IMG/VR virus record: IMGVR_UViG_3300040807_000560
Location: 1 to 21,384 of that record
Length of the DNA: 21,384 nucleotides
Source: a virus
Reading direction: 5' to 3' (one strand)
In this document: positions 1-21,384 of the stretch, piece by piece
How the letters are laid out: every line of letters begins with the position of its first letter
Numbering within the stretch: position 1 is the first letter of the stretch
Made by a program: the position numbers and the translations under genes
Notes under the pieces: generated by a model
Told to the model about the DNA's origin: nothing
Databases searched by the model: none
What the model saw: only the letters and a program-made list of their open reading frames with translations

Positions 1-92
1 TTGAAAATACTAAAAATGGCGGCACCAGCCAGATCCGTGTTACCAGTTTTGGTACTACTGTAGACGATCTTTACGTACACTTCAAGAAGTAA
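1..92 (+). CDS. C-terminal end of an unknown phage protein (partial)
   Basis: The frame from base 3 is open to a TAA at 90-92 and encodes the last 29 residues of a protein whose start lies before the window. The visible tail ends in DDLYVHFKK. It contains a Thr/Ser/Gly-rich stretch (GGTSQIRVTSFGTTV) of the kind common in beta-rich virion proteins, but nothing identifies the family. A long inverted repeat follows 10 bases after the stop and separates it from the convergent minus-strand gene at 234. A structural role is only a guess from composition. Confidence 0.55.
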   Translation, partial: ENTKNGGTSQIRVTSFGTTVDDLYVHFKK

Positions 93-102
93 TCAAGATT
101 AA

Positions 103-170
103 CCCCTGCTAACTTTTGGAAAGTTTGAGTTTTCAAAGCTCAGTGACTTTCTCGATTTCGTTAGCAGGGG
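103..170. terminator. Long inverted repeat between convergent genes, possible bidirectional terminator or structured RNA
   Basis: CCCCTGCTAAC at 103-113 pairs perfectly with GTTAGCAGGGG at 160-170. Inside it GAAAGT (119-124) pairs with ACTTTC (146-151), and TGAG (126-129) pairs with CTCA (139-142), giving one long nested stem. It sits between a + strand stop at 92 and a minus-strand stop at 234, where a bidirectional terminator is expected. Neither side is followed by a clear T-run, so intrinsic termination is uncertain. Confidence 0.5.
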
Positions 171-233
171 CTGCTTGTAAATTACTTTATTGTGTAGGGG
201 CTATGCCCAGTCTATTAGTTACTCTTTATACTA

Positions 234-545
234 TTATTTAGTGTTATTTACGAAACCGTAAAACTTCTGAGCAGCTTCTAGTACAGCATCAGCACCAGGT
301 ACTTCTGGCATCTTGACTTCTGTTACTACTTCATCGCCGTCCTTCTTAATTGAAGTTTCAAATGCACCTAGTTTGGCGTGATAATCTTGCCAAACATTGT
401 TCTGTGCCATCTCTAGCACTTTGGTGCGGATTTCATATCCATTTTTGTTTGTTTTTACTGATGGCATTGCTGCCTTAAACATTTCGGCAATTTCTTGTGT
501 TTGCTTGAGGATGGTTTCCCCGTAAGTAGTTTCTACTTTTGACAT
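234..545 (-). CDS. Conserved small phage protein, function unknown
   Basis: This 103-residue soluble protein has a helical, charged N-terminal two thirds and ends in FYGFVNNTK. No signal peptide, membrane segment or catalytic motif is visible. The start is supported by AAGGAG a few bases upstream on the minus strand. It has its own promoter region (579-607), with both a sigma70-type and a late-type element, so it can be transcribed apart from the cluster upstream. Its length and helical character loosely recall phasin-like proteins, but no diagnostic feature supports that. I regard it as a real gene of unknown role. Confidence 0.75.
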   Translation of the reverse strand: MSKVETTYGETILKQTQEIAEMFKAAMPSVKTNKNGYEIRTKVLEMAQNNVWQDYHAKLGAFETSIKKDGDEVVTEVKMPEVPGADAVLEAAQKFYGFVNNTK

Positions 546-572
546 TGTTTTCTCCTTGTGTCTGTGTGTAGT

Positions 573-607
573 GTTACTAATGTAACGTATTATTTAGTGT
601 TTGTCAA
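573..607 (-). promoter_or_regulatory. Overlapping sigma70 and late promoters with +1 hairpin
   Basis: Reading the minus strand, TTGACA (607-602), a 17-base spacer and TACATT (584-579) form a sigma70-type promoter. The late-type motif CTAAATA (597-591) lies inside its spacer. The hairpin GTTACATTAGTAAC (586-573) begins at the start site predicted from the late motif. The -35 box also contains the TGA stop of the gene at 604-786. Motif placement is seen directly; use of either promoter is inferred. Confidence 0.6.
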
Positions 608-786
608 CCACTAACATAATCTTTTTTTGGTCTGTACCAAACTTTTTGATGATATAGTTTTGCACGAAGATTTTGTATTTCACGCTTTCCTGCATCATCT
701 GCATCTGCTTGTAGTAGAAATAGAGCTGACTCGATCAGCTCTATATCTTTTACGTTTAGTTTGAAACTTTCATTCGGTTTTGCCAT
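604..786 (-). CDS. Small conserved phage protein with KVWYRPK tail, unknown
   Basis: The product has 60 residues. Its N-terminal helix (FKLNVKDIELIESALFLLQ) is followed by a basic C-terminus containing LYHQKVWYRPKK. This layout, an acidic helix then a HQKxWYRP-like end, occurs in many small phage proteins of unknown function. The start overlaps the end of the gene at 756-923 by 31 bases in another frame, typical of this packed cluster. No enzyme motif is visible. A small DNA- or protein-binding adaptor is possible but unsupported. Confidence 0.7.
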   Translation of the reverse strand: MAKPNESFKLNVKDIELIESALFLLQADADDAGKREIQNLRAKLYHQKVWYRPKKDYVSG

Positions 787-923
787 TTCTTACTCTTTCT
801 CATACCTAGGTAATGATCAGATGGTTCGTAGTTCCATCTCTTACCGTGGTGTCCTCTTATATCTGCATAGTACATACGTAACTTAGCAATTAATTTAACA
901 AGAGGATTAGAATTGGTTTTCAT
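756..923 (-). CDS. 55-residue basic small protein, unknown
   Basis: The minus-strand ATG at 923-921 opens 55 codons to a TAA at 758-756. The product is basic and rich in Lys, Arg, Tyr and Trp, with a central segment RGHHGKRWNYEPSDHYLG. Its ATG overlaps the TGA of the upstream 17-codon gene as ATGA, a standard arrangement for translational coupling. It has only a weak Shine-Dalgarno sequence of its own, consistent with coupling. It overlaps the next gene by 31 bases. No known domain is recognised. The overlaps on both sides make it likely to be real. Confidence 0.6.
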   Translation of the reverse strand: MKTNSNPLVKLIAKLRMYYADIRGHHGKRWNYEPSDHYLGMRKSKKWQNRMKVSN

Positions 924-973
924 TTAGACTTACCGTTAATGATATCCATTTCGTCGTCAGTGTAAGGCCACAT
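920..973 (-). CDS. 17-residue micro-protein MWPYTDDEMDIINGKSK
   Basis: A minus-strand ATG at 973-971 opens 17 codons ending in TGA. The start has a strong AGGAG 7 bases upstream. It shares one base with the TAA of the preceding 36-codon gene (TAATG), and its stop overlaps the next ATG (ATGA). Very short acidic peptides with an MWPYT-like start occur in marine phages. The precise overlaps and good ribosome binding site argue that it is translated, though it could serve mainly to couple translation to the next gene. Confidence 0.5.
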   Translation of the reverse strand: MWPYTDDEMDIINGKSK

Positions 974-1083
974 TATAGTGCTCCTGCATAATGTAAACCA
1001 TTAAGGACCATAAAGCCTGCTAACAAAGACATAACTCCTATTAGGATTAAAGTAGCTTTAGCGTAATCTTTCCAACTATACAT
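973..1083 (-). CDS. 36-residue single-pass membrane peptide
   Basis: A minus-strand ATG at 1083-1081 opens 36 codons. After a short polar start (MYSWKDYAK) residues 9-30 are strongly hydrophobic (ATLILIGVMSLLAGFMVL), so a single membrane helix is expected. The start overlaps the end of the gene at 1076-1282 by 8 bases, and the stop forms TAATG with the next gene. Together with the partly hydrophobic upstream protein it suggests a membrane function for this cluster, but no family is recognised. Confidence 0.55.
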   Translation of the reverse strand: MYSWKDYAKATLILIGVMSLLAGFMVLNGLHYAGAL

Positions 1084-1282
1084 CTTCTTTGTCCTTTCTT
1101 AGCATAAGGGCTTTTGCTTCGTCATAGTATCCCATGCGAGATAGTTCAGCAGCAGCTCTTGCTCTACCTGCTGATTCGCCTAGTGCAACAGCACCAACAA
1201 AAAATGCAATTAGTGCATTTCTGAAAACGGTGCAAATTTTGCATGTAACATTATAAAAACTTGTTTGAGTAATTGCAGTCAT
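1076..1282 (-). CDS. Small membrane-linked protein of the type that accompanies DUF1127 genes
   Basis: The product has 68 residues. Residues about 20-36 (FRNALIAFFVGAVALGE) are hydrophobic and may insert in a membrane. The C-terminal half, with GRARAAAELSRMGYYDEAKALM, resembles small alphaproteobacterial proteins that often accompany DUF1127 proteins. Its ATG shares a base with the stop of the DUF1127 gene (TAATG), so the two are translationally coupled. It may have been taken from a host. The link to DUF1127 rests on pattern memory and adjacency, not on a search. Confidence 0.65.
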   Translation of the reverse strand: MTAITQTSFYNVTCKICTVFRNALIAFFVGAVALGESAGRARAAAELSRMGYYDEAKALMLRKDKEDV

Positions 1283-1491
1283 TATCTTCTCTCCTCTAGG
1301 TCATATGCAACGCTGTAGATTTCTCCACGAGCAATACCTAGATCGTTAAGTTCATGATCGCTTAGTCTAGACAGTTCTTTAATAGTTTGTCTTGCTAGTC
1401 TTTCTCTAGCCATTGATGCGTTTAGTCTTTTGAACCACTCTGCAAGTGAGTGTAGGCCAATTCTATCAGCCGTCATTATAAGTGAAGTCAT
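1282..1491 (-). CDS. DUF1127 (YjiS-like) small protein
   Basis: This 69-residue protein carries the DUF1127 signature in residues about 33-60 (TIKELSRLSDHELNDLGIARG): an Arg-rich helix, L-S-x-L-S-D-x-E-L-x-D-L-G-I and a closing arginine-glycine. DUF1127 proteins are abundant in alphaproteobacteria. Studied members bind RNA or influence phosphate and carbon metabolism and small-RNA processing. AAGGAG lies 8 bases before the chosen ATG. It is the first gene of the cluster, behind a long structured leader and a late promoter. In a phage it could mimic the host factor, but that role is inferred. Confidence 0.82.
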   Translation of the reverse strand: MTSLIMTADRIGLHSLAEWFKRLNASMARERLARQTIKELSRLSDHELNDLGIARGEIYSVAYDLEERR

Positions 1492-1656
1492 CCTTCATTC
1501 TCCTTGTGTATATGTGTATGTGTGATTGTAGGTGTCACTACCCCGGTCTCTCCCGGCGCTACCTTTGTGTGGCATAGGATATGCCCTTCATTTTTTAAGA
1601 GCTGAAGACGCTCTTGAGAATGAAAATAGTGCAGGATTACTGTCCTATTTCATCAG
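1492..1656 (-). promoter_or_regulatory. Structured 5' leader of the minus-strand small-gene cluster
   Basis: About 160 bases separate the predicted late start site (about 1651) from the DUF1127 ATG. Several hairpins are visible. GAAATAG at 1651-1645 (minus strand) pairs with CTATTTTC at 1629-1622, with one bulged base. AAGAGC/GCTCTT lies at 1597-1615 and GGCATA/TATGCC with a 3-base loop at 1571-1585. A locally GC-rich CCGG...CCGG pair lies near 1544-1556. The last 40 bases before the gene are unstructured and end in AAGGAG. This is long for this phage, so a regulatory RNA role is plausible. Confidence 0.5.
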
Positions 1657-1664
1657 TATTTATA
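1657..1664 (-). promoter_or_regulatory. Late promoter TATAAATA for the minus-strand cluster
   Basis: The minus strand reads TATAAATA exactly, the T4 late promoter consensus recognised by the gp55-type sigma factor. Five bases later, at 1651, a G begins the first leader hairpin. A TATAAT at 1685-1680 upstream could be an early -10 box but has no good -35. Confidence 0.65.
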
Positions 1665-1744
1665 CTAATATACATTCTTATTATACAAAAGTCGAGTGTT
1701 TTTTATGCAAGACTGTCATGCATTTTTTGCAATAATCATATCTC

Positions 1745-1774
1745 TTGACTTCTAAGTCAATGTATGTTTAAATA
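1745..1774 (+). promoter_or_regulatory. Palindrome and late-type promoter directly before the dehydrogenase gene
   Basis: TTGACTT (1745-1751), CT, AAGTCAA (1754-1760) is a perfect 7-base palindrome. Its left arm can act as a -35 box (TTGACT), with TTAAAT 17 bases later. TTAAATA at 1768-1774 is also a late-type motif; five bases later comes the A of the ATG at 1780. No Shine-Dalgarno sequence is present, so a late transcript would be leaderless. The palindrome could be an operator. Confidence 0.5.
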
Positions 1775-1779
1775 GTAAT

Positions 1780-2511
1780 ATGAAAATTACTATCGCAGGG
1801 TACGGATTTGTAGGCAAAGCGCACCACGAACTTTTAAAAGACAAACACAACATTACAATATATGATCCAGAATTAGGATATAAAGATTTTGGCGAGCCTG
1901 AAGCTGTTATTGTATGTGTAAGTACACCACAACGTCCAGACGGCAGTTGTGAAATGACTAACGTGTTTGAAGTTATCGATCGTTGTCCTGATGTACCTAT
2001 TTTAATTAAAAGTACAATTAGTGTAGAAGGTTGGGACATGTTAGTAGATGCATTTCCTAATCGTATGTTAAACTTCTCTCCAGAGTTCCTACGTGCAAAG
2101 ACAGCAGTTGAAGATCTACGTGCAATGAATCTAATGCTCATTGGCGGGACTAGTTGTAACTTTTGGTCACACTTGTTTAATATTAGTATTGAAGTTGCAG
2201 ATCCTAAAGAACTTATCCTAGCTAAGTATGCTCGCAACAGTTTCCTAGCACTCAAAGTTGCGTTCTTTAATCAGATGTATGACCTGTGTGATAAACTAGA
2301 TATTGAGTATGCAGCCGTTGCACACTATACAACAATGGACAATCGTATCGGCGATAGTCATAGTTTTATTACAGAAGAGAGAGGATTTGGTGGACATTGC
2401 TTTCCTAAAGATACTAACGCACTGGTAAAAACAGCAGAACGTGATAATGTTGAACTATCTATTCTAAAAGAAGCTCTGGCATATAATAACACAATTAGAA
2501 AGAATAAATAA
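1780..2511 (+). CDS. UDP-glucose/GDP-mannose dehydrogenase-family protein, short form
   Basis: The N-terminus is a Rossmann NAD-binding fold with GYGFVG (glycines 7, 9 and 12). FSPEFLR (99-105), K149 with N153 in the AKYARNSFLALK helix, and GFGGHCFPKD with C207 match the catalytic Glu, Lys/Asn and Cys of nucleotide-sugar 6-dehydrogenases. These enzymes oxidise UDP-glucose or a similar sugar twice, using NAD, to the uronic acid. At 243 residues it lacks the usual C-terminal nucleotide-sugar-binding domain of the roughly 400-450-residue enzymes. It may have a changed substrate or need a partner. The gene lacks a Shine-Dalgarno sequence and may be leaderless. The next gene starts 16 bases after its stop behind a late motif. 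Confidence 0.85.
   Translation: MKITIAGYGFVGKAHHELLKDKHNITIYDPELGYKDFGEPEAVIVCVSTPQRPDGSCEMTNVFEVIDRCPDVPILIKSTISVEGWDMLVDAFPNRMLNFSPEFLRAKTAVEDLRAMNLMLIGGTSCNFWSHLFNISIEVADPKELILAKYARNSFLALKVAFFNQMYDLCDKLDIEYAAVAHYTTMDNRIGDSHSFITEERGFGGHCFPKDTNALVKTAERDNVELSILKEALAYNNTIRKNK
2503..2510 (+). promoter_or_regulatory. Late promoter AATAAATA before the gene at 2528
   Basis: The late-type motif overlaps the last codons of the dehydrogenase gene. The predicted start at about 2516 would give a short leader beginning with the AAAGGAG ribosome binding site, 12 bases before ATG. Confidence 0.5.
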
Positions 2512-2527
2512 TTGTAAAGGAGATGTT

Positions 2528-3454
2528 ATGGGAATATTTAGTGGTGCTACAAAAGCAGTAGGTTGGTTAGGAGAAAAGTTAAACCTTAGTTGGTTAACAG
2601 GTGGAGCAGCAGGGGCAGCTCTTACTACTCCAACATCTGATATCACTGTTGAAATATCTGTGCCTGAACTATATCCTAGTCCAGGTGGACCGTTTCCTCT
2701 TCAACACCAAGGAAGTTTTACACTTAAGGTACCTGATCATAGTAAAGATCTAGGCGATATTGCTCTTAATATGGCGCAAAACTCTCTTGCTCTAGTTGAA
2801 CTAGCAATCGCAATACAAAGTATTGTTGATGAAGAAGGCGGCTTAAGAATCAAAGATCAATTAGATCCGTATCATTATCAAGTTATTAAAAATGCACTAG
2901 AAGAAAATAACGAACCTGTTCCTGAAGTTAGAGAACCTAATGCTACAGTATTAAGTGATTTAGGTGGAGAGATTACAGAAACAGGATTACTTTCAAATCT
3001 TGCAACAGCAGCTGATGCATTAGGTTCAGTTAGTCCTTTGGTAGAATCATATACATCTTTAGGCGCAGCTAAGTATAGGGTTCCTGGAAGAGTTAGTACA
3101 GGAGAGGTTGGCGCTTCCTTTGCTGATGGAAATAACCCAGAATCAGATTCCCCAATCAACGGGTTCCCTCCAGGCACAACAGCAGTTGATATGACTGTAT
3201 GGGTAAGTGGTTATTTTCCAGATTATTCATTACCTTATAAAATAATGAATTCGGCTATACAGATACAAGGGTTTATTATGCAATATGCAGTTTCTAATTT
3301 AAGAAATGCAATTGATACTGATGCTAAAGCTCTTGTACTTAAAAATTTAATGGGCGAATTTGGCAAAGAAGTTAGCGACAATGCTATCAAAGCTACAGGT
3401 AATACACCACCTGATTGGGAAGAACCTACTGGACAATCAGGAATAAGAAGCTAA
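2528..3454 (+). CDS. Probable virion protein upstream of PAAR, unknown
   Basis: The product has 308 residues. The N-terminal 35 residues are Gly/Ala-rich and partly hydrophobic (MGIFSGATKAVGWLGEKLN then TGGAAGAA). A beta-rich segment with SVPELYPSPGGPFPLQHQG, a helical middle, and a segment rich in Gly, Pro and Asn (about 190-225) follow. AAAGGAG lies 6 bases before ATG. Its stop overlaps the ATG of the PAAR gene (TAATG), so the two are made together, and a tail-tip or baseplate partner role is likely from context. I do not recognise a family. A chaperone or adaptor that loads the PAAR spike is another possibility. Confidence 0.7.
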   Translation: MGIFSGATKAVGWLGEKLNLSWLTGGAAGAALTTPTSDITVEISVPELYPSPGGPFPLQHQGSFTLKVPDHSKDLGDIALNMAQNSLALVELAIAIQSIVDEEGGLRIKDQLDPYHYQVIKNALEENNEPVPEVREPNATVLSDLGGEITETGLLSNLATAADALGSVSPLVESYTSLGAAKYRVPGRVSTGEVGASFADGNNPESDSPINGFPPGTTAVDMTVWVSGYFPDYSLPYKIMNSAIQIQGFIMQYAVSNLRNAIDTDAKALVLKNLMGEFGKEVSDNAIKATGNTPPDWEEPTGQSGIRS

Positions 3455-3735
3455 TGGCTAAAGTTGCAAGAAAAGAACAAGACATCGCAGTTGGCATTGT
3501 AAGAACAGGACGCCTAAGTGTTATTGTCAATGGCACACCTATTGCATGTGAAGGTGACTTAATTAACCCACATGCTCCTGGAGGCCCACACACTGCTAGT
3601 GTTATTGTTGGATATTGGCCTACTGTTTGGGCTGAAAACAGACAAGTAGCAAGAAAACATGATGCTACAAGTTGCGGCCATCCTATTCAAACAGGATCAT
3701 CTAACGTTTTTGTCGGTACTGACGATAACGGTTAA
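3454..3735 (+). CDS. PAAR-like tail-spike tip protein
   Basis: The chosen ATG at 3454 overlaps the preceding stop and gives 93 residues; an earlier in-frame start at 3415 would lie inside the upstream gene. PAAR proteins form the sharp cone on the gpV/VgrG-type membrane-piercing spike; T4 gp5.4 is the phage example. The signs are SVIVNGTPIACEGDLINPH, a pair of short beta repeats, late His and Cys residues (H in ARKHDATSCGHP, C in SCGH) that could hold the metal, and the ending GSSNVFVGTDDNG. The stop shares TTAA with the stop of the convergent lipase gene. Confidence 0.8.
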   Translation: MAKVARKEQDIAVGIVRTGRLSVIVNGTPIACEGDLINPHAPGGPHTASVIVGYWPTVWAENRQVARKHDATSCGHPIQTGSSNVFVGTDDNG

Positions 3736-4517
3736 GTTTGACTGTTTTCTTTTCCTTTAGCATACATTTCTAAATAGTTAATGTAGTTTGCCATTGAATG
3801 GTCTGAGAAACTATCAATTTGTCCTCTCTTTATGCCCATCCATAGTCCGCGCCACTTATCTTTGAAACGTTGCCAGCGAGTTGGCTTGCGTACATTGCCC
3901 CAACAGTTTAGATAGTGTTCTTCACCGTCGTGTTTGTATCCAATAAACCAAGGCGGAACAGTTGTAACAATGTCATTGTTGTTTACCCAACGATGATGTT
4001 TAGTTTGCATTGTATTTACATAACCTTTCCATCCTGCTCTAGGCGAGCCATATGTATAAAGTTCTTCAGCATCACGAACATTATCTTCGTAGTAACAACG
4101 AGCTGTCATAATAGTAGCCATTGCTGCTCCTAGGCTGTGTCCACAGAACCAAAGTTTTTTGTCTTTATTTTGTGTACGAGTAATATCTTCTAGTACCATA
4201 GGCCAAAGTTCGTCTACTTCTGCTTTGAATCCTCTGTGTACTCTTGACACTGTTTCTGATACTACAGGTGCTGCCTTTAGGTCAGCAGCAATATCATTAA
4301 ACTCACTTGGTTGTGTTCCACGACACGCTATAACTAGATCTTCTTTGTTCATAAAGCGATATGCCTGTGCGCCCTCCCTGTTGTAAAATTCAACAGTTGT
4401 AAACCCTAGATCTTTTACTTGCTTTTTTACTTCTTTGACGTTATCATTATACGCAATACTCGCAAGTTTAGCGAATAATAGAGAACGTTCAGGAAAACTC
4501 ATTTTTGTGATGCCCAT
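3732..4517 (-). CDS. Class 3 lipase-family alpha/beta hydrolase
   Basis: The product has 261 residues. GHSLG (126-130) gives the nucleophile S128. D182 in NNNDIVTTVPP and H196 in YKHDG complete a class 3 lipase triad, and RGTQP (66-70) matches the usual oxyanion-hole region. These enzymes hydrolyse ester bonds of acylglycerols or related lipids. No signal peptide is seen, so it acts in the cytoplasm or is carried in the virion. GAGGGG lies 5 bases before the ATG. A late promoter and a hairpin beginning at +1 lie just upstream (4541-4570). Late expression fits a role in envelope damage at lysis or in entry, which is inferred. Confidence 0.85.
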   Translation of the reverse strand: MGITKMSFPERSLLFAKLASIAYNDNVKEVKKQVKDLGFTTVEFYNREGAQAYRFMNKEDLVIACRGTQPSEFNDIAADLKAAPVVSETVSRVHRGFKAEVDELWPMVLEDITRTQNKDKKLWFCGHSLGAAMATIMTARCYYEDNVRDAEELYTYGSPRAGWKGYVNTMQTKHHRWVNNNDIVTTVPPWFIGYKHDGEEHYLNCWGNVRKPTRWQRFKDKWRGLWMGIKRGQIDSFSDHSMANYINYLEMYAKGKENSQT

Positions 4518-4540
4518 TTTAACCCCTCGTTGTTATATAG

Positions 4541-4570
4541 TGCTACTGCCCAGTAGCAAACGTATTTATA
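4541..4570 (-). promoter_or_regulatory. Late promoter TATAAATA with +1 hairpin for the lipase gene
   Basis: The minus strand reads TATAAATA at 4570-4563, then CGTTT, then GCTACTGGGCAGTAGC from 4557. That is a perfect 6-base stem with a GGGC loop, starting exactly at the predicted +1. The leader to the ATG is about 40 bases. Confidence 0.7.
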
Positions 4571-4581
4571 GTTTACATAAA

Positions 4582-4607
4582 CTAAATACTGTAACGGAGT
4601 ATTACAG
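4582..4607 (+). promoter_or_regulatory. Late promoter CTAAATA and hairpin holding the ribosome binding site
   Basis: CTAAATA (4582-4588) lies 19 bases before the ATG at 4608, back to back with the lipase promoter. CTGTAA (4589-4594) and TTACAG (4602-4607) are perfectly complementary and place CGGAG, the Shine-Dalgarno sequence, in a 7-base loop. A transcript from the predicted +1 (about 4593-4594) would lose most of the left arm, so only read-through or earlier transcripts could form the hairpin. Confidence 0.55.
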
Positions 4608-4871
4608 ATGAAAAAAAGAACCAGAAGTATACTAGAAGAATTAAACAATCTAGACCGTGCTAGAAGTAATGATCATTTGATCGAAGCTACTGGCAGTAAT
4701 ATAATTGAAAGTGCAATTAATTTACTTAATCGTATTTCAAAAACTTATGACGAAAGTACCGCTGGAGAATTAGAACGCCGCTTTATTAATAGTATTAAAT
4801 CTGGTGACCCGCAAAAATTTAAAAGAGGTCTTAAAAAAGTTATAGAGAGTAAACAAAATGATATTGAATGA
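4608..4871 (+). CDS. Small helical protein, candidate packaged head protein, unknown
   Basis: This 87-residue, highly charged and helical protein opens the operon 4608-7648. The first 30 residues (MKKRTRSILEELNNLDRARS onward) contain two possible prohead-protease sites, I-L-E at 8-10 and L-I-E|A at 24-27. The rest includes a segment ERRFINSIKSGDPQKFKRGL. The start has CGGAG 9 bases upstream. The end overlaps the nucleotidyltransferase gene by 14 bases. It resembles small conserved proteins of T4-like marine phages whose function is not known. Packaging is inferred from the N-terminus and neighbours. Confidence 0.7.
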   Translation: MKKRTRSILEELNNLDRARSNDHLIEATGSNIIESAINLLNRISKTYDESTAGELERRFINSIKSGDPQKFKRGLKKVIESKQNDIE

Positions 4872-5733
4872 AGGCGGATCAATGCCGGGCGTAGGCCCAA
4901 TTCACATTAGTGAAATTGAACCTACATTAGATGCACTAGAAAAATCTTTAGGTATAGATCTAAAGAACAATGTTCTCGGTAGTGTAGGTAAAAAAGAGTT
5001 TAGCGGCGACATAGATGTTGCAATTCAAGTAGATCCTGATAAAATTCCTGAACTTGTAAAGAAAATTGAAGCAAGTCCTTTGGTAAAAGACATTGCAAAG
5101 TCCAGTGTTATTATGACAAGTGTTGACATTGTAAATTATGATGCAAGTAAACAAACAGTAAAACCTAGAACAGGTAAAGTACAAGTAGACTTTATGCCAG
5201 GTGATCCAGGTTGGATGAAAACATACTATCATAGTCCAAGTGAAAAAGAATCAAAGTATAAAGGTGTATTCCGTAATATTATGATTGCAACTATCTGTGC
5301 AGTGTACCAAAGACAAGACTCTGAAGAAAAAATAGACGATGGTCGTGCAGTTGAAAGCGAGCGTTGGATGTGGAGTCCTGCAGACGGACTTGTAAGAATT
5401 AAGCGTACTCCTGTACCTAAAGCAAATGGACAAGGTTATACAAAGAAAAACAAAAACGAAATTATAGCACAGCCAATTCGTACTGCTCCAGAAATTGCAA
5501 AAGCATTAGGTCTAAATGGACCTGAAGATTTAAACAGTTACGAAAGTTTAAAAGCAGCAATTGAAAAGAATTATCCAGCAGAACTAGTTACAAAGATTTT
5601 AGATAGCTTTGCTGAAAACGGACAAGTTAAAGATATTGGTGTACCAGATGATCTAGTTAAACAAGAAAGTTTAGCAGACAAACAATTAAATAGAATTAAG
5701 CAGTTAACAGGATATAAACAATATGAGGTTTAA
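4858..5733 (+). CDS. Nucleotidyltransferase-fold protein (GS...DxD, hD)
   Basis: The product has 291 residues. GS (41-42) followed by DID (51-53) and V-D-F (D111) form the metal-binding signature of the DNA polymerase beta / minimal nucleotidyltransferase superfamily: GS, then DxD on one strand, then a third Asp on a neighbouring strand. Such enzymes transfer an NMP to a nucleic acid, antibiotic or protein. The C-terminal 120 residues are Lys-rich and helical, and may bind RNA or a partner. The start at 4858 overlaps the preceding gene; M9 is an alternative. It overlaps the ligase-like gene by 11 bases, which suggests a joint function. The substrate cannot be told from sequence. Confidence 0.75.
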   Translation: MILNEGGSMPGVGPIHISEIEPTLDALEKSLGIDLKNNVLGSVGKKEFSGDIDVAIQVDPDKIPELVKKIEASPLVKDIAKSSVIMTSVDIVNYDASKQTVKPRTGKVQVDFMPGDPGWMKTYYHSPSEKESKYKGVFRNIMIATICAVYQRQDSEEKIDDGRAVESERWMWSPADGLVRIKRTPVPKANGQGYTKKNKNEIIAQPIRTAPEIAKALGLNGPEDLNSYESLKAAIEKNYPAELVTKILDSFAENGQVKDIGVPDDLVKQESLADKQLNRIKQLTGYKQYEV

Positions 5734-6865
5734 CGAATTTAGAAACTTTATAAAGAAACCGTTAACTGAAGCTGCTCGCATTCAACACGCAGAAGATATT
5801 ATTTTCTGGGAGGGCAGTCGTGGTGCAATGCGAGCACTTGAAGCTCTTAAAAGTATGGAAAAGGGTTCGCATAAAGATGTTACATTAAAATGGGACGGAA
5901 GTCCTGCAATCATTTTTGGACGTAACGAAAATGGAGAATTTGTACTTACAGACAAGAGTGGCTTTACAGCAAAAGGCTATGACGGAAAAACAACATCAGC
6001 AGATGCACTAGGCACAATGTTAGGCAATCGTCCAGGAGCTAAAAAAGATCCTAAAGGCTACGGTTCTTTCATACAAAATATGCAAGACATATTTGACGAG
6101 TATGAAAAAGCAACACCTAAAGATCATAGAGGTTACTTCAAAGGCGACTTATTATATTTTAACACACCTGCAAAGATAGATGGTAACTATGTGTTTAAAC
6201 CAAACATTGTAGAATATGCAGTTGATGTAAATTCAGACTTAGGTAAACGTATTGGAAAATCAAAAACAGGTGTAGTTATACACAGAGTTGTAGACGAATA
6301 TGGCAACGAAGGTCCTTTAAAGAATGCTGATATATTTCAAGGTAATGAAGTATTAGTTGTTCCGCCTGTTACTGTAGAACGTCCTGCAGATGTAGACAAT
6401 CAACAAATTGTACAATTAGAAAGATTAATCCAACAAAATTCTTCTGGCATTGATGAATTGTTAAATACAGATGCACTAAGAGAAATGAAAATAAGTGATT
6501 TTGCACAAGTATTGTACGCCTATACAAACAGTAAAGTTGATACTGGCCTAGAAAATTTAGGTTCTGATTTTGCACAATGGGTACAAAATAGGAAACAGTT
6601 GTCAGAAAGGAAAAAGGCAACAATACTTGAGTATGTAAATCAGCATAGAAATGCATTTAATGCGTTATGGCAAACAGTAACAGCATTAATGACTGTAAAA
6701 GATAATATTATTCAACAGTTTGACTCACATGATCAAACTGTTAAATCAAACATTCCAGGACACGGCGATGGCGGTGAAGGCTATGTACTAGCGCATCCTG
6801 AAGGTGATATTAAACTAGTACCAAGAGAATTCTTCACTAAAGCTAATAGAGCTGTTCAACGATAA
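5723..6865 (+). CDS. Ligase-like covalent nucleotidyltransferase candidate (DUF6267-like)
   Basis: The product has 380 residues. LKWDGSPAIIFGR (55-67) matches motif I (KxDG) of ATP-dependent DNA/RNA ligases, with K56 the candidate AMP-accepting lysine. YFKGDLLYF (138-146) resembles motif III. GEGYVL (351-356) and IKLVP with K364 resemble motifs IV and V. Residues about 225-340 are helical and look inserted between the motifs. The N-terminus MRFNEFRNFIKKPLTEA resembles T4 capsid-targeting sequences and has an L-T-E|A site at 14-17. It overlaps the nucleotidyltransferase gene by 11 bases. I believe it belongs to a phage family annotated only as DUF6267. Ligase activity is inferred from motif order, not shown. 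Confidence 0.65.
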   Translation: MRFNEFRNFIKKPLTEAARIQHAEDIIFWEGSRGAMRALEALKSMEKGSHKDVTLKWDGSPAIIFGRNENGEFVLTDKSGFTAKGYDGKTTSADALGTMLGNRPGAKKDPKGYGSFIQNMQDIFDEYEKATPKDHRGYFKGDLLYFNTPAKIDGNYVFKPNIVEYAVDVNSDLGKRIGKSKTGVVIHRVVDEYGNEGPLKNADIFQGNEVLVVPPVTVERPADVDNQQIVQLERLIQQNSSGIDELLNTDALREMKISDFAQVLYAYTNSKVDTGLENLGSDFAQWVQNRKQLSERKKATILEYVNQHRNAFNALWQTVTALMTVKDNIIQQFDSHDQTVKSNIPGHGDGGEGYVLAHPEGDIKLVPREFFTKANRAVQR

Positions 6866-6875
6866 GGAGCAAAAA

Positions 6876-7322
6876 ATGAAAGATTATATGAAAGAGTTTG
6901 AAGCACACTTAAACAAGGTTACTGAAGGTGTGTTAGATGACGAAGTAAAAGAAGCTGGCATGGAGATGACTGACCAACAGCGTAAACTAGCAGAGTATGG
7001 TAGAATACTAATGGATCAGGCTGTGACACAAAAAGACGATGCATTGTCAAATGTAATGGCAAAGGTAGGTAATGAACTTACTAACTATGGTTCATCATTT
7101 GGTGCAAGAAGTTTAGATGATCTTGTTAAAAAGACAGGCACTTCACCAAACATAATTAAAAAATTACTAGCATTTGCGGAAAATATTGCAGCTACTCAAA
7201 AACATCTTGATACAGATCATGACTCAGGTGGTCTTGATGACGAAGGTGATGATGAATTTACCCAAGCGTCAGATGACGAAATGGCAGCAATGGCAGATCG
7301 TGCAGCGAGAGATGCAGACTAA
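6876..7322 (+). CDS. Acidic helical protein, unknown
   Basis: The product has 148 residues with AAGGAG 8 bases before the ATG. It is helical in the first 110 residues and very acidic at the end (a run rich in Asp, Glu and Gly, then MAAMADRAARDAD). The N-terminus (MKDYMKEFEAHLNKVTEG) begins like the packaged-protein pattern, with a weaker V-T-E|G site. The next gene starts at its stop (TAATG). It could be a scaffold-like or internal head component, or an acidic partner for the basic virion proteins nearby. No family is recognised. Confidence 0.7.
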   Translation: MKDYMKEFEAHLNKVTEGVLDDEVKEAGMEMTDQQRKLAEYGRILMDQAVTQKDDALSNVMAKVGNELTNYGSSFGARSLDDLVKKTGTSPNIIKKLLAFAENIAATQKHLDTDHDSGGLDDEGDDEFTQASDDEMAAMADRAARDAD

Positions 7323-7648
7323 TGAACTTTATTAAAGATATGTATAAAGAAGGGCTAGTTGAAAGTCAATTAGACGAGGATGCCTGGGCTGATATTAGAG
7401 GCCGTCGCATAGAACGTTTATCAAAAGAAAAACGTGTAGCACTATATGCATATCTAGTTGGCTTAGAAAATGCTATGAGAGCTACTAAGTTTGTAGAAAT
7501 GGCTGAAGAAGGTCGTACCCCACCAAATCAATATGTAAAAGGCTATGCTCCTATAGTTGAAATGATAGATGATATAGTTGAAGGCGGTACAGCATACATA
7601 CAACAGCTAAGACAACTACATAAACGAGCTAAAAAAGGGCGTAAATAG
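7322..7648 (+). CDS. Basic helical protein, unknown
   Basis: The product has 108 residues. The N-terminus (MNFIKDMYKEGLVESQLDE) carries L-V-E|S at 12-15 and L-D-E at 17-19. The body is helical with GRRIERLSKEKRVALYAYLVGLE, and the C-terminus is strongly basic (RQLHKRAKKGRK). It is the last gene of the 4608-7648 operon, translationally coupled to the acidic protein upstream, so an acidic/basic pair is possible. A weak terminator overlaps its last codons. No catalytic motif is seen. Confidence 0.7.
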   Translation: MNFIKDMYKEGLVESQLDEDAWADIRGRRIERLSKEKRVALYAYLVGLENAMRATKFVEMAEEGRTPPNQYVKGYAPIVEMIDDIVEGGTAYIQQLRQLHKRAKKGRK

Positions 7649-7657
7649 CCTATTTTT
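7631..7657 (+). terminator. Weak terminator at the end of the 4608-7648 operon
   Basis: AAAAAAGGGC (7631-7640) can pair imperfectly with GCCTATTTTT (7648-7657), leaving a short loop and a T5 run. It overlaps the stop codon region. The G-T pair and mismatch make it weak. Confidence 0.35.
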
Positions 7658-7667
7658 GTCTAAAAGA

Positions 7668-7701
7668 CTAAATACATATAACAACTTCACTGAGCGTGAA
7701 G
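7668..7701 (+). promoter_or_regulatory. Late promoter CTAAATA with 5' hairpin before the gene at 7733
   Basis: CTAAATA at 7668-7674 predicts a start at about 7680. CTTCAC (7685-7690), TGAGC, GTGAAG (7696-7701) forms a perfect 6-base hairpin within the first 22 bases of the transcript. TAGGAG follows 7 bases before the ATG. Confidence 0.65.
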
Positions 7702-7732
7702 ATGTGTCATAGAGAAAATATAGGAGAATAAC

Positions 7733-8017
7733 ATGGCAGGACCAGGATTTGGCGCAATCGCAGGCGTCGACAATTACAAAGCAAGAGCAGGAAGTGGCTT
7801 AGGCCCACGCACACAGATCGTTGTAACAGACGCCGCTGTGGCAGACCAAGCTGCACTAGACGCAATCGTTGCAGCAGCAGGCGTTGGCGGATGGACAGTA
7901 GCAGGCATTGCAGGTTCATTAGCAGGCGTTATGCACATCGCACTACAAGGTGGCGGTGATGCAGACGGCGAAACTATTGGACAAGCAGTTTCAATTGTAG
8001 CAGACTTCACTGAATAA
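7733..8017 (+). CDS. Small, probably abundant structural protein, unknown
   Basis: This 94-residue protein is rich in Ala and Gly with few charged residues. It starts MAGPGFGAIAGVDNYKAR, has an Ala/Val-rich middle and ends in a short acidic tail. It has a strong ribosome binding site, its own late promoter with a 5' hairpin, and a strong terminator, so it is a single-gene transcription unit. Its base composition is clearly GC-richer than its neighbours, with many C-ending codons, as in highly expressed genes. Together these point to an abundant virion component such as a head decoration or tube protein. No family was recognised. An open frame on the opposite strand is taken as a shadow. Confidence 0.75.
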   Translation: MAGPGFGAIAGVDNYKARAGSGLGPRTQIVVTDAAVADQAALDAIVAAAGVGGWTVAGIAGSLAGVMHIALQGGGDADGETIGQAVSIVADFTE

Positions 8018-8061
8018 TTCCTAACTACCTTAGGGACCGTGACAACGGAAGGCGTCACACT

Positions 8062-8092
8062 AAAGCGTCACTTTTTAAGTGGCGCTTTTTTT
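8062..8092 (+). terminator. Strong intrinsic terminator
   Basis: AAAGCGTCACTT (8062-8073) and AAGTGGCGCTTT (8077-8088) form a 12-base stem with one G-T pair and a TTT loop, ending in a run of seven T (8086-8092). A second GGCGTCAC at 8051-8058 could compete for the right arm, and GTGAC (8039-8043) pairs with GTCAC (8054-8058). Confidence 0.85.
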
Positions 8093-8095
8093 ATG

Positions 8096-8109
8096 ACTGT
8101 AAATACAGT
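8096..8109 (+). promoter_or_regulatory. Palindrome ACTGTAAATACAGT with late motif, leaderless start
   Basis: ACTGTA, AA, TACAGT is a perfect palindrome lying between the terminator and the ATG at 8110. It contains GTAAATA (8099-8105), a late-type motif, and four bases later comes the ATG. No Shine-Dalgarno sequence is present. Since transcription should stop at 8092, a promoter here is needed. Confidence 0.55.
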
Positions 8110-8505
8110 ATGAGATTTCAGATAAAAACGCTAGTAGATGTTACAGAAACACAAGCTCGTAAAGGGCAAGATAAGAAACTAGTAAATCAACAAGATAACT
8201 TTAATACGTTATACAATACAATTGGACTGCGTACAAACCCATCTGATTTTAAGATAACCGTTGAAACACAGTCATTAGCAGATTTAACATTTGGTAAAAA
8301 ATATAAAGGAAAGCAAAAGGTTTGGACAATTGAGTTCTTTGTTGAACAAGAAGCATCAACTAGTGTAGACATGATGATAGATGATTTTAATCTAGTACCT
8401 ATTATTACAGGTCTTGATGAAACTATAAATTTAGATACAGATATGTTTATCACTTCCAAAAATAAGGACTTAACTAACATTATTTTCATTGAAATTGATA
8501 AATAA
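8110..8505 (+). CDS. Conserved T4-like phage protein, unknown
   Basis: This 131-residue, mostly beta-rich protein (MRFQIKTLVDVTETQARKG at the start, IEFFVEQEASTSVDMMIDDF in the middle, IIFIEIDK at the end) resembles a conserved family in T4-like marine phages with no assigned role. It starts 4 bases after a late-type TAAATA and has no ribosome binding site, so it is predicted to be translated from a leaderless mRNA. A second late motif overlaps its stop and serves the next gene. No catalytic residues stand out. Confidence 0.75.
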   Translation: MRFQIKTLVDVTETQARKGQDKKLVNQQDNFNTLYNTIGLRTNPSDFKITVETQSLADLTFGKKYKGKQKVWTIEFFVEQEASTSVDMMIDDFNLVPIITGLDETINLDTDMFITSKNKDLTNIIFIEIDK

Positions 8506-8525
8506 AAATGTAGCAAAGATGTTAC
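8498..8525 (+). promoter_or_regulatory. Late promoter ATAAATA with +1 hairpin for the XhlA-like gene
   Basis: ATAAATA (8498-8504) overlaps the stop of the previous gene. Five bases later, at 8510, GTAGCA pairs with TGTTAC (8520-8525, one G-T pair) around a 4-base loop. The predicted leader is about 93 bases. Confidence 0.6.
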
Positions 8526-8572
8526 TAGGCAACATATATACAACTTAAGGCCAACTACGAGTTTACTTAACA

Positions 8573-8587
8573 TCCTACATTGTAGGA
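8573..8587 (+). promoter_or_regulatory. Hairpin just before the XhlA-like ribosome binding site
   Basis: TCCTAC, ATT, GTAGGA forms a perfect 6-base stem with a 3-base loop, ending a few bases before ACGGAG and 15 bases before the ATG. It could shield or present the ribosome binding site. Confidence 0.45.
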
Positions 8588-8602
8588 CATACGGAGAAAT
8601 AT

Positions 8603-8836
8603 ATGGCATCGCCTACACAACTTGAAAAAGAAAATTTAGAAGCACACGTAGACTTATGCGCTCAACGCTATGAAGTCTTAGAAGGTCGCCTCACTAAAGT
8701 TGAAGAAAAGATAGACCATATTCACAAAGATATTACAGAAGGTCAAAAGTCATTGACCAAAGTCCTAATTGGTACAGCAGGTACTGTTATTGCAGGACTA
8801 CTTTCCACAGTAATCGTTATTATTACACAAAGTTAA
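8603..8836 (+). CDS. XhlA-like coiled-coil membrane protein (holin-associated candidate)
   Basis: The product has 77 residues. Residues 1-50 form a charged coiled coil (LEKENLEAHVDLCAQRYEVL and on). Residues about 54-75 (VLIGTAGTVIAGLLSTVIVII) form a single C-terminal membrane helix. This matches XhlA-type haemolysin/holin-associated proteins of phages. The membrane anchor with a cytoplasmic coiled coil fits a lysis or membrane-docking role. CGGAG lies 7 bases before ATG, and the leader has two hairpins, so timing may be controlled. Holin activity is not certain, because one helix only is present and no endolysin is seen in this window. Confidence 0.75.
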   Translation: MASPTQLEKENLEAHVDLCAQRYEVLEGRLTKVEEKIDHIHKDITEGQKSLTKVLIGTAGTVIAGLLSTVIVIITQS

Positions 8837-8842
8837 ATCTCG

Positions 8843-8849
8843 ATAAATA
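8843..8849 (+). promoter_or_regulatory. Late motif ATAAATA 5 bases before ATG, leaderless start
   Basis: ATAAATA is followed by ACTAT and the ATG at 8855, with no Shine-Dalgarno sequence, so the predicted +1 is the A of the start codon. Confidence 0.55.
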
Positions 8850-8854
8850 ACTAT

Positions 8855-9166
8855 ATGTTATTACGAGAATTTTTTAATCAGCCAGCCTCATCTGACGATA
8901 ACCTAGAAGAAAAACAAGTATGGGCTCGTCGAGGAAAAGAAGTTGTCCGCAAATACCGTTGTCAAGGCGGTAGACGCAACGGACGCATTGTTGCTAAAAT
9001 GGCACAATGTTATGCAGCACCTGATGCAAAAAAACGTGCAAGACTAAAAGTTATGAAGGCAAAACTAGGTAGTAGAATTGCTAAAAAAACTAAAAGGACT
9101 AAGCGTATTAATCCTGCCTCAATAAGAGTACAGAGATTAAACAAGATGCAAAAAAGGAAACGCTGA
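8855..9166 (+). CDS. Basic virion-associated protein, first of two paralogues
   Basis: This 103-residue protein is very rich in Lys and Arg. The N-terminus MLLREFFNQPASSDDNLEEK has an L-E-E site at 17-19, then QVWARRGKEVVRKYRCQGGRRNGRIV, a conserved Cys pair (C36 and C51) and a basic tail with NPASIRVQRLNK. The next gene repeats the same order, so they arose by duplication. High positive charge suggests DNA or RNA binding, and the N-terminus suggests head packaging with protease trimming. A histone-like internal head protein is my best guess. Its stop shares a base with the next ATG. Confidence 0.75.
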   Translation: MLLREFFNQPASSDDNLEEKQVWARRGKEVVRKYRCQGGRRNGRIVAKMAQCYAAPDAKKRARLKVMKAKLGSRIAKKTKRTKRINPASIRVQRLNKMQKRKR

Positions 9167-9465
9167 TGTTAATCAGAGAACTTATCGAAGCCACACAAGT
9201 ATGGAGTAAAAAGGGAACATCAAGTGTTCGCAAGTATCGCTGTACCAGTGGAGTTCGCAAAGGTCGTGTAATGAGTTCTCCAGCAGCATGTAATAAACCA
9301 ATGAATATACACAAATCTAAATCATTAAAACAAACACGATCACAAAAAGCACCAACAATGAAATTTAAAAGCAAGATTGCTAAACGATCAAATCCTGCTT
9401 CAAATAGAAATATCAGATTAAATAAATCTGTTAAACCCAAAAGAACTAGGAGAAAGATTAGATGA
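9166..9465 (+). CDS. Basic virion-associated protein, second paralogue
   Basis: This 99-residue paralogue of the previous protein has the common core QVWSKKGTSSVRKYRC, GVRKGRV, a second Cys, a basic tail and NPASNRNIRLNK. The N-terminus MLIRELIEA has L-I-E|A at 6-9, the site nearest to the T4 internal-protein arrangement. The two genes are in direct tandem with a one-base stop/start overlap. The Cys residues could bind metal or form a disulphide. DNA binding inside the head is inferred from charge and context. Confidence 0.75.
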   Translation: MLIRELIEATQVWSKKGTSSVRKYRCTSGVRKGRVMSSPAACNKPMNIHKSKSLKQTRSQKAPTMKFKSKIAKRSNPASNRNIRLNKSVKPKRTRRKIR

Positions 9466-9713
9466 AAATTTCAGACATTATAGAAAACAACAACTCAAAC
9501 GCTAAAGTTTCAAAAGTTATTGGTAATAAAGTTACTATTGATAACGGCGACGGCACTGAATTAACGGTTGACACAAAGAAAAATCCAAATGTTGTAGACC
9601 AAGATGCAGAGGGCAACGTAACTGTTGATCCCGAAGCTGGTAATAGCAAACAAAACGGAAATAATAGAAATAGAATCCGTCCAGGACAATCAGTAAACAG
9701 ACCAAATTCATGA
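9462..9713 (+). CDS. Small hydrophilic protein, unknown
   Basis: The product has 83 residues and begins MKISDIIENNNSNAKV with an I-I-E|N site at 6-9. A short beta segment (VIGNKVTIDNGDGTELTVD) precedes an Asn/Gly-rich, probably disordered tail. It overlaps both neighbours by 4 bases (ATGA type), so it is coupled in translation. The position among packaged-protein candidates is the only hint of role. Confidence 0.65.
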   Translation: MKISDIIENNNSNAKVSKVIGNKVTIDNGDGTELTVDTKKNPNVVDQDAEGNVTVDPEAGNSKQNGNNRNRIRPGQSVNRPNS

Positions 9714-9916
9714 AAATAAACGAATTGATAAAAACTTTCACAATACAAGTGTCTAACGAAGAACAAGCTGTTCTTGAAAAGTTAGATAGACAAACTCCCT
9801 TGTCTTTGTTTACTGAAAGAGAACAATTCGTAATTGAAAACTTGATGAAGAAAAGTTTGGTAAGTAAGGTAGTATTTAATAGCCAGACAGTTGTTGTGAG
9901 AAATGACCTACAATAG
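9710..9916 (+). CDS. Small helical protein with KINEL start, unknown
   Basis: The product has 68 residues: MKINELIKTFTIQVSNEEQA, then a helix-rich stretch with FTEREQFVIENLMKKSLVSK and a final beta segment (VVFNSQTVVVRND). The layout of helices followed by a strand pair could fit a winged-helix fold, but the evidence is thin. It overlaps its neighbours by 4 and 14 bases. No protease site follows the N-terminal pattern at the expected distance. Confidence 0.65.
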   Translation: MKINELIKTFTIQVSNEEQAVLEKLDRQTPLSLFTEREQFVIENLMKKSLVSKVVFNSQTVVVRNDLQ

Positions 9917-10331
9917 AGAAAAGTTACTAAAAGAGCTTGAAGATTTAGTTAATGGAAAAATTGACTCTTCTTTGTTTCCTTACCAAAAAGGAAACAGTAT
10001 TCGCATTGGACAATTTGTAGTTAGATGCAATAAGAGAGGTTTCTGGAAAGTGTATGATTGTGTTGATAACAAATTAGTAACAGAAACTTTTTGTAAATCT
10101 AGCGCAGTTGCTTTAGCCAAAGCACTAAGTCAAGGTAAATCTGCTGAAGCAGACATTTTAAACATTGACAGAAAAATACAAAAGTGGTATAATGATTGTA
10201 TGTTTTATAGATATACTATGAAAGTAACAAAAGATGATCTTAAATACGATATTGTATCAACAAGATATGATATTGCTAAACATAAAACATCATCAGCAAA
10301 ACAAGAGTTAGATAAATACATTTATGCATGA
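9903..10331 (+). CDS. Conserved phage protein, unknown
   Basis: The product has 142 residues. The first part includes a beta-rich segment (SIRIGQFVVRCNKRGFWKVYDCVDNKL) and the second part is helical, basic and Tyr-rich, ending in ELDKYIYA. It overlaps the preceding gene by 14 bases. It resembles conserved unknown proteins of T4-like marine phages found next to structural genes. A late promoter for the next gene begins 7 bases after its stop. No catalytic motif is apparent. Confidence 0.7.
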   Translation: MTYNREKLLKELEDLVNGKIDSSLFPYQKGNSIRIGQFVVRCNKRGFWKVYDCVDNKLVTETFCKSSAVALAKALSQGKSAEADILNIDRKIQKWYNDCMFYRYTMKVTKDDLKYDIVSTRYDIAKHKTSSAKQELDKYIYA

Positions 10332-10337
10332 CAAGGC

Positions 10338-10344
10338 ATAAATA
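10338..10344 (+). promoter_or_regulatory. Late promoter ATAAATA before the gene at 10374
   Basis: The motif lies 30 bases before the start, giving a predicted leader of about 24 bases that contains AGGAAGAG. No hairpin is seen at +1. Confidence 0.55.
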
Positions 10345-10373
10345 AGTTATATGAACATTAGGAAGAGATGTCA

Positions 10374-11633
10374 ATGAATATTAGAGAAATTTCAAAACCC
10401 GTAACAGCAAAGAGTTTAAATGAAACTCTTGCCAGAAAGTTTGGCGCAAAGATCAATATTGATGCGTTTACACTAGAGCAATTACAAGATGCTCGTAATA
10501 GAATTAGAACAAAATTAAGCCAAGTTGAAACTATGGAAAGTTTCGACAGCGTACATTCAAATGAAAACTATCAAAAATCAAAACTCTTCCTTGATGTTTT
10601 GAATAGTGCAATTAAAGAACGCGGCGACATCCAAGAGGCAAAAGGTTGCCCATGTAATGAACCACCAGGTGGTAAATGCACTTGTCCAGCAGACTGCAAA
10701 GATTGTGATTGCAAAACAAACGAGTCAAAGAAAGCAAAGCCTGATTATATCGACATTGACGGGGATGGCGATAAAAAAGAGCCAATGAAGAAAGCAGTTA
10801 AAGACAAGAAGAAAAAGAAAATTGGCGAAGCTGATGCACAACCTAATGAAAACGATCCAGCATATGTTGCTATCAAAAAGAAATACGAAGAAGCATTACG
10901 TACAGGTAACAGAGCTATGGGTAGATTGTTAGCAGGACTATTAAAAGATGTATATGGTGAAGATCCAACAGTTGGTGGAATGATTGGTCAGCGCACAGGT
11001 ACAGCCGCTAACCAAGGCAATGCACAACCGACAGGTATGGCAGGTGCAGGCGCTAATCAAGGCAATGCACAACCGACAGGTATGGCAGGTGCAATGGCGG
11101 ATTCAATTGAAGAATCAGTTGTAACTGAAGGTGCAGAAGACCAAGCAGAACTAGTAATGGCTTCTAAAGATATGGTTGATAGATTAACTGGCTGGATGGA
11201 AGACACAGCAGAAATGCAGTCAGAGTCAATGCTAGAACTAGCAGATGCTATCCGTGATGAATTAGGCAGTGAAAAGTCAGAATCATTTACTGCTAAAGTT
11301 AAGCCAGCACTTGAAGCACTATACGCTGCAATGGAAGAAACAAGAGTAGCACTAACAAGTGGTGTTGGTATGCTAACTGGCGAAGCTGAGCCTGAAGATA
11401 TGATGGGTGCAGAACCAGCAGATGATATGGCTCCAATGGAACCACCAGTAGACGGTGAAGTTCCTCCTATGCCTGACGCTGATGTACAAGACGAGTTTTC
11501 AGCAGCAGATGCAGCAGTAGGCGGCGAAGAAGAAGCTGGTAGAGCTAAACGCGAATCAAAGCAATATTCAAAAAAAAAGATAGCTGAAAATTCTAAAAAA
11601 CTAGCACTTTTGCTTTCAAAAAAAAAGTCTTAG
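10374..11633 (+). CDS. Large acidic virion-associated protein with Cys-rich and DxDGD segments
   Basis: The start at 10374 is preferred because AGGAAGAG lies 6 bases upstream; 10368 is an in-frame alternative. The 419-residue product starts MNIREISKPVTAKSLNETLA with an L-N-E|T site. A helical domain (to about 80), a Cys-rich segment with eight Cys (about 91-114), a DIDGDGDKKEP loop like an EF-hand calcium site, a 15-residue repeat made twice (about 212-240), an acidic helical part and a Pro/Asp/Glu-rich part follow. It ends in a Lys-rich tail at A_AAA_AAG. A -1 shift there would add 129 residues. A scaffold or internal head protein is likely from context; the family is not known to me. Confidence 0.75.
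   Translation: MNIREISKPVTAKSLNETLARKFGAKINIDAFTLEQLQDARNRIRTKLSQVETMESFDSVHSNENYQKSKLFLDVLNSAIKERGDIQEAKGCPCNEPPGGKCTCPADCKDCDCKTNESKKAKPDYIDIDGDGDKKEPMKKAVKDKKKKKIGEADAQPNENDPAYVAIKKKYEEALRTGNRAMGRLLAGLLKDVYGEDPTVGGMIGQRTGTAANQGNAQPTGMAGAGANQGNAQPTGMAGAMADSIEESVVTEGAEDQAELVMASKDMVDRLTGWMEDTAEMQSESMLELADAIRDELGSEKSESFTAKVKPALEALYAAMEETRVALTSGVGMLTGEAEPEDMMGAEPADDMAPMEPPVDGEVPPMPDADVQDEFSAADAAVGGEEEAGRAKRESKQYSKKKIAENSKKLALLLSKKKS
11007..11093 (+). repeat. Two tandem 45-base repeat units in the coding region
   Basis: Bases 11007-11048 and 11052-11093 are the same except for one base (AACC/AATC), at a 45-base period. The unit encodes ANQGNAQPTGMAGAG. Such near-identity shows recent duplication or homogenisation. 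Confidence 0.85.
11621..11627 (+). other. Candidate -1 ribosomal frameshift site A_AAA_AAG
   Basis: In the frame of the 10374 gene the end reads TCA AAA AAA AAG TCT TAG, so A_AAA_AAG sits in the correct phase, four bases before the stop. This is the heptamer used in E. coli dnaX. A hairpin with CAGCG/CGCTG and GACCA/TGGTC arms lies at 11692-11717. It is farther away than a normal stimulator. A homopolymer sequencing error is the main alternative. Confidence 0.55.
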
Positions 11634-12016
11634 TCTCAGAAGCTGAATCACCAGCAGTTAAATTAGTACAAGTATTAAGAACAGTAATAGCCAGCGCGGA
11701 CCAAAATGGTCACGCTGTCTTTTTACATTTTGATACCCCTACACAACAAAATATAAAAAACGGTGCAAAAAATTTAGACCTTAACAAGCTAATGCAGAAT
11801 GTTGGCTCCGAACAGTTTGATTTTGGAACATTTAAAGCAGCATATGATACTGATGCTAGAGTTAAAGCTATGGTTAAAAACTTTAGTAAGTATGGTATAG
11901 AGCCTAAAACTAAAAACGAATTAGAAGGTGATGAGGAAGTAAACACATCACAAGGCGGCGATGCAGTAGGACAAATGGCAAAATCGGCTACAGACCTTGG
12001 AGACAATCTTAGTTAA
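11627..12016 (+). CDS. -1 frame continuation of the large acidic protein
   Basis: After a -1 slip at A_AAA_AAG, translation continues for 129 codons (VLVSEAESPAVKLVQVLRTV onward) to a TAA at 12014-12016. This frame is open from 11597 and has no ATG, GTG or TTG before the ATG at 11792, yet the residues before that ATG look like normal protein (HAVFLHFDTP and so on). Independent initiation could therefore give only the last 74 residues. The fusion would be 547 residues. The segment holds DFGTFKAAYDTDARVKAMVK and an acidic, Gly/Gln-rich end. The TAA overlaps the next ATG. Confidence 0.6.
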   Translation, partial: VLVSEAESPAVKLVQVLRTVIASADQNGHAVFLHFDTPTQQNIKNGAKNLDLNKLMQNVGSEQFDFGTFKAAYDTDARVKAMVKNFSKYGIEPKTKNELEGDEEVNTSQGGDAVGQMAKSATDLGDNLS

Positions 12017-12651
12017 TGCAACTTCAGAACTTATATCCTAAGTTTACTAAGCATCCATATCTGACCAACCCTATACCTAGACACCAAATAGAAACACTAC
12101 CATTCAAAGACTTTGACAAAGATGGTTACGAAGTACCTACTCCCCTAGAACATCTACATTATGAAGCAAACGGTGTTGAACTAAACAGAGAAATACAATA
12201 CCATATTGCGCCTGTGCAAGAATGGTACACTGATGTAGAACAAAGTGAACACGGACTAGTATTAGATCACTGTATGCTGTTAACTCGTTATGCGTTTGCC
12301 GACGAAGCAAGAGAACAAATACAAGAAGTTTGTAATACTAGTCGTCCTATATTACAAAAGCTACTAAACATTAAACCTAAGTGGGGTATTGACTTTTCGT
12401 TAGACTATGTAACACACGACATAGTAATGGAAGTAATACATATAGAACAAGACTTTGATAACATTGAAGAAGCAGAAGCTGCAAAAGAACGTTTAGAAAA
12501 CATCATAGATAACACAGACTGGTTTGACGGAGCAATGCGTCTATATCAGCTCAAAGACGAATGGATTAATTTATCATCAGATGACCATTCAGATTATAAA
12601 GCACAGTTCTTTGGATGGGAACGTGCTTTTGATAATAAAAAAGTTTTTTAA
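12016..12651 (+). CDS. Conserved phage protein, unknown
   Basis: The product has 211 residues, acidic and rich in aromatic residues. After a Pro-rich start (YPKFTKHPYLTNPIPRHQ) it is largely helical, with a central DHCMLLTRYAFADEAREQIQ segment and a later HIEQDFDNIEEAEAAKERLE helix. The ATG shares a base with the stop of the -1 frame extension. No enzyme motif, signal peptide or membrane helix is seen. A run of A and a sigma70 promoter for the next gene follow its stop. Confidence 0.7.
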   Translation: MQLQNLYPKFTKHPYLTNPIPRHQIETLPFKDFDKDGYEVPTPLEHLHYEANGVELNREIQYHIAPVQEWYTDVEQSEHGLVLDHCMLLTRYAFADEAREQIQEVCNTSRPILQKLLNIKPKWGIDFSLDYVTHDIVMEVIHIEQDFDNIEEAEAAKERLENIIDNTDWFDGAMRLYQLKDEWINLSSDDHSDYKAQFFGWERAFDNKKVF

Positions 12652-12658
12652 AAAAAGG

Positions 12659-12687
12659 TTGACAAACATGCCAGACCCTATTATAAT
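12659..12687 (+). promoter_or_regulatory. Consensus sigma70 promoter for the nuclease gene
   Basis: TTGACA (12659-12664), a 17-base spacer and TATAAT (12682-12687) match the bacterial consensus exactly. The start at 12714 lies about 20 bases after the expected +1. This implies early transcription by host polymerase. Confidence 0.85.
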
Positions 12688-12713
12688 ATAAAGAATTAAA
12701 TAGGAAAAACGTT

Positions 12714-13394
12714 TTGACATTAATTTTAAATAGGTATGATTACCAACCCATCTCACGAAAACAAATAAACGGCAAAAGACTTTACGAAACACCTGACGGC
12801 AATGCTGTTGCAAGTGTTACAACTATCCTCGACGCTACTAAAGATAAGACACATCTTATTGCTTGGAAGAAACGTGTAGGCGAACAAAAAGCACAAGAGA
12901 TTGTAACTGAAGCAGCAGGTGTAGGTACACGTATGCACAAGTACCTTGAAGACTACATTGACACAGGCGAGTGGCCACAACCTGGCAGTAATCCATATGC
13001 TCAACAAGCACATAGTATGGCAGAGCAGATTCGTAATAATGCTATGGTAGATGTAGACGAAATATGGGGATCTGAAGTTAATTTGTATATGCCTAACATG
13101 TATGCAGGCACAACTGACTTGGTAGGACAGTACAAAGGCCAGCCCTCAATCATGGACTTTAAACAAACAAACAAGCCTAAGAAAGTAGAATGGGTAGTTG
13201 ATTACTTCCTACAACTTGTCGCATATGCAGAAGCACATAATGAAATCTATGGCACAGAGATACGCGAAGGACATGTGTTTATGTGCAGTCGTGCAGGAGA
13301 ATATCAGCAGTTTGATATTTGGCCAGACGAGTATGATGAATGGCGCAACGAATGGTACGAACGAGTGTATAAGTATTACGAAAAGAATGGATAA
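12714..13394 (+). CDS. PD-(D/E)XK nuclease, RecB/Cas4-like
   Basis: The product has 226 residues from a TTG start with AGGA 8 bases upstream; no in-frame ATG is near. The conserved residues of RecB-type nucleases occur in order: H75 in GTRMHKYLED, D135 in GTTDLVG, D148-x-K150 in IMDFKQTNK, and QLVAY (167-171). Such enzymes cut or trim DNA using Mg2+ ions. Related exonucleases occur in T4-like cyanophages. An early sigma70 promoter fits a role in host DNA breakdown or phage recombination. The PSVTTIL-like SVTTILDATKD segment near residues 34-44 also fits that family. Confidence 0.85.
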   Translation: MTLILNRYDYQPISRKQINGKRLYETPDGNAVASVTTILDATKDKTHLIAWKKRVGEQKAQEIVTEAAGVGTRMHKYLEDYIDTGEWPQPGSNPYAQQAHSMAEQIRNNAMVDVDEIWGSEVNLYMPNMYAGTTDLVGQYKGQPSIMDFKQTNKPKKVEWVVDYFLQLVAYAEAHNEIYGTEIREGHVFMCSRAGEYQQFDIWPDEYDEWRNEWYERVYKYYEKNG

Positions 13395-13463
13395 CTTACT
13401 AGTTGCCAAACGATCGTTCACACTTAAATCAAAAAGGACATAACGAATTAGCTTCTCTAGTGC

Positions 13464-13470
13464 ATAAATA
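13464..13470 (+). promoter_or_regulatory. Late promoter ATAAATA before the tailspike gene
   Basis: The motif lies 34 bases before the GTG start and predicts a leader of about 29 bases with AGGAG. No hairpin is seen at +1. The 110 bases between the nuclease stop and this gene hold nothing else I can support. Confidence 0.6.
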
Positions 13471-13504
13471 CATTAACTAACTAACAAATGCGTAGGAGAA
13501 CAAT

Positions 13505-15451
13505 GTGGCTGTAGTACAGATATCAAGAATACAGATTCGTAGAGGTCAAAAGAATCAAGGAACAGGTTTACCGCAATTATCAAGTGGCGAACTAGGCTGG
13601 GCAATTGATACCCAAGAACTATTCATAGGTAACGGCAGCGTTGCAGAAGGTGCACCGCAGGTTGGTAACACAAAAGTTATTACTGAGCACGATGATCTTT
13701 TTACACTAGCTGATTCTTATATCTATCGTAACGGTGATGGTTCTATAGTAACAGGCATTGATGCCGTTAACCCGGTAGAAAGAAGTTTACAAGACAGGTT
13801 AGATGATATTGTAAGTGTTCGTGCATTTGGACTTACAGGTGAATCATCACAAGACGCAACAGTACTTCTACAACGTGCAATAGACCAATTATTTTTAAAT
13901 TCAGGTAGTGAGCTAAGTGTTTCTAAAAGAGTAAAACTAGTTATTGAACCTGGAACATATACAATTAACGATACTATTAAAGTACCTCCTTATGCTACAA
14001 TTATTGGAGCAGGTTCTGACAAAACATTTATACGTCAACTTAATACAAATAGAGCTGTAATGCAAACAGTTAGCGATGAAAGTATTCCAGGAGGTTATAT
14101 ATTTGATGGAGAATATGCCACTCAACCAAGAAAGATTAAACTAGAAGGAATGACACTTTCTGTTTCAGGTGGTTCAAAAGGTTTGGTATTAAGTAGTTGC
14201 AGAGACAGCAATTTTAATGACATTAAAGTAGTTGGCAATTGGACTATAGGATCGTTAGTGCCAACAGATACAACAACTACATATGATATCGCATTAAGTT
14301 TAGATAGTAAGAATGGTGGTGTTGAAACAGCAAATAACAAATTTAACAACTGTTCTTTTGAAAATTTTGGCTACGGTATAGTATCAAACTGGGACATTGA
14401 CGATAACCATTTTAGTAATTGTAAGTTTTCTAGTTTAGGTTATGGTGTTATGTTTGGTAAAGACATGATTATTGATAGTCTTCCTGCAAACGGAACTGCA
14501 TATGGTCCTAGAAATAATACATTTGAATCATGTATTTTTAAAGATACTGTTTATCAAGCAATTAAGATTGATCAAGGCTTCAATAACATTAGTAAAGAAA
14601 ATAAATTTTATACATGTGGCAACAACGGCGGTGCAGATGATCAACCCGAAACTGCTGTTATTTCAGTTAATACACTAAGCAATAAAAGTATAAACGATTT
14701 CTTTTCAAGAACTAAAATTTTATCTTACAGTCAAGGATTTATTAGACAAAGTTCTGCAACATTGGTTGCTGGAGGCCTTTCAGTAATTGTACCAAGTACT
14801 GACGATATCAAACCTGGACAACTTATAATTAAGAAAACAGGAGTTGGTGAATTTGGATTTACAACTGAAGATAATATTTTTACTCCAGAACTTGATAATG
14901 ACATTACAGTCACAGCACGAGTTGACCAAGTAATTAGTCCTACAGAATTTACAGTTACAATTCCACATCTAGCAAGTGGTGCTGTAACTTTTGAACTAGT
15001 ATCACCTGTAATTGAAGATGTACCTTATATACCAGAAGTAGAAGGTCCGGTTAATTATGAATGGGGATACGAACACAAAGTAACTATTCTTGACGGTGAC
15101 AACAACACACTATTTAGACTTCCAAAAATAGCAAACCAAAGTTTTGTTATTGATTACACATCATTGTCGGAACAAGGTTACAATGGTATGCGCTCTGGCA
15201 CCTTGCAAGTTGTTGTAAATGCTTTACAAGACGGAGCAATTGGAACACCAGCAGTAATAGTTTCGGATGATTATGATTACTTAGGTGACGATTTATATCT
15301 TGACACAATTTCTTTTGATGCTATACTAGATAATGTAGGCAATAGTCAAGATTTAAACACAATTATAATTAAGTCTAATGCTAGTGGAATGCCTACAGAG
15401 GCAAGAAGCAAATTTAAATTTAGAGTTAAAACAAAACAAACTGTGTTATAA
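13505..15451 (+). CDS. Tailspike/tail fibre protein with pectate-lyase-like beta-helix
   Basis: The product has 648 residues from a GTG start 6 bases after AGGAG; the overlapping ATG reads into a stop within four codons. Residues 1-45 (VQISRIQIRRGQ, LSSGELGWAIDTQELFIGNG) match the N-terminal attachment segment of many marine T4-like fibres. From about 115 (DATVLLQRAIDQL) to about 420, repeated short strands with Asn/Gly turns form a parallel beta-helix as in pectate-lyase-type tailspikes. Two beta domains follow. Such proteins bind and may cut surface polysaccharide. No catalytic residues can be fixed by eye. A late promoter drives it. The next gene starts right after its stop. Confidence 0.85.
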   Translation: MAVVQISRIQIRRGQKNQGTGLPQLSSGELGWAIDTQELFIGNGSVAEGAPQVGNTKVITEHDDLFTLADSYIYRNGDGSIVTGIDAVNPVERSLQDRLDDIVSVRAFGLTGESSQDATVLLQRAIDQLFLNSGSELSVSKRVKLVIEPGTYTINDTIKVPPYATIIGAGSDKTFIRQLNTNRAVMQTVSDESIPGGYIFDGEYATQPRKIKLEGMTLSVSGGSKGLVLSSCRDSNFNDIKVVGNWTIGSLVPTDTTTTYDIALSLDSKNGGVETANNKFNNCSFENFGYGIVSNWDIDDNHFSNCKFSSLGYGVMFGKDMIIDSLPANGTAYGPRNNTFESCIFKDTVYQAIKIDQGFNNISKENKFYTCGNNGGADDQPETAVISVNTLSNKSINDFFSRTKILSYSQGFIRQSSATLVAGGLSVIVPSTDDIKPGQLIIKKTGVGEFGFTTEDNIFTPELDNDITVTARVDQVISPTEFTVTIPHLASGAVTFELVSPVIEDVPYIPEVEGPVNYEWGYEHKVTILDGDNNTLFRLPKIANQSFVIDYTSLSEQGYNGMRSGTLQVVVNALQDGAIGTPAVIVSDDYDYLGDDLYLDTISFDAILDNVGNSQDLNTIIIKSNASGMPTEARSKFKFRVKTKQTVL

Positions 15452-15874
15452 ATGTTCCATAAGAACTATGAACAAAGATTAGAAACCTGGAGTTGTCTTC
15501 GGCAGTCTTTAGAGTCTTCCAACGATGCTTTTCAAGAAGTAATAGACTTCTATAGGCAAGCACCTCGTGCAAGCATACACACTGATCCATGGTCACAAGA
15601 GATGTGGCCAAATCCTTGGGAGTTAATTTATGAGAATCAGTATGACGACTTCTGTACCGTGCTAGGCATGTGTTATTCATTACAGTTAACAGATCGCTTT
15701 AAGGGGTCTAAATTTGAGATACATATCTGTACAATAAGCAGTTTAAGTTATTTGTATCTACTTTTTGTCGACGATTATGTATTAAATTATGACGAAGGCA
15801 AGGTAGTGATGAAAGAAGATTTGCCACTAGAAGTGCAGTCGCAAACGGTATATACCATGCCTGAGCTGCACTAA
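15452..15874 (+). CDS. Conserved partner of tail fibre genes, unknown
   Basis: This 140-residue acidic and aromatic protein starts MFHKNYEQRLETWSCLRQSL and contains TDPWSQEMWPNPWELIYENQ, a Trp-rich stretch that I associate with a conserved T4-like marine phage protein next to fibre genes. The ATG follows the tailspike stop with no gap, so the two are co-translated. A fibre assembly helper or attachment protein is possible. The sequence has no signal peptide or clear enzyme motif. Confidence 0.75.
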   Translation: MFHKNYEQRLETWSCLRQSLESSNDAFQEVIDFYRQAPRASIHTDPWSQEMWPNPWELIYENQYDDFCTVLGMCYSLQLTDRFKGSKFEIHICTISSLSYLYLLFVDDYVLNYDEGKVVMKEDLPLEVQSQTVYTMPELH

Positions 15875-15877
15875 ATA
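15871..15877 (+). promoter_or_regulatory. Possible late motif CTAAATA before nrdA
   Basis: The motif overlaps the stop of the previous gene and lies 36 bases before the preferred nrdA start. No hairpin or sigma70 promoter was found here, so it may be chance. Confidence 0.3.
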
Positions 15878-15912
15878 TCAAACTATTAAAAAGAATTATG
15901 GAGAAAAAAAGT

Positions 15913-18225
15913 ATGTCAAACGGTATTTACATCGTAAAGCGAAATGGTTCAAAGGAACCAATTAACATTAATAAAATTCACAAAGTTGTAGAATTTGCAT
16001 GTGAAGGGTTAGCAGGTGTAAGTAGTAGCCAAATTGAAATGAATGCTAATTTACAATTTTACGATGGCATGAGTACCGAAGAAATCCAAGAAGTTCTAGT
16101 TAGAAGTGCAAACGATCTTATTTCATTAGACGCTCCAAACTATCAGTTTGCAGCCGCAAGGTTGCTTTCGTATGGAGTTAATAAACAAGTTTTTGGAGCA
16201 TACGAGCCTGTTAGTCTACGCAACATGATTGAAAAAAATATTGAGCGCGGTGTTTATGATCCTGAAGTTTTAGAAAAATATACAGAAGAAGAAATTGAAC
16301 GCCTTGATTCATATATCCATCACAAACGTGATGAGAATTTTACCTACGCAGGTCTACGTCAAGTTGTAGACAAATATCTTTGTCAAGACAGATCTAGCGG
16401 TGAAATATTTGAAACACCACAGTTTATGTATATGATGATTGCTGCAACATTATTTGCAAACTATCCAAAAGAAGATCGTATGCATTATGTAAGGAGATAC
16501 TATGACTCGACCTCCCTTTTTAAAATCAATATCCCAACGCCAGTCATGGCCGGTGTCCGTACACCTGTTAGACAGTTTGCTTCGTGCGTCCTTGTTGACA
16601 GTGACGACACCCTTGATAGTATCTTCGCATCTGATATGTCAATTGGCCGCTACACAGCGCAAAGAGCAGGAATTGGCATCAACGCAGGACGAATTCGCGG
16701 AGTAAACTCAAAGATTAGAGGCGGAGAAGTAGCACACACAGGTATTGTTCCGTTTCTAAAGAAGTTTGAAGCAACTGTAAGATGTTGCACACAAAATGGT
16801 GTACGTGGCGGTTCGGCTACAACACACTTCCCGTTTTGGCATCAAGAAATTGAAGACATCCTAGTACTAAAGAATAACAAAGGTACAGAAGATAATCGTG
16901 TACGTAAGCTAGACTATTCAATTCAACTTAACAAAACAATGTATGAAAGGTTGTTGAGTGGTGGAGAAATTACTCTTTTCTCGCCACATGATGTTCCTGG
17001 TCTGTACGAAGCATATTTTGGCGATCCAGCAGTGTTCCAAGAGCTATATGAAAAGTATGAACGTGCTACAAGCATTAAGAAAAAGAAAATTGATGCAATG
17101 GATTTGTTCTCAGCACTGATCAAAGAACGTGCTGAAACAGGGCGTATTTACATTATGAATGTTGATCATTGCAATACACATAGTTCATTCAAAGACACTG
17201 TATACATGAGTAACTTGTGTCAAGAAATTACATTACCTACAAAGCCACTTAATCACATTGACGACGAAGAAGGTGAAATTGCATTATGTATCCTTTCAGC
17301 AATTAACGTAGGTGTTATTAAAGAACTTGATGACCTAGAAGAATTATGCGATTTAGCAGTTCGTGCTTTAGAAGAAATTATTGATTACCAACGCTATCCA
17401 ATTAAAGCAGCTGAAAAGTCAACTAAAGCAAGACGTTCATTAGGTGTAGGCTATATTGGATTAGCACACTTTTTAGCAAGACAAAAAGTTAAGTACGATG
17501 ATCCTCAAGCATGGACTTTAGTACACAATTTGACAGAAGCATTCCAATACTATCTACTAAAAGCAAGTAACACACTTGCTAAAGAACGCGGCGCATGTGA
17601 ATACTTTAGTCGCACTAAATACAGCGATGGCATCCTTCCTATTGATACATATAAGAAAGATGTTGACACTATTGTAAACACCGAGTTAAACTATGATTGG
17701 GATAGTCTCCGCAATGACATTAAGGAACACGGCCTCAGGCACTCAACTCTGTCAGCACAAATGCCATCGGAGAGCAGTTCCGTTGTGTCGAACGCAACAA
17801 ACGGAATTGAGCCTCCTAGAGGATACTTGTCCGTTAAGAAAAGCAAAAAAGGGCCTCTTAAGCAGATTGTTCCACAGTATCAAACTCTAAAGAACTATTA
17901 CACATTGCTTTGGGATATGCCAAGTAACGAAGGTTATATCAATACTGTAGCTGTAATGCAAAAGTTCTTTGATCAGGCTATTAGCGGTAACTGGTCATAC
18001 AATCCAACACACTTTGAGAACAACGAAGTTCCTATGAGTGTTATGTTACAAGATTTGTTAAACACTTATAAGTACGGATGGAAGACATCTTACTATCAAA
18101 ACACTTATGATTATAAAACAGATCCAAGTGAATTAGAAGAAGAAAAACCTCAAGCACAACTATCAGACGCTGGAGTACCTAATAGTACTCAAGATGACGA
18201 AATGTGCGAAGCATGTGCAATTTAG
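15913..18225 (+). CDS. nrdA: Ribonucleotide reductase class Ia, alpha subunit
   Basis: The chosen ATG has GGAG 9 bases upstream; an in-frame ATG at 15898 has none. The 770-residue protein reduces NDPs to dNDPs. An ATP-cone at about 1-90 suggests allosteric control. Catalytic residues are in place: C225 (ASCVLVD), N434, C436 and E438 in NLCQEI, C459 in ALCILSAIN, a YY pair in KNYYTLLW for radical transfer, and a C-terminal CEAC pair that is re-reduced by glutaredoxin. The pair to the neighbouring nrdB and glutaredoxin is complete. No intein or intron interrupts the frame. Confidence 0.95.
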   Translation: MSNGIYIVKRNGSKEPININKIHKVVEFACEGLAGVSSSQIEMNANLQFYDGMSTEEIQEVLVRSANDLISLDAPNYQFAAARLLSYGVNKQVFGAYEPVSLRNMIEKNIERGVYDPEVLEKYTEEEIERLDSYIHHKRDENFTYAGLRQVVDKYLCQDRSSGEIFETPQFMYMMIAATLFANYPKEDRMHYVRRYYDSTSLFKINIPTPVMAGVRTPVRQFASCVLVDSDDTLDSIFASDMSIGRYTAQRAGIGINAGRIRGVNSKIRGGEVAHTGIVPFLKKFEATVRCCTQNGVRGGSATTHFPFWHQEIEDILVLKNNKGTEDNRVRKLDYSIQLNKTMYERLLSGGEITLFSPHDVPGLYEAYFGDPAVFQELYEKYERATSIKKKKIDAMDLFSALIKERAETGRIYIMNVDHCNTHSSFKDTVYMSNLCQEITLPTKPLNHIDDEEGEIALCILSAINVGVIKELDDLEELCDLAVRALEEIIDYQRYPIKAAEKSTKARRSLGVGYIGLAHFLARQKVKYDDPQAWTLVHNLTEAFQYYLLKASNTLAKERGACEYFSRTKYSDGILPIDTYKKDVDTIVNTELNYDWDSLRNDIKEHGLRHSTLSAQMPSESSSVVSNATNGIEPPRGYLSVKKSKKGPLKQIVPQYQTLKNYYTLLWDMPSNEGYINTVAVMQKFFDQAISGNWSYNPTHFENNEVPMSVMLQDLLNTYKYGWKTSYYQNTYDYKTDPSELEEEKPQAQLSDAGVPNSTQDDEMCEACAI

Positions 18226-18228
18226 AGG

Positions 18229-18257
18229 TTGACAACTCTAAAGAGTTAGTGTATTAT
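18229..18257 (+). promoter_or_regulatory. Sigma70 promoter with palindromic spacer before nrdB
   Basis: TTGACA (18229-18234), 17 bases, TATTAT (18252-18257). The spacer begins with AACTCT, AA, AGAGTT (18234-18247), a perfect 6-base palindrome where a repressor could bind. Confidence 0.7.
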
Positions 18258-18282
18258 AAGAAACGTATTAAGGAAGATTAGA

Positions 18283-19386
18283 ATGGCTAAAACAGTATTC
18301 AACAAAGATAAAGTAGACTTTACTAAACAGAACATGTTTTTTGGAGCAGATCAGAACACACAGCGTTATGACACGTTTAAATTTCCCGTGTTTGACAAAC
18401 TCAATCAAACTATGCTTGGATACTTTTGGCGACCGGAAGAAGTAAGTTTGCAAAAAGATCGTGCAGACTTTCAAAACTTTCGTCCAGAGCAAAAGCACAT
18501 CTTTACTAGTAATTTAAAGTACCAAACATTATTAGACAGTGTGCAAGGACGTGGTCCTTGTTTAGCTTTCTTGCCTCATGTAAGTCTACCTGAGCTAGAA
18601 GGTTGTATTGTTACTTGGGACTTTTTTGAAACAATACATAGTCGTTCTTATACACACATCATGAAAAACGTTTATGCAGATCCTGCAGAAGTTTTTGACA
18701 CTATTCTTGATGATGAAAAGATTATTGCTCGTGCGCAAAGTGTTACTAAACACTATGATGCATTTAACGAAGCAGCAGATGCTTTTATGCATCGAGGCGA
18801 AGGCAATATGCACGAAGTCAAAAAGAAACTATACTTGGCAATGCAAACAGTAAATATCTTAGAAGGTTTGCGTTTCTATGTATCATTTGCTTGCACATTT
18901 GCTTTTGGAGAACTAAAGCTAATGGAAGGTAGTGCTAAGATTATTTCACTTATCGCTAGGGACGAAGCACAGCATTTGGCACTTAGTACACACATTCTTA
19001 AACTTTGGGCACAAGGCAAAGACGATCCAGAGATGGCTAAAGTTGCTAAAGAATGCGAAGAAGAAGTTTACGAACTATGGCGTGAATGTGTTGCAGAAGA
19101 AAAAGATTGGGCAGATTATTTGTTCAAAGACGGATCAATTATTGGTCTAAACGAAACACTGCTACATCAATATGTAGAATACATTGCTAACCGCAGACTT
19201 AAAGCACTAGGCATGAATGCTATCTTTGATGCACCAGTAAACACTAACCCGCTACCATGGACACAGCATTGGCTATCTAGCTCGGGCTTGCAAGTTGCAC
19301 CACAAGAAACAGAAGTCGAAAGCTATATCATAGGTGGCATTAAACAAGATGTTAATAAAGATTCACTTAAAGGATTCAGCTTATGA
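18283..19386 (+). CDS. nrdB: Ribonucleotide reductase class Ia, beta subunit
   Basis: This 367-residue subunit holds the di-iron tyrosyl radical cofactor. The metal ligands are D85, E116, H119, E194, E228 and H231, with the radical tyrosine Y123 in ETIHSRSY. The tail DSLKGFSL is like the NrdB C-terminus that docks into NrdA. AGGA lies 10 bases before the ATG. The gene has its own promoter 50 bases upstream. Its stop overlaps a 33-codon gene (ATGA) and the glutaredoxin gene follows, so one transcript can make the beta subunit and its reductant. No key residue is missing. Confidence 0.95.
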   Translation: MAKTVFNKDKVDFTKQNMFFGADQNTQRYDTFKFPVFDKLNQTMLGYFWRPEEVSLQKDRADFQNFRPEQKHIFTSNLKYQTLLDSVQGRGPCLAFLPHVSLPELEGCIVTWDFFETIHSRSYTHIMKNVYADPAEVFDTILDDEKIIARAQSVTKHYDAFNEAADAFMHRGEGNMHEVKKKLYLAMQTVNILEGLRFYVSFACTFAFGELKLMEGSAKIISLIARDEAQHLALSTHILKLWAQGKDDPEMAKVAKECEEEVYELWRECVAEEKDWADYLFKDGSIIGLNETLLHQYVEYIANRRLKALGMNAIFDAPVNTNPLPWTQHWLSSSGLQVAPQETEVESYIIGGIKQDVNKDSLKGFSL

Positions 19387-19484
19387 TTATGTTTATTAAA
19401 AAGTTATTTGGCAAACATATTGATTTGCCAAATGGCGTATTACACAGAGCACACACAACAAAATACGAGGACTTATGTCAATGA
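19383..19484 (+). CDS. 33-residue micro-protein between nrdB and glutaredoxin
   Basis: ATG at 19383 overlaps the nrdB stop (ATGA), has AAAGGA 8 bases upstream and opens 33 codons (MIMFIKKLFGKHIDLPNGVL and on). Its end overlaps the glutaredoxin start by 10 bases. The protein is basic with a short hydrophobic start. Both overlaps and the ribosome binding site favour translation, perhaps for coupling. I know no family. Confidence 0.5.
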   Translation: MIMFIKKLFGKHIDLPNGVLHRAHTTKYEDLCQ

Positions 19485-19738
19485 TTTTAATTTACGGAAA
19501 ACCAATGTGTCCATTTTGTGACAGGGCAAAATCTCTATGCGAACAGCGTGGGTTTGCTTATGAATACAAATCACTAGGCACAGATTACACAAAAGAAGAA
19601 CTATTAGAAACATTCCCAGGTGCTCGTACAGTGCCACAGATTGTTGTTAACGGAAACAAGGTAGGCGGCTATGAACAGTTTACCCAATACATTGACGAAA
19701 CAAATTATAACGGCACAGGACACACAGTAGGACATTAA
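19475..19738 (+). CDS. Glutaredoxin
   Basis: This 87-residue thioredoxin-fold protein has the active site CPFC (C12 and C15), the cis-proline loop TVPQI and the GGYEQF glutathione-binding segment. It transfers electrons from glutathione to the C-terminal cysteines of NrdA, which fits its place directly after the nrd genes. GAGG lies 5 bases before the ATG. The last ten residues (NGTGHTVGH) are extra and polar. The next gene starts one base after its stop. Confidence 0.92.
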   Translation: MSMILIYGKPMCPFCDRAKSLCEQRGFAYEYKSLGTDYTKEELLETFPGARTVPQIVVNGNKVGGYEQFTQYIDETNYNGTGHTVGH

Positions 19739-19739
19739 T

Positions 19740-20030
19740 ATGTTAATTGAATCACCGTACAAGATTGGAGACACAGTTTCATTTAAACTAACCTCCGGCG
19801 AAGAAATTGTAGCAAGACTTGAAGAAGAAACAGACAAGTCTTACACAGTAAAGAAACCAATGGTACTTATTGCTCAACAGCAAGGATTAGGTTTAGCACC
19901 TTTTATGTTTAGCGTAAGTCCAAGTGGCAAATTTGTATTACAATCTAATGCAGTTAGTTGTATTGCAAAAACAGAAGAAGAAATTGGAAAACAATATGTT
20001 TCCCAAACATCAGGCATAGCAATAGCTTAA
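19740..20030 (+). CDS. Sm-like (Hfq-type fold) small phage protein
   Basis: The product has 96 residues. GDTVSFKLTSGEEIVARLEE and YTVKKPMVLI match the two Sm motifs of short bent strands with a conserved Gly and Glu. It continues with QQGLGLAPFMFSVS, a segment I know from Sm-like proteins of marine and cyanophage origin, one of which has a solved structure. Sm proteins form rings that bind U- or A-rich RNA. A role in phage or host RNA handling is inferred. The gene begins next to the glutaredoxin stop and is probably translated with it. Confidence 0.75.
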   Translation: MLIESPYKIGDTVSFKLTSGEEIVARLEEETDKSYTVKKPMVLIAQQQGLGLAPFMFSVSPSGKFVLQSNAVSCIAKTEEEIGKQYVSQTSGIAIA

Positions 20031-20047
20031 ATTAAGGAGAAAAGGCA

Positions 20048-20224
20048 ATGAGTAATCACGAAGAAATTGTACAAGCGTACAACAACTATCTAGCAGAACA
20101 TGCAACCTTTGAAGAAAAAGGTGTCAAGGCGGCGGCAGCTAGAGCTCGTAAAGCACTTGGAGATTTAGGTAAGCTCACAAAAGAGCGCCGTAAAGAAATC
20201 CAGGATAAAAAGAACGCAATGTAA
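20048..20224 (+). CDS. 58-residue basic helical protein, histone-like composition
   Basis: ATG at 20048 with AAGGAG 8 bases upstream opens 58 codons. The first 25 residues are acidic (MSNHEEIVQAYNNYLAEHAT), and the rest is Lys/Arg/Ala-rich (GVKAAAARARKALGDLGKLT and on), as in small histone H1-like proteins and a conserved T4-like phage protein. DNA binding is likely from composition only. Its TAA overlaps the next ATG (TAATG). Confidence 0.7.
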   Translation: MSNHEEIVQAYNNYLAEHATFEEKGVKAAAARARKALGDLGKLTKERRKEIQDKKNAM

Positions 20225-20373
20225 TGTGGCGTCTTTGGGCAAAGTCCCTTGGAGAAAAGGCTGGCAGTTCTAAGAATGAAGCAGATATTATTGCTCTGAT
20301 TAGGACTGCCATTCTTTTTATCTACATTATCACAAATCTCTTTATTATAGCAGGAGTAATAAGGCATTGGTAG
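20224..20373 (+). CDS. 49-residue single-pass membrane protein
   Basis: ATG at 20224 overlaps the previous stop and opens 49 codons. The N-terminus MWRLWAKSLGEKAG is amphipathic, and residues about 26-45 (RTAILFIYIITNLFIIAGVI) form one membrane helix, ending in RHW. Similar small membrane proteins occur in T4-like marine phages. The role is not known; a membrane-interacting peptide is all that can be said. Confidence 0.65.
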   Translation: MWRLWAKSLGEKAGSSKNEADIIALIRTAILFIYIITNLFIIAGVIRHW

Positions 20374-20374
20374 A

Positions 20375-20644
20375 ATGATGTATTTTTTAAAATCTTGCGA
20401 GTACAAATGGACTCATGCTAAAACAGATATGGAAAAACTTTGGATTATGCGTGAACTTGGTACAGATATTTTTAAAATTGTAGAACAAAATAATTGGGAA
20501 TGGCATTGGCTACGTTCAAATAGTCAAACTTTACCAGGAGACATATATTGCCGTTGCGACATATATGTAGATATACCAGATACTAAACAAGCAACACATT
20601 TTTTACTTAAATATCCTAAAGCAATATTAGTGGAAAAAGTTTAA
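20375..20644 (+). CDS. Small aromatic-rich protein, unknown
   Basis: The product has 89 residues, with many Trp and His (WEWHWLRS) and a final DIPDTKQATHFLLKYPKAIL segment. The start is at the first of two adjacent ATG codons, two bases after the previous stop. No strong ribosome binding site is seen, so coupling to the upstream gene is likely. Its TAA shares a base with the next ATG. No family is recognised. Confidence 0.6.
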   Translation: MMYFLKSCEYKWTHAKTDMEKLWIMRELGTDIFKIVEQNNWEWHWLRSNSQTLPGDIYCRCDIYVDIPDTKQATHFLLKYPKAILVEKV

Positions 20645-20889
20645 TGTTTTGGATAGATTACACAGTAGAAAGCGCACCTAATAGATTCCGTGTCAAAGGT
20701 GACTGGGACGGAGAAGTAATGGGCAAAAACGAAGATGGCTCTCTAAAAGATCATTGGTTATATAAACCAGGTGAAGTTTATATTGTTGGAGAAGATGGGT
20801 GGTTACATAAATCAGATCACTTGTCTACATTAATGATGGCATACGAAGCAAAGAAAAATGAAAACAGTAAGACGTCCTCAAGCCAGTAA
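20644..20889 (+). CDS. Small beta-rich protein, unknown
   Basis: The product has 81 residues: MFWIDYTVESAPNRFRVKGD, GEVMGKNEDGSLKDHWLYKP, then GEVYIVGEDGWLHK, suggesting a compact beta fold. The C-terminus is polar (ENSKTSSSQ). It is coupled to the previous gene (TAATG) and overlaps the 20858 gene by 32 bases. The function is not known. Confidence 0.6.
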   Translation: MFWIDYTVESAPNRFRVKGDWDGEVMGKNEDGSLKDHWLYKPGEVYIVGEDGWLHKSDHLSTLMMAYEAKKNENSKTSSSQ

Positions 20890-20983
20890 AGGTTGGCAAT
20901 CTCGAAAATATAAAGAAGAAGACGAACGATCATTAAAGATCTTAAAAAAGAAAAATAAATTAAATGAATGTAAAAGAAGGTGA
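20858..20983 (+). CDS. 41-residue very basic protein, tentative
   Basis: ATG at 20858 opens 41 codons (MKTVRRPQASKGWQSRKYKE and on) to a TGA at 20981-20983. The product is about one third Lys/Arg. It bridges the gap between two neighbours, overlapping them by 32 and 20 bases. The ribosome binding site is weak. The basic character and the way it fills the gap support it; the large overlaps argue for caution. Confidence 0.4.
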   Translation: MKTVRRPQASKGWQSRKYKEEDERSLKILKKKNKLNECKRR

Positions 20984-21275
20984 CAAAGCAGTAATTATAT
21001 TTTCACTCCGTCCTGAGAACATAGGACGTATTGTTAATGTGGCAGAATATATTGGTAAATTTAGTGAGCGTGAAAAATTTCAATTTAGAGGAATGCCTTG
21101 TATGGCAATGGTCACTGATCATCATTGGTGGATTGAAGCAGAAGATTTAAGCATACAGTTTGGGCCAAGTCCTCGTGCTTATATTGCTGACAGTTGGCTA
21201 CGTAAGATAGAACCACCAAAAGAAAAACTTTCTAAAGAAGCAGAAAAAGAACTTGACATTTTAGCATATAAATAG
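20964..21275 (+). CDS. Conserved phage/bacterial small protein with PRAYIADSWLRKI, unknown
   Basis: The product has 103 residues. MNVKEGDKAVIIFSLRPENI followed by GRIVNVAEYIG looks like a small beta-barrel (SH3-like), with HHWWIEAEDL and PRAYIADSWLRKIEPPKE in a conserved C-terminal half. Similar proteins of unknown function occur in phages and proteobacteria. The start has no clear ribosome binding site. The stop lies inside a TATAAATA late motif. Confidence 0.65.
   Translation: MNVKEGDKAVIIFSLRPENIGRIVNVAEYIGKFSEREKFQFRGMPCMAMVTDHHWWIEAEDLSIQFGPSPRAYIADSWLRKIEPPKEKLSKEAEKELDILAYK
21267..21274 (+). promoter_or_regulatory. Late motif TATAAATA 4 bases before the last ATG
   Basis: An exact T4 late consensus overlaps the previous stop and lies 4 bases before ATG at 21279, with no Shine-Dalgarno sequence. 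A leaderless start is possible. The codons GCA TAT AAA TAG could also give the motif by chance. Confidence 0.4.
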
Positions 21276-21278
21276 TGT

Positions 21279-21384
21279 ATGAAACCTATTTACATTCACG
21301 GGGCGACCGCCAGTGAGCGTAGTTTTGCCTTTATACAGCAGTCACTTAAAACTAAAAATCCTATCTACTTAAACTACGAAAAAG
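21279..21384 (+). CDS. N-terminus of a possible alpha/beta hydrolase (partial)
   Basis: ATG at 21279 opens a frame that runs off the window after 35 codons. MKPIYIHGATASERSFAFIQ has the strand, HGA oxyanion loop and helix start of small alpha/beta hydrolases. The nucleophile region lies outside the window, so the call is tentative. Confidence 0.5.
   Translation, partial: MKPIYIHGATASERSFAFIQQSLKTKNPIYLNYEK

Follow-up and report, generated by a model that had tools for sequence, protein, structure and literature searches.

Candidate 5'-terminal hairpins on long-leader late transcripts of marine T4-like phages

Late mRNAs that may begin with a hairpin

Some of the late mRNAs in a clade of marine T4-like phages, those with long leaders, may carry protective stem-loops at their 5' ends, a reading that we hold with about even confidence from sequence comparison. 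The window, by which we mean the whole stretch of 21,384 bases that was analysed, is a fragment of a marine T4-like phage genome, and the position of the hairpins, their covariation, their dependence on leader length and their G-U bias were computed directly.

In the mRNAs concerned the leader would be so long that a ribosome at initiation leaves the 5' end uncovered. Their RNA hairpin would start at +1 with about 0–1 unpaired bases before it, and selection would act on its pairing and position rather than on its letters. It would most likely deny a single-stranded 5' end to an RppH-type pyrophosphohydrolase, to 5' sensing by RNase E and to an RNase J-type exonuclease, and by blocking 5'-end-dependent decay would lengthen the life of the late mRNA; late genes with a short leader or none would not need it. 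A review (PMC3997798) states that RppH and RNase E require single-stranded 5' ends, which accounts for stabilisation by 5' structure. 5'-end protection is the most economical candidate function for hairpins at +1; that they form in the cell and protect the message we infer.

Late promoters and the transcript start

TAAATA occurs 35 times in the window against 31.8 expected and is not over-represented, so late boxes were accepted by their position and by conservation upstream of orthologs. In the relatives an ATG lies exactly 5 bases after the box in 183 genes (55 families) and exactly 4 bases after it in 67 genes (25 families), and a spacing of 6 is found in just 14 genes (6 families). With a start codon 5 (or 4) bases past TAAATA these late mRNAs look leaderless, which would put +1 at the sixth base after the box; the +1 of this report is the start inferred from such genes. 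The promoters are of the T4 late type, with a TATAAATA-like box and the inferred +1 5–6 bases downstream, and they are conserved upstream of late genes. Leaderless-looking late genes on the plus strand of the window are 1780–2511 (TAAATA-N5-ATG at 1769–1782, with a box 4–5 bases before the ATG in only 3 of 53 orthologs), 8110–8505 (TAAATA-N4-ATG at 8100–8112; same spacing in 44 of 71 orthologs), 8855–9166 (TAAATA-N5-ATG at 8844–8857; 56 of 93) and a gene cut off by the window edge (TATAAATA-N4-ATG at 21269–21281). Genes were called with a custom script and no standard caller; the counts exclude duplicate leaders, sites near locus ends and genes truncated at the edges of the 20 kb pieces, L247 was omitted from one set of 55 references, and the window row was added to another set of 39.

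The hairpin units of the window

The first-pass annotation had described stems at or within a few bases of +1 in five late units of the window. All of these boxes and stems are present, and in four units the stem begins within one base of the inferred +1, 5 bases after TAAATA in the 591 and 4563 units (minus strand) and 6 bases after it in the 1657 (minus) and 8499 (plus) units; the stem at 7685, in the plus-strand 7669 unit, begins 11 bases after its box, at about +6. In the 591 unit the box (591–596), found upstream of 68 of 69 orthologs, is followed by the hairpin GTTAC-ATTA-GTAAC at +1 (573–586) and by gene 234–545; its family, family 3, shows covariation and has a stem at offset 1–16 from the box in 47 of its 66 unique leaders. 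The 1657 unit has its box (1657–1662) within TATAAATA, an imperfect hairpin from +1, GAAATAG ... CTATTTT (1623–1651; -7.5 kcal/mol), and a DUF1127 gene (PF06568, 1282–1491), and 27 of 40 leaders of its family 10 have a stem at offset 1–16. The box of the 4563 unit (4563–4568), again within TATAAATA, precedes TGCTACT-GGGC-AGTAGCA at +1 (4541–4558) and a class 3 lipase-like gene (PF01764, 3732–4517). In the 8499 unit the box (8499–8504) overlaps the stop of gene 8110–8505, and GTAGCA-AAGA-TGTTAC at +1 (8510–8525), with one G-U pair, lies ahead of gene 8603–8836. Hairpin conservation is weak or clade-limited in the families of these last two units: a stem is present in 11 of 59 leaders of family 4 (8499 unit), and in family 2 (4563 unit) 8 of the 18 long leaders but none of the 58 short ones have a hairpin at offset 4–7.

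The z scores of the folds, -3.2 (591), -1.8 (1657), -1.9 (4563), -2.0 (7669) and -0.7 (8499), are not all remarkable. Five of the seven window boxes with leaders of at least 35 bases have a stem starting 4–13 bases downstream against 0.46 expected, a number equalled in 0 of 2000 simulations; this set of seven was the first-pass annotation's own choice, so independent data weigh more. Stems at offset 4–13 are absent from window units 10313, 13465, 15872, 4583 and 2505, and Rfam covariance models gave no match at gathering score in the window, nor at these leaders when 7 loci from relatives were scanned. The plus-strand 10313 unit was rejected as a further +1 stem: its long stem begins 2 bases past the box, few relatives share it, and the fold from +1 has a z score of -0.1.

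The stem at 7685 is a different element from the +1 class. Its box (7669–7674) is conserved upstream of orthologs, its hairpin CTTCAC-TGAGC-GTGAAG (7685–7701) has a recurring GAG loop, and the gene lies at 7733–8017. Single hairpins of this type are found in 35 of 41 cases in family 9 and in 34 of 36 in family 11. RNAalifold found zero consensus pairs in the alignment, probably because the variable stems are out of register. The named structure has 40 both-side changes against 17.3 shuffled, yet a slide of +1 gave 50, so this test is weak by itself here and the case rests on the single hairpins.

Stem position and leader length

Weighted by family over 90 long-leader families, stem starts peak at offsets 5–7 and are highest at 6, and those at offsets 4–7 amount to 16.9 against 4.08 shuffled. 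Independent data from five pooled relatives give 12 stems at offset 4–7 among 89 long leaders against 3.6 in shuffles, with 0 of 200 runs as high, but the effect is modest against real intergenic controls (see below). In the single genomes G007 and G002 the excess is small (3 of 20, expected 2.1, and 5 of 22, expected 2.5).

Almost all hairpins lie in leaders of at least about 30 nt. A stem starting 3–13 bases past the box is found in 1 of 294 cases at spacings of 14–24, 5 of 225 at 25–34, 26 of 97 at 35–44, 128 of 180 at 45–60, 92 of 220 at 61–110 and 40 of 79 at 111–250, and 6–12% of shuffles in the three longest bins have stems. Short leaders cannot hold a hairpin without touching the start site, so the effect of length is partly geometric. 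The repeated placement extends to many long-leader late units, but not to short-leader or leaderless late genes, nor to several long-leader families (0 of 23 in family 13, 0 of 20 in 16, 0 of 10 in 14, 0 of 6 in 30, and 1 of 17 in family 1). In T4 and two cyanophages hairpins are at chance level, and among cultured relatives Pelagibacter phage HTVC008M has both +1 hairpins and leaderless boxes.

Leader length also bears on a possible role in translation, in which the hairpin would fold up the surplus 5' part of a long leader and so keep that part from pairing with the ribosome binding site, leaving an unstructured landing site, and mRNA stability would be irrelevant. Family 3 hairpins are followed by an unstructured ACACACATACACA-like stretch and a Shine-Dalgarno site, and the family 2 hairpin is added onto an otherwise normal leader of about 21–22 bases, its median distance to the ATG of 22 matching the whole leader of hairpin-free orthologs (median 21). 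By itself, however, such a role gives no reason why the stem should start at +1 and not elsewhere upstream of the ribosome site, and starts at offsets 14–20 are near shuffle level (9.5 against 7.9). We judge it unlikely.

Conserved pairing and changing sequence

Stems start at offsets 4–5 in 44 of 47 cases in family 3, 19 of 19 in family 18 and 45 of 50 in family 7, with 17, 16 and 24 different 5' arms, respectively. Both sides changed in 18 cells in family 3 against 5.9 shuffled, and in 0 in all slid controls; in family 18 the figures are 12 and 5.1 shuffled. The compensatory changes and the diverse arms are evolutionary evidence that pairing, not sequence, matters. RNAalifold recovered the second hairpin of family 7 and not the first, whose stems lie in two registers. 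Single imperfect pairs are G-U in 86 cases and A-C in 42 (18.3 and 21.8 in shuffles), an excess which points to a function of the stems as RNA rather than as DNA. The held position, the compensation, the family-weighted peak at +1 and the excess of G-U over A-C support what was first proposed, that late mRNA is under selection to start with a hairpin; the companion idea of a common 5' tag finds no support in the +1 class, where different gene families have no stem or loop sequence in common.

The same data speak to whether some of the palindromes are DNA operators that sit on an early promoter overlapping the late promoter and serve to shut early transcription off. The 591 unit has such an overlapping promoter on the minus strand, with a -35-like TTGACA (602–607) and a -10-like TACATT (579–584) within the hairpin. 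An early-like promoter is present in 62 of 69 members of family 3, its -10 within the palindrome and ending 12–13 bases past the late box in 60 counts, and the core stem of this family varies little (2 of 6 pairs never vary). Against operators, hairpins occur in families 18, 2 and 4 with an early promoter in 0 of 19, 0 of 7 and 0 of 11 cases, family 13, with the early promoter in 23 of 23 cases, lacks the hairpin, and a DNA site would not favour G-U over A-C. Operators seem to us improbable.

Since the early -10 lies inside the 591-unit hairpin, this hairpin would be carried by the late transcript alone. If the hairpins are 5'-end protectors, late mRNA taken as a class might avoid a free, ribosome-uncovered 5' end by a leaderless start, a short leader or a +1 hairpin. 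At overlapping early and late promoters such as those of the 591 unit, early transcription that begins immediately behind the hairpin might then give an unprotected early and a capped late message of the same gene, a switch of mRNA lifetime chosen by the promoter. We offer this extension tentatively and give it a modest chance.

Controls with real sequence

The first enrichment tests used shuffles alone, and controls of real sequence lower the effect from about six-fold to about two-fold. With control sites that have TAAATA or its complement within 80–90 bases left out, a stem at offset 4–7 follows 73 of 323 TAAATA boxes against 37 of 258 intergenic A/T-hexamer controls (p=0.014), or 71 of 320 against 33 of 254 when terminator-like stems are dropped, a modest excess of about 1.7–1.9-fold. 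Divergent promoters carry it (38 of 96 against 1 of 12, p=0.052, with few controls), and where the upstream gene is on the same strand there is no excess over controls (33 of 224 against 32 of 242). Late promoters exceed early-like ones at offset 4–7 (72 of 320 against 3 of 60, p=0.001); stems at early-like promoters start slightly later (12 of 60 at offset 8–13), many of them in family 7, where early and late boxes overlap.

The stems of the control hexamers and the same-strand result are consistent with hairpins of no special function, whether intergenic terminators, other structures or GC-richer stems that flank A/T-rich boxes by composition. Against this reading stand the constant offset in families 3, 7 and 18, where the sequence changes with compensation, the family-weighted +1 peak and the frequency at divergent promoters, and we find it doubtful; the T-run that follows the GC-rich stem of an intrinsic terminator is present after just 4 of 73 clusters. 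Silencing of the T4 gene e type, in which the ribosome site is hidden by a helix in read-through RNA but free in the late transcript, whose start lies inside that helix, is very improbable: the +1-class hairpin is contained in the late transcript, and its end lies well short of the start codon, by a median of 44 bases over 22 families (lower quartile 24; family medians). The plus-strand 4583 unit, alone in having this geometry (with GGAG in the loop and the 5' arm ahead of +1), was rejected, since most of the 45 orthologs listed lack its stem.

Comparison with known systems

We found no report of +1 hairpins or leaderless boxes for T4-like late transcripts among the open-licence papers searched, and no paper on an Hsp20 thermometer lead. 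The E. coli ompA mRNA has a stabilising stem-loop at its 5' terminus. A stabilising 5' stem-loop is also described for papA mRNA and as a general case in PMC3997798. As in ompA and papA, the stem here is at or near the 5' end of the leader, upstream of the ribosome site, and its structure rather than its sequence would matter; unlike them, it takes the form of many sequence-unrelated hairpins on the late transcripts of one phage clade, whose stabilising effect is putative. The phi10 leader of T7 likewise belongs to a late phage mRNA that starts with a hairpin at +1; T7, however, transcribes with an RNA polymerase of its own from a common start sequence, whereas the promoter here is of the T4 late type and no sequence is shared.

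In T4 genes e, soc, 49 and I-TevI, according to a review (PMC3014915), an inhibitory RNA helix hides the ribosome site and the late transcript lacks the 5' arm. An RNA helix adjoins a T4-type late promoter in both cases, but the present late transcript differs in holding the hairpin and leaving the ribosome site free. Cyanophage T4-type late promoters have the box NATAAATA (PMC2984593), the same late box as here; S-PM2 and P-RSM6, in contrast, are without the leaderless peak (0 and 2 genes at spacing 4–5) and have stems near chance. Protective 5' stem-loops are known from single bacterial mRNAs, and if our reading is true, such stem-loops recur here independently of sequence on one class of promoter, which would connect mRNA decay with late transcription in marine phages that are abundant. 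Transcript starts of uncultured phages that lack RNA data could also be read from the hairpins and leaderless boxes.

Gene content and relatives

The window spans one entire virus record (21,384 bases). It carries nrdA and nrdB, a class 3 lipase gene and a DUF1127 gene (1282-1491), and its nearest DNA is the nrdA gene of T4-like cyanophages, at about 72%. Relatives were collected through six protein scans of IMG/VR, and one of them, phage G001, has a permuted tmRNA of the alphaproteobacterial type (L400:10808-11171), which hints at an alphaproteobacterial host. DUF1127 proteins are small RNA-related proteins of alphaproteobacteria. Other features of the window include a long, terminator-like inverted repeat (CCCCTGCTAAC...GTTAGCAGGGG, 101-168) between convergent genes, early promoter-like sequences at 12659-12687 (TTGACA-N17-TATAAT) and upstream of nrdB at 18226-18254 (TTGACA-N17-TATTAT), and two TAAATA boxes joined by an inverted repeat (ATTTATGC...GCATAAAT, 10313-10344), an arrangement also present in a few close relatives.

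Late boxes and predicted transcript starts

The window has no excess of TAAATA, but in relatives a box precedes 68 of the 69 unique orthologs found for the gene in the 591 unit (late units are named here by box position) and 83 of 87 lipase gene orthologs; 17 of 58 DUF1127 gene orthologs had no box in the 260 bases read and were counted as misses. In the collected loci an ATG follows the box after 5 bases in 183 genes (55 families) and after 4 bases in 67 genes (25 families), and after 6 or 7 bases in only 14 (6 families) and 8 (5 families), respectively; summed over 16 long phage records, TAAATA-N5-ATG, sought without gene calling, occurs 184 times and the reversed pattern 49 times. Late mRNAs with an ATG 4-5 bases past the box look leaderless, from which we infer that their +1 is the sixth base after TAAATA; the T4 late +1 likewise lies at the sixth base. 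Four window genes have the box 4-5 bases before the start codon: 1780 (box-to-start stretch 1769-1782), 8110 (8100-8112), 8855 (8844-8857) and 21279 (21269-21281). The relatives G001, G003, G002, G005 and G007 have 18, 19, 9, 7 and 8 genes at this spacing.

Hairpins near the predicted late +1

Stems begin 5, 6, 5, 11 and 6 bases past the end of the box in the 591 (minus), 1657 (minus), 4563 (minus), 7669 (plus) and 8499 (plus) units, respectively. The first-pass annotation placed a hairpin at or within a few bases of +1 in all five; all five stems exist, but only those of 591, 1657, 4563 and 8499 form a +1 class, and position and loop indicate that the 7669 hairpin is a separate element. The latter (7669-7733) is common to two different small-protein gene families, 9 and 11 (L009 and L098 are among the member loci), being present in 35/41 and 34/36 of their leaders, respectively. 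It starts mostly 9-13 bases past the box and often has GAG in its loop, and the leaders downstream of it resemble one another (CATT...AGGAGAA); it is perhaps a protein-binding site or a regulatory RNA element.

Five of the seven long leaders in the window have a stem at offset 4-13, versus 0.46 expected. Among 1,408 boxed genes, stems of at least 5 pairs and -2.5 kcal/mol or lower that begin 3-13 bases past TAAATA are found at box-to-ATG spacings of 14-24, 25-34 and 35-44 in 1/294, 5/225 and 26/97 cases, and at 45-60, 61-110 and 111-250 in 128/180, 92/220 and 40/79; with families weighted, 45-60 (p=0.001) and 61-110 (p=0.003) are significant and the other four spacings are not. Stem starts peak at offsets 5-7 (90 families, each weighted once), and family-weighted totals versus shuffles are 16.9 and 4.1 at offset 4-7, 13.9 and 5.8 at 8-13, and 9.5 and 7.9 at 14-20. 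Long leaders pooled from five relatives carry a stem at offset 4-7 in 12/89 cases versus 3.6 expected, a count reached in 0/200 shuffles, and the summed short leaders carry one at offset 4-13 in 3/163 cases versus 4.1 expected.

Real intergenic DNA is richer in hairpins than shuffled sequence, so shuffles overstate the excess. With other A/T-rich hexamers, similarly placed and without a box nearby, as controls, the excess at offset 4-7 is smaller (73/323 late boxes versus 37/258, p=0.014). When terminator-like stems are dropped, late boxes at divergent promoters have stems in 38/96 cases versus 1/12 controls, and those behind a same-strand gene in 33/224 versus 32/242, so it is the divergent promoters that supply the pooled evidence. 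A stem at offset 4-7 follows 3/60 early-like promoters (TTGACW-N16-18-TANNWT) versus 72/320 late boxes (p=0.001); 12/60 of these promoters have one at offset 8-13, many of the 12 being family 7 members with overlapping early and late boxes. The observation of a hairpin at +1 extends beyond the window and was mostly right.

Conservation of structure and alternative readings

The strongest evidence for the hairpins comes from comparisons within ortholog families. Stems are present in 47 of 66 leaders of family 3 (the 591 unit; 17 different arms, with an offset of 4 or 5 in 44 stems), in 19/19 leaders of family 18 (16 arms) and in 45/50 of family 7 (24 arms). Two pairs in family 3 alternate between T-A and C-G (18 cells in total), with no such switches in any slid register, and family 18 has both-side changes at four pairs. 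Among stems with a single imperfect pair, 86 have G-U and 42 have A-C (18 and 22 in shuffles), and this surplus of G-U points to stems that act as RNA. The stems do not extend into the ribosome site. We note that the family 7 leader, which precedes a membrane-protein-like gene, contains two hairpins (L401, gene start 9765, minus strand; L288:2381-2454; L016:286-356). The second (GUGAGCGACGG...CCGUCAAGC) shows good conservation and compensatory changes, and it matches no Rfam family.

The chief rival, confined to family 3, is that the palindrome is a DNA operator: the 591 unit has a TTGACA-N17-TACATT that overlaps its late box and has its -10 inside the hairpin, and 62/69 family members have such an early-like promoter. 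However, families 18, 2 (lipase) and 4 (the 8499 unit) have hairpins without an early promoter, and family 13 has an early promoter in 23/23 members without a hairpin. Early transcripts start about seven bases past the -10; the predicted early start is at the hairpin end, so the 591 hairpin would be present on the late transcript alone. A 5' tag, which the first-pass annotation had offered beside 5'-end protection, fails as a reading of the +1 class. Terminators were rejected, as just 4 of 73 stems are terminator-like.

Putative 5'-end protection

Protection of the 5' end by +1 hairpins is plausible. A review of mRNA decay (PMC3997798) states that RppH and RNase E depend on a 5' end that is single-stranded, with B. 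subtilis RppH requiring at least 2 unpaired bases, and that this dependence accounts for stabilisation by 5' structure. Counted from +1 (taken at offset 6), the group-weighted stem starts of the +1 class range from -2 to +1, leaving 0 or 1 unpaired 5' base, and such a hairpin would deny these enzymes a single-stranded 5' end. Long leaders would otherwise expose the 5' end, and on short leaders and leaderless mRNAs the initiating ribosome would presumably cover it. A hairpin on long leaders is not a rule, since families 13, 16, 14, 30 and 1 include long leaders that lack one. The hairpin of the lipase family looks like an addition to an otherwise normal leader, with 22 bases from hairpin to ATG versus a 21-base leader in hairpin-free orthologs.

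Comparison with other phages

Long leaders of the SAR11 phage HTVC008M have a stem in 4/13 cases versus 1.2 expected, and ten of its genes look leaderless, with 4-5 bases between box and ATG. Stems are near chance in S-PM2 (3/21, 2.5 expected) and P-RSM6 (2/14, 1.1 expected), and T4 has one at offset 4-13 in 1/12 long leaders (1.5 expected); P-RSM6 has 2 genes at the 4-5 base spacing, and T4 and S-PM2 have 0. Three relatives and the cyanophage P-RSM6 also have hairpins near +1 ahead of genes (L400, L459, L411 and L439) that we take, from reading their protein sequences, to be Hsp20-like, and 3/4 of these leaders have GAAA or TTCG loops. In T4, as far as the available text of PMC3014915 describes them, helices near late promoters conceal the ribosome site and the gene e helix is missing from the late transcript, which is the opposite arrangement from the +1 class.

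What the first reader, a model, noticed from the sequence alone, without database searches (positions are those of the whole stretch)
4858..6865. Overlapping nucleotidyltransferase-fold and ligase-like genes, a possible two-enzyme nucleic acid system
Two adjoining genes (11-base overlap) encode a GS...DxD...D nucleotidyltransferase and a protein with KWDG (K56), GDL, EGY and IKL motifs in the order of ATP-dependent ligases, split by a helical insertion. End-modification followed by joining would be a coherent RNA/DNA repair or tagging unit, here inside a late, apparently virion-linked operon. The motifs are seen; the joint function is inferred.
Basis: partly seen in the sequence, partly recalled or inferred. 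Interest (0 to 1): 0.75.

Follow-up and report, generated by a model that had tools for sequence, protein, structure and literature searches.

The report
Phage polymerase-plus-ligase pair, probably capsid-packaged
Two overlapping genes of a marine T4-like phage encode a DNA-polymerase-beta-like enzyme and a ligase-like enzyme that stay together, and sometimes fuse, across many phages; they are made late and appear to be cut like proteins carried inside the phage head, which suggests a small repair kit injected with the phage DNA.

Summary
The 291-aa protein is a Pol-beta-superfamily nucleotidyltransferase: AlphaFold pLDDT 92, closest solved folds DNA polymerases beta and lambda (Foldseek E 6.6e-6, Z 9.8), covering palm and N-subdomain. 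The 380-aa protein is Pfam DUF6267 (E 6e-38), function unknown; its model (pLDDT 92) matches only ATP-dependent RNA/DNA ligases among the 50 VIA rows (best Z 7.4). The pair is a real unit: 92 of 92 testable DUF6267 loci have the NTase upstream, 12 loci fuse both in one ORF, and jumbo phages PA5oct, Phosso and Atu_ph07 pair it with another ligase-like protein. In relatives, the PA5oct NTase and the cytidyltransferase partner of cyanophage DUF6267 are virion proteins by mass spectrometry. Best explanation: a virion-carried gap-filling and nick-sealing module, like the packaged PolX/ligase of African swine fever virus. Substrate (DNA or RNA) and packaging of this very pair are unproven.

The parts
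4582..4589 (+). Late-promoter-type motif CTAAATAC, just upstream of the operon
   Evidence: Present in window (3 copies vs about 1 expected, so weak alone); [ACT]TAAATA upstream of the 4608-family gene in 129/132 unique loci, shuffle mean 12.4, max 22; CTAAATA form 23-30 nt before the ATG in nearly all that have it; CTAAATA is the late promoter reported for T4-like phage Aeh1 (PMC1524935)
4608..4871 (+). 87-aa protein, phrog_11854 'virion structural protein'; first gene of the unit, predicted prohead-protease site LIE26|A
   Evidence: phrog_11854 E 8.9e-15; homologue also upstream of the pair in PA5oct, with a similar small gene in Phosso
4858..5733 (+). PolX-like nucleotidyltransferase, 291 aa; catalytic D51, D53, D111; predicted processing site LNE5|GG
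   Evidence: AlphaFold pLDDT 92.2; Foldseek Pol beta E 6.6e-6; VIA Z 9.8 Pol beta, 9.7 Pol lambda; hhalign vs PolX profile E 7.9e-6; residue conservation
5723..6865 (+). DUF6267 protein, 380 aa, ATP-dependent-ligase-like; K56 (motif I), K78 (Ia-like), D142 (III), E352 (IV), K364 (V); helical insertion 226-335; predicted processing site LTE16|A in a disordered leader
   Evidence: PF19782 E 6e-38; AlphaFold pLDDT 91.9, residues 11-17 below 50; VIA list all ligases, best Z 7.4; K56/E352 158/158
6876..7322 (+). 148-aa protein of unknown function, N-terminus ...VTE17|G; co-directional neighbour, found next to the pair in some relatives
7322..7648 (+). 108-aa protein of unknown function, N-terminus ...LVE14|S; common downstream neighbour

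Best explanation
The pair is a two-enzyme strand-repair module: a minimal family-X-like polymerase that fills short gaps and an ATP-dependent-ligase-like protein (DUF6267) that seals the remaining nick. Both are made late, carried to the prohead core by short N-terminal leaders, trimmed by a T4-type prohead protease after [LIV]-x-E, and delivered into the next host with the genome, where they repair damage in the incoming DNA before phage genes are expressed. Shown here (computed): the two folds, invariance of catalytic residues, near-obligate gene pairing and natural fusions, late-promoter motif, conserved protease-type sites. Shown elsewhere for relatives: virion presence of the PA5oct NTase and of the cytidyltransferase that partners DUF6267 in a cyanophage. 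Inferred: that this very pair is packaged, that it is catalytically active, and that the substrate is gapped or nicked DNA.
For: Polymerase-like fold and profile: reversed control E 0.42; PolX ranks above CCA, PcnB and GlnE controls in the profile search. Ligase-like fold; homology with the PA5oct/Phosso/Atu/L260 ligase-like proteins, hhalign E 3.4e-4 over 294 columns (reversed 0.68); the Atu_ph07 one shows a sub-threshold Pfam RNA_ligase match, E 0.0022. Functional linkage: 92/92 and 75/101 loci, 12 fusions, L260 ligase-like + NTase fusion in the other order, same pairing in three jumbo phages. Packaging: E5 in 175/175 and E16 in 157/158 aligned rows although E16 lies in a segment of pLDDT below 50; site kept at fusion junctions, e.g. 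VITE|AARI; Phosso NTase starts directly MGGAAF; motif enriched in genes 4608-9916, 8/11 vs 3/23, Fisher p 0.001; late promoter; PA5oct NTase EST35_0231 annotated from ESI-MS/MS; S-SM1 cytidyltransferase T4-GC190, whose gene overlaps the DUF6267 gene, found in S-SM1 virions (PMC3037559). Precedents: ASFV packages PolX and ligase (PMC12172490); PgV PolX-ligase fusion is active in base excision repair in vitro (PMC5537341).
Against: The NTase hits no PolX Pfam model and DUF6267 hits no ligase Pfam model. Single-sequence PolX comparisons are weak and hhalign of DUF6267 to canonical phage ligases is not significant. Foldseek to the PDB for DUF6267 is only E 0.028, and Z 7.4 is within the range of common arrangements. 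No lyase/HhH domain, OB domain or ligase motif VI was recognised. 26 of 101 NTase loci lack DUF6267 nearby. In cyanophages DUF6267 is paired with a HIGH-type cytidyltransferase instead. The PA5oct ligase-like gene product is annotated 'hypothetical', without the ESI-MS/MS note its NTase carries, and the PA5oct NTase has no LxE|GG leader. No gp21-type protease was found in three larger contigs of this clade (G001, G002, G006). No AP endonuclease or glycosylase was sought.
Confidence: 0.5

Rival explanations
1. RNA repair against host anticodon nucleases: the NTase restores missing nucleotides and DUF6267 is an RNA ligase that reseals cleaved tRNAs. If virion-carried, it would act at the start of infection.
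For: The best single VIA match of DUF6267 is an RNA ligase (N. gruberi, Z 7.4) and Foldseek's top row is a tRNA ligase. The Pfam trace in the jumbo-phage relatives is RNA_ligase. Phage NTase + RNA ligase repair is described as a counter-defence theme (PMC9503650).
Against: DNA ligases score within about 1 Z of the RNA ligases. The NTase resembles a DNA polymerase including its base-pair subdomain, not CCA/PAP enzymes. No end-healing enzyme (Pnkp, 2H, KptA) was seen in the operon, though none was specifically sought.
Confidence: 0.2
2. A late intracellular DNA repair/replication pair that is not packaged; the [LIV]-x-E motif is a chance or folding feature. In cyanophages, which were reported to lack a T4 gp30 ligase, DUF6267 would be the missing ligase.
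For: Synteny with helicase, exonuclease and ribonucleotide reductase genes. Cyanomyoviruses were reported to lack a recognisable DNA ligase (PMC2984593).
Against: E16 is invariant in a disordered leader and E-G-G is kept at internal fusion junctions. The operon is late. Virion mass spectrometry exists for the PA5oct NTase and the cyanophage partner. Other contigs of this clade already encode a PF01068 DNA ligase.
Confidence: 0.15
3. Virion-delivered host-takeover effectors: the NTase and the ligase-fold protein nucleotidylylate host proteins or small molecules, in the manner of T4 Alt or the Pol-beta NTases proposed for polyvalent proteins.
For: Same packaging logic as T4 Alt. Pol-beta NTases in polyvalent proteins were proposed to modify proteins (PMC5512222). 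The cyanophage partner is an unrelated, NMNAT-like nucleotidyltransferase.
Against: Those NTases are minimal four-strand versions; this one has a PolX-type second subdomain. Ligase motifs I, III, IV and V are all kept, as needed for nucleic-acid end joining.
Confidence: 0.1
4. Structural head proteins derived from enzymes, catalytically inert.
For: Neighbours are virion structural families.
Against: Catalytic residues are invariant across every aligned homologue of two diverse families.
Confidence: 0.05

Closest known systems
DUF6267 (PF19782) / phrog_455, cyanophage family of unknown function
   Same: The 5723-6865 protein is a member (131.6 bits, cut-off 27)
   Different: In cyanophages it is adjacent or fused to a HIGH-type cytidyltransferase; here to a PolX-like NTase
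African swine fever virus virion-packaged PolX and DNA ligase (PMC5330486, PMC12172490)
   Same: Minimal PolX without thumb and 8-kDa domains plus a DNA ligase, both in the virus particle
   Different: Separate genes in a eukaryotic virus; packaged with an AP endonuclease; sequence relationship not tested here
Phaeocystis globosa virus PolX-ligase fusion (PMC5537341)
   Same: Pol-beta-like core joined to a ligase, gap filling then sealing
   Different: NAD+-type ligase and lyase activity; here ATP-type ligase motifs and no lyase domain
T4 internal head proteins (Alt, IPs) with capsid-targeting sequence (PMC5694885)
   Same: Short N-terminal leader removed by a prohead protease that cuts after Glu; late expression
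   Different: Cargo here is a putative nucleic-acid repair pair; cleavage not shown
PA5oct EST35_0228/0231 and the equivalent genes of phages Phosso and Atu_ph07
   Same: Ligase-like protein plus homologous NTase in one gene block; PA5oct NTase annotated by ESI-MS/MS as structural
   Different: Ligase-like gene lies upstream of the NTase and is too diverged to hit DUF6267

Membership tests
DUF6267 (PF19782) | Score above the curated cut-off | tested here: met
   131.6 bits vs 27
Family X DNA polymerase | Pol-beta palm with GS...DxD...D | tested here: met
   D51/D53/D111 invariant; palm fold match
Family X DNA polymerase | Nascent-base-pair (N) subdomain after the palm | tested here: met
   Model 1-229 aligned to Pol beta up to residue 335 and Pol lambda up to 575-580; colinear hhalign through the N-subdomain
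Family X DNA polymerase | Match to a PolX Pfam model | tested here: not met
   No Pfam hit at E<1 for the window protein; the L244 fusion gave only PF18765 Polbeta E 0.076. Therefore filed as PolX-like, not as a member
Family X DNA polymerase | HhH thumb and 8-kDa lyase domains | tested here: not met
   Only about 40 residues precede the GS motif; ASFV PolX also lacks both (PMC5330486)
Family X DNA polymerase | Templated gap-filling activity | not testable with these tools
   Needs assay
ATP-dependent nucleic-acid ligase superfamily | Motifs I (KxDG), III, IV (EG), V (K) in order with invariant Lys and Glu | tested here: met
   158/158 for K56, E352, K364; D142 in place of the usual Glu of motif III
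ATP-dependent nucleic-acid ligase superfamily | Adenylyltransferase-domain fold | tested here: met
   All 50 listed VIA rows are ligases, Z 7.4-5.3, 158-194 residues; Foldseek E only 0.028
ATP-dependent nucleic-acid ligase superfamily | Match to PF01068 or PF09414 | tested here: not met
   No hit for window protein; sub-threshold PF09414 in diverged relatives. Filed as ligase-like
ATP-dependent nucleic-acid ligase superfamily | C-terminal OB or other nucleic-acid-binding domain and motif VI | tested here: inconclusive
   Protein ends 16 residues after K364; helical insert 226-335 may substitute
T4-type capsid-internal (CTS) protein | N-terminal leader ending in a prohead-protease-type site | tested here: met
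   LNE5|GG, LTE16|A; conserved P1 Glu; cleavage itself not shown
T4-type capsid-internal (CTS) protein | gp21-type protease in the same genome | tested here: inconclusive
   Window is a 21-kb fragment; found in PA5oct, Phosso, Atu_ph07, P-RSM6 and G004, not in G001/G002/G006
T4-type capsid-internal (CTS) protein | Presence in purified virions | not testable with these tools
   Only for relatives: PA5oct NTase, cyanophage partner
Packaged viral BER kit (ASFV, PgV) | AP endonuclease or lyase accompanying PolX and ligase | not tested
   Only a PD-(D/E)XK-type exonuclease (12714-13394) seen in the window; Pfam match just under cut-off

The most novel reading that the evidence does not exclude
Ocean T4-like phages and some jumbo phages carry inside the capsid a dedicated polymerase-plus-ligase gap-repair kit (PolX-like NTase + DUF6267), processed from leaders or polyproteins by the prohead protease and injected with the genome to mend it before gene expression; DUF6267, widespread in cyanophages, is a new ligase family.
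Probability: 0.4. Interest if true: 0.85.

Novelty: new variant of a known kind. Interest (0 to 1): 0.7.

Why it matters
Packaged repair enzymes are reported for large eukaryotic viruses; a virion-borne polymerase-ligase pair in phages would be a convergent solution, relevant to how sunlit ocean phages survive DNA damage and to what enters a cell with phage DNA. It would give a function to DUF6267, whose relatives occur in 468 GenBank phage records, mostly cyanophages, and could supply the ligase that cyanomyoviruses were reported to lack. It is directly testable: two proteins with predicted catalytic residues and exact predicted cleavage points.

Tried and rejected
PDB sequence searches with single proteins and with profiles A1/A2: no meaningful hit. 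hhalign of DUF6267 against canonical phage RNA and DNA ligases: not significant (E 0.46, 0.32), so homology rests on fold, motifs and the jumbo-phage intermediates. NTase in plasmids: none. A CCA-adding, poly(A)-polymerase or GlnE-like reading of the NTase: controls scored at noise level. T4 consensus TATAAATA as late promoter upstream of the operon: 0 of 132; the CTAAATA/NTAAATA form fits instead. gp21-type protease in the large contigs G001/G002/G006: not found with PF03420 or one protease sequence. ADP-ribosyltransferase identity for the Atu_ph07 downstream array was suspected but not confirmed by Pfam. Literature on DUF6267: none in the held library; on a phage-packaged PolX or ligase: none found.

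Full report
Observation. The two ORFs exist at 4858-5733 and 5723-6865, + strand, overlapping by 11 bases. The second is a clear member of Pfam DUF6267 (131.6 bits, E 6e-38) and phrog_455, both 'unknown function'; the first has no Pfam family. The window is a 21,384-base IMG/VR virus fragment from what looks like a T4-superfamily phage, with nrdA/nrdB homologous to those of cyanomyoviruses.

Conservation. Scans of IMG/VR gave 80 loci per query with many more matches. In non-redundant alignments the DUF6267 motifs K56-W-D-G, D142, G-E352-G and K364 and the NTase residues G50-D51-x-D53 and D111 are invariant. Over all unique homologues K56 and E352 are 158/158 among aligned rows, and D51, D53 and D111 are never replaced.

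Folds. DUF6267 was modelled at pLDDT 91.9. Foldseek to the PDB is weak on E-value but its first three rows are tRNA ligases. The VIA second look lists only ATP-dependent RNA and DNA ligases in all 50 rows, Z 7.4 to 5.3. Z below 8 alone is not decisive; the uniformity plus motif order makes it convincing. The viral library matches cytidyltransferase fusions of S-PM2 and others, and PA5oct A0A4Y5JUK8 (446 aa, the length of EST35_0228; E 2.7e-4). The NTase (pLDDT 92.2) matches DNA polymerase beta at E 6.6e-6 and Pol beta/lambda at Z 9.8/9.7 with 157-184 residues covering palm and N-subdomain. Profile-profile alignment to a nine-member PolX set gave E 7.9e-6 and a colinear match through the N-subdomain; the reversed control gave 0.42, and E. 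coli CCA, PcnB and GlnE gave 0.08-0.25. Single PolX sequences scored weakly, so the relationship is distant.

One unit. Of DUF6267 loci with enough upstream DNA, 92/92 have the NTase upstream, most with the stop and start codons touching; nine have a longer gap (208-923 bp), in the cases read a peptidoglycan-hydrolase-type gene. In 12 loci the two are one ORF of 555-746 aa. In L260 a KVDG ligase-like domain and the NTase share an 894-aa ORF in the opposite order. In PA5oct, Phosso and Atu_ph07 a ligase-like gene with KxDG lies upstream of the homologous NTase, overlapping it in the last two. These ligase-like proteins align with DUF6267 over 294 columns, including the helical insert and motifs IV-V (E 3.4e-4, reversed 0.68). 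In cyanophages DUF6267 is instead followed by or fused to a CTP_transf_like enzyme.

Late and capsid-internal. A late-promoter-type motif precedes the operon in 129/132 unique loci, matching CTAAATA of phage Aeh1 (PMC1524935) and NATAAATA of cyanophages (PMC2984593). Operon proteins start with short leaders ending in [LIV]-x-E followed by G/A/S: LIE|A, LNE|GG, LTE|A, VTE|G, LVE|S; 8/11 genes vs 3/23 elsewhere in the window, p 0.001 (the gene grouping was chosen after seeing the pattern). T4 gp21 and its relatives cut after Glu in such leaders (PMC5694885). E16 of DUF6267 is conserved in 157/158 although it lies where the model is disordered, and the site is kept inside fusions, e.g. VITE|AARIEHPED, where no start codon explains it. 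The Phosso NTase begins MGGAAF, i.e. at the predicted mature end. The PA5oct NTase is annotated as a virion protein by ESI-MS/MS. The S-SM1 cytidyltransferase T4-GC190, whose gene overlaps that for DUF6267 (SSM1_189) by 14 bases, was found in virions (PMC3037559). Similar cytidyltransferase/NMNAT-like proteins were found in virions of S-CREM2, S-SCSM1 and S-SZBM1 (PMC10665884, PMC9602691, PMC9146016). That the window's own pair is packaged is an inference.

Mechanism. Polymerase-like NTase plus ligase-like protein suggests gap filling followed by sealing. Packaging suggests action on incoming DNA before gene expression, the argument made for ASFV, whose virion holds PolX, ligase and AP endonuclease (PMC12172490) and whose PolX lacks the thumb and 8-kDa domains (PMC5330486). 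A PolX-ligase fusion is active in vitro for PgV (PMC5537341). RNA repair is the main rival, since the ligase fold does not separate DNA from RNA ligases. Several relatives already carry an ordinary PF01068 ligase, so DUF6267 would be an additional, specialised one; cyanophages, in contrast, were said to lack a ligase (PMC2984593).

Limits. No activity, structure or virion data exist for this phage; hosts are unknown; the protease was not found in three larger contigs of the clade; 26 of 101 NTase loci lack DUF6267, some with the NTase at the end of 800-1100-aa ORFs. Membership in family X or in the ligase families is not claimed, because the curated models are not matched.

Noticed in passing
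1282-1491 (-): DUF1127 protein (E 8e-14), a small family common in proteobacteria (own knowledge); hints at a proteobacterial host.
   Followed up: no
3732-4517 (-): Class 3 lipase (PF01764, E 7.6e-21) divergent from the operon, with TATAAATA on the minus strand at 4563-4570 just upstream; found beside the pair in about 80 loci.
   Followed up: partly
8855-9465 (+): Two adjacent small, very basic, similar proteins (VRKYRC, R/K-rich) with leader-like N-termini; possible DNA-binding internal head proteins.
   Followed up: no
L005:1352-2152 and equivalents in L008, L016: Peptidoglycan-binding plus cell-wall-hydrolase-type genes inserted between NTase and DUF6267.
   Followed up: partly
L129, L145, L151, L254: NTase domain at the C-terminus of 800-1100-aa ORFs (N-terminus MRI.EVDK.L), followed in those read by two Cys-rich, radical-SAM-looking genes, without DUF6267.
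   Followed up: no
L292:7576-12552 (Agrobacterium phage Atu_ph07): Downstream of the NTase and ligase-like genes, an array of related-looking genes, most starting M[RK]WxQL[TI]E, looking like capsid-targeted effectors; no Pfam identity for those tested.
   Followed up: partly
L290:4073-4990, L291:4015-4914, L161:6647-7666: Gene next to DUF6267/ligase-like genes in DLP_6, EniLVp02 and PA5oct with a possible PD-(D/E)XK pattern; no Pfam family found.
   Followed up: partly
3415-3735 (+): PAAR-motif protein (PF05488, E 3.5e-13), probable tail-spike tip.
   Followed up: no

Follow-up and report, generated by a model that had tools for sequence, protein, structure and literature searches.

A conserved -1 recoding site at the end of a virion-protein gene in uncultured phages

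The gene for an acidic virion protein in IMG/VR record IMGVR_UViG_3300040807_000560, analysed here as a whole (21,384 bases; the window), almost certainly depends on an obligatory and conserved -1 recoding event just ahead of its stop codon. The event is probably a programmed -1 ribosomal frameshift at the heptamer A_AAA_AAG, which is favoured over slippage during transcription. It is widespread in uncultured, mostly marine phages and apparently undescribed there; no prior report of a -1 fusion in these phages was found in the literature searched. The mechanism is of a known kind and the case is new, and the exchange of a slip site for a start codon among relatives is unusual. The 129-residue domain encoded beyond the slip site will be overlooked or cut short by gene callers, and the swap from slip to start in sister clades offers a natural experiment on the reasons for which phages retain frameshifts.

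The slip site and two classes of homologues

The zero-frame gene ends in TCA AAA AAA AAG TCT TAG, and its coordinates and those of the neighbouring features are collected in Table 1. The sequence-only reading had described a correctly phased heptamer near the stop and a -1 frame open from 11597 with no usable start until 11792, and had proposed an extension by 129 residues. The frame scan agrees: only TCT separates the heptamer from the TAG, the -1 frame is free of stops from 11597 to the TAA at 12014-12016, its first ATG, GTG or TTG is the ATG at 11792, and the slip product computed from the window frames is a fusion of 420 + 129 = 549 residues. It had also held that the second A9G run of the gene gives no equivalent fusion, and indeed a -1 slip there reads DS and then TGA (11585-11587), a stop two codons on. 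These two runs are the only ones of eight or more A on the plus strand of the whole 21 kb, where no run of eight or more T occurs, and only 12 other A9 or T9 runs are present in 235 kb of relatives.

Table 1. Features of the recoded locus in the window
Feature	Position	Strand	Remarks
Acidic virion-protein ORF, zero frame	10368-11633	+	421 codons; in the ORF list; matches PHROG 14154
Second A9G run, same gene	11570-11579	+	zero frame reads SKKKIAE
Slippery run A9G	11618-11627	+	A9 at 11618-11626, then G11627; A8-A10 in 53/53 ATG-less homologues
In-phase heptamer A_AAA_AAG	11621-11627	+	inside the A9G run
Extension in the -1 frame	11627-12016	+	129 aa + TAA; reached only via a slip
Junction peptide V-L-V-S-E↓A	11627-11644	+	resembles the T4 gp21 prohead-protease motif
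Zero-frame stop TAG	11631-11633	+	three bases 3' of the heptamer
Weak stem GCTG-AATCAC-CAGC	11642-11655	+	14 nt after the heptamer; window z -0.31, not significant
Next gene	12016-12651	+	its ATG shares one base with the TAA of the extension

Five IMG/VR scans gave 85 distinct homologues of the extension (duplicates removed, window included) with pairwise identities of 34%-99% to the queries. They form two classes without exception, a slip class of 53 and an ATG class of 32. In the slip class the upstream gene ends with a run of A residues (A9 in 43 rows, A10 in nine and A8 in one, L011) and all 53 rows have an in-phase X_XXY_YYZ heptamer before the zero-frame stop, which is TAA, TAG or TGA and lies 0-1 codon after the run; the extension invariably occupies the -1 frame, with no ATG at the junction. 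The ATG class is without an A7 run near the stop and has its own ATG in 32/32, at a distance of 4-16 bases from the upstream stop (first base to first base), and the extension is in frame 0, +1 or -1 in 17, 9 and 6 rows. A Shine-Dalgarno (SD)-like site precedes the extension in none of the 53 slip rows versus 26 of the 32 ATG rows, where it often overlaps the stop as TAAGGA.

Because all 53 run-bearing homologues have the extension in -1 while the 32 run-less ones use all three frames, the coincidence of frame is beyond chance. A comparison of homologues for one continuous frame had been suggested as a check, and none of the 85 joins the two parts in a single zero frame. Two-gene homologues with a start codon, which had been named as evidence against a frameshift, do exist, but they are exactly those without the A run, and none of the 32 keeps an A9. 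The proposed -1 extension of the acidic protein is thus upheld by its conservation over dozens of lineages and by the lack of a start for the extension in the window.

Coding selection and the exchange of slip site and start codon

The stretch from the slip site to the first ATG was compared in 17 pairs of slip-class sequences, which gave pS 0.61, pN 0.17 and pN/pS 0.27, similar to the pN/pS of 0.23 after the ATG. Differences at codon positions 1, 2 and 3 of this stretch number 197, 115 and 408. Both the ratio and the codon-position pattern indicate that the part before the ATG is translated in the -1 frame. This purifying selection supports the proposed extension, whose sequence before 11792 had been noted to read as normal protein. 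Since this start-less part is translated in -1, a fusion remains as the route to it.

The slip/ATG label changes twice, compared with about 26 times in shuffles, on a midpoint-rooted tree with SH-aLRT support that is built from 135 columns of the extension and is limited by the short alignment and by the rooting. Slip lineages surround both ATG clades, and L197-L199, the rows that diverge most (34-36% identity to L075), are also of the slip type. The two ATG clades are placed by the tree as separate origins. L022, at the base of one of them, has its own ATG together with an in-phase A_AAA_AAG and a -1 tail, but only six A's, and would resemble an intermediate between the two states. In the ATG class the upstream protein ends without conserved Lys residues (STATH, SKPGK, SSR and others), so the Lys run of slip-class proteins seems to be there for the sake of the nucleotide run. 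The run also persists though the codon before it changes, to GGA in L092 and TCT in L011. Since the counterparts in jumbo phages are separate genes, the slip may have been preceded by an older arrangement of two genes.

Ribosome or RNA polymerase

In the proposed mechanism the TAG at 11631 would halt most ribosomes and release the 421-residue acidic protein. On a minor share of ribosomes the Lys-tRNAs on A_AAA_AAG would slip back by one base, giving the 549-residue fusion with the conserved domain, and this slip in the A9 run would be the sole route to the second half of the locus. A downstream hairpin probably assists in about half of the related lineages, and in other relatives the extension has a gene of its own with SD and ATG. 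The heptamers of the slip class are A_AAA_AAG (in the window and most rows), A_AAA_AAA and A_AAA_AAC, all of which are used by bacterial frameshift cassettes, A_AAA_AAC being inefficient in Escherichia coli (PMC4066793). The locus is like these E. coli and IS-element cassettes in heptamer class and in having optional downstream hairpins, and differs from them in the A9-A10 run, the adjoining stop, the virion genes concerned and the upstream side, as no SD-like stimulator was found upstream of the A run in the slip-class rows.

Hairpins with dG < -5 that start 0-14 nt after the heptamer occur in 18 of 38 representatives, and all five that were tested (L004, L010, L198, L075 and L097) have z-scores of -2.1 to -5.3. 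The hairpins are stronger with an AAA or AAC heptamer (Mann-Whitney p 0.013, from lineages that are not fully independent). Stimulatory structures 5-8 nt downstream are common in frameshift sites of the A_AAA_AAN class, though not required. The window itself has no significant downstream RNA structure (z -0.31), and the ATG class and the +50 region likewise have more structure than shuffles. The hairpins differ between lineages, and a single conserved stimulatory structure was rejected. RNA structure is locally strong (mean z about -1.3) in both classes at +48 to +90 from the heptamer, where the extension reads VLRTVIGSAD; as it occurs in both, this zone was rejected as a frameshift element.

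A slip by the ribosome and a slip by RNA polymerase yield an identical protein. In the latter case the polymerase would add one A (or drop two) in the A9 run, placing the fused frame in some mRNAs, and translation itself would be normal. This reading is less likely, and is supported by the length of the run, which is 9-10 in 52 of the 53 rows and exceeds the need of the heptamer: A1-A3 are retained, although the ATG group has not conserved the first Lys. A run of nine A's is classic for transcriptional slippage, selection against slippage is seen at this length in many bacteria, and Thermus dnaX uses exactly A9 (PMC1088944). A9 and T9 runs are otherwise rare in these phages, and L022, which has its own ATG, retains the heptamer but only six A's. 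On the other hand L011 has only A8, and the codon phase of the run is always that of a tandem ribosomal slip, although shared ancestry or the Lys codons could also explain the phase. The lineage-specific downstream hairpins fit a ribosomal slip only, because a 3' hairpin is still untranscribed when RNA polymerase passes the run and can act on ribosomes only. Transcriptional slippage in Thermus dnaX and mxiE, on nine A or on a run of U, likewise joins or breaks frames at a homopolymer of about nine bases (PMC1088944); the present locus differs in its one fixed codon phase and in the downstream hairpins of many lineages.

That the extension is made as a separate protein by termination and reinitiation, from the GTG of an overlapping GTGA or from a non-standard codon, is highly improbable. 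Fifteen of the 53 slip rows do read AAG-TGA and so have a GTG over the stop in the right frame, and two clades do encode the extension as a separate gene, but the other 38 rows, the window included, have no ATG, GTG or TTG at the junction, where the first codon is variable (GTA, GTC, ATA, CTA, GAC and others). With an SD-like site in 0/53, reinitiation would also leave the conserved A run and the -1 phase unexplained. Nine identical bases are a classic site of assembly or homopolymer error, but the chance that the locus is such an error or a decayed gene is negligible: dozens of metagenome contigs, independent of one another and divergent in their flanks, show the same layout, a fused zero frame is never seen among the homologues, and the extension is under purifying selection.

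The two proteins and a possible role of the fusion

The acidic protein consists of an N-terminal KSLNE domain, an acidic linker, a conserved DQAELVMASKDMVDRLTGWMEDTAEM region and the C-terminal LLSKKKS. It matches the HMM of PHROG 14154, a head-and-packaging 'virion structural protein', with E 9e-14 for the window and 4e-17 for L197. The linker is very variable in length among relatives and the window protein has a duplicated block, AANQGNAQPTGMAGAG, at 10990-11100. Searches of INPHARED by tblastn, with the extension and with the whole acidic protein, gave no match, and the conserved sub-region of the acidic protein weakly matches the jumbo phages Atu_ph07, Kaldavass and XbC2. The corresponding gene order in Kaldavass and CBB is acidic protein, 111-residue protein and exonuclease-like gene, compared with extension, hypothetical gene, exonuclease and beta-helix protein in the window, and NrdA lies further on in both Kaldavass and the window. 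CBB_298 and CBB_299 were found among the virion proteins by mass spectrometry, with 10 and 2 peptides (PMC5259590). The earlier designation as a virion protein is supported by the PHROG 14154 match and by the mass spectrometry of these syntenic genes.

The Rak2-like pair CBB_298/CBB_299 (PHROG 14154 / 15050) resembles the locus in gene order, in a second protein of about 110 residues and in a C-terminal VxxMAxxA motif, and both of its proteins are found in virions. It differs in consisting of two ordinary SD + ATG genes with no A run, as in Kaldavass where the second protein has GGAGG and ATG of its own. Kinship of the extension with the second protein of jumbo phages is based on position, size and the VxxMAxxA motif, outside which similarity is undetectable: the extension does not match PHROG 15050 (CBB_299), and hhalign aligns only the 17 columns of the C-terminal motif, which is not significant. 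The structural model of the extension has a pLDDT of about 90 over residues 12-100. Sequence searches of Pfam and PDB with the extension gave chance-level matches only, and Foldseek with the model found nothing at E <= 0.001 in BFVD or PDB. Winged-helix folds were the nearest by VIA-align, but Z values up to 5.6 are background, and no such function is claimed.

In phage T7, a -1 frameshift produces 10B, a minor extended form of the capsid protein 10A. The locus is similar in that a zero-frame virion protein would acquire a minor -1 C-terminal extension by a shift near the gene end, but the proteins are unrelated, and unlike in T7 the extension forms a conserved domain of 129 residues, which has its own gene in sister clades. 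In lambda a -1 slip sets the ratio of the short protein gpG to the fusion gpGT for assembly, and these proteins are absent from the virion (PMC5009743). A short protein and a fusion with a proposed ratio role in assembly are shared with the lambda pair, whereas the slip site and the genes are different and counterparts of the window proteins are present in virions. Nor does the locus precede a tape-measure gene as G/GT does; the hypothetical gene, the exonuclease and the beta-helix protein follow instead. The fusion may fix the proportion of the domain to the acidic protein and carry the domain along in particle assembly.

A prohead protease may then free the domain at a [VIL]xE sequence in the junction. 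T4 gp21 cleaves after L/I-x-E, and its substrates include the capsid-targeting propeptides of internal proteins (PMC9026906). The junction of the window has V in place of L/I at P3, which the strict motif does not include. Nearly all slip-class junctions read KKK-[VIL]-x-E or KKK-x-x-[VIL]-x-E, and [ILVMF]xE is present in 51/53. A stricter form of the motif, which undercounts rows whose stop falls one codon later, is found in 28 of 38 representatives compared with 7 expected and a maximum of 15 in 2000 shuffles. Part of this signal could stem from the stop, as xTA/xTG in the -1 frame codes for V, I, L or M; the shuffle holds the first residue fixed and so allows for this effect. The N-termini of the ATG class (MKVFELYE↓A, MRVSDIILE↓A and others) are like the capsid-targeting propeptides of T4 internal proteins. 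A gp21-type protease was found in Atu_ph07 and Kaldavass. The marine contigs are fragments; no such protease was found in them, and they gave no match to the T4 gp23, gp20 and gp21 profiles. The prohead-protease-like motif suggests that the domain may be released later.

A tentative and rather doubtful explanation is that the slip is a loading device, which would join an internal-head domain, weakly similar to winged helices, to an acidic protein akin to a core or scaffold protein and bring the domain in a set ratio into the prohead, where the protease would cut at [VIL]xE. In the clades with a separate gene, an N-terminal capsid-targeting propeptide (MKVFELYE↓A) would do the same job. If loading is indeed the function, slip site and start codon are interchangeable solutions that have been swapped more than once. 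Many small genes at 4608-10331 of the window have M[KR]xxE[LF]IE-like leaders (MKISDIIEN, MLIRELIEA, MRFNEF...LTEA), and they may encode a group of internal head proteins, with the leaders acting as capsid-targeting propeptides.

L289 (PALK01000009.1), a contig from this group of phages, is part of a Rickettsiales-labelled MAG and has the same extent as the IMG/VR contig L281; it may be a binning artefact or a hint of the host, and as a single MAG contig it is not used to assign one. A second A9G run, mostly TCAAAAAAAAAG, occurs 57-67 nt before the stop in 10 of the 53 slip-type rows, and its zero frame reads SKKK[IL]AE or similar, which is the KKK-hydrophobic-x-E pattern of the junction. L197 has two successive A9 runs, one of them 10 nt past the first base of the zero-frame stop, and its -1 frame reads KKKDLTNSKKKIAEAL, which looks like a duplication of the slip cassette.
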